Assembly: GCA_905250025.1 (NCBI GenBank)
Contig: CAJNOJ010000238.1
Span: forward strand, 71,195 to 135,194
Reading direction: 5' to 3'
DNA: 64,000 nucleotides
Origin: Adineta ricciae
Lineage: Eukaryota > Rotifera > Eurotatoria > Adinetida > Adinetidae
Each line of letters begins with the position of its first letter. Position 1 is the stretch's first letter. The translations under genes were made by a program, and so were the position numbers. Below, piece after piece: positions 1 through 64,000 of the stretch. The notes below the pieces were generated by a model, which was given only the letters and a program-made list of their open reading frames with translations, had not been told where the DNA came from and did no database searches.

Positions 1-594
1 AGCGAAATGTTTCTCATGTTAGATAAAGAAACATCAAAGATCGGTAGGATCGAAAGATTTATCATTCTCTAGTGTTATTCCATCGCTTTAGTAATGTTCT
101 ATACATTTACAACTGCTTCAAATCATCAAATTAGTTTAACAGGTCTTCATTTAATGCCAATTGCGTCTTCTAATGAGAAACTCATGTACATTGCCGCTCG
201 TAATATTCAATTAGGTGATCAATTTTACGTGTCAATCAACAATCGACTCGAAACATCGCCAGTTGTAAATATTACAAAGGAACTTAAACAAGGATACTTT
301 GCTCCATTAACAATGACCGGTAAACTCGAATTAGGTTCGATTTCTCTCGTTTAGTTTTCTCTTCAAGGAACCATATTGGTCAATAATATCTATGCAAGTT
401 GCTTCGCGTCTGTAACAAATCATGAATTAGCTCAGATGTTTATGGCACCATTTCGTTGGTATTATCAATTGATGAGATACACGACTGTAACTGATCCATT
501 CGATAATAACCATTCCGATGGAATTCATTGGTTCGTTAAACTTATTTATGAGTTTATGAGTTTTCTTCGACCATCAGGTTTGCAAGTTTCATAA
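1..594 (+). CDS. Hedgehog-type Hint (hog) domain protein, 3' end
   Basis: Only the 3' part is in the window; the gene enters from the left in frame 1. Exons 1-43, 92-319 and 368-594 join through two 48-bp GT-AG introns into 165 residues plus stop. The reading shows a Hint/hog fold: TASNHQISLTGLHL (the T-x-x-H motif of autoprocessing domains), then AARNIQLGDQFYV, and near the end GTILVNNIYASCFASV, matching the G-T-L-x-V-x-x-x-x-A-S-C-Y/F-A signature of hedgehog C-terminal domains. In that family the domain cleaves itself and transfers a sterol to the N-terminal signal. The N-terminal half, including the catalytic Cys, lies outside, so whether a hedge, warthog-like or other ectodomain precedes it cannot be seen. 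An AATAAA follows at 676-681. The family call is firm; the full architecture is unknown. Confidence 0.85.
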
Positions 595-675
595 ACAGTT
601 TCATTTATTTTTTATTATCATATCCACATGTGTTTTGATTCGTATATTGTAATTCACGCTTCTCTCTGCTTTTTC

Positions 676-681
676 AATAAA
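676..681 (+). other. Poly(A) signal AATAAA of the Hint-domain gene
   Basis: Canonical AATAAA 82 bp after the stop codon of the Hint gene. The rest of 595-1000 shows no supported gene and is read as 3' UTR and promoter of the next gene. Confidence 0.5.
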
Positions 682-1000
682 AACAAATCTGTCGACTTGA
701 GAATACTCATTCGATTCTTGGTTTTGTAACTTAAGCATCGAAATGGGTATTCGTCAACATATGACTGAAGTTCTCAAGATTATCTTGATACTTTCCTGAA
801 TATCGACGTAAAAACGATGCCGAATAAACTTTGGATATGTTTGAAAGTATTCATCTTTCGATGGACAAATGTTCTGATAAAGAAGTGTAGTGTCAAAAGT
901 TACGTTGCGTTTTTTGTGCCTCGTTATCTGACTTACAGTACGAAAAAAGCACTTTTATTAATCATTATTTCTTGGTGAAGGTTAAAGAGCAGACAAAGTT

Positions 1001-1764
1001 ATGGTCTCCAAACTCAGTAGTTCGTCCGATCCGATCGATCGGTATATTTTTGAACATTCTATTCGTTTAACTGATGAACAAAATGAGATCATTCAGTACA
1101 CATCAACTCTTCCAGGTTTGGTACCCATCGTTCTAAAAAGAACTGTTTCTCTTTTTTCTTGATATAGGTCGGTTACCACACATGCTCGGCTCCGTCGACG
1201 AAGCGCAGTTTTTTCAACTTATTATTCAATCTATGGAATGCAAACGATGCAGTAAGATTGTCTTTTATCCTCCTTGTAAACCTGACCTTTCCGATTGTAG
1301 TTGAAATTGGAACATTTACTGGTTATACCGCATTGGCTATCGCATCGGTTCTTCCATCTGATGGTCATCTATTCACGTGTGATATAGATGATCAATATAT
1401 TCGAAAAGATATCTGGAAGAAGACTGGTGTAGACGAGAAAATCACTGTAAAACTTGGACCAGCGGTTGATTCACTGAAAACCTTATTGGAAGAAAATGGT
1501 CCGGGATCATTTGATTTCATCTTTATCGATGCTGACAAAGTGAATTACTTGGAATATTATCAGTTAGCTGTAGAATTAGTTCGTGTGAATGGTTTGATTG
1601 CAATTGACAATACACTTTGGGGTGGAAAAGTCATCGATGAAACAAATACCAGTAAAGAAACAGAAGCCATTCGAAAAATCAATAACTTTGTACGAGATGA
1701 TCCACGAGTCGACATTAGCTTTCTTCGCCTTGGCGACGGGACAACACTATGTCGAAAAAAATAA
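1001..1764 (+). CDS. Class I SAM-dependent O-methyltransferase (COMT/CCoAOMT-like)
   Basis: Exons 1001-1115, 1168-1251 and 1301-1764 (introns 52 and 49 bp) give 220 residues, the usual length for cation-dependent O-methyltransferases (Methyltransf_3 family). The SAM-binding motif I is IEIGTFTGYTALA (about 67-79). The metal-binding residues expected in this family are present: D143 in FIFIDADK, then D169-N170 in AIDNTLWGGK. The protein ends TTLCRKK, like bacterial and animal COMTD1-type enzymes. Reaction (family knowledge): transfer of a methyl group from SAM to a catechol or phenolic hydroxyl. There is no signal peptide or N-terminal membrane segment, unlike vertebrate COMTD1, so it is probably cytosolic. 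ATG 1001 is chosen because it opens the frame that splices into the conserved core. The substrate is unknown. Confidence 0.9.
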
Positions 1765-2018
1765 AAGAATCGATTTCAAATCGATGACAGGAGCATTCCT
1801 TCGTGTTTTTCTATTTTCATTGTCTTAATGGTAACGTTTGTTTTCAAATAGCACATTTCAGACTAAAGAGCGAAGAACAGTAAACTGACGCGGTTACCAA
1901 AATGTATTTGCCACTGAAAATAATTTTGAGGGTGCGGATGGACATAAACTACGTTGTATTATTTTTGCCTAAAAGCAACTTTTCATCTTAGTAATCCCTC
2001 CAACTAATTTCACACTTC

Positions 2019-2770
2019 GTGCGTTTTGTTGCTACGACAAGACAGAAAAAGTGTGTAGGACATTTCGACAGCGTCAATGAATCATCAGATTCCATCACGA
2101 CAGATACAGTTGAAACAAAACATGGCTTTGCTAGCGTTTCTCTTTTAGTTGCAGACTCAGTCACATCCTGCGAAAAACATAACATCATCACGACAAGTAC
2201 ACGTCAATATGAATCAAGTTCGCCGGTTATATTACCTGGCGCCATTTCTGCTCCCGGATTCAATACTTCAGCTGGTACTATCGATGACGACAGTATTGTT
2301 ATCACTCTTCACGTGAATATCAGTTTGTGGAAATATACAACTAATACTGTTGTTGTCAGAACGAATGAAGTGCGTTGTTCTTTCAATATCAAGTAAATAT
2401 TTATCGAAATTTAGGTTATTCGTTTGAGTACTTGTTCGACTATTTAGACGAATACGAATTTAGCAAGCAGTACTTTTGGTGGACCAGTGGTTTTCGGATA
2501 TTGGTATGACCTTGTTATTGCCATTTGAGTGTACCAACGCAATATTACCGTTTCCAAATCATTTCCTACAAAAATTAATCAAATGTCGTCAATTTTTCCT
2601 ATTTCAATGCGTTTAGCGAAAGCACATCTGCAACGATCGATGTCCAAGGTACGTAGCTCAACATTTACTGATGATTCATCTAATAATGTTTTTCTCTTAA
2701 TAAAAATAGCATCGTCTTCAAGCCCGGAGATACTTTACTCGTAGAATGTGGCAAATACCGTGTCGTATAA
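2019..2770 (+). pseudogene. Possible decayed coding region, unrecognised
   Basis: Between the methyltransferase and the hydrolase lie short open stretches on the plus strand that do not join into one gene by eye: an open frame 2019-2396, a short transporter-like phrase FGGPVVFGYWYDL around 2472-2512 followed by a stop, an open frame 2529-2744, and a phrase FKPGDTLLVECGKYRVV ending about 2770. The last resembles the end of TrkA-C-like domains in some ion/anion transporters, but this is a weak impression from short motifs. The frames are broken by stops without convincing splice sites, so either a multi-exon gene was missed or this is a remnant. No function is claimed. From 2771 to 3289 nothing is supported. 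Confidence 0.22.
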
Positions 2771-3289
2771 AACATCAATAGTTTTCGATACAACTGCTGG
2801 GACATTTTCTGGTTAAAAGGCGATGCACTCTACAATTTATTTGTGTCTTTAAACATAATAAATAACGTTGAAATGGCGCTTGGACTATAGCGAGAATTTG
2901 ACATAGATATAAATGCGGAAACTTCGGATTTCACGTGTGAGAGTGAGAGCGTCAGGTAGTGATCAGATGATGCTGCGTAGAAATAGAAAGTTTCAGCTCA
3001 ATCTGATTGTTCTACCGAAAGTTATCGTGTAAACGGACGGACGGAGGGTCGCACTCATCTGATCTTAGTAATGACTCACTTTTTGGGTACATGGAAAAAA
3101 GACCTGTGCTTACCTTGAATATTATATTTCTTGGCGCATGTTATCAAAGTATGATTCATCAATAATATTTACCGTAGGATATATTCTTTCGATTATTCAC
3201 TCTGTTAACAACACATAGTAACTTTGACAAACAGAATGATATTATATTAAGCTTGTGTCGATGAAAAATTTGTTCGAGATACGATCAAC

Positions 3290-5251
3290 ATGAATCTGAA
3301 ATGGTATTTAATGAGTATAATAATTTTCATTGGTAAGTACATTCATTGTCAAACATGTACATCTTTGAATGCATGGCCAATCGTGAACACAAATTGGTCA
3401 AGCTGTCCGATCCTTTCTGATGGAGTAATTTGTTCTAATTATTATTTTATTTACAAGAAGTGTCACTTTTCAGACATTAACCACAAATAATGTCTATGCT
3501 GAATGCATGTTTTTAACTGTTCCGATCGATTGGAATTCCAACAACCTAACAACATGTAGTTCAACCATCGAAATCTTCGTTAAACGCTATTTTGTATCTG
3601 GACATCAAAATACATCTCATCATTTATGGCGAATTCCAGGTTAGTCATTTGAATCTCTCCGGAAACCTCAGTGTAACGTTCTCCATCTGTAGGTGGTGGT
3701 GGAATTCCAATTTCCACCTTAGAATTCGAGGCCATGAGCGTTGTCAGTGCACTAAGTGGTTCCGTTTCAATTTACATGACAGACAAACGTGGCGTTGGTC
3801 GTAGCAGTTTATTAGAATGTCCGAAATCAATCGTCGCAAATCTTACAAATTGTCTACCATTCATCGAGCAAAATCAGTATCGACTAAAGCACAACACATA
3901 TACCAATACTGCATATGATTTAGAATATGTGCTGAATGTGATTATGGGTAAAAATCGTGAAAACATCCAACGGAATCAACGCGTCATTTTAATGCCATCA
4001 AGTCAAGGAACTTATCTTGTTCAACGATATCTTCTCGTTACTGAAAATGCTGAACAAGTCGATGCAGTTATCTTCGATTCAATATTACCGACCGACGCAA
4101 CTATATTAACTCACGGCGATAAACATTTAAATTACGTTTTCTTAGATTTATTCGGACGCTGTGCACAAAATCAACAAGACTGCGCAAAATATTTCGAAGA
4201 TGAAAATCCTCTCCGAGCTTTATACTCTTACAAAATGAACGAAGATCTACTCGATCAATCATCCTGTCTCTATTTATTAAACACCAGTACAACCGAACTT
4301 GCGAATAAAGTAAGAGACAACGAACGAACGAAATGAAAAATGAGATCTGATATGTTTAGATGTCGTTTATGTTATATCCACAAACGATGCCACTATTACC
4401 AGCATTGATCTTTCGAATCAATCGATGCAATGACAATGATCAACGCGTGTTGAAACATTTTCTCAATGCTACCCAACCACCGCAACAAGATGGAGCTGAA
4501 GGCTTTTCGATTTTAGTTGAGATCAATAACAATCTGGCCGAATTGTGGTCTTCATTGGATACGTCGAAGGGAAATGATTCTTCTTGTGAATATTTGAAAG
4601 GAATATCAATGAATACGTTTGCTTCTACACACGTTATGCCAGATACTTACTGTCCAATTCAACAAACTGGACGACTAGGATATCCAACCGATAAATTCTA
4701 TCGAAAATATCCAACGAAAAAAACTCAATTACCCGTTTTATTGTTACACGGTAGAACTAAACAATTCGATCTTATTTCTGTTAAATAGATCTTTTTTGAA
4801 TAGGTGATATGGATCAAGCATTACCTGTTTCGATTCCTCGACATTTTGCTAAACAGTACTCACGCGTGAACTCGAAATTCACTTATATTGAACTTCCACG
4901 AACTGGACATACGCCTACAAGTAACTCATTCTAGTTTTATAGAACAAATGAGCATTTTGTAATCTTATAGGCGCCTCACCGACATCAGACGAAGCAGTTA
5001 TTTGTGGCTGGAATCTGGCTATAACGTTTATCCAATCCGAAACGTTCGAAGCTGACCGTTCGTGTTTGAAAAAGATCAACGAAATTGATTTTGGTGGAAA
5101 GACGAGCAGTACAAAACAAGTAGCAGTGCAATATTTTGGAACTGATGATATTTGGGATGTTGACAAATCAAGTCGAGGAAATACAATGGAAATAACGGTT
5201 TTGTCTTATGTATTTGGAATCATCTTCATTGTCATTAAACATAATGAATGA
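3290..5251 (+). CDS. Secreted S33-type alpha/beta hydrolase (tripeptidyl aminopeptidase-like)
   Basis: Six exons (3290-3424, 3474-3639, 3693-4309, 4360-4750, 4804-4920, 4971-5251) with introns of 49-53 bp encode 568 residues. A signal peptide covers about residues 1-20. Exon 2 carries the family phrase FLTVPIDW, exon 3 opens with GGGGIPI (equivalent of the oxyanion GGPG loop) and contains YMTDKRGVGRS. The catalytic triad can be read: Ser204 in PSSQGTYLVQRY, Asp440 in HGDMDQALP, His472 in RTGHTPTS. The nucleophile elbow has Pro where the first Gly of G-x-S-x-G is expected. A hydrophobic segment close to the C-terminus (TVLSYVFGIIFIVI) could be a membrane anchor. Family members remove peptides from N-termini in secretory or extracellular spaces. 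The peptidase function of this copy is inferred. Confidence 0.85.
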
Positions 5252-6435
5252 GAAATTTTTTCTCGCTTAAGAACATGTTCGTTGAAACGAAATATAAATT
5301 TCTTCTCCATCGATATTTCATCGTGCGATACAATCGTATTTTTCTTTGCTAAGAGCTTAGATAGTTGAATGGTTTCTGAGCTATTTCATCATGGTAATTC
5401 AAGAGATTCAAGTAACGTTTGATTTGTCATTTCTTTGCTCTTGCGAAATTAGAAATCTGTTGTGTGAATTTGTATATAATATCAAAGATAGAAGCAAATG
5501 AGCAAAAAATCTCAGTTCGATCTTATGTTTGAGCACTCATCAGATTCTCAATCCAATGGATCAACACTAATGGCCTTGACAATCTTCTTGTGAACGTCAA
5601 AGTTTGTACATTCAATTCTCATTTGGAAAACGAAGAAAGGATTTCGACATCAAAATAGTTTTGACTTCGTTAGCTGTATTAGTCTGGTCATTTGTCTGGA
5701 TATGTGTTTGACAGCATGAATGCACTTTTGGAGGGCCGACAGTACTTGGTTATTGCCCAATGATACCTCTCAAACAATGTCTTATGTTGTTAGTGGAATA
5801 GCACTACGAATCGAACCGCGACAATTGAATTTTACGAAAGTTACTTCAGTTCATCAACACAATACTCTGGTTTTCAAATCATCTTCGCGGAAAGTCAGCT
5901 GAACATCATAAAGCATATTTATTCTAATACGTGTTTGACCGAGGTGCATCTGCAAGAATAGATTTAAGTTGAGATTCGCTTTTCTATTTTGCTACAATCC
6001 TCAGGATTAGTGGTAGTTTATTTATACAATGTAGTAAATGCAGAATCAAATAGTATGATTTTAGGATTTCGTGGTTGAAAAGAAACACACAACTGAACGC
6101 TATGTTGTTGTTTTTTCTCATAATTTCTCGTTAAAATGAATAAGATACAAAATTGAATGCATTAGTCGAAAGAATACAGCCTTTTAAAGCATACTCATCT
6201 TATGACAAATATATGAGACAATTTGACGTTGTAATCTTCATGTATTCACGTACTATAAAGAACGAAAAGGACGATAGCATACAACTTTCTATTAAAAGAA
6301 TACAAAAACACGTGTCACTTTTGCATGCGTTCTCTTTTTTCACCTCGTTTATTCTGTTGCATATATATTTGACTTGTTTTTCTCTTTTTTACATTCGTGG
6401 ACGTTACAACACAGTTCATTTCATTCGACAGGAAA
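5252..6435. other. Intergenic region, no gene supported
   Basis: About 1.2 kb, AT-rich, between the S33 hydrolase and MGST genes. Short open frames occur (for example 5720-5902 and 6153-6461), but they lack recognisable motifs or codon pattern. The last 100-200 bp are presumably the MGST promoter and 5' UTR. Confidence 0.4.
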
Positions 6436-7012
6436 ATGTCGGCGCTTTATACATTAACTAACCCAGTTTTTCGCTCGTTTTTATTCTATGCCGTGGCATC
6501 AGTTCTCAAGATGATGGCCATGTCATTACTAACCAGTCGGCAGCGATTCCGAAAAGGTGTAAGTAATCAAATATTCTGAAGAAAAGAACACAAAAAAATT
6601 GGTTTTCATTTCTTACAAGGCTTTTGCTAATCCCGAAGATATTCGTCCAAGTAAAGGCAAGAAGATCGAGCCAACGTTTTCCGATCCCGATGTTGAACGT
6701 GTTCGCCGTAATCATCTGAACGATATCGAAAACATTGTTCCATTTGTTCTTATTGGATTCTGCTATATTGCCTGTAATCCAGCTATCAGCACAGCATTGT
6801 GGCATTTTCGAGTGTTTTTCTTCTCGCGACTTTTTCACACATTTGCCTATCAGGTTGTACTGCAGATTGTCTACAACATCCGATTTTATTGCTCGTCTTT
6901 TTTTTTCACTTTCTAGATCCCATTCCCACAGCCAAGTCGAGCTTTGGGTTTCATGGTCGGACTTGTTGCCACATTATCAATGGCCGTACAGATCCTACTT
7001 CAAGTTTATTAG
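6436..7012 (+). CDS. Microsomal glutathione S-transferase 1-like (MAPEG family)
   Basis: Exons 6436-6558, 6620-6853 and 6917-7012 (introns 61 and 63 bp) encode 150 residues, close to the 155 of animal MGST1. Family features: an N-terminal membrane helix, the loop FANPEDIRPSKGKK, then VERVRRNHLNDIENIVPF (the R-x-x-x-H-x-N-D-x-E-N-I MAPEG core), a helix ending ALWHFRVFFFSRLFHTFAY, and the C-terminal PQPSRALGF followed by a last helix. It should be an endoplasmic reticulum or outer mitochondrial membrane trimer that conjugates glutathione to electrophiles and reduces lipid peroxides. The first donor is placed at GTAAGT (6559) because only that site keeps the next exon in frame. All core residues are intact. 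Confidence 0.93.
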
Positions 7013-8349
7013 ACAATCTTTAGTTTGATGATTTCCTATGTTTTTAGTTTTTTTCAAGACATCGTTTACATGTTTCATGCTAAAGGATCATTTTAGAGTG
7101 ATTCATGGACGATAATTACTTCCATCTATATAATATAATACACATATCAATAGATCACGGTTTTTCTTTATGCAAAATGTTTCTCTAATCTGTCATGACT
7201 TGATGAAAAGACACGTATTCTTATACTTTAACAGCATATCCTTCATTAAGATTTAATTTATCGCAGCGCTAACTATCGCTATCCTTTAGTAAATCATGTT
7301 TACAATGAATCTTCAAGTAGAACAAACTTTTTGCCTGGTGATTGACGCAAAGAAAAGTTTCATTTTCATCTCATAGTTTTCTCTTCACATACGCATACTT
7401 ATCATCTTCTCCTTTTAATTTCGCTCTGTTAAAAAAAATCAAACCATTCACATTGTCATTTATCAAAAATTGAACGATCTGACTCGATTGAATTGCATAC
7501 GTATTCTCGATATCAAGTATAAGCATATCGCTCGAACAGAAAAACTTGCCAGTACTTATTTAGATCTTTACCAAACAATGCAGTAGGTAGCTCCATCGCA
7601 GATGTATTGATGCTAGAATGACCTTGTGTAAACTATTCCTCTTGTTCAATATGACGGTGTTAGACTCAGTGGCGAAAGAGACAACGTATCAAAGTCACGC
7701 ACTAAAAATGAATACTGTAAAACTAAGATTGCATTTTCTTGATCAATATTCAACGTCTTATGAACTTGTAGACTCGCACTATGCTTAATTTGAAATATAA
7801 CCAGGTTGATATGTATGTACTCATGCATCTGATCAATGAGTTACAACAGGACAAAGTAACGAGAAAAAGTTTTGCTTATTGCTTCGAGAATTTTACCATG
7901 TGTAGATGTTAGCTACGCTTAAACTGATTCATAACAATGTTCATCCTCTAGAATTGCATTATCTTATTAAACTATTAGGAAAAAATACATTGCGACTATA
8001 GAATTTCCTAATCGTATCAATCCACTTTTAAATATAGACACTTACAACATTAGATCTCAATCGAAACTGTATTGATCTATGACAGTTTAACAAATTGAGT
8101 GACGAAATACCGTGACATTATTCGTCAAAATGATATTTCGATTTATCGCGATGGGATCTATGATCGTACAAGTTCAACATAAAGTTTATTCAATAAATCT
8201 TGACGAATTCTTTATTTATGCGATTGAGCATACGAGTATGAATACAATAGTTGTACACGGCATGACAGTAGAGTATATTGAAACAACATTGAAAGAGGAA
8301 GGAAAATTTGACAAACAAACGATAATAAAGAACGTACAGTGAATATCTT
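7013..8349. other. Intergenic region, no gene supported
   Basis: About 1.3 kb between the 3' ends of the MGST gene (plus) and the LRR gene (minus). An open frame at 8112-8342 (76 codons) has no recognisable motif, and I do not call it. Confidence 0.4.
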
Positions 8350-9459
8350 TCATTCAGAAAATATCAATTTTCTTTTTCTTTTTCTCGTATTTGATTGTTT
8401 CAGTTCTTGTAAAATTTCATCCGACATACTACAATGTTGTATAGAAAGTTCTTTCAATGTTTCATTTTGCATAACAATATTCAACAAGGCTTCCAACGAT
8501 TGATCAGTGATGAATTTATTGAATGAAATATCCAATTTTTCCAATGTCGAACACATAAAATCTGTATTGATGCCACAGAGAACATCAGCTAACAGTCGAA
8601 CACCATAATCCGTAATACCTGTTTGTGGTAAAGCCAGAAGAGTTAAACAATGGTTGATTTCTAAGTAACGAATTAACTCTACAACAGCTGAATCACCTAC
8701 ATTAGAATTGTTTGCTAGAGAAAGAAATTTCAGGTTGGTTTTTGTGAGAAGTAGCTCTTCAACAAGCATTTTTACTCCAGCAGACGAGATGAAATTATTG
8801 CGAAGGATCAATCCGGTGCAGTGCTTTCGTTGATTGTAGAATATTTGTTGAATAATCAATGATAAATCATTGTCGATTAAGTTCATCGAGGATAAATTAA
8901 GGATTCCAGTCATGTCTAGTTCTTGATCGCCCTTGAGTTTTTCTTCCAAACGCGTCATTTTCTCTTCGACTTCTTCCGACGAGAGTATTCGAGTTCTGAT
9001 AAGATTTTCATTCATCTTTGTTTCGTCGAACTTTGAAAAACGATGTTATTCAATCCATTCAACACGAAACAATCTCTACATTACCGACATGCGTGCCTGA
9101 CGTATTGTAGGTCTCTGAACATTGTGCGGATGTTCGCCGGCGATTTGATCAGATGATATGGATTTAAGATGACATTCATCTACAAAACGAATTGCATTGG
9201 ACATGACTTGAGTGGTTCGCGTGAGAGGAGGTCGATATTTTTTAGGTCTAAAGAAGTTGAATGAACGACATGTAGAAATTCAGAATGAGATTCACTCTTA
9301 CCTGCTTCGTGTGTTTTTCTTATCACGTGAAGAATTGGTTTTGGAATTTCGAGTGCGCGATGTTGTTCGACCGGGACTGATCTCTCGCTCATCTTCCGAC
9401 AAAGCGATTGTTGGTCGTGAAAGATTGTTTGTTAAACTCGTAGAATGTCTGACTTCCAT
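8350..9459 (-). CDS. Leucine-rich repeat protein, ribonuclease-inhibitor type
   Basis: Three exons on the minus strand (9302-9459, 9085-9247, 8350-9030) with two 54-bp introns give 333 residues. The first 110 residues are polar, rich in Ser/Arg/Lys and without a known domain. Then comes a short Glu/Lys helix and an LRR region with units such as CTGLILRNNFISSAGVKML, LKFLSLANNSNVGDSAVVEL and LEKLDISFNKFITDQSLEAL, i.e. about 28-residue L-x-x-L-x-L-x-x-N-x-I units. The tail NTRKRKRKLIF is basic and could serve nuclear import. LRRs of this kind bind proteins; no effector or nucleotide-binding domain is present. Unlike the LRR array at 19.6-28.3 kb, all repeats here share one exon. The partner is unknown. 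Confidence 0.75.
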
Positions 9460-10759
9460 AGTTGTCGCGAGATGAATGTTATTTGTCTAGCAGAAAGAAA
9501 GAGAATTTATCATAGTTTTTCTTTGTTTTCTTGAGAAGAGTACTTTCTTGATTTTCAAGTTTTGACTTCGACTGTTATCGATGTGTATTTAATTGTTGAA
9601 GGAAATTATTAAATCTTTGGCATTTGAAAAGAAACTAATTTATTTGACGCACGAACTCTATTCAAATGGCTTCGTCTGTTGAGTGTTTTCAAATTACAGT
9701 TTTTCTTTCTTTGTATTCATGAAATACTCAATGATTTTCAACGTCTGAACAAAAGGAAGACATCGAGGTGGTTCTGAAAACAAAGTCACATGTTATCAGA
9801 GTCAGTGTCTTATATTACTTTAGTCATCTGATGATGTGCCTGAGGTGATGTAATACTCGTTCAACAAGGAACTGCTCGTGAGACTGACGGCTTGTTATGG
9901 CTATATTCGGTATGATTGCGATGAAGTGATAGGTTTCTATCATGTCACAATGGCTGATCGTATCGCTATCCGTTTAGATTCGATGTGTACTTATTGGTAA
10001 TAGCAGATTGTACTTTTGAAAGCGAGTAAAAGTTTTGGTATGAACATATGTGGGTCTTAAGTGTGCCGGTAGGTCGATTACTGATGACTTTTTCGGACTT
10101 ATTTGAAATATTATTATCTTTTCTCTTGCTATTGCTAAGATCAATGAAAATAAGTTTTGTGAAAAAATAGCATTTGTCACAATCATTTGTAATTAAGAAA
10201 AATGAAATATTTCTCTCGAACTGCACTTTCATGTCTGACCGTTATCGATAAGAAAGCGCTGAAAAGTGAAGTCACTTGATAGCAAACTTATTATCGAAGT
10301 CATACACACATCTTGTCTTTTCCATGAAACGACTGGTCACACCACTGACTCTTGTTGCTACCGCTCAATATTCCCTCAATCTTTTCGTTCCGATGACGAA
10401 TATGCACTTAATGTCGTACACGAAGGTCTTTGCCATCAAGAAAGTTGTTCATGGGTTATCGACGATGGACAATCATGGTGAATTTGCTGCTGTAACAAAC
10501 ATTTATGCAACAAAGGAATTCCCTAATCGCCATCAACAACAGTCTCTGCACCAAACGCTGCATTAACAATAAAAATAACTAATGCTTTATTAACGATGAC
10601 ATTGTGGATTTCTAAAAAAGCTTCTACTATCTATTTGGTTTAGATAAGTTGCTTGTTTGTCATCAAGTCGAACTGTTAACAGTTGAATAGAACTTTATAT
10701 TTGTAGACTTTGATATCGAATGCTTTCGATAATTCCATTGACATGTAAAAAATAAGTGC
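9460..10759. other. Intergenic region, no gene supported
   Basis: About 1.3 kb. It contains overlapping short frames on both strands (9966-10232 minus, 10276-10566 plus) with no family motif, no flanking exons and AT-rich composition. Treated as non-coding. Confidence 0.35.
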
Positions 10760-11671
10760 TTAGAAAAACATAAAATAACCGAAGCATAAACAGAGAAAAA
10801 GAATAAATAAATAAATATGAACATTCATATGAGAACAAATTGAGTTTGAGTCGAGTTTCGGTGCGTTTTTCATTTGAATTTGCCGCGCAGTGACTTCATC
10901 CAATGGTTTCAATTCTTTCTTATCATCAATCTCCATCCAACCGTAAATCTCTGAGATATCTTGAACGTAATAAAGTCCATTTCGATAAGTTACCGGAAGT
11001 TCTCGCGAATAATTCTTCGTCCAATAATTAAAATAATAATTCTGTTCAGCAATTCGAATGGCATTCGGTAAAACGTCAACAATCACCGCGACATGTCCAA
11101 ATGGTGCACCTTTATTGATTGGATAAATCAAATATGACTCATTTGTCGGCGGTGTTGGTGAACCGTTTGGATGATGTTTTAAAGAAAACTGTTTCTTATC
11201 AGCAACTCGTTCGACATATTTTAATTGTGTCCACATGTTATTTGCGCCATCGACACTTTCGAAAACTGAACTCTTACGAAGAAATGTCCAACGACGAGCG
11301 TATTCAACGCATTGCCATTTCAGTCCCATGTAGGTACCGTAGAGATAACTGTCTTCACCGGAATAATACGAATCATTACCGTTGGAATAAGCCGGGACGT
11401 TGGATGATGCAACGCCAACTTTTGCATTGAATGGCGCGAGTTGTTGTTCAGAGACGGATCGTTTTTCTACGAGAAAAATATGAAATTAAAAAACAACAAG
11501 TAGGCTTGGAAAAGATAATCAACCTTTGAAAACTTGTAAATATTGTAGTTTCAAAGAATTCTCACTGATATCGCTATTCAACGATGCACGAGATAATTCT
11601 GTGCATTGAGAATATTGATAAACAACGATTAGTAGACAGGACAGAACGAGAAGTTTCATTAGAAATCGCAT
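10760..11671 (-). CDS. CHAP-domain amidase, glutathionylspermidine amidase-like, membrane-anchored
   Basis: Two exons on the minus strand (11524-11671 and 10760-11466, intron 57 bp) encode 284 residues. The start at 11671 gives a signal peptide MRFLMKLLVLSCLLIVVY; upstream in-frame ATG at 11734 is less signal-like. The core is a CHAP (Cys-His amidohydrolase) domain: catalytic Cys102 in LKWQCVEYARRW, His174 in PFGHVAVIVDV, and Glu190 in IRIAEQNY, then GLYYV and a final IYGWMEID. These motifs match the amidase half of bacterial and trypanosomatid glutathionylspermidine synthetase/amidase more closely than phage lysins. A hydrophobic C-terminus (about 265-284) suggests a membrane or GPI anchor. 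Its likely reaction is hydrolysis of a glutathione-polyamine or gamma-Glu peptide amide outside the cytosol. The substrate is inferred. The gene may have been acquired horizontally, though it carries a native-size intron. Confidence 0.85.
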
Positions 11672-12919
11672 TCGATAACTGGCAGCAAATATACATCGCA
11701 AGGGCATCAGGGGAAAGAAAAAGAAATGATCCAAGCGGATAAGAAATCCGATTGGTTAACAACTCATACGAATAAAAACTATGGCGACAAATATTGTCGA
11801 TAGAAAGCGCTAGATTGCTTCGTGGAACTATACATTTCAAATCTAAGGGAAACGAAAGTAAGTGTGATGTACATACCCATGATGATAATAAACAAATAAC
11901 GGTCGAGAAAAATACACATGGTGTTTTCGTGATCGATCATATTTGACACAAAAATAGATACAGGTGATACGTGTGTTTTGTTTTCGTTTTCACTAATGAG
12001 GTATTTTTGTTATTAAAAAAACAAATTGAAAATAGATTTTTTCAGCAAAAAAATCGATGCTTTTATCTGTTCAAATTAAGTCTGCAAAGTACTATGAACT
12101 TTCCTTTCGATGAAACTGAGAATTATCGTAGGAAGAAAACTAATTGGACAAATTGCACTTCATATGAAACAACTGATTAGCTGTCAATCCCCGCGAAAAC
12201 TTTAAATCTAATTCATATAAACGATAATAGAAGGAATCTTCATCTATCAAACAGCTTTCAATCTGACATCGGCCGATTTCGTTATTTGTGGAAAGTTACA
12301 AAGGTGACTGTTTACTCAATTTGTTGTGCAATGATGGCGACTACATTCAGTAAAAATACTCTATTGTTCCGTAAGATGTAGACTTTATCGACGATATTAC
12401 AATTAATAAATTGTTAATCCAGATGAAAAAAAGTCTTTTTCTAGTACCAAAGCATTGTTAAAAGTTCGATCCCTTGGGTCTGACAGTCAGCGAGTTTGTT
12501 GTTTGTTACATCTCAACTTTCTTTCCTGTAGACAACGAAGAATTTGTCATTCTAATTCTATCTGACAACTGCTCGATTTTCCGTATCATTCACGAGAAAA
12601 TCCTTGACGAATTTTCTCTCTTTATCGAATCAACAAATCGTCGAACACCAACTAAAACTCTGCCTTAAAATCACATCTTCATTAAACATTCAGTTCTTTC
12701 CCAAACACGCATCCTGACTCAGTGTTAACTCGATTGAAATATGTCTACACATCCACGCAGTTAGTATAAAGTCTTGTTACTCGTAGGCATATGCCTATAT
12801 TTATTCTCAATATCACGATAAACAAACTCGAAAAGGAAGAAAAGAAAAAATACATCCACCCTCGTTGATTGTGGCATATACATAAACTCCTTGTCTGCTT
12901 TGTCCTTTCTACCAGAAAG
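11672..12919. other. Intergenic region between divergent genes
   Basis: About 1.25 kb between the divergently transcribed CHAP gene (minus) and EF-hand gene (plus), so it should hold both promoters. No coding motif is recognisable in the short frames at 11971-12180, 12474-12668 or 12745-13035 (minus). Confidence 0.4.
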
Positions 12920-13552
12920 ATGTCGAAATTAACTCCAGCAAAGAAGAAAATCATGGTTGCTTTATCACCGAAACTGTTCGCATTTGGCGGAGGAACAAAA
13001 CCTGTTTCACAATTGTTGTTTAACAAATACGACACAGATCAAAGTGGTATGCTATCGATTTCCTTGTTTTAAACGATCTTTTTATCCTTCGTTAGTTGTT
13101 TAGGATTGATCTCCGTCGCTGAACTTCGATTTCTTTGTTATGACATGGGATATTTCCTATCCGATGCTCAACTTGATTGGGCACGAACTCTGATTGATAA
13201 AGATGGAAGTGGAGAAATAAGTTATGCGGAATTCTCTGCTTGGTGGCAAAATCCGTTACGTTTTGACCATTTGTTACTATCTGATGAACAATTGAGTAAA
13301 TTACGTCGAATCACCGATTTATTTCGCTCGTTTGATAAGAAGAATCGTGGCGAATTGGATAAGAAAGAATTCGAAGAACTTTTTAGAGAATTAATCAAAG
13401 AGAAACTGATGGAAGAAAATCAAGCGAATCAATTCGATGAAATCGATCGAAGTCATGATGGACATATCAATTTCAATGAACTAATCGCTTGGTTCTACGA
13501 CCAAGGTGTTTTACAAAAGATGGGTGTTCTACCTGAGAAAAAAGATGATTAG
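12920..13552 (+). CDS. Four-EF-hand calcium-binding protein
   Basis: Exons 12920-13046 and 13104-13552 (intron 57 bp) encode 191 residues. The intron interrupts the first EF loop, and splicing restores it. Loops: 38-49 DTDQSGLISVAE (canonical), 74-85 DKDGSGEISYAE (canonical), 120-131 DKKNRGELDKKE (Lys and Arg at ligand positions, probably weak or silent), 157-168 DRSHDGHINFNE (canonical). A basic N-terminal 20 residues precede the first hand, and there is no membrane segment. The pair arrangement is calmodulin-like, but the linker and sequence are not calmodulin or troponin C; a rotifer-specific sensor is likely. Three functional calcium sites are predicted. The target is unknown. Confidence 0.88.
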
Positions 13553-13883
13553 GGAAACAAGAAAAATACTCAAATTGTTTTATCTTTATTCAGGCTTTTG
13601 TATAATAAAAAAAAGGTATCATATCTGAAAGAAAACAAAGGTATAATAGCGGCCGTTCTGTTCGAATATTTGCATTTGGCTCTTGCACGTGCAAGGTATA
13701 TATCAGTTTGTAAGTGGAAGAAGGAGAAAAAAAAAGCACAGAACAACAAGTTTTCGTTTTTCTTATCTGAAGGACGCGAAGAATCTTTTGATAAATAAAT
13801 TATCACAAACAGTAGAAGAATTAAAGTTTTTTTAAGAGTATTCTGTCAAGTGAAATTTGTTTGTATTCTTGAAACTCGATCCA
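13553..13883. other. Intergenic, with a 14-bp perfect palindrome
   Basis: Short spacer between two plus-strand genes. It contains CTTGCACGTGCAAG (13682-13695), a perfect palindrome with a CACGTG E-box core about 190 bp upstream of the CRAL-TRIO start codon, a possible bHLH-factor site. No gene is seen here. Confidence 0.3.
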
Positions 13884-15014
13884 ATGACTACATATGATCC
13901 CGGACATATTAGTAAGTTGAAGTTCATTGTGACTGGAATGCATTTGTCCTATGTAGATAATCTTGACAAGAACCAAGTTAAGGCTTTGAAAGATTTATGG
14001 TTGCTTTTGGAGAGGGAATTTCGTGATCCGGAGAAACCGGTTAATTCTACTGTTGAAATGGAAATTTCTCTTGCAAGTGGATATGATAATCCGGATATGA
14101 TCTTACTTCGGTGGCTACGCGCAAAAAAATGGAATGTTCAAAGTGCATTTCAACAATGCCGTGATACGATCAAATGGAGACAAGAATGGGGAGTAAAAGA
14201 ACTTGTTGCTAGAGGTGAAATGGATTTATGTGAAGAAGAAATACGAACAGGAAAGAGTTATTTTACTGGTCCTGATAAAGCTGGTCGACCGATTAGTTAC
14301 GTTTCAGTTAAGGATCATATCAAAGGACAATTTCCACCTGAATCAACAGAAAAGGTAACTGTGTACACTATGGAAACAGGTCGAAAGCTGTTACGACCAC
14401 CGCACGAATCAGTTACCGTTATTTTCGACATGACTGGTTTCGGTCTAAAGAACATGGACTATCCGCATTTGAAATTTCTTATTAACTTGCTAGAGAACTA
14501 TTATCCGGAGTCATTTGCTCTAGGATTGATAATCAACGCACCTTGGATATTCAATGGGTGTTGGTATATCATTAAACCTTGGCTAGATCCGATTGTTGAG
14601 AGTAAGATTCATTTTATTAATAATCTGAATGATTTGACTGAATTTGTCGATCCATCGATGTTACCGAAACAATTGAATGGTACTCAGCCGGATTTCCAAT
14701 ACATTCCACCAAGTGAGGAAGAGTTAGCTAAGTTAGCTGTAATTCGAAATGATCAGAAAGGAAAATTGAAAGCGGAAGAAGAACATCGAAAAGCAGCGGA
14801 GAAATATCTTCAAGTCACAGAAAAATGGGTTCGTGGAGATGATACGGATGAAATTTTAGAAGAACGAAGACTAGCGACACAAGAATTACGTGATGCTTTC
14901 GAACAACTAGTTCCGTATGTGAGTACACAAACTCATTATCATCGAACGGGAGCTATTCAAGAACCAATATTTGATATTGTTTATCAAAGAATAAAAGAAA
15001 ATTCTCCGAATTAA
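13884..15014 (+). CDS. CRAL-TRIO (Sec14-like) lipid-transfer protein, fungal-type
   Basis: One uninterrupted frame of 376 residues from ATG 13884 (the frame is open further upstream, but no earlier ATG exists). The N-terminal helical CRAL-TRIO-N part contains DMILLRWLRAKKWNVQSAF. The lipid-binding lobe carries DKAGRPISYVSVKDH, then VIFDMTGFGLKNMDY, YYPESFALGLIINAPWIFNG, KPWLDPIVESKIHF and the closing DPSMLPKQLNG. The lobe reads most like fungal CRAL/TRIO proteins (F-D-M-T/S-G-F then A-P-W-x-F), a remembered resemblance and not an alignment result. The Lys/Glu-rich tail (about 275-320) is probably a coiled helix. Role in the family: cytosolic exchange of phosphatidylinositol and other lipids between membranes. 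It lies tail-to-tail with the aldo-keto reductase, 330 bp apart. Absence of introns fits recent acquisition. Confidence 0.9.
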   Translation: MTTYDPGHISKLKFIVTGMHLSYVDNLDKNQVKALKDLWLLLEREFRDPEKPVNSTVEMEISLASGYDNPDMILLRWLRAKKWNVQSAFQQCRDTIKWRQEWGVKELVARGEMDLCEEEIRTGKSYFTGPDKAGRPISYVSVKDHIKGQFPPESTEKVTVYTMETGRKLLRPPHESVTVIFDMTGFGLKNMDYPHLKFLINLLENYYPESFALGLIINAPWIFNGCWYIIKPWLDPIVESKIHFINNLNDLTEFVDPSMLPKQLNGTQPDFQYIPPSEEELAKLAVIRNDQKGKLKAEEEHRKAAEKYLQVTEKWVRGDDTDEILEERRLATQELRDAFEQLVPYVSTQTHYHRTGAIQEPIFDIVYQRIKENSPN

Positions 15015-15343
15015 CTTTGTATTTTCTATTCATTGTGATTTATTTAATTGTAATTCTTCTTTTCCTTTCCTGTATTTTTGATAAACCTTTTCATGTGAAA
15101 ATGTATTAGATGTTCTTCTCTTGAACATTGGTTGTTATTACTATGATACCATTCTCATGGTTTAGTACGCATAGGTAAAGTCACTTTCAACTCTGTTTTT
15201 TGTACATTGCAGCTATGAAAATTTCTTAATACTCTCAACCATCTTTGGTTTATTTATTTTTGTCTGAATGAAATCTGATAAACTAAGAGACAAAATTCAT
15301 GATAAAACTGAATGAAGAAATCCGATTGAAGACGTCCGAGGGT
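15015..15343. other. 3' spacer between convergent genes
   Basis: 330 bp shared by the 3' ends of the CRAL-TRIO gene (plus) and the aldo-keto reductase gene (minus). No coding potential is recognised. Confidence 0.4.
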
Positions 15344-16427
15344 TTATGCTCTTTTTGGAGCAGAATCACCAAATAGACGAGAAGCCACTTGTGCGGGATA
15401 ACGATCACCTTTGACATCCGCCTTTTCACAAGCATCGCGAATTTCTTTCACTTCTTCCTTAGTCAATTTGATTTCAGCAGCAGCTGCGTTTTCTTCTAAA
15501 TTCTTAATCTTCGTTGTACCGGGAATTGGAATGAAGTCATCACCTTGCGCAAGAATCCATGCTAATGTCAGTTGACCTGCCGTGCAATTTTTCTTCTTAG
15601 CGATTGCTGTTAATTCATCGACTAATTTCAAGTTCTGTGGAAAGTTTTCTTCAGAAAATCGTGGCATTATTCGTCGGAAATCATTTTCTTCGAAGTCCTT
15701 TGGACTCTTGATTTGCCCTGTAAACAATCCTCGACCCAACGGTGAATAGCAAACAAGTGCAACACCTAATTCACGGCACGTTTTCAAGAGACCAATACTA
15801 TCCCGTTCGATATCCAAACTAAATGGCGAATATTCAATTTGAACACAAGCTATTGGATGAACTGCATTAGCTCGACGGAGTGTATCGCTAGAACATTCCG
15901 ATAGACCGATATATTTAACTTTACCCGACTCGACCAATTCTTTCATAGCGCCAACTGTTTCTTCGATGGGGACAGTTGCGTCAATACGATGTGCGTAGTA
16001 AAGATCGATATAATCGATGCCGAGACGTTTGAAACTCTTGTCAAACGCTTCTCGAACGTATTGAGCATCACCACGAACTGAAAATTTCCCTTCCGGAGAG
16101 ATTACATTAGCAAATTTGGTTGCCAGAAATACCTGTACAGAGAAAATCAATACACTTCCAACCTTCTCTTTATAACGTATAATTAACCTTCTTTCTTTGC
16201 TCGGGATATTTCTTGAAATATTTTCCTAATAAATCTTCATTATCACCATAGATATCTGCACTATCGAAATACGTACAACCGAGTTCAATAGCGCGATCGA
16301 ATACTTTGAAACGTTCTTCATCTGGTGCTGGTGTTCCGTAAAATGCAGATAAACCCATTGCACCAAAACCAATCGCAGACACTTGTGGTCCATTTCTGCC
16401 TAATTGACGGGTTGGAACTTTTACCAT
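15344..16427 (-). CDS. Aldo-keto reductase, AKR13/YakC type
   Basis: Exons 16188-16427 and 15344-16132 (intron 55 bp, phase 0) give 342 residues. The (beta/alpha)8 AKR tetrad is readable: D55 and Y60 in [16 protein letters not shown]86 in FLATKFA, H128 in YYAHRID. Further family marks are [30 protein letters not shown] and the cofactor-site [18 protein letters not shown]. The enzyme should reduce aldehydes or ketones with NADPH in the cytosol. The [16 protein letters not shown] stretch is like fungal/bacterial YakC and the plant auxin-induced AKR13 group, not like animal AKR1 or Kv-beta proteins, so horizontal origin is plausible. ATG 16427 is chosen because family members start a few residues before the first strand; the frame is open further upstream. 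Confidence 0.92.
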
Positions 16428-18265
16428 TATAAATTTTATACAAGTGATTCTAAAAGAAATGCACAAATGGTTATGCTCTTCTATTATATAGTTGTTTATG
16501 CAGAGCATGACAAGGCAAAAAAAATGAAAACACGTCATAGACTTCGCACAACTATGTTGAAGGAAAGGAAAGAAAGTAAGCACTTTTTTGACCCGAGAAT
16601 ACACAAAAATAGTATTATTAATAACCGATGGCTTTGTGTGCCATGGAAAACTATTTGAAACGTTGCAAGTCGAAGATGTGTTAAGTTCATCGAATGAACC
16701 GTTCGCCAATAAACAGCAAGTAACGGATCTAAGAACGATAGGTAATGATTACTGGAGACACACAATTAGAAAAGTGATCAACACAAGGAATACGACAGAA
16801 CTTGGATCTGTTTGTTTCTAACAGATAGTATTGATCATTATCCAATGATAGAATACTTTTGTTTAAGAAACGAGCATTTCATCATGTCAATATTCGTAAT
16901 TATGAGCCAAAGTTTAATTACTAAATTCATGTGTAGTGTTCTTCCACGACGTATTTCCCAGTAGATCTAATTACAGTCATTATGACGTTTATAACGACGA
17001 GAAATGACTGAAATTTAGAGAGAGCGTACGCTCATCGCTCTATACCTCGTTTCTTTTTGTTCATGTGTGAAAATAAAATAAATTAAAAAGATCAAAATGA
17101 GTTTTATTGAGTGGGAAAAAAGTCGTACAGAAAGGTTTCAATAATCAGTGAGATGAATATGCGGAAACACAGAAGTCCATGATGTGGTGCATAGACATTA
17201 TTTATCGCATTCACGACCGTTCCTTTCATCACACAATGATTTTCGGTGTCTGATATATAGACGGTCTATTATTCATTGATAAACAGATAAGACGGTAGAA
17301 TGGGTTGATTAAGATTAATATCTTCAGAAATTTCAATAACAAAAACATAGAGATTTCTTTCTATCATAATCGATTGTTATTTCGCACACTTCATCTTGCC
17401 TAGTTTTTTCGTTACAAGGCCACTGAACTACTGTTCGACTCTCTATGTCACGGATAATAATAATAATAATGTTTTATTTATCAGTATCAACATCAGATGA
17501 ATAATTCAATTGACTTTCACATCTATTTTCCATTGAACGATTTGACATTCTGTATCGTTGTGTTGTATGTTTTATACTATTGAATCTTTTTCACATACGC
17601 AAATACTCATTCCCATATAGAAACCCGGGCATTGGATGTTTCAAATGACAAAACTCTCGTCCGTGTTTATCTTATTCAAACAAACGTTTTACTTGGAAAG
17701 TTTCTCTATGAAGATTGCGCTTTACTTTCCCCATAAAGAAGAAAGAAGAATCGTTTGCATCTCAAAACATATCATCGGTAAGCGATAAGAACGTCTTTGA
17801 AACACGTTATAAGGGTTTGTTCCCATTAGTGAGTGTCAAAAGAAGATCCTTAAATACCTGTGATGTCTTCTTTAAGATAAAAATACCAAGACAAACAAAG
17901 ATCATTGTGGGTGAAGTGTGAAGTAAATATGTTTTTCTTATCAGTTCTACTAGTTTATAAAAAGACATTGGAAGATTGAATTCTGAGTTATTTTGCGACT
18001 CACGATCTTACCAACATTGAGAATTCTTTTATTTCGAGTGGGTAGAATACAGGTAGACGAAGGTTGATGTTCTCGGGCAAACTTTTTCTTACGAAAAACA
18101 ATTACGTTTTCTTCCTTTACTCTTTTCAATAAATAAAACGAATCACTGTGCCATTTGCGAGATGAAAAACTCACATCGGCAACTTGTTTGCATTACTTTT
18201 CATAGTTTTGCTTCTGTTTTTCAGATTTTCAATTCGTTTACTACGATTATTTTCTATTGAGCAAT
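16428..18265. other. Intergenic region between divergent genes
   Basis: About 1.8 kb between the aldo-keto reductase (minus) and the RING/LRR locus (plus); it must contain both promoters. Small frames (for example 17715-17921) show no motif. A short (AAT)n run occurs near 17455-17470. Confidence 0.4.
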
Positions 18266-21200
18266 ATGACGACTGGTTTTACTGCCCTGGTTGAGAATGT
18301 CATCACTTGTCCCGTATGTCTGAGACATTTTGATGAACCACGTATGCTGCCGTGTAAGCATACGTTTTGTTTCGAATGCATTCAACAAATGGCCTCGAAA
18401 AATAACGGTCTGTTGGAATGTCCGAAAAAGGATGGAATGAAAGTCCAAGGTAATGCTATCAATGCATTACTTGTGAATGAAACTGTTCGGGATCTCATTA
18501 AATTTTTTGGTAAGACATACGACAATTTTTATTCTTATTACCTGTTTCCTTTTCTTGTCTCAGATAATCCCGAACCTGCTGCGGTTCAATGTCATAGATG
18601 TGCGACCAATGAAGCTGACTATTGGTGTGATGGTGATTGCAGACACTGTTTTTGCTCTGACTGTTGGAATACCATCCACGAAGTAGGTCAATACCGCACT
18701 CATACGAGACGTTCTGTTGGAGACAGACCTCGTGAGGTACCTCAATGCCAAGGTCATGGTGATCATTCCATACAATTTTGGTGCGAACAATGTGCGAGAG
18801 AGATTTGTGGTGAGTGTCAACAAACACAACATGCGGGCCATACGTCTACTGAAATTGGTACTTATGTGAGGCAATTAAAAGAACAGGTCAGTAGTATAGT
18901 AGGAAATCTATATTCCCAATGCATGTCAGTGGTTTTTAGTGCGAAGTTCGTTTGGAAGGAGTTCAGGCGTCGTTGAACTACCGATCGGATCGAGCGGATA
19001 AACTGATTACCGAAGTGGAAAAGGAAAGTGAATTCAATCAAACTCGGGTCCGTGAAACCATGCAAAATCTTCGCAATCTGATCGATCGACGAGAAGAGAC
19101 TTTGCTGGGTGAAATTCGTCAAGTAGAGACGGCTGATAAAAGCGCAATCGAAGAACATAAACTTTTGCTTCAAGACGAACAACAGAATTTAATTGAACAG
19201 GTGTTAAATTTTGCTGTTGTTTCCAAAGATGAACAACCGCAAAGACTTTTGAATGCTAGAAGACCGTTTGACGATTTTATTAGAAGGGCAGACGCGAGGC
19301 TGTCAGACCTTAAACCACGGTCAAGAATCAAAAATCATGTCACAGGTCTCGAAGATTTGGCTACTCTACAAACTAAAATTGAAAATGTCAAATTCGAACC
19401 ACTAAGACACACAAACCCAAATGTTGAACAGATTTTCGATAATAATCCGAACAGTACAACACTCAACTTGAGTTCATCGAGACTCAAAGATCTAGATATA
19501 GAACTTGTGGCGAATAGATTAGCATGCCACAGGGTATAATCGAAGATCTCGCTCGTGGAAGTAGTGTTTTGATTGTTTTCCCTTGAAATTTAGACACTTA
19601 CAACGTTAAAATTGTATAGCAGTGAAATTAGTGAGATGGGAGCACAGTATTTAGCCGACGCTCTTCGAACGAATCAAGTAAGAATGTTGCTTTATTCATG
19701 ATTTTAATATTAAGTTATCTCGTAACATCTATAATCATGTGTCCTTATTGATGTAGACACTCACTAATCTGGAATTGCATAACAATAAAGTCGGAACTGA
19801 AGGATTGGAACATTTTGCTGATGCACTACGGACGAACAAAGTAAGTTTTGTCAATTTATGATACAAATACTTGAAAATATGTTCGTTTTCAACTATAGAC
19901 GCTAACGATACTGACTTTGTATCATAATGGTATCAAGAATGAAGTAGCACAGTGTATTGCGGATGGACTGAAAACTAATAAAGTGAGTTTTGACATTAGA
20001 ATTCTCGCGTTCATTCCGCAGATTTTGTTTGTTGACCTACCAACCTGAGAACTTCAACTTTTACTGAAGATATAGGAATGAATAATAGGAGATATATGTG
20101 TCTTGTACCAATGGCATTCTCCCAATCTTTTTGTCTTCCGATAGAATACGACTTTTGTAAAATTATAGAGAATGGAAACTCAGATTCGAAATGTTAACGA
20201 CATACCAGTACCAACATGTGCCAATGAAGTTCTTTTACGAAAGATCACTGATAATGGAAACAACACCACTTTAAATTTATCGTCTTCCAATCTAACTGAT
20301 CAAGATATGGAATTTGTAGCTTATACGCTGAAAACAAATACGGTGAGATATTCTTGACTTTAATTTATGAATTTTCAGTATGACAACAGGACCTACTGCA
20401 AAGATTCATGTCAACTATTGTTAAAATATGTTTTCTGAAAATAGAATTATGTTGAGTTAGAGATCAATCTATTTATCCGAACAGATTTTATAACGAAAAG
20501 GCATATCACAAGTTAATTACCATTGATCACAGCTTATCGATTAACTTTCACATTCGATGTTGTTGTTGAGACAAGAAATTCTCAGCTTACGTTATTTGTA
20601 GAATTTGTTTCGATTTAGGTTGTCACTACATTATATTTGAATGACAATCAAATTGGAGTTGTTGGGACAGAATATCTAGCCGATGGTTTACAAATGAACA
20701 GAGTAAGTAGATGTTTTTACAGATTAGTACCTTCGCTATCCCAAATATCTGTTCCTTTCGTCTTAAAACTTTTCTCGCTCGGTTCGAATCATCATAGAAG
20801 TGCAGCTAGACGTATCTAATGTGAAGTTTTCTATGAATTCGAGTTTAAAGTAAATAAAACATCTTCGTTGACACACCTATCAGCATTATCGATTGATTTC
20901 GTTTATTCGTTTTTTGGAGTAATAATACAGTATAATAAAGAGCATAGTGAGCTATTTAAGTATGTCATTATCTTTCTCTCTAGACGCTAAAGGAGTTATA
21001 TCTAAATCAGAATCAAATTGGAGATGTCGGGGCACAACATATTGGTAAAGCATTGGAAACTAATCGAGTGAGTTTTCTTCCGCCAAAATCAGTCTATTTT
21101 ACTTGACAAATGAATGTGAAACTATTCGATAGATATTTCAGTGTAAAGTTCAAGACTTTTCTAGTTACAAGTGTGTTCGTCTATATTTATACTATCTCTC

Positions 21201-24200
21201 GAATTTTTGAGTACTCCACTGAAATACAGATTATTTCTATTGAGCAGCAAATTCTTTACTTCTTCGAAGTACATTAGTTAGATTCAGTTGTTTAATTTAA
21301 GATATGTAAACTTTAATTGCCTGTAGACACTAACTCGCTTGGATATTTACACCAACCAAATCGGACCTATCGGAGCTGGACATCTGGCAGAAGCATTGAA
21401 AGTTAATACAGTGAGTTGATTTCCCAAATAAGAATAGGATCATCGAGAAAATAGATTACTTTATTATATCCACAGCGTGAGTGAGTTTTTAAAATAATTA
21501 TTCGAATTATGACTAACCGTGAAAGAGTTACGTTCTTTAAATTTTATGTCAAGCATAGTGTCAATCGATTACACTAAATATTTTACAGACAATTACTCGA
21601 TGTTATCATCTTCTTCTTTTTTCTGCAGGTATTGAAGGACTTGCGTTTATATAATAATCAGATTGGAGACATCGGAGCAAAACATTTAGCCGACGCGTTA
21701 GAGAGAAATCAAGTGAGTTTATTTGTTTTGTATATCCTTCAAATAAAGATGTCGATTGCATTTTAAAAAGCTTTATGAAACTGTTAGAAATGGAAAATTG
21801 AGTTCGATTACAACATAGAGTAGCTTTGAGAAGGTAAGTGCGAGAATTACTAGATTAAGAGATATACTTATCGAAGAAATAAGACTTGAATAGTGAATAG
21901 AGTGATCCATAGTTCAGACTGTTCATATACTCTCTAATATAATCTCACCTAAATCGATAAATATAGACACTTAATATTTTGGATCTTCGAAATAATCAGA
22001 TTGGTGAAAATGGAGCTCAGCATCTAGCAAATGCTTTAACGGTTAATAGAGTGAGTATTTATTGTCATTAACAGTAACGATGAACACAGATGTGACATCA
22101 ATCATGACATAAACATTTACTCCATTGTTTCGTATTTCTTTTGAGTTATTTTTATGTTTATATTTTGAGTATAGTAATTGTGTTTTGAATTCAGATTTAT
22201 TTAACTAAGTCAGTTCAGATTTCAGTGAGATAGTGATAGAGCTTTCGATATCTTGTTTAATTGATTTATTCAAGCGTGTACCATAGATAACATATGACTT
22301 TTGAATTTCATTCAATATAGAGTTTGACTTACATCGATTTGCGTTGGAATCAAATCGGAGATAATGGAGCAGAAAAATTAGCCGAAATGTTACGAACAAA
22401 TCAAGTAAGTTCGTTTCAGAAATTAGATTAATTAGTGCTGATATCTTGTAAATCATAAAAACAGTTCAAAGATATTCAGAATGAGAAAGTTTACGATCAG
22501 ATTACTAAACTTTAGGTTTATATAAATAAAAACATTTGAAGAGATGATCTCATTTCGTTAATAATAAAATAGAAGAAACAATGACAAAAGCATAGAATAG
22601 ATATCATTTAATATTAACTCGGAAACTTTGATAAATACGATACATTGAAATTTGAAACGATATTTGAGGAAAATCCATAAAGTGAAGTTAATTTCTTCTT
22701 GAGAAAATATTTACTGTACGATCATTACTATTTCTAAACATGTCTGGTGTTTGTATTACAGACACTGCAGCAGCTTTGGTTATCTAATAATCAGATCGGA
22801 GACGGTGGAGCTCAGCACATCGCAAATGCGTTAACAACTAACCAAGTGAGTTGAATTTATCAGTAATTATTTGAATGTGGAGAACTATATTCTATAACAC
22901 GCGTTCTTTCTTTCAATTATTGAATACTTTACAACCACATTTGAGTGTCAACGAGTGAGAGTTGAAGATTGAATTCTCAGTGACTGAATATCGATTTTTC
23001 TCAATTTTATGTTATGAAACAGTAGAAACGCACCAAATTCAAATAGATATTCGTAAATAATCACTTTCATTATTACCTTGAAATCTCTATTTGACTCATT
23101 CAAAAACTCCTCGCGTCATTTTTCTCAAAAAATTTCTCACATTGGTTAAATATATGAGAAACGATTTGAGACACTTTTTCTCAGTTTGAAAACAAATATA
23201 TCGAATGTCTTCATCTTGCCCTTTACATACACAACCGACTTTTACAAAATCTTCTATTTCGCTTTCTTTTTCAGAAATAATATTTATGATTAATATTATT
23301 TTCATAGTAGATCTACTTGTGAATTCATTGGAATGATTTATGTTGTTTCAAATCATTTTCTTGTATTAGATGAGCAATCGAATGTATAAATTTAACTCAG
23401 AAGAATTAAAATATCAGTTGCTGATTTTGATTTCAAATTTTATTTATCATCTCGATGTTGATTATAAATATTAAATTTTTTAACTTTTGATAAACATCAA
23501 ATGATAAATAACAAAGTACATTGTCTCAATGATGAATTTCGGAGGTATTAGGTTATACGTACCATCTTCAAAGTGTTCTGTTTTCACTATGAAGAATAAT
23601 ATTAAAAAGTAAATGTTCGTATTCAAATTGATCGTTTTGTGACTTTATTTGATAAATTCCGACAAGATTCGAATCATTACAAAAAATTCTGATGAAATAA
23701 TTCTTATTCGAGTAGAGAATATTTTTTCGTAGTTAAACAAAGAATTAGTTCACTGTTATTAATAATCGAATAGATTATAAATTCGATTTCAATTCTTATT
23801 CATTTCTTCGTTTTCTATCCGTAGACTCTTAAAGAAGTTTATCTCGGTGCTAATGCAATCACAGATGTTGGAGCACAACACTTCGCAAATATGTTAGAGA
23901 ATAATCGAGTAAGAAGTTTTTCCATTAAAATTAACTCTTTTGATCGATATATGTATAAGCGAACAAGTTTCGTAGTGAGAGATATGAATTTTATTGAAGA
24001 TATTTCTTTTGTTCTTCTACACACCTTCTGTAATCATTTCTATTCTATGATTTAATTTAATCTTGTCCATCGGACTTATTTGCGATTGTTTTTTCACGGA
24101 TATTTTTGATGAGATAAGAATATTTGAAATGAAAAGTTTATATTGTTCACACTTCCTGACACTTATTGACAGTTAATAATGAATCGAATGAAAAACACGA

Positions 24201-27200
24201 CTTTAACACACTCAATCGGTATCTTTTCGTGTAGACTCTCACTATTTTGGTCCTTAACTCGAATAGAATCGGAGATGATGGAGTCCAACATCTTGCCCGA
24301 TCATTAGAACACAACACAGTGAGTTTTATTTTGGATTTATTTCTTGAAAAACTGTTAAAATTTGTAAAAATCCAAACCTTGAGATCTTTTCATGACATCT
24401 AAGTGAATCAATTTTGAGTGTTCGAAGAAAATGTCGCATTCGACATAGTTTTACACTTGAGTAGTATTTTATGAAGACGTATTCGTGTGTCATTGTGTGA
24501 GATATTATCAAAATAGGAAATTTTTATCTAATAAATATTTTCCTTAGTTAAATAGAATTCAATTCTTTACAAAATCTCATTTCATTAATAAAACATCATT
24601 GAATTTACATACAATGATCGACAATTCATATCAAATGTCGAAATGAGAAGTATCTTATTACTGAATACTTCAATAAATTGTCGTCTTTTTTCATAACATT
24701 TTAAATCTTATTGTTAAATAATCAGACTAACTAGTTCATTTATAAATTAAATACTTTTTATCTAAATTTCGAATTAATTTCTTATATCTTTCTGACGAAT
24801 AGATACTTACTCAATTGGGACTTTCTAAAAATGGAATTACTGACACAGGTGCGCAATACTTAGCTAATGTTCTTCGAACTAATCAGGTAATTATCTTTGA
24901 TAGTCAGTTTTTGAATTATAAATATATCTTGAACTGTATCGAATAAGACAATTGAAAGTGAAGAACATTTTTCAATTTAGAAGAAGATCATCTAATAAGT
25001 TTAAATAAAATACAAATATTTCTCAGATTGAGACTTTGTGTATATCAATGTAAAGTCACAACATCACTTCAGAAATAATCGATTAAACAAATGTTTAATT
25101 TTCAAAACACAATTTCAATTTCCTTTTTCTTTCATCGATTGTTTCTTTATACTTTTCAGTACAACATCTGACATAAAATTATTTATATCGATACGTGATG
25201 TATTGAAAAAGTGCTGAGAACGAACAAGATAGTTTTTAATTTGAATTTTGATCTTCATTTCATCATAGTATCGTATTTATATCGATAACGAAAATTTAAT
25301 TAAGCCATTTCCTGTAAAACACATTGTTTATAAGATAATTAAGTAATTTATCAGGAGATTAATTGTAAATTTGTGAAATTGTTTCTTATTGTAACAAAAC
25401 AAGTGATTCTTTACTTGTTCAAATGTTTATATTGTCTTCGTCCTCCAATTTTACACTTTGCTTTATATTTCCTTTTGTTTTTACTTCTCCATCAAGTTCA
25501 TTAAACTTGATATTCATGACTCTTGAAAGTGTTATCAAACCAAATCAAAAGAGTGATCTTATCTTGTATGTACGAAACAGAGCAATTTTCTCGAAAATAG
25601 ATGACATTAATCATTTTCATTCAGTATTTATGCATCCCTCTTCATACTACCGTTTCATTGTAGACGTTAACTCACCTTAATTTGGGAGGAAACCAAATTA
25701 AAGATACTGGAGCACAGCATCTTGCCGAAGTATTGATAAGAAACCAGGTAAACTGTTCTCTCTAATTTGAAGTATTCTTCTGCTTTTACGAAAGAACTAT
25801 CTGTCATAGTCTATCAAACTAATCGACGGATGTTGCTTGAAATTGAGATCATATCGACAGTTTGTACGATATATTGAGAATTAATCCTAAAAACATACGC
25901 TGAGATTTTTCAATAAATTTTGTCGAAGATTGATCAGAGCATCAATTTTGTGCAAAGGAAATACGATATTTCTCCGATTCTCTTTATAAAGGGCTCTACT
26001 TTCCTTGATGCAGATCTACATAATGATAAATATAAATCATTGATTAATTCAATTATCAAGAAGAGAAATTATCTCGTATCACTGGAAGAATGTTTTTCAT
26101 CGATAAACAATGATTATTTGTGATTTATTCTTGTTATAATTAGTCTTATTAGCGAATAATAAATAGAAGATCGTGAAGGATTAGTTGAGAATATTTCATT
26201 AGTGCGTATGCGAGTTTTTGCTTTTCTGTTTTGATATATGGATGAATTTTGTATTTCACAGAAATCTCAATCCTAATCGAAAATATTTAATCTCATAATA
26301 ATAAGAAAAAACTTCTGACAATGTGATCAATTGTGAGACGAGATGTATTTCTTTTTATTCATATCGATAATTCCACACTTTTTCAATCATTCGTCTGTGT
26401 CTTTTTATTTGAAAATAAGAAAATGAGTTAAATTATTTTAGTTAGACAAAGAATTGTAATTGAATTTTTGACTTTTACGAATAGATTCTTACTGGTCTGG
26501 ATTTGAATGGAAATCAAATTACAAACACAGGAGCACAACAATTAGCCAATGCGCTGAATAACAATAGGGTAGGTGACTTTTCCAACTGAAAACATTCGTT
26601 AGTAGTGTAGAATTTGATTTAGCTGTAGTATAATGAAATAGAAGATGAACAGTTGAGTGTAATTCACATTTTTATCATTAATTATTCTCAAGTTTGATCA
26701 AGAAAATGAAATAATTAGACTTTAAGATTGAAGAGAATACACACACTAATAATAACAAGGTTTTCTATTTGTTAGTTCTAAGAGCAAATATTTCAATAAG
26801 ATCATCTTATGCGAAATCGTGATTAAATTCGATATTACTCGTCGCCATAAAAATACGATCATTTCGAAAGAAATTTAATCATGAAAATTGGTAGTAGAAT
26901 GAAAAGAACATATGACACGACATTTATGATTGTTTTGTAGTTACTTCGAGAACCGAAATGACACGAGAAACACAGTTAGGAAAATTTAACAATGACAGTG
27001 AACATCTTTGGTTATATTTTTCAATTGTATGTATAGACATTAACGCATCTATATCTACATGAAAATCAAATCAAGGATGAGGGCGCCCGACACCTCGCTG
27101 CTATGCTGACTCAGAATCAAGTAAGTTATCTATTCGGTCGATGAGTGTCCAGTGTGTTGATGAACGTTACGAATTGTAGAATATATTCTCTTAAGTAACA

Positions 27201-28332
27201 GAATATCGTGCATCGTAAATATAGAGGATTTATTTTGTTTCAATAAAGCATGTATTTATTGTGAAGATTGAGCTTTCGTCGTTTTACTTCACTTCAAAAA
27301 TGTGTTATTTACGATGAGTTCTGATATAATAACGCACTAAAAGTTAATTTTCGAGAAAAACACTCTTACTTTGATTTTTAATCATTTCTGTATTTTTATC
27401 CAGGGACTCAAGGAGTTGTCTCTTTCTTATAATCAAATTGGAAATGACGGAGCACAACAGTTGGGCAACGCATTGGGGCAGAACAGAGTAAGCGACTTTG
27501 TTTAACTAACTTTCCAGATACAACAAAAGAGATCCTTATCCGATCATTTCTTTGTGTCTAAAAATAGTAAAATGTTTTCAAAAAAAAGTACCACATAAGG
27601 CAGAACAGACTGTAAATACTCTATAGTAGAGTTAAATAACTAAACTTATTTTGATGTAAAAAGGGAAGCGCATTAGTGAATATTGTATTTAAATAGTCAA
27701 TAAAATCTTAGAGCACGAAGAGAAAGATTACACCAGTCATCATATTCTTGTTCTATTTTAAATATTCAAAGTTTGAATGAAATAACACATTCCTGTTGGA
27801 TATGATGAGTTAAGACCAACACTCATAGGGTAACTTTTTTTATATAAAAACTGTTAGAGAAACGGTCGATCTTTTTTTGTAAAAAAGAAAGAGATAAAGA
27901 ACATATTTGAGATGATGACAAGTCTAATAAAAAGTCACATAGAATAGTTACACTTGTACGGTGTCTGAAATACCCTTTTGAACTAAAGTTTAACACACTA
28001 TTAGAATTATTTGTCAGCTCATGGACCTACTTAACTTTCGGGATCAATGAGAGATTGTCAATCAATGGACAATACACAGGTTTTACAAATGTTTGCACAG
28101 ATGCTTACTACTTTAAGTCTTCAAAATAATTAGATCACAGATAATGGGACACAATCTCTTGTAGATTCAATACGAAGCCACATAGTGAATGACTAGGTCT
28201 ATTTCATTTCGACGTCTGTCTTTTTGTTTTTAGACAATACAAGTCATATACCTAGTTAATAATAACGGTATCTCCAATGCAACGAGAACCAATATACAAC
28301 AGCAACAACCACGAATCAAATTCTCTATTTGA
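18266..28332 (+). CDS. TRIM-like RING/B-box/coiled-coil protein with exon-per-repeat LRR array
   Basis: Start ATG 18266. Exons 18266-18509, 18564-18886 and 18940-19533 encode a RING (C15, C18, C30, H32, C35, C38, C52; the eighth ligand is missing, Lys at 55), two B-box-type zinc modules (CHRCATNEADYWCDGDC; CQGHGDHSIQFWCEQC) and a long Glu/Arg-rich coiled coil (about 200-340), ending in the first LRR. Then follow 84-bp exons 19594-19677, 19757-19840 and 19899-19982, exon 20169-20342, fifteen more 84-bp exons (see repeat entry) and terminal exon 28234-28332. All junctions from 18886 on are phase 0. Full joining gives about 931 residues (stop in exon 28101) or 953 if that exon is skipped. Family knowledge: RING/B-box proteins are often E3 ubiquitin ligases, and LRRs bind ligands. 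Alternative: two genes, the first ending by read-through after 19982 (TGA near 20048) and an LRR-only gene starting at ATG 20172. Confidence 0.7.
19594..28184 (+). repeat. Array of 18 single-repeat LRR exons (84 bp each, phase 0-0)
   Basis: Exons of exactly 84 bp start at 19594, 19757, 19899, 20619, 20984, 21327, 21629, 21967, 22321, 22762, 23825, 24235, 24803, 25664, 26485, 27037, 27404 and 28101. Nearly all are preceded by TAG or CAG and followed by GTGAG, GTAAG or similar. Each encodes one 28-residue unit approximating T-L-T-x-L-x-L-x-x-N-Q-I-G-D-x-G-A-Q-H-L-A-x-A-L-x-x-N-Q, a ribonuclease-inhibitor/NLRC3-type LRR. Repeats share residue pattern but differ at the variable x positions on the strand face. 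Introns grow from about 60 bp at the start to 979 bp (22846-23824), against about 50 bp elsewhere in the window. Exon-intron limits were fixed by frame and length. I found no further complete copies in the long introns, but degenerate ones could be missed. Confidence 0.88.
28101..28184 (+). pseudogene. LRR exon carrying an in-frame TAG
   Basis: This 84-bp unit has intact splice borders (CAG before, GTGAAT after) and reads MLTTLSLQNN, then TAG at 28131-28133 where the other repeats have the Gln codon of N-Q-I, then ITDNGTQSLVDSIRSHI. One C-to-T change from CAG explains it. If included, it truncates the protein after about 931 residues; if skipped, the frame continues into the terminal exon at 28234. 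It may be a dead repeat or a regulated poison exon. Confidence 0.7.
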
Positions 28333-28354
28333 TTGTAATATTTTGTTTGTATAG

Positions 28355-28360
28355 AATAAA
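28355..28360 (+). other. Poly(A) signal AATAAA of the LRR locus
   Basis: AATAAA 22 bp after the TGA of the exon at 28234-28332. It supports that exon as the real 3' end even though the preceding exon contains a stop. Confidence 0.6.
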
Positions 28361-31300
28361 AAACCGTGTGTAATTTACTGATATGTCCGATAAATATTTG
28401 TTATAAAAAGGTATTCACAGTGAAAAGATTGATCAAAGGTAGGTTAAATATTCGAAAGGATGTTACGAACAATAATCTCTTTGTCTTGTATGTCATTCAA
28501 AGGATTATCATAAAGACAAGAATGAAAAAGAAACTTTTACCAAACGATCATATTTTTTATTCTTCAAGGCAAAATAGAGAATTCTCATAATCTTTAAAAC
28601 TTTTTCCTCCTATACTCAGCTTCACGACAATGTAAAACATATCATCATCTTTCTCTATTAAATTTGTCATCGATTTGCAGATTCGATGTATATCTAGACC
28701 AGATGTCATGACAACATTCTGACTGTTACAAGCAATTTGTTCTACTAGTAAAATGATGATCTTTTCACTGCGTCTTCCACAATAGTATTCTTGTAACGAC
28801 TCATCACACATTTGTTCGACTTGTAAAATCTATTTGAAATATACCTCAGAATACGTTTATATCTCATTGCATTGAGGAAAATCATTGACCACTATCTTAT
28901 TCCTAGCAGAATTTATCAAGAAAACTCAATTATTAACATGAGAACTATGTACCAAATATAAATATTGACTTTCACGAGAACTCGTAGAATCTTTTTGAAT
29001 TATAATCGTTGATGAACGTTTATATATCCGATGAGGTGATGTCATAGTTAATTATTCTATTTGTAAATAATTTTTAAATGTTTCTTGTATATTGTGCATC
29101 GATGAATTTTCAAGTGGAAGTGAAATAATCATCAAATCAATTGCTCCATGATGTCGATGATAACTTCTGCTAATTTTTTTTGTCGAATTTCAGATTTCTT
29201 CATTGTATACACGTTTTTAACACCAAGTTGGTGGTTTCATCAGACATCGACGTGGATGTTAGGTCTACCAGAAAACGCCCTGGATCATTTATGGAATAAA
29301 GGTTAGGATGTAATTGATGGGAATATCCTCGTCGCATTCTTTGATATTAAAGCAACAATGAATTCTCTCTAATTTTAATGTTTCTTTCAATTTGAGTCTA
29401 TTTGCGTATATGGAATATTTTCATAGTAAACAACTTGTTCTATCGAGTTGATCAATGAACTGATCATCAGTACAACATTCTGTTGCTGCGCTTCAGTGAA
29501 ATCCTTTATATATTAATGTTCCTTAAGAGAAAACGAAATGAATAACAATATGTATTGTGCCCAGAAAATTCGCTAAATAGAAGAATTCAATTAGACTTTG
29601 CATAACATATCAAAGTCTTTTTAAATAACTAATTACATCCGGATGCTTTTTCCAATCATCACAATCAAGTCGTTATTCGATAAACGATGATACACAATTG
29701 ATTATGTGTATAACCATATCAACAGATTGAACTAAGAGGAATTGTAAATCTGAATGGAGATGCAATATAAAAGATGGTTTTCCATATCTTGAATAGTTTA
29801 CACAATCATGTGAGAAGCAATTGAAGTGTGGGAAACGATTATAGAATAATTGCGAATGTTCCCATATTATCGTTTTCAATATAATTGTTAATTTAAAGCG
29901 TTCCTGGTCGGAGAATTCAGTCCAGATACAAAAGAAGATATCGTGTTTAGCAAAATAGTGGTTTTCTATTCAGTACGCAATTCAATTAAATCAAAACATA
30001 CTGAAATATGATGCGTATATATTGAATTTTTTAAACTTAGATCATCAAAATCTGTAAAATTGAATATATATGTATCCTGATTGATAATTCATCGAAAAAG
30101 CAATATAAAAAATCGGTGCACTTTCAATTTTACAGGAATATTTCCGATCGGACAGGAATCACCGTTTGAAATAAATACAATGAACCTGTAAGACTATATA
30201 TCGTTTTAATTTTAAAAATTACTAAGACATATGTTCATATGTCCTAAACACAATTTCATTTTGATAGTCATTTCTGTACGAATAACTGCGAAAACTGATG
30301 TTTTTTTTATCTCCCTATGTAAAAAGTTTGATTAGATCTACGAATTTTCTGTCTTTTCCACAAGCAACTGCCTTTCACTTTTACGATGCGTTCTCAATAG
30401 ACATAATACCGAAATTTTCAATCTAGATGAACGATGGTAGACAAATTGACATTGAGCAAAGACGATGTTCTTCCTGCAAACAATTCATGCTCGTTATACA
30501 CTGATTTATTGAAATTCTCTAAACAATATTGATGGTTCACAAACCTGAGATGTATCTATGCAACAACTAGAACAGTCGAAAGTTCTGCACAGAATGAAAA
30601 AAGATTCGTCTTTGATTGAAAGAAAAACAACATGAAAAATGATTTACTTTTCATACTAAACAAACAAAACAATGCATATTTGCAGATTATACCGTTCCCG
30701 ATCGTACTTTCAACATAATCTCGATTGATTCACCATCTTTAAATAGCATCTAATCAATTTCAGTTTCGCATTGAATGATTGTTAAACCTACATTACACAT
30801 CGAAGTAACCATAACAACATAATAGGAGTGATCGATTGCTTTAAAATTCAAGCGAAAAGAGAGAGAAAAAGTGCATGCATTTTTAATTATGCTTGAAATT
30901 ATTTCGATGACATAATATGTTTCTTATGTTCGTTACTCCTATGCTAAATACGTGAAACAATTCCTGTAGATACGGTCGTGTCGATCTTTTTCCTTTTTTG
31001 GTTAATTGAAACAATATTTTCTGTTCTTATAAAATGCCCGGAAAAGAAACGTCTTGTTCTATTCTTTAATTTGAAAATAACCAATAAAAAAGCTTTGAAC
31101 GTTTCTATGCCGTTAATGAAAGTACACAATTCATCGATTATAAATGACTGCGTTTTTTCTCTTCGGAAAAGAAATTTTAAAACGTGATACAAACAGTATT
31201 TACTTCGTTGTTAAAGAAAATTTTCTTTAAATACATCTCGCACCTTCCCAACATATTCTACCATTCAAGAGAACAAATATCTGTTGTCAAGTTGTACCGC

Positions 31301-34061
31301 CTTGTGTATTTATTCTTTTCGAATTTTAAACGTTTTTTCACCGTTCGATTGACAACACTCGGCAAAGAAAAGAAAGCAGACGATGAATGATCAATCAAAG
31401 TATTACCAGGTCAAAATGTTACTCTTACAGTTTCATAGAATAAACAGGAACATCGAAGCCGATCTATATTTAATTTGTTCTTCTATTCGATTCCTCTCTC
31501 TCTCCTTTTTCTGTTCTCTGATTCATACTGCGACAGCATGCGAGTTAAATGACAATTATTTTCGCGTTTGAAAAGTATTCACGCATTGATGAATATTTGT
31601 ATTTGTTACATACAGCGCGAAGGCGCGTGTATACCTTGCCTTCATTCATTCTTTTCATCAAATATATTTTTTGACTAAATATTTGTAAGAAAAACAAAGT
31701 AGAACGCTTGCATTTGCTTTCATTACTTACAGATTTTTATTCATTAATCTTGCTTGTCTTCAATTAATTTTAGACGATAGGAGAAAATATTCGTTTTGTC
31801 TTGTTGTTTGAAAATCAAACACATTTAAATTGACAAACGCGTACTGAAGAATCGCATTTATTCGTATTTTGAAGGTCTATTACTCATTTGACGTCATCGT
31901 CAATTACTATCGCTACCAAATCAGTATTTATTCGCTATTCATAAACATATTTCACCCACGATTGCATCAAAAACATTGTTCGATGAATTTATTATTTCAA
32001 TCAGAATTGTAACGGTATGTATGCATTATATTTTTCTATTCAAGGTTTCGAGTAATCTTGGATATTCTTCCGATTGATTTGATACATAAGATGCGAAAGC
32101 TGAGCTTCCGATTTTTTTTCCTGTCGTGAGCAATTGAACTACAATACCTGACCTATACGCTGCCAGATGAACTGATTTCTTTTTCTTTCATTCTTTTTCT
32201 TTTTTTTTTGTATATTTAACCATGTCTACCGGCATGTCTTAGTAGCCGCTAAAGAAGGTGAAGAGGAAGGAAAAAAAATAATAAGGAGGCACCGATGTTC
32301 GTTTTCAGCTCCCGATCGTGATTATGGGCGATGCATATGATTTGTGCTGAATATGATATTTATCCCATTCGAGACGGGCGGCCACTATAATGGCCACTGA
32401 CTTGAGATCATTCCAATCGTTAACTATATATTATTTTTCTATTATTCTAGCTGATATTCCTCTAGTCTTCGATACCACTAATGAGCTTATGTGCCGTATT
32501 AGTCTCTCGACAGATGAAAATAATGAACTAAAAATGAAAATCTAGCGACTTTGATTAGTATCGTGTTTCGTTATTTGGTCTGTTAAAAAAGAACCCCGTC
32601 CCNGTCTTCGATACCACTAATGAGCTTATGTGCCGTATTAGTCTCTCGACAGATGAAAATAATGAACTAAAAATGAAAATCTAGCGACTTTGATTAGTAT
32701 CGTGTTTCGTTATTTGGTCTGTTAAAAAAGAACCCCGTCCCGAAAAGATTATTGAAATAAAGATCAGATAAATAAAATCATAATAATCCTTTCAAGTAGA
32801 ATATATAAAACTGAGAGGTAAAGTTCTGCCTGCCTTGATCATATGGTTTCTATGACAAGGACCGAACATCGAAGTTTATTTTTGTATGTGTAGGAAGAAA
32901 AATAAAACAGAATTTATTCGTATTTTTAAGTGCATAAATGAAATTTAACTTTTTCTTTCATCATTCATCGTTTCGTAGTAACCAACATTCTTTTCTTTGT
33001 CAACGTAACGCATAGAAATACTGCTCAATACAAAACAATGTAACTGCGTATGACGTTATTCATCAAATAGAAGAAAGAGAAAAATAAATGTAATGTAAAA
33101 AAAAAAGCTCCAATGCGTTTCTCCTGTTTCTCTCGAAACATCCAAGACAATATAAGTAGAAACATTCGCTTATAAGAGTGCAGTTATTCACCAACATGAT
33201 TGTACATAGACCGTGTCTTTTCCTTCAGTATCTCAGTTCGTTTGATTTTTAGTAAAACAAACTAAACCAAGAGTAATATATTTCTACAGGTAAAAACTTC
33301 ATTTCTTTTTGTAGACTTGACTAGTTTGACATCTTCGAGAGGACAGAGTGAAATCTGTTGTTGAGTATAGAAAAGGATCTCGTCTGTATGAAATCTACTC
33401 TATCAGGAGTAGAAATGAATAATAAAACACATGATAACGTTGTTATATGTTTTACAGAAATCCGATCTGATCGTATTTACACTCGAATTGAGAACTGAAG
33501 AACGGCAAACAGAAGAAAACAAATCGTTTGATATGTCAAATTGAAGATTTTTTGTTTTTTTTCTTCTTCTTCTTTACATCGTCCGTGCTCTAGGAAACAT
33601 TTGCTCGTTAGTTAGAATTTGTTTTTACTAATAACTTCATATACACTTCGTTTCCGTATTCGTATTTGTTCTTGCTTTTTTTTTTTAAGCATATACTGTT
33701 GGTTCCTTCCTACCGATCGCTCGAACAAATGAATGTATACGAAGAAGAAAAAACGACAGAGAATGAGGAAAGAGGAAAAAAAAAACTTTTTTCTTAGGCT
33801 GTCCAACAGTTTTTTATGAAAAAAAAAAAGTCAATGCGTTTAATTTACATATGTTGATGTTAGGTGGTGCCGTTATAGAATGAAAGTTGTATAACGGCAC
33901 ATACACATGTACGCAGTAAATCATCATCTATGAATAGGAGGTAATAAAAGACATTTGAAGTTTATAGCCTTACAGGTTATCTTTCATAAAAAAACAGTTC
34001 AAACAGAAATTGACATAGTTTTTCTTTTTAGGTAACTAACTAGTCGAAAATTGTTGATAAT
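28361..34061. other. 5.7-kb gene-poor region
   Basis: AT-rich and without any reading frame I can assign. An 84-codon minus frame at 28557-28811 and frames near 30944-31571 have no recognisable motif and no matching exons. The segment includes the artefactual duplication around 32603. Promoter and possibly 5' UTR exons of the glycosyltransferase gene should lie in the last several hundred bases. Confidence 0.4.
32465..32741. repeat. 138-bp exact direct duplication flanking a single N (assembly join)
   Basis: The 138 bases at 32465-32602 are repeated without a difference that I can see at 32604-32741, with one N at 32603 between them. This is the signature of two contigs placed end to end without merging their overlap. 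It should be collapsed and not read as biology. Confidence 0.9.
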
Positions 34062-35138
34062 ATGGAATATGATAATGAAAAAGCGACATTTTTAAGTGAT
34101 AATAATTCCACAAAAAAATATCGAAATGGTTTCGAAAGATGCGTTTCTAACGAATTGAAACGATTGAAATTAAATTGTGGAAAAACTGTAATTCTACGTA
34201 TATTCTTCTGTCTGTTCATACTATTTATAATCTTATTTCGTGGATATATTTTATGTTTACTTGGTTTTTTAAATTGTTATATAACTTGGCCATTTAGTTC
34301 ACCTCTCCATGTTAAAATTGATTTGTTAAATCTTTCCAATGAACCTAAAGGACGTGAATATATTCCCCGTCGAATGCATCATATTCTACTTGGACCGTTA
34401 AGTAAAGCACCACCTCAAAGTTGGGTAGCTGCACGAAACTCTTGCATTGAACTTCATTCAAAATTTGAAGAACACTATTATTGGACCGATGAAAATGGAG
34501 TCGAGTTTTTGAGAAAAAACTATCCATGGTTTGTTAAAACTTGGCAGTCGTATAAAACTAATGTGCAAAAAGCAGATGCATTACGATATTTTGTACTTCA
34601 TCATTACGGTGGCATATTTCTTGATATGGATTTATACTGTCTACACAAATTAGATGGACTCTTTAACTATCTAGATAATCGTGTTTCACCAGAAGAACAT
34701 ATTTTTCTTGCTGTAAAGGCATTTCCCGTTGGAATATCGAATGGTTTCATGATTACAACTCGTCGACATCCACTCTTTCAACATGTGATTGAAAATCTTG
34801 AACTCTACAATCGAAATTTCCTATTACCACATGCAACAATCATCATTTCAACAGGACCTATGTGCATTTCGATACAAATTCAATTACATCGTTCATTATG
34901 GAATTCAATATTAGTCTTAGATGGGAAAGAAAATATGATCGGTGGAAAAACCAACACGCCGCTTTTTAAACATTTAGGAAGCGGATCATGGCATCAAGCA
35001 GATGATATGTTTTTTAAAAATATTCCTATGAATATTCAACATCAGAATCAAACGTTCTCAATTTCGATTATTGTTTTCATTAGTTTTATATTCGTATTCT
35101 TTATTGGAAGATATAGAAACTTTATCAAGGTAAGTTAG
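34062..35138 (+). CDS. DXD glycosyltransferase, GT32-like (SUR1/CSH1-type), membrane-bound
   Basis: Uninterrupted frame of 358 residues. A hydrophobic N-terminal anchor (about 43-70) is followed by a GT32-type domain: IPRRMHHILL, HYYWTDENGVEFL, KADALRYFVLHHYGGIFLDM with catalytic D188-x-D190, then PVGISNGFMITTRRHPLF and TIIISTGPMCISI. A second hydrophobic segment lies near the C-terminus (about 332-352). The order of motifs follows fungal mannosyl-inositol-phosphoceramide synthase catalytic subunits (SUR1/CSH1), which act in the Golgi; this is recalled similarity. The frame ends in AAG then GTAAGTTAG, so the last codons may instead be spliced, for instance to an acceptor near 35573, changing only a few C-terminal residues. 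It stands 805 bp upstream of the PIG-L gene on the same strand. Acceptor substrate: inferred sphingolipid or glycolipid. Confidence 0.82.
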   Translation: MEYDNEKATFLSDNNSTKKYRNGFERCVSNELKRLKLNCGKTVILRIFFCLFILFIILFRGYILCLLGFLNCYITWPFSSPLHVKIDLLNLSNEPKGREYIPRRMHHILLGPLSKAPPQSWVAARNSCIELHSKFEEHYYWTDENGVEFLRKNYPWFVKTWQSYKTNVQKADALRYFVLHHYGGIFLDMDLYCLHKLDGLFNYLDNRVSPEEHIFLAVKAFPVGISNGFMITTRRHPLFQHVIENLELYNRNFLLPHATIIISTGPMCISIQIQLHRSLWNSILVLDGKENMIGGKTNTPLFKHLGSGSWHQADDMFFKNIPMNIQHQNQTFSISIIVFISFIFVFFIGRYRNFIKVS

Positions 35139-35943
35139 AATACACATTTTTCTTCATTGCGATTAATTAGAAAGGAGAATCTTCAATCTCATTTTGATAT
35201 TCAATAGTGCGGACAATAGTTTCTATCATCTGTTAATCAATAATTGGAAGAAACTTTTACAAAACATTGTAGAGAGTAATCAAACATCTTACTAAAATAT
35301 TAGAGAAGGTGTGACAAAATTAACCATTAGTTATACATATTAACTGAGGAAAAATATATAAAAATTACCGTACTCGCGCTAGAATTATTTGAAAATGTTT
35401 GTCCAAGTCGCTAATTGCCATTTTATAAAACCAATTCAATTGTAAAGAAAGTAATTTCGTTTAAGTTCTCTTATTGATTGGTGTACAGAAGAAATGTCGC
35501 TAGTAGTTTTAATCTTGTCATTGATCGAATGCAAAAAGTTCACTATTCATTGATTCTTTCTTCATTTTTTAGGGATCATTCCATCGGATGTTTTGATACA
35601 ACAAGTACTGATATACAATTCTGATCAGGAATGAAAACACATTGGATAACCAAACTCGATTGTTCATTGATATTGGAAGATAATTAACTATTTTTCTGTT
35701 GACTCTTTATTAGTCGAATTTTTCAACATAAATAAATAGTTCACTTTCATATGATCTGCATTGATAAAATGAAAAGATAAATTAATGATTTGCAGATTAA
35801 AATAACTTGTTTTGTTCTTGTAAAAAATAGTATTTACAAAGAATTCGAAATTTGTTTTTTTAAAATAATTGTTTCTCAATTGAAATAAATATGTTTCTTC
35901 TATCTTTTCAGATATTTTTTGCTTTTATTCTCCAAATGAAGAA
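35139..35943. other. Spacer between the glycosyltransferase and PIG-L genes
   Basis: 800 bp of AT-rich sequence. It may contain the last small exon of the glycosyltransferase (TTTTTTAG followed by a short open stretch near 35574) and the PIG-L promoter. Nothing else is recognised. Confidence 0.35.
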
Positions 35944-36921
35944 ATGAAATTCATCGGAATGATGAAAAGTCTTTCACGAAATATAAAATATCGTCGTGAT
36001 AAAAAAGACGAAGAAGATTCTGTCAATCTTGTTGATTCATCCGATGATAACCCCAGAGAATCTGCCATGATCATCTCGCGATTAACTCGACGAATACCTT
36101 ACTTAATGATCATTCGTTACATGATCTTAATTCCATTAGTTATGTATTTCTTGATCATTTTGACTCCAGTTAAAACTCTTCAAGCATTTATTCCAACGGA
36201 AATTCAAACAAGCAAAAACTTTCTTGTTGTTGTGGCTCATCCTGATGATGAATGTTTATTTTTCAGTCCAACTATTGTTGGATTGGTAGCACGTGGAAAG
36301 ATTGGACATATTCTTGTTTTTTCGAAAGGAAATAGTCTTGGATTAGGACCGATTCGAGAGAAAGAATTAAATGGAAGTTGTCAAAAATTGAATGTTGATC
36401 TTTCACGATGTTTCTCATTGAATTTAACTGATTTACAAGATGATCCTCATCGTTGGTGGCCGAAAGGAAACATATCTGAAATCGTCGAACAATTTGTTAA
36501 ACGTTTCGATATTGATCTATTAATTACATTCGATCGCGGTGGAATATCCGGACATATTAATCATAAATCTGTTGCTCTTGGTATTGAATATTATCTTGAA
36601 AACTTTGATCGAACACCATTGGCTTATCGTTTATCAACTGTTGCATCACTATTTGAATATTCATCTATAATAGATCTACTTCGAACATTAATTAAATTTC
36701 TACCGCGTTTATTACGAAGCGTATTTTCCACACTTTTACCATTTTTATTTTCTCCACCGAATGACCAACGTGCACTATTTGTAAGCTCACCGTTTGGATA
36801 TTATCAAGGTTTACAAGCATTTCATCAACATCGATCACAAATGCTTTGGTATCGACATATCTATACAACATTAAGTCGACATATGTTTATTAATGATCTA
36901 ACTAAAGTTCCAAGAAAATGA
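35944..36921 (+). CDS. PIGL: PIG-L family N-acetylglucosaminylphosphatidylinositol deacetylase
   Basis: Single exon, 325 residues. A basic cytosolic N-terminus and a membrane helix (about 53-76) lead into the deacetylase domain. Zinc-site motif AHPDDE is at 98-103, followed by FFSPTIVGL, VFSKGNSLGLGPIREKEL, LLITFDRGGISGHINH (second His pair, 205-208) and the terminal HRSQMLWYRHIYTTLSRHM, which matches animal PIGL. Function in the family: removal of the acetyl group from GlcNAc-PI on the cytosolic face of the ER, the second step of GPI-anchor synthesis. It is longer at the N-terminus than human PIGL (252 residues), with an acidic Ser-rich stretch before the helix. AATAAA at 36979-36984 gives a 3' end. 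Confidence 0.92.
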   Translation: MKFIGMMKSLSRNIKYRRDKKDEEDSVNLVDSSDDNPRESAMIISRLTRRIPYLMIIRYMILIPLVMYFLIILTPVKTLQAFIPTEIQTSKNFLVVVAHPDDECLFFSPTIVGLVARGKIGHILVFSKGNSLGLGPIREKELNGSCQKLNVDLSRCFSLNLTDLQDDPHRWWPKGNISEIVEQFVKRFDIDLLITFDRGGISGHINHKSVALGIEYYLENFDRTPLAYRLSTVASLFEYSSIIDLLRTLIKFLPRLLRSVFSTLLPFLFSPPNDQRALFVSSPFGYYQGLQAFHQHRSQMLWYRHIYTTLSRHMFINDLTKVPRK

Positions 36922-36978
36922 CACTTCTGATATTCTGTGTAGATTGTTTTGTTCCACAATCAAGTATTTGTTGTTTTT

Positions 36979-36984
36979 AATAAA
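36979..36984 (+). other. Poly(A) signal AATAAA of the PIG-L gene
   Basis: AATAAA 58 bp after the stop of the PIG-L gene, followed by a run of A. The spacer to 37671 carries no supported gene. Confidence 0.5.
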
Positions 36985-37671
36985 AAAAAAAAGTAATTCA
37001 AACATACCACGAAAATAGACACTTTTCCAACTGTCAAATTAATCTCGACGATTTTCATATGCAGATACATCGGAAGATGAAATTTGTTATATAGTCATCA
37101 GATTCTGCTTAAGACGATAAAGCTCTTCTTCTAAAGAATCAATGCTAATAAACAAAACAGCATTGCTGTTGGTCACTGCAAACAAAGTAGAGTTCTCAAT
37201 ACGACATATGTACATAATTGTCACGTAAGATAACAAAATAGCCCATAGAAACGGCATCTAATGTTGTTTTAATAATGGAACAAGGAATGTTTTCTCACTC
37301 ATTTGTAGAGGATTTGAATAAAAACTTTTACAAAAAATTTAAATAGATACAACCCAATCCACTGCCTACTAAAAGATACTGCGAAAACGCTCATGATTAC
37401 ATACAATCCAAGCCGTTGTTCCACAACATGAGAGATCAATGGGACCATCCTATGATCGCTCGATTACTACACAGTTTTCATTCTCGAATTCACAATGGCG
37501 CTTAGCAATTCACGAGAAAGTTTATGACTTCTTTATTCGCTTGTCGATTTACGACTTTACCATTAAAAAAATGAAGCAACTTTTTTGCGACTTTTATTTG
37601 TAAAAAAAAGTTTTAGAGTCAATCAGGTTGAACTTAGAGTAGAAGATTAAGTATAAGTCTGTATAAAGAAT

Positions 37672-38399
37672 TTAAACTGGCTGAACCGCCAATCGTTCAC
37701 TTGCGTCAATGAGTCGTGCCAATTTAAAAGCATATTTTACAATAATTACCTGCAAAAAATAATGACAAGATATCACAAATGCAAATAAACAAATTCCAAG
37801 CTTACAGTAAGAATGACATTCGCAGCGAGGAGTACAACGAAAAAGAAAACACCGATCGACGCTCCAAGTAAGAATCCGCGTTGCTCTTTGTCAAATTGAC
37901 TTCCTACAGCGAGAGCACTAATTCCCAAAAATAGACAAATCACCACTACGATGCCCACGAAGCTCAAGATAATTACACCGAGATAAGCGAACTAAAGATC
38001 GAAAATGATGAATTAGAAAAATCGAGCTTTTCAGTACGTACAACACGTAATCCAGTTTGATAATAATTATAAGCAGCGAGTATTCCAAAAGTGTAAAACA
38101 GAGCCGCGACCAAATTTTCACCGACTTGTGAACTTCGTCGAGTTCTACCTGCTTCGCTTTCATAAGAAGATTCTGGTATAGAACTTAAAGCGCTAGCAAC
38201 AGAAAGTGCCTATATGAAAAGTTTCAAAATTCGAATTTCTTTGCATTCGAAAACTTACAAGACAAACACCAAGAATAATGAGAAGAATTTTTCGCGTTCG
38301 TTGTACTTCTTCATTGTCCTTTAATCCCAATGGTCTTGGAGACAGTAGAGTAGGCGAATTCATCATTGCGACTTTTTCCACATCTTGCTTATACTGCAT
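37672..38399 (-). CDS. Tetraspan membrane protein, tandem family member 1
   Basis: Four phase-0 exons on the minus strand (38259-38399, 38042-38209, 37806-37991, 37672-37749) encode 190 residues. Layout: polar cytosolic N-terminus starting MQYKQDVEKV, the motif EVQRTRKILLIILG entering helix 1, helix 2 around VAALFYTFGILAAYNYY followed by QTGLRV at the exon border, helix 3 (VIILSFVGIVVVICLFLGI), helix 4 (ASIGVFFFVVLLAANVI), and a basic tail KYAFKLARLIDA. The same exon pattern recurs in the next two genes. I do not recognise the family; it is not a true tetraspanin (no CCG loop). A membrane-organising or small-channel role would be speculation. Confidence 0.8.
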
Positions 38400-39090
38400 G
38401 TTGATGCGCTGTTCGAGTCTGTGTGTCTAGAAGCAAATCCAAATGACGCTGTCGATAATAGAGAGAGAGAGAACAAAGGTCTTACTATTTTATGTTACCG
38501 GATAGACACTATAAAAATGGGAAAAAACTTTTTCTCATTTGTATGCAACTATATCTATTTGCGACTCTCGTCGAGAAAGAACAGGAAAAATAACACTTCC
38601 TAGCGAGAGAAATGAATCATCTTTCCTTTCATCACATAGAGATTCTCGCTACTTTCGAATGGGAAATATGTAAATATTTGAATTAACACGATTTGTTATC
38701 GAATGTTCCAATACAACACAAGCAAAAGTCTAAATTGGAAATCAGGCATGTCAATGATTGTAATACAGACAGATGCCGTTATTTGAGTTGATTCTATTTT
38801 TACTTTGCTTAGTAATGAGGCACACAGCGTTCGCTATTAGCATTCATCGAGCATGAATCATAGAATTTTATTGTGGATCAACTTCAAGTGCTCAGTTATA
38901 TTACTCAGTTGAGATATGAAGGCTACATGACATGACTAAAAGTTGATAGAACGCTTATAGTCATTCATAATGAAAACAGTTACCCACTGTGAGATCTCTG
39001 AATGATCAATATATCCGTCATCAAACAAAAAACAGAGATCCTTAACGAGAATAATCAATCTATTCAAATAGAGTACATGACATATATATA
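38400..39090. other. Spacer upstream of tetraspan gene 1
   Basis: Expected to contain the promoter of the minus-strand gene ending at 37672. No gene is supported. Confidence 0.35.
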
Positions 39091-39672
39091 CAGGGTGGCC
39101 CAAAAGTCACGCACCAAAGGAAAAAAAATTAAATATCTCCATCAAGGCTTGAGCAAATGAGCTGACTTTTTTATTGATAATAGGGGCATATACAAGCTTT
39201 TTATTCATGTAGATATCGCTAAGTATATCCTCTGTTAATTAGTCATATTGACTTCAAGAAAATGTACGTGCACTTTTGCTAATGCAATGAAATGAACAAT
39301 ATTAATAAAACGATTTATGTCGTGTGAACTATCACGTGGGTTATAGGAGAACAGAAAGAGAAAAGTACGAAAAGAATACATATGAATACAATATGCGTTG
39401 TTCATAAGTTCCTTCGCATGATCACCTTTTTCTCCAAACTATCCGATCTTTCTTTATATAAAATTTGTTTTTTTTTATAGATGAAAAATAAGATTTTTTT
39501 TTTCTTGAAGTCAATAGGACTAATTAACAGAGGGTATACTTAGCGATATCTATATGAATAAAAAGCTTGTATATGCCCCTACTATCAATAAAAGAATCAG
39601 CTCATTTGCTCAAGCCTTGATGAAGATATTTAATTTTTTTTTCCTTTGGTGCTTAACTTTTGGACCACCCTG
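39091..39672. mobile_element. MITE-like element with about 170-bp inverted repeats (Tc1/mariner-like ends)
   Basis: A 582-bp element starting CAGGGTGGCCCAAAAGT and ending with the near reverse complement ACTTTTGGACCACCCTG. The left arm (39091 to about 39262) and the right arm (about 39500-39672) are inverted copies with scattered mismatches. Both ends are flanked by TA (39089-39090 and 39673-39674), the target duplication of Tc1/mariner transposons. The 240-bp centre has no transposase frame. It is therefore a non-autonomous, palindromic element, sitting between tetraspan genes 1 and 2. Superfamily assignment rests on the ends and TA only. Confidence 0.85.
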
Positions 39673-40061
39673 TATCTATACATAGTCTCTCTCCGAAACG
39701 AAAGCAGAAAGAATGTTATGGTAGACAATATTCTTTCATACATACAAAACAGGAAAGAGAGAAAGAAGAGTAACGATGATGAGATGATCGCTGACAACTA
39801 TATCTATACACTAAATGCCATCGTTTGAATTCAGTCTGTCAATGTTTCTCCAATGCATGATTATTGTTACGAATCATGACTATAGTACAATGTAGAGAAG
39901 AATTTGTCAATAATAAGATATTGAGCTAATGCAAGTCTATTGTTATTTTCGTGTGGTTCAAGGTTATCAATCAATTTATTTCTAATTTTTCACTAATGAA
40001 ACAAGATCGAGTTTTTGAAATAAATCTACAAAACAATGATGTATGCCATCACACTTGATAT

Positions 40062-41017
40062 TCACACCTGTTGATGTAAAAATTTATCCCTGGCATCAAT
40101 AAGACGTGCCAATTTGAAGCATAGTTTAATCAAGATTATCTAAAGGAAAAACAATGCAGTCTTATGAGAAAATTAAATACATCATACGACTTACTTCTAC
40201 GATAAAAACAATCAAACTAACAACAGCAACGACAGAGAGTAAAACTCCCCCAAAAACAGCCAAAGATTGAAATTCTCGAGGAAACTCCACACCTGCCATG
40301 ATAACAATTAGTAGGATGAAGACTCCTATGGTAGTTAAGCAGAGAAACACCGCTGAGATAATCATAATCCATGCCACCTATAATAAAAACCAATTCGCTG
40401 ATTTTTTAGTAGAAAAAATGATCGAGTATCGATGTTAAAAATTAACCTTTCAAGTTTTCGGAAGATAACAATCTCTATCATTCTTTGTTTTTTTTACTTC
40501 CGCTACACACTATTGAATTACTTTCACATTTATCTCAAAGCACTCGGGAAACAAGTCAATTCATCATTTCTTATCGATAGCTCTAATCTTTATTTGCATC
40601 TCCTTCGGATGTACATCTTATTTAACGATCGACACGAATCATAAATGCTATTTTTAGTTTACAATTGAAACATACCACCCGTAAGCCAATTGGATGATAA
40701 TTATGCGCAACATAATAACCAAATGAGTAGAATGCAATTGAAAGAATACTTTGAACGAATTGCGGCGTATAGTTTCTTTCCAAACCATATGTTGCTGTTG
40801 AAACACCCATAAAGGGCATCGCCAATGAAAATATGCTCAAACCCTGGAAGATTCAAAAGTGAACTTGGATCAATGAAAAGAGAAATCAATTTACCAGAAA
40901 AATACCGAAGACTATGAGAAGAATTTTTCTAGTTCGTTGAAGTTGTCGATCATCGTTCGAAGAGGCTGTTGGAGCACTAGCCATGAATACTTTTTCAGTT
41001 CCTTGTTCGTATTGCAT
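40062..41017 (-). CDS. Tetraspan membrane protein, tandem family member 2
   Basis: Exons 40895-41017, 40676-40843, 40195-40377 and 40062-40139, all phase 0, encode 183 residues. Start MQYEQGTEKVFM parallels the neighbours. LQRTRKILLIVFGIFL leads helix 1; helix 2 ends in AHNYHPIGLRV, helix 3 runs through IMIISAVFLCLTTIGVFILL, helix 4 through GGVLLSVVAVVSLIVFI, and the tail reads LCFKLARLIDARDKF. Exon sizes (123, 168, 183, 78) match gene 3 apart from exon 2, showing descent by tandem duplication. Extracellular loop 1 (after helix 1) is the most divergent part and holds an N-glycosylation-like NYT. Function unknown. Confidence 0.82.
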
Positions 41018-41875
41018 ACTAAATGTGTGATGTTTTCGTTAATGTAAAGCTCGAAATGGAGGAAAGAGAAACAACACTGAATAGAATAAAATTTTTCTCG
41101 TCGCGAGAGATAAATAAGGACGACAGACCACGAGAGAGAGAAACATGTTCGACTAGCGTCAACGAACAAAATTGACGGGGAAATTCGCCTCACACAGGGA
41201 AACAAAACATTTCAATAGTGACAAAAGACGAAGAAATCAAATTAAAAGATAGTATCGATGATAATCTATGATGGAATAGTAATAGTTATCAGCGATAGAT
41301 ATGATGTTTTTTCTCATTAACTAGAAGACATTTCGTAGATAGAACATGTGGAAAAAAACATTTTTTCTTCCCATGATATTGTCGCCATATAATTTGACCT
41401 GACCTTTGGCCAACAAACAAAAACGACGTATATGTATATGAGTCATGCGACATTGTTATACAAAGCAAGTAAGCCCTTAGGGCAATATTGAAAAAGCTTA
41501 CACAATCGATGATAAACCGAATTCTCACTTTGTATGGATAAATTGTTCTTGATGGGATGATCCGTTGTATTGTTGACGAATGGCGTACGTATAATTATCA
41601 GTTGTGATACTACGTGGGTAGATATAAAAGATCTATTGACTCTCTCGAAGTGAATGTCTGACTCTTTTGTCACACAATAAACAAAGTATATCACGAGGAA
41701 AAATAACTTGCGCTCTCCTCGAATTGCGATGTCAAATCAAGAGTTATAAGTATATATTTTCAAAACAGTTCATCCACAATAACTTTATTCTCTTAGTTTA
41801 AACTACAACGTTATCAAAAGAAAGACGTTTGGATAATGTTTGTGAATCTTGATAGTATCTGCGCATAATTAGATA
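41018..41875. other. Spacer between tetraspan genes 2 and 3
   Basis: Contains the promoter of gene 2 and the 3' flank of gene 3. Minus frames at 41289-41528 and 41443-41694 have no motif and are not called. Confidence 0.35.
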
Positions 41876-42777
41876 CTATGCTTTGGAAAACGGAATTTTC
41901 TTCTTGTCATTAATAAGACGTGCTAATTTGAAGCATAATTTAGCCACGATTTTCTACAATACAAGTGAAATTCCATCGGAAAATCAAACGGATTAATAGA
42001 TTACTTGTAGCAGGACATCAATAATACAGAAAACACCAAGCAATGTCATAAGAACTCCTCCAAACGCGGTCATCTTTTTCCCTTTTTCCGATCCATCCAC
42101 ATATGACATTGCTACGATGAACACAATGAGAAATGTTATGAAAGTTAAGCACAACACGACTGCACAGATGATGTTAAGCCATGCAATCTAGAATCAGATC
42201 AAATAAACATGTTCTCATCTCTGATTGAAGCAACAACAAAGTATAAAAAAAAGTGTTATGGATATAATCTGTAATACTCTCCGATGACAACGATGTACAT
42301 TATTACTCTCTTTCTTTCGCTGTGAACGATTGAATTATTGGTATGTTTACGACAATAAAATCTTTCGAGTGACATAAATCTATTGATACTTACCACACGC
42401 AAGCCTGTTGGATGATAAGCATATGTTACATAGTAAGCAAAACCATAGAGTAAAGTGATGAGAGCAGCTTCAACAATTTGTAAGATATAATTGACTGGTT
42501 TTGCATTTTCGATAACTGTGGTGGATGTTGATGATGTTGCCACTGTTGGTGTCGTTGCTGATGCTGCGGTCAAAACAGAAAGCACCAAAAAGAATATAGC
42601 CACTCCCTAGGAGATTTGACAATTATTGAACTAGTGAAAAGAAGGTTAATATACCAGAAAGATACCAAAGATAATGAGAAGTTTTTTTCGAATTCGTTGA
42701 ACTTCTCGATCAGTAGCTAATGGAACTTGCGTAGCGTTTACCATTACTATTTGTACAGGTGGTTTATCGTATTGCAT
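41876..42777 (-). CDS. Tetraspan membrane protein, tandem family member 3
   Basis: Exons 42655-42777, 42394-42606, 42005-42187 and 41876-41953, phase 0, encode 198 residues. The N-terminus MQYDKPPVQIVM and EVQRIRKKLLIIFGIFL repeat the family start. Exon 2 is 45 bp longer than in gene 2 and carries a Thr/Ser/Ala-rich loop (TTPTVATSSTSTT) likely to be O-glycosylated outside the cell. Helix 2 ends in TYAYHPTGLRV, helix 3 starts WLNIICAVVLCLTF, helix 4 is GGVLMTLLGVFCIIDVLL, tail LCFKLARLINDKKK. The His-Pro-x-Gly-Leu-Arg-Val junction is shared with gene 2 and in part with gene 1. Function unknown. Confidence 0.82.
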
Positions 42778-43699
42778 TATAATCGTGCGAACAAACTGGA
42801 AAAAACAATAGGAAAAACATTGTTTTCGTTTTTCGCAGTACATGCATGGACGATAGAAAGAAGGAAAACGAATGTTCTACTACGGTTGAGAATAGATGCA
42901 TCCGAAAGTGATAAAGATGGAGAATTGTTCCTCCCTATCTAAGAAAAACAAACGAGTGAATGAGAATCTATCTTATGTGCAAAAGTAAGCTGATTGTCGA
43001 CAAATTCTAATGATAGTGATAATCGCAAAGACTTTTACTATTTGAAACTAAGTCAAATGAATACAAAAACTGAGAGAAAAACATGAAAGTGATGTGGATT
43101 ATTCGTTTTTCGCAGTTAAGATTTTCCTTCTTAATATTTCTCTCTTTCGTTCTTTGTACCTCGTCGGGGTCATGTGAATATGCGCTCGAATTTGTTTGTA
43201 TTCGAAAAGATGTAAGAAAATACACGGAGCAGTATAGCTGATAAACGTGTCTTAAGTCCATATTTGAAACGAAAAATAAGCCAAAAAACGTTGTTAAGTC
43301 ACTAAGAGAAACACACTGATGACTGGATATTAAATAATGAACGCAATAGAGAGAGAATATAACTACCAGAGATATATCGAACGAGGCCGGCAGGAGTATA
43401 CACACTTCTTTTGATTTCGAACAAAACGTTTTTCTAATGCGAAATTTAAGCAAAAATAAGAGGTTTCTAACTATCAGATCTCGATACACGCTGGATAACC
43501 ATATCTTTCTACTTTAATGAACGAGATTAGCAATGATAATTAATCTAACGATGGAATGAATCGATAGGAAAAGTTTAGATCATTTGAAAGATGCAGTTGA
43601 TTTACCATGAAAAAGTCAATTAGAATGGAAAAGAATTTGTCAAACAGAAGAATATAAAACTACGAAGAAAGTCTAGTCAGGAAAACCAACAGAGAATTG
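42778..43699. other. Spacer between tetraspan gene 3 and the elongase gene
   Basis: A 160-codon minus frame (43007-43489) lies here. It has no family motif apart from a DEVQRTKERN phrase faintly like the tetraspan N-terminus, so it may be chance or a decayed fourth copy. I do not call it a gene. Confidence 0.3.
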
Positions 43700-44437
43700 T
43701 TAGGACGTTTTTATAGTCGGACGTGAAGGTATCCAACGATCAAATAAATGGAAATGTTCATTAAGATAACCAATCGCATAGGTAATGCACATGAACAAGC
43801 CCCATATCTGAGCATAGAATGATCCACCACAACCGGCTATTAACGCATAGATACTAATACCAATACCAACAAGCAATTGCCAGGCACCTAAGATAACCAA
43901 TACTTTATGAACATTCCATAAGCCCGCAAAATGTGGATACATAAATGTATGCAGCAGCGTATTAGAAGCCAGGATTGGCCATTCGTAGGAAATATCACCA
44001 CGTAAACCAGCTAATACAACTGATGGTGTAGTTTGATGATGCCAACGAAAATGAGGTAATACTGGCGTTTTATTTAAAATAACCAAATAGACATCCATGA
44101 ATTCCCATAGTTTACTGAGATAAAAAATATACCAAACAAAAGCATACGTGCCGGTTGGAGTAGGTCTATGACAAACTAATCGATTCCAAGAGGAGAATCG
44201 ACCATCACGATATGCTAGAACGTTAATGGCTAGAAAGGTTGTTGCTGAATAAATACCAATTATGTTGTTGTTGAAACGTTGAAATCTACGAACATTAATC
44301 GATTTACTACGACTAGACATATAGATTTCTAAGATGCGTGTAATAACAAAATGGGCGATTGAAATAAAAATGAGAAACGAGAGAGATGTCAACGGTGTTC
44401 TATCAGTCACGAACATAAAATCATCAGGATGCCACAT
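43700..44437 (-). CDS. ELO-family very-long-chain fatty acid elongase (3-ketoacyl-CoA synthase)
   Basis: Single exon, 245 residues, with several membrane helices. ELO hallmarks: FVWYIFYLSKLWEFMDVYLV (the K-x-x-E-x-x-D block), then PHFRWHHQTT in place of the histidine box, TLLHTFMYPHF (the N-x-x-x-H-x-x-M-Y block) and a final ITYAIGYLNEHFHLF. The histidine box is normally H-x-x-H-H; here the first position is Phe, with a His one residue earlier, so catalysis may be altered or the motif shifted. Family members condense malonyl-CoA with acyl-CoA in the ER membrane. Starting Met 44437 gives a slightly short N-terminus, and a small upstream exon cannot be excluded. Confidence 0.8.
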   Translation of the reverse strand: MWHPDDFMFVTDRTPLTSLSFLIFISIAHFVITRILEIYMSSRSKSINVRRFQRFNNNIIGIYSATTFLAINVLAYRDGRFSSWNRLVCHRPTPTGTYAFVWYIFYLSKLWEFMDVYLVILNKTPVLPHFRWHHQTTPSVVLAGLRGDISYEWPILASNTLLHTFMYPHFAGLWNVHKVLVILGAWQLLVGIGISIYALIAGCGGSFYAQIWGLFMCITYAIGYLNEHFHLFDRWIPSRPTIKTS

Positions 44438-44710
44438 CTATATTGGTTCAAAAAAGAAAAAGTACTGTCACAAGTCAAAAATAGCCCACTTACGTTTAAC
44501 TTTGCAGATAAATGTCAAGCAGAGTTGATCGTTCTATTCTCTTTTATGCACATGTATAGAATGAGATATGATGCAATGATAGAGAAAAATCTGTCATCAT
44601 ACAAATGTGATGACGACATACATTTTCACATTCCTGTTCTGCATAACAAAGTTTAATCATAGTATCTTTTTATTTTTAAATAGAACTGAAAATCTCAAAA
44701 TTGATAAAAG

Positions 44711-45640
44711 TTAGTTGCAATAAATCACTTTACGCCAAATTGAGTCGTTGGTTAGAAGACGCGTTGTACCTGCTCTATATCCTCCTGTATTTTGATCTAA
44801 TATCCAACTAAGACGCAACGAACTACTTAAATCTTCATTATCACCTGAAGTCTGGCGAATGGTCGAAAGCGGTGAAAAGCCAAATGACTTGCCGTTCGTA
44901 CGATACCAATAAACTTGACCGAATTGTTCCGGTCGATTCCATGTTGTATTTAAAGTTAAGATTTTTGCTGGACCAACAGCTGCTACACTGATCGTTTTAT
45001 TGAAAGATGCAGCAACAAGAACGTCATTACGACAAATGCCAGCAATTTGATTGAGATCCTCCGTGCGAGTTCGATGGCTATACGGTTGATCAAAAACAAG
45101 TAACCAGCCGTTTAATTTAATCTGAAGATTCTCATAGATTTGCCAAGCTAATTGTATAGGTGGTGATGGTGAACCACTTGAACACGATAGTGCCGATAGA
45201 CGTTCTTCAATAGCTTCTAATCTACCAGTTACTTGCCGAGAAATAGCCAAATAAATGGAATCAATGATTTCTCTCTTGGCAGCTTCCAACATATCGGGAG
45301 TAATACTTGGTGGACAGGTAGAACTAGTTGCGGTTGTTGTTGTTGTGACAGTGGATGTAAAATTTCTTTCTACCAATATTTCTTCTGTTGTTTGACCCTG
45401 CCACGAATGTGTTGCATCGGTATTAGTACTCAATTCTAATAATGGTTGTTCTGTTGTTTCTTGTTGCCAAACGTGTGTTGCAGCTGTATCAGTACCTAAT
45501 TCGATGAGTGGTTGCTCAGTTGTATCCTGTTGCCATGACTGAGATGTGCTGATTTCAGGAATGAATATGCTTGTATCTTCTGTTGTTTGGCAAGATACAG
45601 GAAAACAAATTAGATTGACAAGAATAAGAAAACGAAACAT
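44711..45640 (-). CDS. Secreted protein with three 22-residue Thr/Gln-rich repeats
   Basis: Single exon, 309 residues. A signal peptide (MFRFLILVNLICFPVSC) precedes three tandem units of about 22 residues of the form W-Q-Q-x-T-T-E-Q-P-L-x-E-L-x-T-x-T-x-A-T-H (about residues 35-95), then a Thr run, a short helical segment with CPPSITPDMLEAAKREI, and a C-terminal globular domain of about 140 residues with Cys, NKT and NDS glycosylation sites and the ending WRKVIYCN. The C-terminal domain is not recognised. The repeats look like a mucin-like stalk. Probably extracellular or cell-surface. It is divergent to the mutase gene. Confidence 0.72.
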   Translation of the reverse strand: MFRFLILVNLICFPVSCQTTEDTSIFIPEISTSQSWQQDTTEQPLIELGTDTAATHVWQQETTEQPLLELSTNTDATHSWQGQTTEEILVERNFTSTVTTTTTATSSTCPPSITPDMLEAAKREIIDSIYLAISRQVTGRLEAIEERLSALSCSSGSPSPPIQLAWQIYENLQIKLNGWLLVFDQPYSHRTRTEDLNQIAGICRNDVLVAASFNKTISVAAVGPAKILTLNTTWNRPEQFGQVYWYRTNGKSFGFSPLSTIRQTSGDNEDLSSSLRLSWILDQNTGGYRAGTTRLLTNDSIWRKVIYCN

Positions 45641-46275
45641 TTTGTGTGAGAATTCAACATAAATGCTTCTCTTTCTCGTTGTCTGCGACGTTTTTAATAG
45701 ATTCGATATCGATTACATATAAGCATCAGTATTATAATAGATGTCATTTGAAACCTAAAATCCTTTTTAAATTGAAAATAGAAATTTGAATGACGCAGTC
45801 GAGTGTGTGACAACCATTAATGTACTATTCTTTCTGAGAATCGCTGAAAAACTGATGTCGTTTGATAGTATTCCTTTCATAATTGCGCACCGCACAAAAT
45901 AATCTGCGGATCAATCCCGTAGACGAAACAATAATTACGATCTATAGAAATTGTTCTTCTAAATGATTTTGAATCAAAAATTTTCTCAATATTCGTACGG
46001 ATATTGAGAGTTGAGCATCTTGATGTTCTAATGAGTATCGCTAGGATGCCGCGAAGGATGTTTCCTTGAAGTTTGCCACTACTGCTTAGACATTAACTAC
46101 AGAAAAACTCATTGAAAATGACCGTAGATAATAGTTAACACTGAACTGAGATGTGACACTATAGCGACCTCTTGTGTCTTGATTTTCGTTCGCTGTTTAC
46201 AACGGTTATAATCATCGAGCCAACGAGCAACTCTTCAGTTGATGTGATTCATTACTGCTATAACAAGCCGAGTCA
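45641..46275. other. Divergent promoter region
   Basis: 635 bp between the secreted repeat protein (minus) and methylmalonyl-CoA mutase (plus). No coding sequence is seen. Confidence 0.4.
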
Positions 46276-48851
46276 ATGTACCGACAAGTATTGTCTGTTC
46301 GATCTCGTCTTTTATCAATACGAATTAATGAAAGGTCTCAAGTAATTAGTTCCTGATTATCGTTGATTGTCAAGATCGAATCTATTGTTCTATCTAGGTT
46401 GCTTGTCTCTCTTCATTACAAGCGGAATGGAGTAAAGCTGCTACGAAACAATTAAAGAAAACACCGTTAGATTCGCTCAATTGGACAACTTATGAAGATA
46501 TTAAATTAAAACCGTTGTACACATCAGATGATGTCAAAAGTAAAGAAGAAATTCCCGGTGTATTTCCATATACTCGTGGTCCATATCCAACAATGTATGC
46601 TCAACGACCGTGGACCATTCGACAGTATGCTGGCTTTAGTACTGTCGAAGAATCGAATCGATTTTATCGAGCAAATTTAAAAGCTGGTCAGCAAGGTCTT
46701 TCGGTAGCTTTTGATTTAGCTACACATCGTGGCTATGATTCTGATAATGAACGTGTCAGTGGTGATGTTGGAATGGCTGGTGTTGCTATTGATACTGTTG
46801 AAGATATGAAACAATTATTCGATTCAATTCCTCTGTCGAAAATCTCTGTATCGATGACAATGAATGGTGCTGTCCTACCAGTTCTTGCTATGTATGTTGT
46901 TGCTGCTGAAGAACAGGGAGCTAAGCAAGCTGAGTTAAGTGGAACAATTCAAAATGATATTTTGAAAGAATTTATGGTTCGTAATACCTATATTTATCCA
47001 CCGGAACCGTCGATGAAAATCATTGCTGATATTTTTCGATATACATCGAAGAATATGCCTCAATTTAATTCAATTTCCATCAGTGGTTATCACATGCAAG
47101 AAGCCGGTGCAACAGCAACACTTGAGTTAGCCTATACGATCGCTGATGGTTTGGAATACTGTCGAACTGGTTTGTTTTCATCGATAGGATTTCAATCATT
47201 GAATTGAGATTGATTCATTTTTACCTCCAGGTCTGAATGCTGGTTTGGCTATTGATGATTTTGCACCACGTCTTTCATTCTTCTGGGGTATCGGAATGAA
47301 TTTCTATATGGTCAGTTTTGAATTCATTGTTGAACTTCTGGTTTTATGAACTTTCTTTCAAGGAAATTGCCAAACTTCGAGCAGCTCGTCGTCTTTGGGC
47401 AACTTTGATGAAAAAAAATTTCTCGCCAAAAAAAGCTCAATCAATGATGTTACGTTGCCATTGTCAAACATCTGGCTGGTCGCTAACAGCACAAGATCCA
47501 TACAATAACATCATCCGTACAACATTAGAAGCTTTATCAGCTGTCTTTGGTGGTACTCAATCACTCCATACGAATTCATTCGACGAAGCACTTGCTCTTC
47601 CATCTGTACAAAGTGCACGCATTGCAAGAAATACTCAAATCATTCTACAAGAAGAAACGGGCATTCCAAAGGTTCGATTATTTGCACATATTTAATAAAT
47701 AAAAACGTTTATTTTCACAAATAGATCATTGATCCATGGGCTGGTTCCTATATGATGGAAGCATTGACTGATGAAGTTTACAATAAAGCTCTTGAATTGA
47801 TTAATGAGGTTGAAGAAATGGGTGGTATGGCAAAGGCTATTATTGCTGGCGTACCAAAATTAAAAATCGAAGAATGTGCTGCAAGACGACAAGCAATGAT
47901 CGACGATGGAAAAGAAACAATTGTTGGCGTAAATAAATATAAATTAGAGAAAGAGGACGTTATTCAAGTTCTTCAAATTGATAATCGACAAGTTCGACAA
48001 CAACAAATTGAGAAAATCAAGAAAGTTAAACAAGCACGTGATCAATCAAAAGCTAATCAATGTTTGGAAAAGATTCGAGAAGTTGCTCGGGACAAATCTG
48101 GGAAAGGAAATCTATTGGAAGTATCGATCGAAGCAGCACGTGCTCGATGTACATTGGGAGAAATTTCTCAAGCTTTGGAAGATGTTTTCTCGCGACATGT
48201 TGCTGATTCACGTCTTGTTAGCGGAGCATATCGAAAAACATTCAATGATGGCAAAGATAATAATGAACTTAAACAAGTAGCCGATCGAGTCGAGGTTTGC
48301 CTATTGCAATTTAGATTTTCTCCTAGATTAATTAAAACGTTTGTTATTTGAATAGAAATTCTCAAAAATCGATGGTCGACGTCCTCGAATTCTCGTAGCC
48401 AAAGTGGGTCAAGATGGACATGATCGCGGTGCAAAAGTTATTGCGTCAGCATTTAGTGATCTTGGATTTGATGTCGATATCGGACCTCTATTTGCGGTAA
48501 GTCCTCTTTCTTGAATAGATTCTATAGGACTGCATGTGTACGGATTATTTCTAGACTCCATCGGAAGTTGCCCTTCAAGCCATTGATGCTGATGTTCATG
48601 TTGTTGGCGTTAGCACATTAGGTGCAGGACACAAAACACTTGTACCTGAATTGATTAAAAAATTGGCAGAATTAGGTCGACGTGATATTGTGGTTACTGT
48701 TGGTGGTGTCATTCCACCTCAAGATTACCAACAATTGTATGATCAAGGCGTAAAACTTATCTTCGGACCGGGAACTCGTATTCCTGAAGCAGCTCTTCAA
48801 ATTCTTGATCATGTCGAAAAGACATTCACTTCATCAACTAAATCGAAATGA
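46276..48851 (+). CDS. MUT: Methylmalonyl-CoA mutase, mitochondrial, B12-dependent
   Basis: Seven exons (46276-46341, 46398-47169, 47231-47310, 47363-47671, 47725-48294, 48356-48496, 48555-48851) with short introns encode 744 residues, against 750 in human. The Arg/Ser-rich first exon ([18 protein letters not shown]) is a mitochondrial presequence. The TIM-barrel domain carries [53 protein letters not shown] and [12 protein letters not shown]. The cobalamin-binding domain has the DxHxxG motif in [26 protein letters not shown] and [12 protein letters not shown]. Reaction: L-methylmalonyl-CoA to succinyl-CoA in propionate catabolism, with adenosylcobalamin. All core motifs are intact, so the gene appears functional. 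A possible AATAAA is at 49052-49057. Confidence 0.97.
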
Positions 48852-50472
48852 GAGAAAGCTAGACTAGTTTTTTTCCGTAAAACACATTTGTAGTGCTTCA
48901 TCAAACAATTGTAGAGTTTATTTTAGAACGACAGAAAAAAAGCGAACACATTGTGTAATTGTTTGATTTGTGCACCCGCAAGAATTATTATGATCTCTCT
49001 TTTAGTATTATCCTTGTCATATTTTCAACTTATAGAACTTATTTCATATTGAATAAATGATGATCTATTCATTTTTTGTTAAAATTTTTAATGATGAGCA
49101 ATGTACATCCTATCCTGACGGATAGGTGAGCATATGTGAAATGTTTGCTAAATAACTGATCGCAAAGGCACACAAAAAGAAATCTGTATACACATTTTAG
49201 GATATGTAAGACAATAATAAGGCAATTATCGGTGTATAAATGTGATCTTCATGAAGTTGGACTTGGATTGCGAATTTTCGGGAAAATGAGAATCCTTGTA
49301 GCAGTATTTTTTGTCAAAAATGTGATTTTCATAGGAAATAGTAAAAACAACGGTATGCATGCTTTGAGCTGGGGGTACAGTTTGTTAATTTTTGTTTTCT
49401 TCATTTCACTTTTGATAGAATTAGCAGACACAATTGCATTTTATTATAAATTAATATTCCAAATAGCTATCGTCGAAAACGGTTGTTCAGTTTTTAAATA
49501 GCTAACACGAACTGAGACTTTTCAATTAATCAATACACAGCAGACAGAAGTAAAAGCAAACAAATCGCGTTTGCAAGAATCCTCTGGAGTCGAATGACGG
49601 AAAACGAAAAGGCAGTGAATCATGAAGTTTCATAAACAAAGACGATGGTACTAATTTTGCTTAATTTATTCTATCGCAATGTTATCGATTGCAAGTGAAA
49701 AAAAACCTTCTCTCCCTTCGATCTAAGTTTACCAAACTCAGCTGCCAAATTATGTTCTTGTGAAGTGACTTATACTCCTCTGCTTTTTTTGTAAATTATA
49801 GAATGAAATGAAAATACAGACTTTTCCAAAAACGTAAGGTTCGAGAACATAATCAGAATATCCCTTGGCATACGTAAGAGTCGATGCTTAAGAGCTTAGG
49901 TTCAAATAAATCAATAGCGCTAGCTACATTACGATATTTCTTTGAAATACAGCTGATCATACACGATTCATACTCTACGTACGATGTTCGGCATTCTCAC
50001 TTTGCGTGTTAATGGGCTTTGAAGATACAAATAAGGATTAAATTTACTTTGAATAGTGTTTTGCAGCTGTGCAGTTCAAAAGAATTAGTCTGTATCGATT
50101 GCTGAAGATCCTTTTTTGTGTGGCATACGAGGTAAGTGATACAATGGTAGCTAGAGATAACAAAAGGTTAATGTACATGGAGATAAAAGTGACGTTGTAC
50201 TATGCGCGTGTTCGCAGCGTGTTTCACACGTACATTGCACTAGTGATACGAAATGAAAAGAAGAACATTTCGCATATGATTCACTAAAGAAAGAAAGAAA
50301 GAACCAATTTTTATTCTATTCTTTCCTTTCCTTTTCTTGTATATATCGATGAAACGAAATCGATCCTTGATAGACGTACTTTTTATTCAAATAGATAGTT
50401 AGATAAGGCGTATATAATGGACATCTGTGACATAATAGATTTAAACTTTTTTTTTGTTTGTAGACTACAGAA
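48852..50472. other. Intergenic region, no gene supported
   Basis: 1.6 kb between the mutase and PHGDH genes. Frames at 49232-49501 and 50069-50287 have no recognisable motif. An AG acceptor at 50462-50463 shortly before the PHGDH start could close a 5' UTR intron. Confidence 0.4.
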
Positions 50473-52384
50473 ATGGACTCTTACGATGATATGAACCGTG
50501 TTTTAATTACCGACGATGTTGATACACAATGTGTGGATATGTTAAAGGCAAATGGATTTTTAGTAGAAAAAGATATTAAATTAGCAAAACAACCAAAAGA
50601 GGAGCTGATTAAACGTGTTCAAGTACGATTGATTTCTTTTTCGAATTCTCATAAAATTTAATTTGTTCAACTCTATTAGGAAGTGGATATTTTAATAGTT
50701 CGAAGTGCAACAAAAGTAACAAGCGCCATCATTGAAGGATCACCTCGTTTGAAACTGATCGGTCGCGCTGGTACAGGTACAGATAATATCGATACCGACA
50801 CAGCTACCCGTCATGGAATTCTAGTCATGAAGTTCGTATCATCGTTGTGCTTTTCGTCATTGCTTCATATAATTTCTTCATTTAGCACGCCTGGTGGAAA
50901 TACTCTTTCAGCAGCTGAACACACTTGTGCTTTGATTTGTTCGTTAGCAAGGTAAACCACAAACAGATCGTTATTGCGTGATCGACGTTTATTGATTTCT
51001 TTGCAGGAGTATTCCAAATGCTTGTACTTCATTGAAATCAGGTGCTTGGCAACGATCAACATTTATGGGCGAAGAATTAAATGGAAAAACATTGGCGATT
51101 ATTGGTCTAGGAAGAATTGGACGTGAAGTAGCTAAACGAATGCAATCGTTCAATATGAAGGTTGAATAACTAATAAATTCATATTGAAGATTACCTTGTT
51201 TATCCAACCATTTAGACTATTGGCTATGATCCAATTATCACTGCCGAACAAAGCTTAACATTTGGGGTAGAATTTTTTGAACTAAAAGATCTTTGGCCAT
51301 TAGCAGATTATATAACCGTTCATGTTCCATTGATAACAGAAACACACCGTGAGTGATCTTGTTGAAAAAAATGATATTTCACTCGTATTCATTTCACTTA
51401 TTAGATTTAATCAATAGTGAAGTATTATTATCGTGTAAGAAAGGTGTTAAACTAGTCAACGTTGCTCGCGGAGGAATCATCGATGAGAAGGCACTTCTCG
51501 ATGCACTCAATGCTGGTCAATGTGGTGGTGCAGCTTTGGATGTCTTCGAAGAAGAACCACCTGTTGATTTAAAATTAGTTCAACATCCTGGTGTCATTTG
51601 TACACCACATTTAGGTGCAAATACACGTGAAGCACAAAAACGTGTTGCTATTGAATTAGCTCAACAAATCATTGATTTCAAACAAGGTCATTCATTAATT
51701 GGAGTAGTCAATGGATCAGCTGTGACATCACAATTCGGTCAAGGTAATCGACCTATTCTTTTACTTAGCAAACGATTAGGACAAATTATTGGTGCATCAT
51801 CGTCGTCCACACCAACACATATATCACTGTCATTTAATCGTAAGTCAATTCTTATTTTGATTATACCATTGATCTTTTCTTTGCTCTAGATACCGTTTCA
51901 AGTCATTTATTTGAAGCACTCTCCATCTATTTCTCATACGGTTATTTACATGAACAAGGCAATAAACGTGTCAATTTTGTTAACGCTCGTCATTTATTCG
52001 AAGCAAAGGTATGTCAAATATCGAAGATTTTCTTTTCCAATTGGTTCTTTCGTTTTGTAGATAGAAATGGTTGTTGATAAAAATCAAGAACTGAATAATG
52101 TCTTAGTCATTCGTGTCACAGGTGATAGTGGAATTAAAGAATTATCCGGTATCGTTTGCGGTGATCATCTCTGGTTAAACAGTGTGAATCAATGTCGTTT
52201 CATCGCTCATGTTCCGCTTGACGATGAAAAAACACATGTTGTGGTTCAACCAATACAAGGATCATTTGTTGACCATCTTCGTGATAATACATCGAAGTAT
52301 CAAAATCGTATATCAGCCGTATTTGACACAGTTTCTCAAACAGGAAGCAATCAGGATCAACGGTGGTGTGCATTACTTTTATAA
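50473..52384 (+). CDS. PHGDH: D-3-phosphoglycerate dehydrogenase
   Basis: Eight exons (50473-50622, 50680-50831, 50886-50951, 51007-51160, 51216-51348, 51405-51839, 51890-52008, 52061-52384) give 510 residues; human PHGDH has 533. Substrate domain: [21 protein letters not shown]. Nucleotide-binding domain: [14 protein letters not shown] (G-x-G-x-x-G). Catalytic Arg in [10 protein letters not shown], Glu in DVFEEEPP, His in [12 protein letters not shown]. The C-terminal part (about 305-510) corresponds to the regulatory intervening and ACT-like region, divergent as in other animals, ending [10 protein letters not shown]. Role: oxidation of 3-phosphoglycerate with NAD, the first step of serine synthesis in the cytosol. 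AATAAA is at 52431-52436. The last exon has a partial copy at 55054-55291. Confidence 0.96.
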
Positions 52385-52430
52385 CCAATTGAGAAAGAAT
52401 CTTTCCTTTTGAATAAGCATTCTTTAACAA

Positions 52431-52436
52431 AATAAA
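52431..52436 (+). other. Poly(A) signal AATAAA of PHGDH
   Basis: AATAAA 46 bp after the PHGDH stop. Sequence from here to about 52650 is shared with the duplicated copy near 55310-55530. Confidence 0.5.
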
Positions 52437-52978
52437 AGATAATAGAGATTAGTAGAATAGACTATTTGTTCGATGTTTCAGCTCAATCAATCACATCTTT
52501 GTACTCTCCCATACTGCTTAATTTAATTTTGTTTTCCTTACATGACGCAACACGATCGATCTTTGCCGAACAAGAACGGTTCCACTATCACACTCTATTT
52601 TGAACTGAAAAGCCTTCTGCTCATTGTAGTTTTTCTCGACGAAAGTCATTATTTAAAAAATATTGATGAAGTCGTCTATTTTCCACATATTTCACTTATT
52701 TAGGTACTTGCGCTTGGCCTTGATGGACGAAGAGATAACAAAGAGATTGTCGATGACTTCGTAGAAAACTCTTCATAGATAGGAACCAAAGCTGTTTAGA
52801 TTGTATTGCATTGATTTGATGATGAGGATCTTTTTTTATAGATGGAGAAGGAAAAGAACAAAAGAAGAGAAAGGAAACGACCACCGAAGACAAGATGTCG
52901 CATGTCTGAATAGACATGTATATGTTTATTAACAACCAAGAAAAGTTAAGTGAAATGAACAAAAAAAGAGTTTTTGTT

Positions 52979-54309
52979 TTAAGTTTCCATTGTTCGTTGG
53001 AAATTTTTCAAACTATTTTGTAATTGAGTTAAAGCCAATTCTACTTGACCAAAAGCTGCTTTCATGTTTTGCTTGTATTCACCGTGTTTCTTCTCAAATG
53101 CAGAGCATCGGCAATTCACGTTCGAAATCAAGTTCTTCAATTGTGAAATCTCAGACTTGAGATCTTTTATTTCTTCCTTTGTTTCGAGTTTTTCCACATT
53201 TCGCAAGTTCAACGTTTGTTTAAGTTGTCGGTTTTCTTTCTGCAAAGCTTCAAGTTGTAAAGCCTGAAACAGAAAAGACAAAAGAAACAATTGCAAAAGA
53301 ACCACAACATTTATCTAACAAGAAACAAGTCTTAATTGGCACTCACGAAAGCCGAAAGGTTTTAACACAGATGAATGGGTTAACGATTCTTTCTGACACA
53401 TTTTGAAGAAGACAGTCGAAATAGAACGTTCACGGTGAAAAATAAGGAATGTGAATGAACAATGTTTTTTCTATTAACCTTTCCTCTTCCTTTTAGCTTG
53501 TCCTCGCAAATAAAGAGAAAGAAAAAACACCAGGTATGTACGATCGGCAAGAGGAAATCAGTACATGATGAGCGAAGACATGACTGCTTGTATCCAATCA
53601 ATCAAAGTTGGTGCAGAAGAAATCGAACCAAAACTATCTGTATTCTCATACGCCACTACTATTCTCCAATTATCAACAATGAATGGATTGGAAAAAAACA
53701 TCCCTTACCATTTGTTCTGGTACTGGTACATTTTCTGTTGGCTAGAAATCAGATAAAAAGACAAGAAATAAACTACAATCGAGTCGGTTGTTATTTTGTA
53801 ATCAAATAACCTCAAGCGTCCCAGGTCGAACAATCCCATACACGGATCCCATTGGATTCCGACGGTCTCGGATCCCATGTCGGATCCGAAACATGGATTT
53901 CCTGGATTTTCTAAGGGTCATCATAGAATATAGCTAGAAAGATCGCCCATAAAATTTGCAACAACCGACGGGATTTTTCTAGTCGGATTCCAATGCAATT
54001 CCGTTTCCAGGAATCCGATCGGATTTTGTCAGATGGTCGGATCCAGCATCGGATTTGTTGACCTGGGGAAGAATAAACTACGATTAATCAATCGCTATTT
54101 TCAATGAACTAACCTCAAGTGTGTATTGATTATTTGACATATTCCCATTTTCAATTGTACCAATATTCTCTCCCATCGAAATCGAACGCATACCTAAACC
54201 CTGATCCATTCTAATAGCATTGTCTTGCATTGGAATCAAACGCATAACTGAACTCTGATCAGTTTGAATAACATTGTGAGGATTTAAACTTGAACTTGAC
54301 CGATGACTT
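52979..54309 (-). CDS. Coiled-coil protein, 5' end uncertain, disrupted by inserted elements
   Basis: Two phase-compatible exons on the minus strand: 54114 to about 54309, and 52979-53263. They join as NNQYTLE then ALQLEALQKENRQLKQTL, which continues one heptad pattern across the 850-bp intron. The C-terminal exon (95 codons) is a coiled coil with a CRC pair (NVNCRCSAF). The upstream exon is Ser/Asn/Met-rich (SHRSSSSLN, QSSVMRLIPMQ) and has no domain. At 54310 the exon runs into a GC-rich inserted element; beyond it, at 54620, an ATG opens a short stretch MKAFISRKNTT that could be the original start. The element therefore splits the coding sequence, or serves as intron; neither reading could be made to splice cleanly in frame. 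The intron holds a second element (53820-54067). Function unknown. Confidence 0.5.
53820..54067. mobile_element. GC-rich short element 1 with CCCAGGTC inverted ends
   Basis: 248-bp segment beginning CCCAGGTCGAACA and ending TGTTGACCTGGG, i.e. imperfect inverted termini of about 12 bp. The inside is built of scrambled GGATTCC, CGGATC and TCCGA words and has no coding frame. It is much richer in GC than its surroundings. The 50-60 bp flanks on both sides resemble each other (AATAAACTAC ... AACCTCAAG), so insertion was accompanied by, or happened in, a local duplication that also copies the exon-end/donor sequence. Family unknown. Confidence 0.6.
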
Positions 54310-54586
54310 CCCAGGTTATTATGGCACGGTCGGTTCCGGCCGGTTAAGTTCGTTTTTCGACCATTTCCTTGCCGCCGGAAGTTCAAACGTAGGTTCCAGT
54401 CATTTCCCGACCGTTTCGTGCAAACTTCGAGCTTGAACCGGTCAGGAACTGATCGGATATTTCCTGTGCAATTCCGGCCGGAATCTGGCGGCAGGGGAGC
54501 TGCCGGAACTTGCTGGAATCGGCGAAAACTGTGCCGGAACCGACTCAGATTTCAACGGATCCAGTCGCCGGAATGATCGACCTGGG
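54310..54586. mobile_element. GC-rich short element 2 with CCCAGGT inverted ends
   Basis: 277-bp segment beginning CCCAGGTTATTATGG and ending GATCGACCTGGG. It shares the terminal CCCAGGT/ACCTGGG with element 1, 240 bp away, but its interior consists of other words (CCGGAA, GGTTCCGG, GCCGGAAT). It is GC-rich in an AT-rich context and non-coding. It lies at the upstream edge of the coiled-coil exon. Confidence 0.6.
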
Positions 54587-54620
54587 TTCGTTGTATTTTT
54601 CGAGAAATGAAAGCCTTCAT

Positions 54621-55053
54621 ACTAAAAAATGAAATCAGAGAGATTGTTCAAGACTAAGATATGTGTTTGGTTATTGACTCAGAAGTGGCGGCCCCAAAGG
54701 TAGACCAGAGTGGACAGGCCACCCTAGTGAAAAATTTTGGCACGGCTGCTATGACTCAGTTCGAGTTCCGTTTAAGTCTGCTATCAGTTCTAGACCAACA
54801 TTCGAAAAACACCATGATTCGTGAAGCAGTACACTAAAGTATCTCTGATAAACAAAAGAATGTGTCCTATACTTTTCTCATAAAGGATGATGATTCACAC
54901 TGAAGTACGACGAATCCCATTTAAAGAAATGGTGTGACCAATAAAACGCTTCAGTGATTTCTTCTATCAGTTTCTTACGATGCGGCTACGACCAGCATTT
55001 TTATGTGCTCCAAAAATAAAAAAATACTGCAGGAGGTATAATCGGATGATGAG
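54621..55053. other. Spacer, no gene supported
   Basis: Nothing recognisable between the inserted element region and the PHGDH fragment. Confidence 0.35.
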
Positions 55054-55530
55054 GGAAATCAAAGAGTTATCTGGTATTGTTAGTGGTAATTATCTCTGGT
55101 TGAACAGCGTCAATCAATGTCGTTTTATTGCACATGTTCCACTCGATGACGAGAAAACTCACGTTGTTGTCCAACCAATCACAGGAGCATTTGTTGATCA
55201 TCTTCGCGACAACACATCGAAATATCAGAATCGTATATCAGCTGTCTTTGACACAGTTTCTCAAACAGGAAGCAATCAGGATCAACGGTAGTGTGCATTA
55301 CTTTTATAACGAAATAAAAGATAATAGAAATTAGCAGAATAGACTATTTGTTCGATGTTTCAGTTCAATCAATCAATCAAATCTTTGTACTATTCCATAC
55401 TACTTAATTTAATTTTGTTTTCCTCACATGACGTAACACGATCGATCTTTGCTGAACAAGAATGGATCCACTCTTACACACTCTATCTTGAACTGAAAAA
55501 CCTTCTGCTCATTGTTGTGTTTCTTGACAA
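55054..55530 (+). pseudogene. Partial copy of the PHGDH last exon and its 3' flank
   Basis: From about 55054 the sequence matches the PHGDH last exon from about 52131: [20 protein letters not shown] and the following codons to SNQDQR, then TAG (55289-55291) where the parent has TGG. The match continues through about 240 bp of 3' flank. All upstream exons (catalytic domains) are missing, and the reading frame before the match is unrelated. Many of the differences in the coding part are synonymous (for instance GTCAATCAATGTCG for GTGAATCAATGTCG), with only a few residue changes, so the copy seems to have diverged while still selected, or comes from a functional paralogue. It cannot make a dehydrogenase. 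Confidence 0.85.
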
Positions 55531-55540
55531 AAAGAGATGA

Positions 55541-56911
55541 TTATTTTTCAAAATAAAAAAGGAAATATTAATCAAATCGGCAATTCCGCCTGTAGACATA
55601 TCTGTTTTACATACATTTGTTCGTGTTCACATTTAACCGAACCAAAACTGATAAGTTAAAAAAAAAGAAGCACTTCAATAGTTCAAAGAGATAATTATGT
55701 TTTACATGGCAGGATGCTCATTCCAATTCAATACCGTTTTCCATAAATATTTTTGTTAGATCTTTTCTAATCTATTGAATTACAGTCTCTAGTTATATAT
55801 TTCATTCGGTTCATTTACGATAATTGAAAAATAGATAACACCAATAGTTAGACACAGAGAGCTTCATCTTGTTAAAGGAGTGTTTATGAGCAAATAATAA
55901 CTCAGCATTCAAAGCATGAATATTTTACATGTTTCATTTTTTTGTGCGCTGGGGTTTTATTAAAGAGACATTTGTCTACAAAGGAGCAAAAAACGGAAGG
56001 TACGATTAAGTATTGTCTCGAAGGAACCCATTGTTGAATCGAGAATCTCTGGAATCGTGTTCGTGCATTGCTGCCCCTTGATTTAATTTTGACCAACAAA
56101 TATTCCGATTAAAAAGTATAACACATTTAATTGGTATTCCTTGATATTGAAAAATGATCAGTTTAGAGAAAGTATGAAAAATTGAAAAAAAAAAGAAGAA
56201 GAAACGGAATACTAACTTTGTCGATATGATGGACATAGAGATGAATCGATGCAAGGCTCAGTGAAATGTCGTTTACCAATTCGAAGAAATGTGTGATATC
56301 GTGCAAGTTTCGGAATGTGAAAAGATGACGAGACGAATGGAATCGATATGAGTAAAACAAGAATAAGGAGCGACATGTCTTAGTATTAGTGATTCCAGGA
56401 CGCATTCATTGATGCCGCTATTAGAATCATATATAGTCAATTATAAACGAACGCGAATCATACGACTAATCGAGTTTCAGAAAAAGAGACAGAGAAAGAG
56501 AGAGAGAGAAAGGAGAAGGAAACAAGTTTATACCCGATGAGTTGATCGATCATGGANTTCATTGCTGCCGCTATTAGAATCATAAATAGTCAATTATAAA
56601 CGAACGCGAATCATACGACTAATCGAGTTTCAGAAAAAGAGACAGAGAAAGAGAGAGAGAGAAAGGAGAAGGAAACAAGTTTATACCCGATGAGTTGATC
56701 GATCATGGACGGACAAGTGGGCAGATGACATCATCAGTATGTTGTTCTGATCGAATAAAAAAGGATGAGAGCGAAACAGGCACAGAGAGAAATATACACA
56801 TCCTTTTTTTTCATATCCGGCATTTCTCTTCTTTTCTTTTAGCCTCTAGCACGAGATTGGAACGATCAGATTTATTGATAAAGAAAAAAAGAACACAAAA
56901 CAGAAACGTAT
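55541..56911. other. Intergenic region with an assembly join
   Basis: No gene is supported. Minus frames at 55902-56405 lack motifs. A GA-rich tract (GAGAGAGAGAAAGGAGAAGG) appears twice because of the duplication around the N at 56557. The end of the stretch is 3' UTR of the RRM gene. Confidence 0.35.
56405..56709. repeat. 152-bp near-identical direct duplication flanking a single N (assembly join)
   Basis: Bases 56405-56556 and 56558-56709 are the same sequence around one N at 56557, with two mismatches (GATGCCG/GCTGCCG and CATATATAG/CATAAATAG). As at 32603, this is two unmerged contig ends. The two mismatches suggest that the joined contigs came from different alleles. Confidence 0.88.
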
Positions 56912-58139
56912 TTATGTCTTGAATCGAACTTGTAATTGACGGCCATGGAATGGAGTCGCATTTAAACTTTGAACTGCCATTTGAGCTTCTTGATATTGTT
57001 CCATGGCAACAAAAGCGTATCTAAATCGAACAGTTTTTTTTCAAAGTGACAATCGACAACGAAAACAACAATTCTCACCCTTTGCATAAACCAGTATTAA
57101 AATCGATAATGATATCAACACGAAGAACACGTCCAAATGGTTGAAATAACGCATAGATTTCTTCTTGTGTAGCGCGTTGTCCAATACCATAAATATAAAC
57201 GACATGGCCACCTTTAGGAGATTCTGGCGGAATAACCGCTTGACCATAGTCTCCATAAACAGCTTGCTGAGCACCCGGTGGTCCATATGATGATGGTTGG
57301 GGTGCGCCATAATAGCCCGCATACATATCCGCTTGCTGTTGATAGTGATGAGGCAAACCGAAAGGATTGCCAAACGGCCCATAGGTGGATTGAGCGGCAA
57401 CAGCTACGCCATTATTCCATTGACCTTGAAGTTGAGAAGCAGTTCTCGCTTGGTAATTAGCTGATTGAGCACCCAATGGATCGTATCGATTAGTTCCGTA
57501 ATTTCTCGGTTGTTTCAATTTAAATGTATTACTTCCTGTTTGATTTGAGTTCCCTCCATTTGAACTTATCGCTTGTCCACCTCCGTAACTATTCATTGAT
57601 GGCCGATTAGTTGTAACAGTTGTTGAAATTTGATGTTGAGGGTAAGATGATTCATTTCTTTGTTCGTTATTTTGTTGCGATGAATATTCTCCTCCAGCAT
57701 ATTCATTTGAACCGCTTGCTTGCTGCTGCTGTTGTTGTTGTTGTTGAGGTTTAGTTCCACCGTTATCCCTTTAATTAGAAAAAAAGAACATATTTTACTC
57801 CGGATTTCGATTGTGCTGGAAGTTTTCAAGTAAAAAAATGAATGAGAGTTTGATTCGATTACAAAAAAAAGAATTCAACGCGATTTCGGAGAAAAAAAAT
57901 AGAATAACATTCTCGTTCTCTCATATCATTTCTCTATTTTCTAACTCACATAATTAGGAGCGGCTTTGAAGACTCGCTTAGTCACAGCGAAAGTTTCGAT
58001 AGAATAAAAGAGGAGACAAAAATCTAAAAATAGAGGAAAAAAAAGTCCCAAAAAAAAATTAAAAAAAAATTTCTTCATGAAAATCAAAAACAGGAATTAT
58101 GTTGATTACCCGTCATGAATTTCATTAGTTGAGTAGAAT
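56912..58139 (-). CDS. ELAV/Hu-like RNA-binding protein, RRM3-containing 3' part
   Basis: Minus-strand exons 58110-58139 (30 bp), 57079-57768 and 56912-57020. They read through FYSTNEIHDG, a Gln run (about 9 residues), a Gly/Asn/Ser/Tyr-rich low-complexity stretch of some 150 residues, and one RRM. The RRM has RNP2 as VYIYGI and RNP1 as KGYAFVAM, and ends LQVRFKT. YGIGQRATQEEIYALFQPFG followed by VDIIIDFNTGLCKG matches the third RRM of Hu/ELAV proteins. RRM1 and RRM2, normally upstream, are not found between 58140 and the GPCR gene, so the 5' end is either far away, divergent or lost; ATG 57596 is the first in-frame Met I can see. Role in the family: binding U-rich and poly(A) mRNA. Confidence 0.72.
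57715..57750 (-). repeat. CAA/CAG trinucleotide run (poly-Gln)
   Basis: On the coding (minus) strand CAA units followed by CAG units encode nine or so Gln in the ELAV-like protein. The run is short and mixed, so it is expected to be fairly stable. Confidence 0.7.
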
Positions 58140-60101
58140 CTAGAAAAAGAAAAGTTTCAAATAATTGCTTTTAATTTTGAAATCATTCATTTCGTTTTGA
58201 CATTTTCGATCATCATTGATTAAAGCTGGATGTTCATGTTGTGCAAGAGAAACCTTGAAACGGTAAATAATAGACATCTTTTTTCATTTCACTTCTTTAT
58301 CTCGAATTTTATCATCAAATGAATAATCATATTTCTCCACCGAATACTTTCGGTGAAAGAAAAACTGAAGTAGTATTCATGTCAATGACGACGAAAGTAA
58401 ATAAACAACAACTTGGAAATATTTCACCATTTGTTTCGGTCACATGTTATAATGTCCGAGGAAGCGACGATTAATAACTAATGCATTTTGTTCATTTCAT
58501 TACAACCAATAATTGACGATAAACAGACGAATGACGCGAATTGATCTCGTTGTAAAGTATCATTAAGGACGCGTTTTTTTAATCAATTGACTAAATAAAT
58601 TCAACCATATTGATACATCACGGTGTGCCTTGTCCTCCTTTTATTCTTTGTCTTCTGATAGATGTCGCCACGTCACAACGAACTCTTTTTGTTTTGTTTA
58701 CTGCACGACATAAGTCAGCTTGGATAGTTCGAAAGAGGTGACTTGTTTCTCATGGCAAAAAGGAGTTTCTTTATGCAATGAATAATTCCGTGAGAAAAAG
58801 AACATAGGATTATGTAAGTTGTTCACAGAAATATAGAATATTGATAATCTGTTTAACGAATTTTTCATACGCGAGTTCAAATTTATGTCTACCTTTCGTT
58901 TCATATCAAGATCATTATTTACTATTAGAATGTATATATGAATGCCGTAATAAAGAATCAACAGTTATAGAAACTTTGTAGAATTGAAAATAAAACTGTT
59001 TCCATAGTCAATAATAAGTATCTTTATATCAATCAATACTGTGTTATTACCTTTGGTTATATCAATATTTAATCATGAGTTGTGACCTATTTTTTTTCTT
59101 GTATAATGTGGGCATTATGTTAGTTGTAAGGGTTTGACTTCGAGGGCAAATCACAGCGAAAGGAGCAACTGGGATAAACCCTGGAGAAGAAATAAGCTGT
59201 GACAATTTTTCTCTCTAGAGGATTGTAACCTAAATTGTCGTTTAGTGTTATCATTAAAAGTGATAGATATTATAAAAGGAAACCTAGCACACTTATTCTT
59301 AAATTTGGAGTTTTAGAATGGCAAAATCACGTTAATAGTAACAGGCGATTGCTTTTACGTCAAGATCGTCCGACATTGAACTTATTAAAGTCTGCTCTCC
59401 ATAGTTTTTAATATTTGTATGTACGTCTCTTTTGTTAGATAATCAAATTTGTTCTTATGTGATCATCTGAATCTATTGAATGCCTACACAATTGTGATAA
59501 CTGTTAGTTTCAGCCAGCAAAACAACGTTTACTATATAACTTAAAGATTAATTGGAATTATATGAAAATATATCCTCGGTTCTTCAACAAGGTTGGTAAA
59601 TTTTCTCAAATATTCCACGGAACGAACTAAGATCTTAAGTTCACTATAGTAGTTACCTTTTATTTTAGTAGCGATGATTTTGGTAATACTGAGATGTACT
59701 TTATGTTTTTCTAGAGATGAAATCATAGAATTTTGTCGTATCTCGAGGATACAATAAGGTATTCAACGATCTGAAATTGCTGAAGAAAATACTGCTGACC
59801 TATAATACATCCGATTTATCTAAATAAAACAATAATCATGAAAAGAGAAGATGAAATTGGTTTCTATCTATTGGTGACTTGGTCTTTTTCTTGGAAATTT
59901 GCTTTTTTTTTCAAATGAGAAAATAATCCTATAATTGTTTTCCTTCTCTACGACTATCTTCGTATAACAAATTATTGATTCATCAATCAGATGAAATTTT
60001 TTTGATAAACGTCATGAATGGAAGAATCATACGACAGAAATGAGTAATTAAATAAACATTTTGTCAGTGTGCAGACTGATCGTGTTTTGTGCAGGATGTA
60101 T
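58140..60101. other. Intergenic region, no gene supported
   Basis: About 2 kb of AT-rich sequence. I looked on the minus strand for RRM1/RRM2 exons of the ELAV-like gene and saw none. Frames at 58698-58961 and 59541-59726 have no motif. Confidence 0.4.
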
Positions 60102-61433
60102 CTAAATCTGTTGAGGTTGTTGTTTATGGGCGTATCGTTTCAGTGAACGTTGAACATAACGTCGAGGACAAAGAAGTTTCATAAATGCCAAACGAAATTC
60201 CCTTGATGTTAATGCATAGAGAAGAAAATTCAGCTAAATGAATAGATGAGATGAGAAGTAGGTCAACAAAAGCAAACGATTAACACATACAGCTGAATTA
60301 GTGTAGCCGAGCCAAGTAAATAGACGAAAAAGTTGTTCTTTGGAATTTTCAAAATTTAAACGAAATACACCGGTAAGCACGAGAAAAACGAAAAATGGCA
60401 ACCAGCATGCTATAAATACACCCATGACAACACCAAGTACTTTTGTTGCTTTGTGTTCACGCGAAAAACGTGACCAAGTTTGTGTACGACGAAGTTTACG
60501 TAAATGATGAACGAATAACACAGGAAACGAAACAGGTTCGAGTGCAGAGCGCACTGTCGGTGTAACACGAGGAAGAGATGGTGATCGAGAGTATTTTCCT
60601 CGATGTATTCGTAAAGTTATTTTTTCTGGTGTATTCGTTATTGCATTAATGTTTTCGAGCGTCGTTGCTGCTGAAATATTTCGACTTTTCGTAGATCCGA
60701 AACAAAATCGAGGTAAGATGGGCGATAATTGATATGTTTCACCGCTAGTTGTTTGTTTATAACCTTGCCGAAATGCAATCATTTGTCGACGAGCAAAAAT
60801 CAAAATTCGTCCGTAAACAAACACCATGATCAATAATGGAATATAAAAAGAGACGGAAGATGAAACCAAAATAAACACGGGATCAGAAGGAAATTCACAT
60901 CGTTCAGATATTGTTTCATTAGTCGCAGTTTTATTTGACACTAAAAAGTAAAATTCCTTCGATTCGTTCAGATGTTCAAAGAATTAATTACCTATTGAAT
61001 TATTTTTTCCTCCAAGAACCATTACAGTTGGACCAGCAATGATTGCTGAGCAAAACCATATACCTGCAATAACAATTGACGAATGCCGAGCTATGAAGGA
61101 TCGTGAATATCGAATCGGTGACGTGATTGCTATGTATCGATCAAGTGCAATAACACAGAGAGCAAGAATAGATGCGGTTGACGCGCCAACGTCAGATATA
61201 TGCCATAGGTGACATAAGAAGCGAAAAGAAGATGGTGTGGTTAACTCAAAACAAATCGCTAATGGAATAACGATCATTCCCACGCAAAGATCAGCGACAG
61301 CTAATGAAACGATGTAATAATACGTTGCTGAATGTAACGTTGTTTCACGATAGACAGCCAAAATAACCAGAAGATTGCCCAATAAAGTTAAAAAGCATAT
61401 GAAAATTAATAACCATATTGCTGGTAGAATCAT
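60102..61433 (-). CDS. Class A G-protein-coupled receptor, biogenic-amine type
   Basis: Exons 60992-61433, 60291-60940 and 60102-60233 on the minus strand give 407 residues and seven membrane helices. Marks: GN in helix 1 (N20), LAVADL in helix 2 (D48), D81 in ISDVGASTASILALCVIALD, the amine-binding Asp of helix 3, then DRY at 98-100, a Ser cluster in helix 5 (LVSSSVSFYIP), a long third intracellular loop of about 130 residues, CWLPFF in helix 6 and WLGYTNSA in helix 7. The last donor is set at GTATGT after GCT so that helix 7 reads NSALNFLLY; the NPxxY motif is then N-F-L-L-Y with Phe for Pro. The ligand is likely a monoamine such as dopamine, octopamine or serotonin (inference). The extracellular N-terminus is very short. 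Confidence 0.88.
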
Positions 61434-62788
61434 TTTTTATTTTCTTAATATGTATTTCAATGTGAAGAGATCATTAATTGCAGTTGTCGAGTTGCATCTT
61501 AGTTTTCTTTGTGTATTAAGAGTAATTCTGTCTGTCTAATCATGAAAAGGGAAAAAGTTCGACGCCGTTCCAATATCATTGATTGTTCTCTTCTTTTTTG
61601 GTTCGTTTCTCTTGAATAAAATGATGATCTATAGAAAAACAAGTTGCTCTCGCTCGAGTGATCGATGATGACGAAGGCTGGTGGCAAGAAAAGCGACAAC
61701 TCAGATTCAATTACTCGTAGAACGTGTGTGATCTATATACAACGCAATTAAACTGATGCAAGAGACGCTAGATATTGTTAACGTTCGTTTTTTTTTTCTG
61801 GGATATTTTCTTTTGTACAGAGCCACATATATCTTTATAATAACATTCTCAAGGTCATTGCATTGACATACAATTTCACTCTTGTGCTATCTGCTTTTTT
61901 TTCATACCAACTGGTATGTATATCAATAGGAAAAACATCTTCAATGACATTTATTGACGACCATTAATCTTTTTTCTACATCGATCTTATGTTTATTTGT
62001 CGACATTTACATCGAGCAAAAATATAATTACATCTTGTTTTGTTCTTATACAAATAATTAATTTAAACGAAAGTCAAAATGAGACATTCGATTTTAAAGA
62101 GCAACAGTTGCGAACTATGACTTGCATAGGTTGATTTTCGGTACTAAGGAAAATCAACAATAGTTCTAATTGATTAATTGATTTCTGCATGATTGAGATC
62201 AACAGATAGTTTTCCAGATAAATTTTATCGAGATAAACTAATAATGCTAATAGAGATGTAATATTCGACTTCCGATAACGATTATATTGAAGATGATTTT
62301 CTTGAGAAAAACGTCTTCATGTTTATTATCGTTACTAATAAATGTTTTCCTCAAAGAAGACTGTAGATCATTATAATACAAGAAATGATTAATATTCATG
62401 ACGAAAAAAAACATATTCGTTTGAATGAACAATAATTAAAACTATTCTTTTCTTCAACAATCATCAGATATGCATGTCACGAATTCGATCTTGTCTTTTT
62501 CTTTAAAGGCTGTCAATGACACAAATAAATACGCAAATTTCGTTTTTTTGCGTAAATACTTTCCTTTTATTTTTAGAAACAAAAAGATGCGATCATCGTT
62601 GATCTGACGATTTCCTCTTTGTCAACGTCGCCATTATACCGAACAATGTTATAGAGTACTTAAAACGTGAGAACAGGGAAAAGGGAAAGAAAAGAAAGAA
62701 AGGAAAGAAAGAAAGAAAGAAAAAAATCCACCATTGTAATGCAACGGTAGTACGTTTCATAAAATATATTTGCCTTGCACTGACTGTC
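61434..62788. other. Divergent promoter region between GPCR and GCLC genes
   Basis: About 1.35 kb, AT-rich, with no gene supported. It ends in a (GAAA)n microsatellite (about 62676-62727) some 60 bp upstream of the GCLC start codon. Confidence 0.4.
62676..62727 (+). repeat. (GAAA)n microsatellite
   Basis: About 50 bp of GAAA/GGAAA units on the plus strand directly upstream of the GCLC start codon; length variation here could affect the 5' UTR or promoter. Confidence 0.7.
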
Positions 62789-64000
62789 ATGGGTCTTTTA
62801 TCAGAAGGCCGTCCACTAAAGTGGACTGAAATAAAAGATGCATTAAAACAGATTCGAACTTATGGTGTTGATCAACTTATACAAGTTTATCACAAGTGTA
62901 AAAACCGTCAACGAGATGCGTTTACTTGGGGTGATGAAGTACGAAATTCAGTGTAAAATTCCTTCGTTCATATTGGATATTTTTTCTCATCAAGGTCGAA
63001 TTAACGTTGGTAAGATTTGATCATGAAAATAAGAAGGTTCAATTGTTATTGAAAGCTCATAAATTATTACCAGCATTACGCAAATTAAACGAAGAAATTC
63101 AAGATGAGTAAGTCGGGTCATTTGGTATTTATAAAGTGTTATCTATCGAGATTTGTTTTATTCTTTGTAGGGCATGTCGTATAGCTTGGCATCCAGAAGC
63201 ATGTGACTTCGTTGTCGAAGGTGTGCCATTCCAACCGTATGGATTTTTACCCTCGCATTTTAATACCGTTGAAGCAAATATGCGATTAAGACGAGAACAA
63301 GTTCAAAAGCTTCTAGCTGAACAATCGGATTGTGATTTCATTTTGAATATTGCGGCTTTTCCAAGGTAGGAAAGTTTTTTAGCAGTGAATAGAACCTTGT
63401 CGAAAATTGAATAGGTATGGTCAGGGAGCATATACACATCCGGCTGTTGAGTATGGTCCACCCCATTCCGCCGAAGAATCTTTATGCTTTCCTGATTCAT
63501 TGCTTTCACCAATTCATCCAAGAACTAAGTACATTTGACCTCAATCGATTTCATCTTTATGATTGAGCACTCGTCTTCGCCTATAGATCTTTATCGGAAA
63601 ATACTCACGAACGGCGGCAAGGAAAAGCTTCTGTTAATATTCCAAGTAACTCTATTGAAAACCTTAACTAATTAGCTAAATTATCGACTTTGAGAGGAAT
63701 TGTCTTCCTAGCAGACGAAAATTTTGATGGCAAGACTGCATCCATCTTTCATTAGTTCTATTTAGATTAGCAGTGTATTTTGTCTAACATTGTACGATGT
63801 TTTTTGTTATTACTTTTAGTATTCAAAGATTCTTCGACACCGTCTCCATTCCGTGATGATTTGTTTAAAGATGATCCTAATGTGAAAGATGATCATATTC
63901 ATCTGGATAGTACAGCAGCTGGTTGGGGTTGTTGTTGCTTGCAAGTGACATTTCAAGCTGAATCATTTGAAGGAAGCCTTCATCTCTACGACCAGTTATT
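62789..64000 (+). CDS. GCLC: Glutamate-cysteine ligase catalytic subunit, 5' part
   Basis: Exons 62789-62938, 62995-63107, 63171-63365, 63415-63528, 63587-63645 and 63820 onward; the gene runs out of the window. The start MGLLSEGRPLKW is almost that of animal GCLC. Further matches: FTWGDEVELTLVRFDHENKK, PYGFLPSHFNTVEANMRLRR, ILNIAAFPR, FKDSSTPSPFRDD and WGCCCLQVTFQAESFEGSLH. Introns are 49-62 bp except the fifth (63646-63819, 174 bp). The enzyme makes gamma-glutamylcysteine from Glu and Cys with ATP, the limiting step of glutathione synthesis in the cytosol. The visible part contains the conserved Glu/Asp-rich ATP-metal region start; the remaining catalytic core lies beyond 64000. Confidence 0.95.

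What the first reader, a model, noticed from the sequence alone, without database searches (positions are those of the whole stretch)
19594..28184. One-repeat-per-exon LRR array: 18 interchangeable 84-bp phase 0-0 exons
Each LRR unit of 28 residues is exactly one exon of 84 bp, phase 0 at both ends, with its own splice sites. Any exon can be skipped, duplicated or recombined without changing frame. Other multi-exon genes in the window have introns near 50 bp, but here introns reach 200-979 bp, which would leave room for splicing control and for unequal crossing-over. If exons are chosen alternatively, one locus could make very many LRR surfaces, like an exon-based receptor repertoire (compare Dscam exon choice). 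The array is seen; combinatorial use is inference.
Basis: partly seen in the sequence, partly recalled or inferred. Interest (0 to 1): 0.78.

Follow-up and report, generated by a model that had tools for sequence, protein, structure and literature searches.

The report
Rotifer TRIM-LRR receptor with modular exons
In a rotifer thought to be asexual, a gene for a ubiquitin-ligase-like protein carries a recognition arm built from one-repeat-per-exon units whose binding face looks to be evolving under pressure for change, much like an immune receptor; the unit order is fixed in the DNA copies seen, and whether cells mix and match the units is suggested but not proven.

Summary
The array is real, with corrections. 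The array ends one 22-exon gene (18266-28332, 953 aa): RING, B-box, coiled coil, then a ribonuclease-inhibitor/NLR-type LRR horseshoe, i.e. a TRIM-LRR protein of the bdelloid rotifer Adineta ricciae. One LRR per exon is known in NOD/NLRC genes and recurs at five other places in this genome. Exon order is the same in three copies (one exon unassessable in one copy); apparent extra exons in one copy look like assembly artefacts. What stands out: replacements pile up at LRR positions 4, 6, 8 and 9, the concave face, at 2 to 4 times intron divergence, while the rest of each repeat is conserved; a related gene pair lacks this. A 7.5-kb stretch with exons 5-17 looks exchanged between diverged copies. 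Predicted Rotaria proteins from one contig share their N-terminus and differ by whole LRR units, so exon choice is plausible but unproven. Best reading: a diversifying TRIM-LRR recognition E3, an animal analogue of brown-algal LRR-ROCO receptors.

The parts
18266..18509 (+). Exon 1: start codon and RING finger (protein residues 15-53)
   Evidence: Splice model; Pfam zf-RING_UBOX E 2.5e-10
18564..18886 (+). Exon 2: B-box region (B-box at residues 139-177; a second Cys/His-rich stretch at 90-129)
   Evidence: zf-B_box E 9e-7; CEBP_ZZ E 0.001, below its cut-off
18940..19533 (+). Exon 3: coiled coil and N-cap of the LRR
   Evidence: long helices in the AlphaFold2 model of P0001
19594..19677 (+). 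LRR exon 1, 84 bp, phase 0-0
19757..19840 (+). LRR exon 2
19899..19982 (+). LRR exon 3
20169..20342 (+). Linker exon, 174 bp, second cap-like unit between LRR 3 and LRR 4
   Evidence: present in P0001 and, in diverged form, in Rotaria proteins
20619..20702 (+). LRR exon 4
20984..21067 (+). LRR exon 5 (absent from database model P0001)
21327..21410 (+). LRR exon 6
21629..21712 (+). LRR exon 7 (absent from P0001)
21967..22050 (+). LRR exon 8
22321..22404 (+). LRR exon 9
22762..22845 (+). LRR exon 10
23825..23908 (+). LRR exon 11
24235..24318 (+). LRR exon 12 (absent from P0001)
24803..24886 (+). LRR exon 13 (absent from P0001)
25664..25747 (+). LRR exon 14 (absent from P0001)
26485..26568 (+). 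LRR exon 15 (not assessable in copy C175: assembly gap)
27037..27120 (+). LRR exon 16
27404..27487 (+). LRR exon 17
28101..28184 (+). Relic LRR exon: in-frame TAG in all three copies, no AG acceptor in copy C203; skipped in the model
28234..28332 (+). Terminal exon, C-cap and stop codon
   Evidence: open in both other copies
20900..28516 (.). Stretch 93-99% identical to copy C175 in 300-base windows (apart from three windows at 26101-27000 around the C175 gap), while at 18301-20700 identity is 77-84%: likely inter-copy exchange tract; left edge about 20.7-21.0 kb, right edge about 28516 where close alignment with both other copies ends

Best explanation
The locus is one gene for a TRIM-type protein (RING, B-box, coiled coil) whose C-terminal domain is a ribonuclease-inhibitor/NLR-type LRR horseshoe, one repeat per 84-bp exon. 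Most likely it is an intracellular recognition E3: the coiled coil dimerises it, the concave LRR face binds a foreign or modified ligand, and the RING ubiquitinates the ligand or signals. Shown: gene structure; the same exon order in three copies; excess amino-acid replacement at concave-face positions of the later LRR exons; a sharp change of identity between copies. Inferred: that this change is an exchange of the array, ligase activity, immune role, and a modest set of exon-skipped isoforms that vary the length and make-up of the horseshoe. Surface diversity would come chiefly from point changes under diversifying selection plus inter-copy exchange, with splicing as a second layer.
For: 22 exons joined by 21 GT-AG introns give one open frame of 953 aa. 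Pfam RING, B-box and LRR_6. Best PDB relatives of the array are ribonuclease inhibitor (E 2e-41) and, further down, NLR LRRs. Non-synonymous divergence at positions 4,6,8,9 of exons 4-17 against intron divergence: window-C175 0.164 vs 0.040 (P 9e-8), C175-C203 0.195 vs 0.090 (P 2e-4), window-C203 0.256 vs 0.086 (P 8e-9); other codons 0.021-0.035, below introns. Amino-acid differences at those positions, window-C175: 18 of 52 codons against 11 of 312 elsewhere; 0 of 20000 permutations reach the observed count in any of the three pairs. Branch-private replacements in exons 5-14, 16 and 17, sites taken as 0.82 of 144: window 10/118 vs introns 33/2617 (P 9e-6); C203 16/118 vs 179/2617 (P 0.008); C175 6/118 vs 59/2617 (P 0.06). 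Private silent changes at exposed codons: 0, 0 and 4 for window, C175 and C203. AlphaFold2 strands start at unit position 4 in 12 of 12 LRR units of P0001 (element list with unit starts). Identity change at about 20.7-21.0 kb. Rotaria models differing by whole LRR units.
Against: No expression, ligand or activity data. Three copies only, so the selection signal rests on few changes, and one branch (C175) is not significant alone. Positions 4,6,8,9 were fixed after I had seen the differences, though they are the textbook concave positions (recalled). Pairwise silent divergence at exposed codons is not low in the two comparisons with C203 (0.180 and 0.159, from 5 changes each). LRR exons 1-3 show no excess. 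The coiled-coil exon also evolves fairly fast (N 0.074 vs S 0.113 for C175-C203; 0.155 vs 0.281 for window-C175). LRR domains of this type also serve non-immune tasks (dynein regulatory complex and RanGAP appear). C-terminal LRR is not a standard TRIM C-terminus (recalled).
Confidence: 0.6

Rival explanations
1. Exon-choice repertoire: the locus makes many LRR surfaces by combining exons at splicing, as Dscam does.
For: Frame-neutral exons. Five predicted R. socialis proteins from one contig with an identical N-terminus and different LRR unit sets; in two R. socialis contigs (269401, 9803) the unit before SLQNLQLQ is either of the same two alternatives. P0001 lacks 5 of 17 exons of this locus.
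Against: Gene models only. Some Rotaria units are so alike that short reads could be mis-mapped; predictors also miss short exons (inference). No docking or selector repeats stood out. member_sequences counts pool records of unstated origin, so they are no isoform count (control gene of the window: 3; P0001: 7).
Confidence: 0.2
2. Ordinary modular gene: the 84-bp exon is an inherited feature of animal NLR/RI-type LRR genes with no special use; concave-face variation is relaxed constraint.
For: Same exon design in NOD/NLRC genes (PMC6642158, section read) and at five of the seven other places scanned here, the two without it being coiled-coil matches on C8 and C77. Same exon order in three copies.
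Against: Relaxed constraint would give replacement rates up to the intron rate; observed rates exceed it 2- to 4-fold in pairwise comparisons and about 7-fold on the window branch. The C73 TRIM-LRR-like pair, with the same exon design, shows 0.048 at exposed positions (4 of 36 codons changed, 14 of 216 elsewhere) against 0.046 in introns, that intron figure including two exons the first scan had missed in one copy; this control is small.
Confidence: 0.2
3. Targeted mutation or micro-conversion: the exposed codons are hit by a template- or mutator-driven process rather than by selection.
For: Several exposed codons differ at 2 or 3 bases (7 of 52 in C175-C203).
Against: Private silent changes at exposed codons are 0 in the window and C175 branches, 4 in C203; none of 29 private codon 4-9 segments has a second exact copy in the DNA examined, which is the window, the two copies and seven LRR loci only.
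Confidence: 0.05

Closest known systems
Brown-algal LRR-ROCO receptors (Ectocarpus, Saccharina; PMC11378527; abstract and two sections read)
   Same: One LRR per exon, in-phase; four positively selected sites (14, 16, 18, 19: spacing n, n+2, n+4, n+5, as here) on the concave face; as many as nine splice variants with different LRR sets; proposed immune repertoire.
   Different: 72-bp phase-2 exons, LRR class LxxLxxLxxLxLxxNxL, GTPase (ROC-COR) partner, strong exon shuffling; here 84-bp phase-0 RI-type LRRs, TRIM partner, same exon order in three copies.
Vertebrate NOD/NLRC-type NLR genes (PMC6642158; abstract and one section read)
   Same: One 28-aa RI-type LRR per exon, frame-preserving; LRR exon skipping documented in the wider NLR family (NLRP3).
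   Different: No NACHT domain here; N-terminus is RING/B-box/coiled coil.
Teleost TRIM subset diversified by duplication and positive selection (PMC2657112; listing and abstract start only; the name finTRIM and its B30.2 domain are recalled)
   Same: RING/B-box/coiled coil joined to a variable recognition domain, with positive selection.
   Different: The recognition domain here is an LRR horseshoe.
Dscam exon choice (recalled; mentioned in PMC11378527)
   Same: Potential for many surfaces by choosing in-frame exons.
   Different: No clusters of mutually exclusive exons shown; no docking or selector sequences stood out.

Membership tests
TRIM/RBCC | RING finger | tested here: met
   zf-RING_UBOX 40.6 bits over cut-off 25.2
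TRIM/RBCC | One or two B-boxes | tested here: met
   zf-B_box 29.4 bits over 24.1 at 139-177; second Cys/His stretch at 90-129 only a sub-threshold match to another zinc domain
TRIM/RBCC | Coiled coil after the B-box | tested here: met
   Long helices 138-245 and 248-271 of P0001 in the AlphaFold2 model; moderate confidence, mean pLDDT 75.7, pTM 0.50
TRIM/RBCC | Ubiquitin ligase activity | not testable with these tools
   No assay
NLR | NACHT/NB domain | tested here: not met
   None among the 14 Pfam families found at E 0.01
NLR | RI-type 28-aa LRRs, one per 84-bp frame-preserving exon | tested here: met
Exon-modular diversifying LRR receptors (LRR-ROCO type) | Diversifying selection on concave-face positions | tested here: met
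   on three copies; not seen in the C73 control pair
Exon-modular diversifying LRR receptors (LRR-ROCO type) | Exon shuffling or copy-number change | tested here: inconclusive
   Same exon order in three A. ricciae copies; between genera the number of units differs and the middle units have no clear partner
Exon-modular diversifying LRR receptors (LRR-ROCO type) | Splice variants with different LRR sets | tested here: inconclusive
   Gene models only, in species annotated with RNA-seq
Exon-modular diversifying LRR receptors (LRR-ROCO type) | ROC-COR GTPase partner | tested here: not met
   Not among the 14 Pfam families
Dscam-type exon choice | Mutually exclusive exon clusters with pairing elements | tested here: inconclusive
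   None stood out among the repeats; H/P alternation in two Rotaria contigs

The most novel reading that the evidence does not exclude
Bdelloid rotifers, long thought asexual, run a TRIM-LRR repertoire: single loci yield many LRR horseshoes by in-frame exon choice, each exon's concave face is under diversifying selection, and arrays are exchanged between gene copies without sex. It would be an animal counterpart of the brown-algal LRR-ROCO system, coupled to ubiquitin ligase output.
Probability: 0.22. Interest if true: 0.82.

Novelty: new variant of a known kind. Interest (0 to 1): 0.56.

Why it matters
How animals that apparently lack sex keep pace with parasites is a long-standing question (recalled). 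A recognition-type gene with a sign of diversifying selection on the binding face, and with its array apparently copied between diverged gene copies, gives a concrete locus at which to test it. It also pairs the exon-per-LRR design of NLRs with a TRIM module. In the capped protein search (39 hits among 7990 scored candidates) the RING/B-box plus LRR combination carried bdelloid names, or none in the case of one metagenome protein (P0016). The rows listed by the paper searches did not show a TRIM-LRR gene of rotifers by title or abstract start; that is no proof that none is in print.

Tried and rejected
Rejected: extra exons in C175. The scan gave 18 exons there, with two exact repeats of 222-bp period; each repeat meets at a single N (r175 positions 15072, 16355), so I treat them as assembly joins. 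Exon 15 is missing from C175, but a 12-N gap and 724 bp that resemble dispersed repeats lie there; I count it as not assessable, not as lost.

Rejected: member_sequences as isoform counts. P0001 shows 7, but an ordinary gene of the window shows 3, and what the members are is not stated.

Rejected: C238 as the collinear homoeologue of C175/C203. None of 127 window ORFs (70 codons or more, outside the gene) matches the fetched 28-29 kb around the other copies, and two flanking genes have no relative on C175 or C203. I call it a diverged, non-collinear copy.

Led nowhere: a search for donor segments, for intron pairing elements, and three paper searches for bdelloid LRR or TRIM immunity. Of the seven distinct places scanned, two (C8, C77; fetched as coiled-coil matches) showed no 84-bp LRR exon within about 1.5 kb of the match.

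Limits: the C73 control first ran with 7 exons and then with the 9 shared exons; both are reported. The script failed to rebuild exons 1-2 in the other copies; their open RING, B-box and coiled-coil frames were only read by eye. Protein searches were capped to the best candidates.

Full report
What is there. The window lies in a 130-Mb genome. Its contig C238 is 157,941 bases long, and database protein P0001, named Adineta ricciae, comes from a contig of exactly that length and matches the gene, so the organism is the bdelloid rotifer A. ricciae. Exons 1-3 (18266-19533) encode a RING finger, a B-box and a coiled coil. Then come LRR exons 1-3, a 174-bp linker exon, LRR exons 4-17, and a 99-bp terminal exon. 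The terminal exon is open in both other copies, and a Rotaria relative, P0005, ends in a like way.

It has an in-frame TAG at the same place in all three copies, and in copy C203 the AG acceptor is gone. P0001 runs from LRR exon 17 straight to the terminal exon.

Context. The best solved relative of the array is ribonuclease inhibitor, and many NLR proteins follow (60 of 112 rows shown). No NACHT domain is present. LRR_6 matches are abundant: 150 of 1804 candidates were scored, and the 150 rows listed are over the cut-off, several of them 141 bp apart (84 plus an intron of about 57). Of seven other places scanned, five (C559, C349, C205 and two on C73) have 84-bp phase-0 LRR exons; two that had been fetched as coiled-coil matches (C8, C77) showed none. 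The genes on C559 and C73 also resemble the coiled-coil exon. One LRR of 28 residues per exon is also usual in human NOD and NLRC genes (PMC6642158, section read). The exon design alone is therefore not new.

Other copies. C175 and C203 carry the same gene and are allele-like (flanks 93-95% identical). The window copy is 77-84% identical to C175 at 18.3-20.7 kb and less upstream, but from about 21.0 kb to 28.5 kb it is 93-99% identical to C175, apart from the windows around an assembly gap. The simplest reading is that an exchange replaced LRR exons 5-17 and the terminal exon of the window copy with those of a C175-like copy. The neighbouring genes tested are not shared.

Exon chain. Every exon's best match in another copy is the exon of the same rank: 16 of 16, 17 of 17 and 16 of 16. 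Within the window array the closest two exons are 69% identical. The chain is thus stable; two apparent extra exons in C175 meet at N joins and were left out, and exon 15 of C175 cannot be assessed.

Selection. In exons 4-17 the amino-acid differences gather at repeat positions 4, 6, 8 and 9. I noticed this and then tested it; these are the concave positions of the LxxLxLxxN strand (recalled), and the predicted strands start at unit position 4 in 12 of 12 units (strands, unit starts). Non-synonymous divergence there is 0.164, 0.195 and 0.256 for window-C175, C175-C203 and window-C203, against intron divergence of 0.040, 0.090 and 0.086, and 0.021-0.035 at all other codons. The three comparisons share branches, and exon 4 lies outside the exchanged part, so I also counted private changes in exons 5-14, 16 and 17 only: window 10 of about 118 sites against 33 of 2617 intron sites (P 9e-6), C203 16 of 118 against 179 of 2617 (P 0.008), C175 6 of 118 against 59 of 2617 (P 0.06, not significant alone) (the site number is an approximation). 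Private silent changes in those codons number 0 (window), 0 (C175) and 4 (C203); pairwise silent divergence there is 0.000 for window-C175 but 0.180 and 0.159 in the two comparisons with C203, from 5 changes each. LRR exons 1-3 show no excess, and the coiled-coil exon has more silent than replacement divergence. A pair of relatives on C73, 95% identical, shows none either: 0.048 at exposed positions against 0.046 in introns, with 4 of 36 exposed and 14 of 216 other codons changed. This favours diversifying selection over relaxed constraint, on a small sample.

Splicing. Five predicted R. socialis proteins listed with one contig length share their first 500 residues exactly and differ by whole LRR units; pairs from three more contigs do likewise. 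P0001 lacks LRR exons 5, 7, 12, 13 and 14 of this locus and has 18 residues from the intron before exon 16. The published annotations of these species were made with BRAKER on RNA-seq alignments (PMC7943196, passages); that the database proteins stem from them is inferred, and that BRAKER reports alternative transcripts when read evidence conflicts is recalled. Mis-mapping between near-identical Rotaria exons is a real danger; in A. ricciae the exons are more different, but a predictor can still miss short exons. I therefore rate exon choice as plausible and unproven. No pairing elements of the Dscam kind stood out in the repeat list.

Comparison. The nearest known case in design is the brown-algal LRR-ROCO family: one LRR per exon, splice variants, and four selected concave-face sites with the same spacing as here (PMC11378527, abstract and two sections). 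This gene works like that system and like NLRs, but is a member of neither: no NACHT and no ROC-COR domain was among the 14 Pfam families found. By domain content it is a TRIM protein with an unusual C-terminus.

Verdict. A real and well-formed gene, a new variant of a known kind. The exon array is ordinary in its family; the sign of diversifying selection, the apparently exchanged array and the TRIM partner are the interesting parts.

Noticed in passing
window 20.7-28.5 kb: Likely inter-copy exchange tract: 93-99% identical to C175 while 18.3-20.7 kb is 77-84% identical, in an animal thought to be asexual.
   Followed up: yes
C175:9423-10147 (L005): 724 bp next to an N gap, at the place of LRR exon 15, resembles dispersed repeats on five other contigs: possible transposon insertion or misassembly.
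   Followed up: partly
window 8350-9045, minus strand: Another open frame of 231 codons with LRR-like repeats, several in one frame and so without the one-repeat-per-exon design (read by eye).
   Followed up: no
proteins P0023-P0026, P0050: The same LRR type is joined in bdelloid predictions to F-box, U-box/kinase and ABC-transporter domains (Pfam numbers read from memory, F-box also by name), as phase 0-0 exons would allow.
   Followed up: no
proteins P0064, P0103, P0130: LRR relatives are annotated in Rickettsiaceae and a Tisiphia endosymbiont, one of them named NLRC3-like: possible animal-to-bacterium transfer or mimicry.
   Followed up: no
window 13890-15011: A. ricciae protein P0153, 94% identical to this CRAL-TRIO gene, lies on a 33,845-base contig, but no other match above 55% was found in G000: the allele seems absent from the genome held.
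   Followed up: partly
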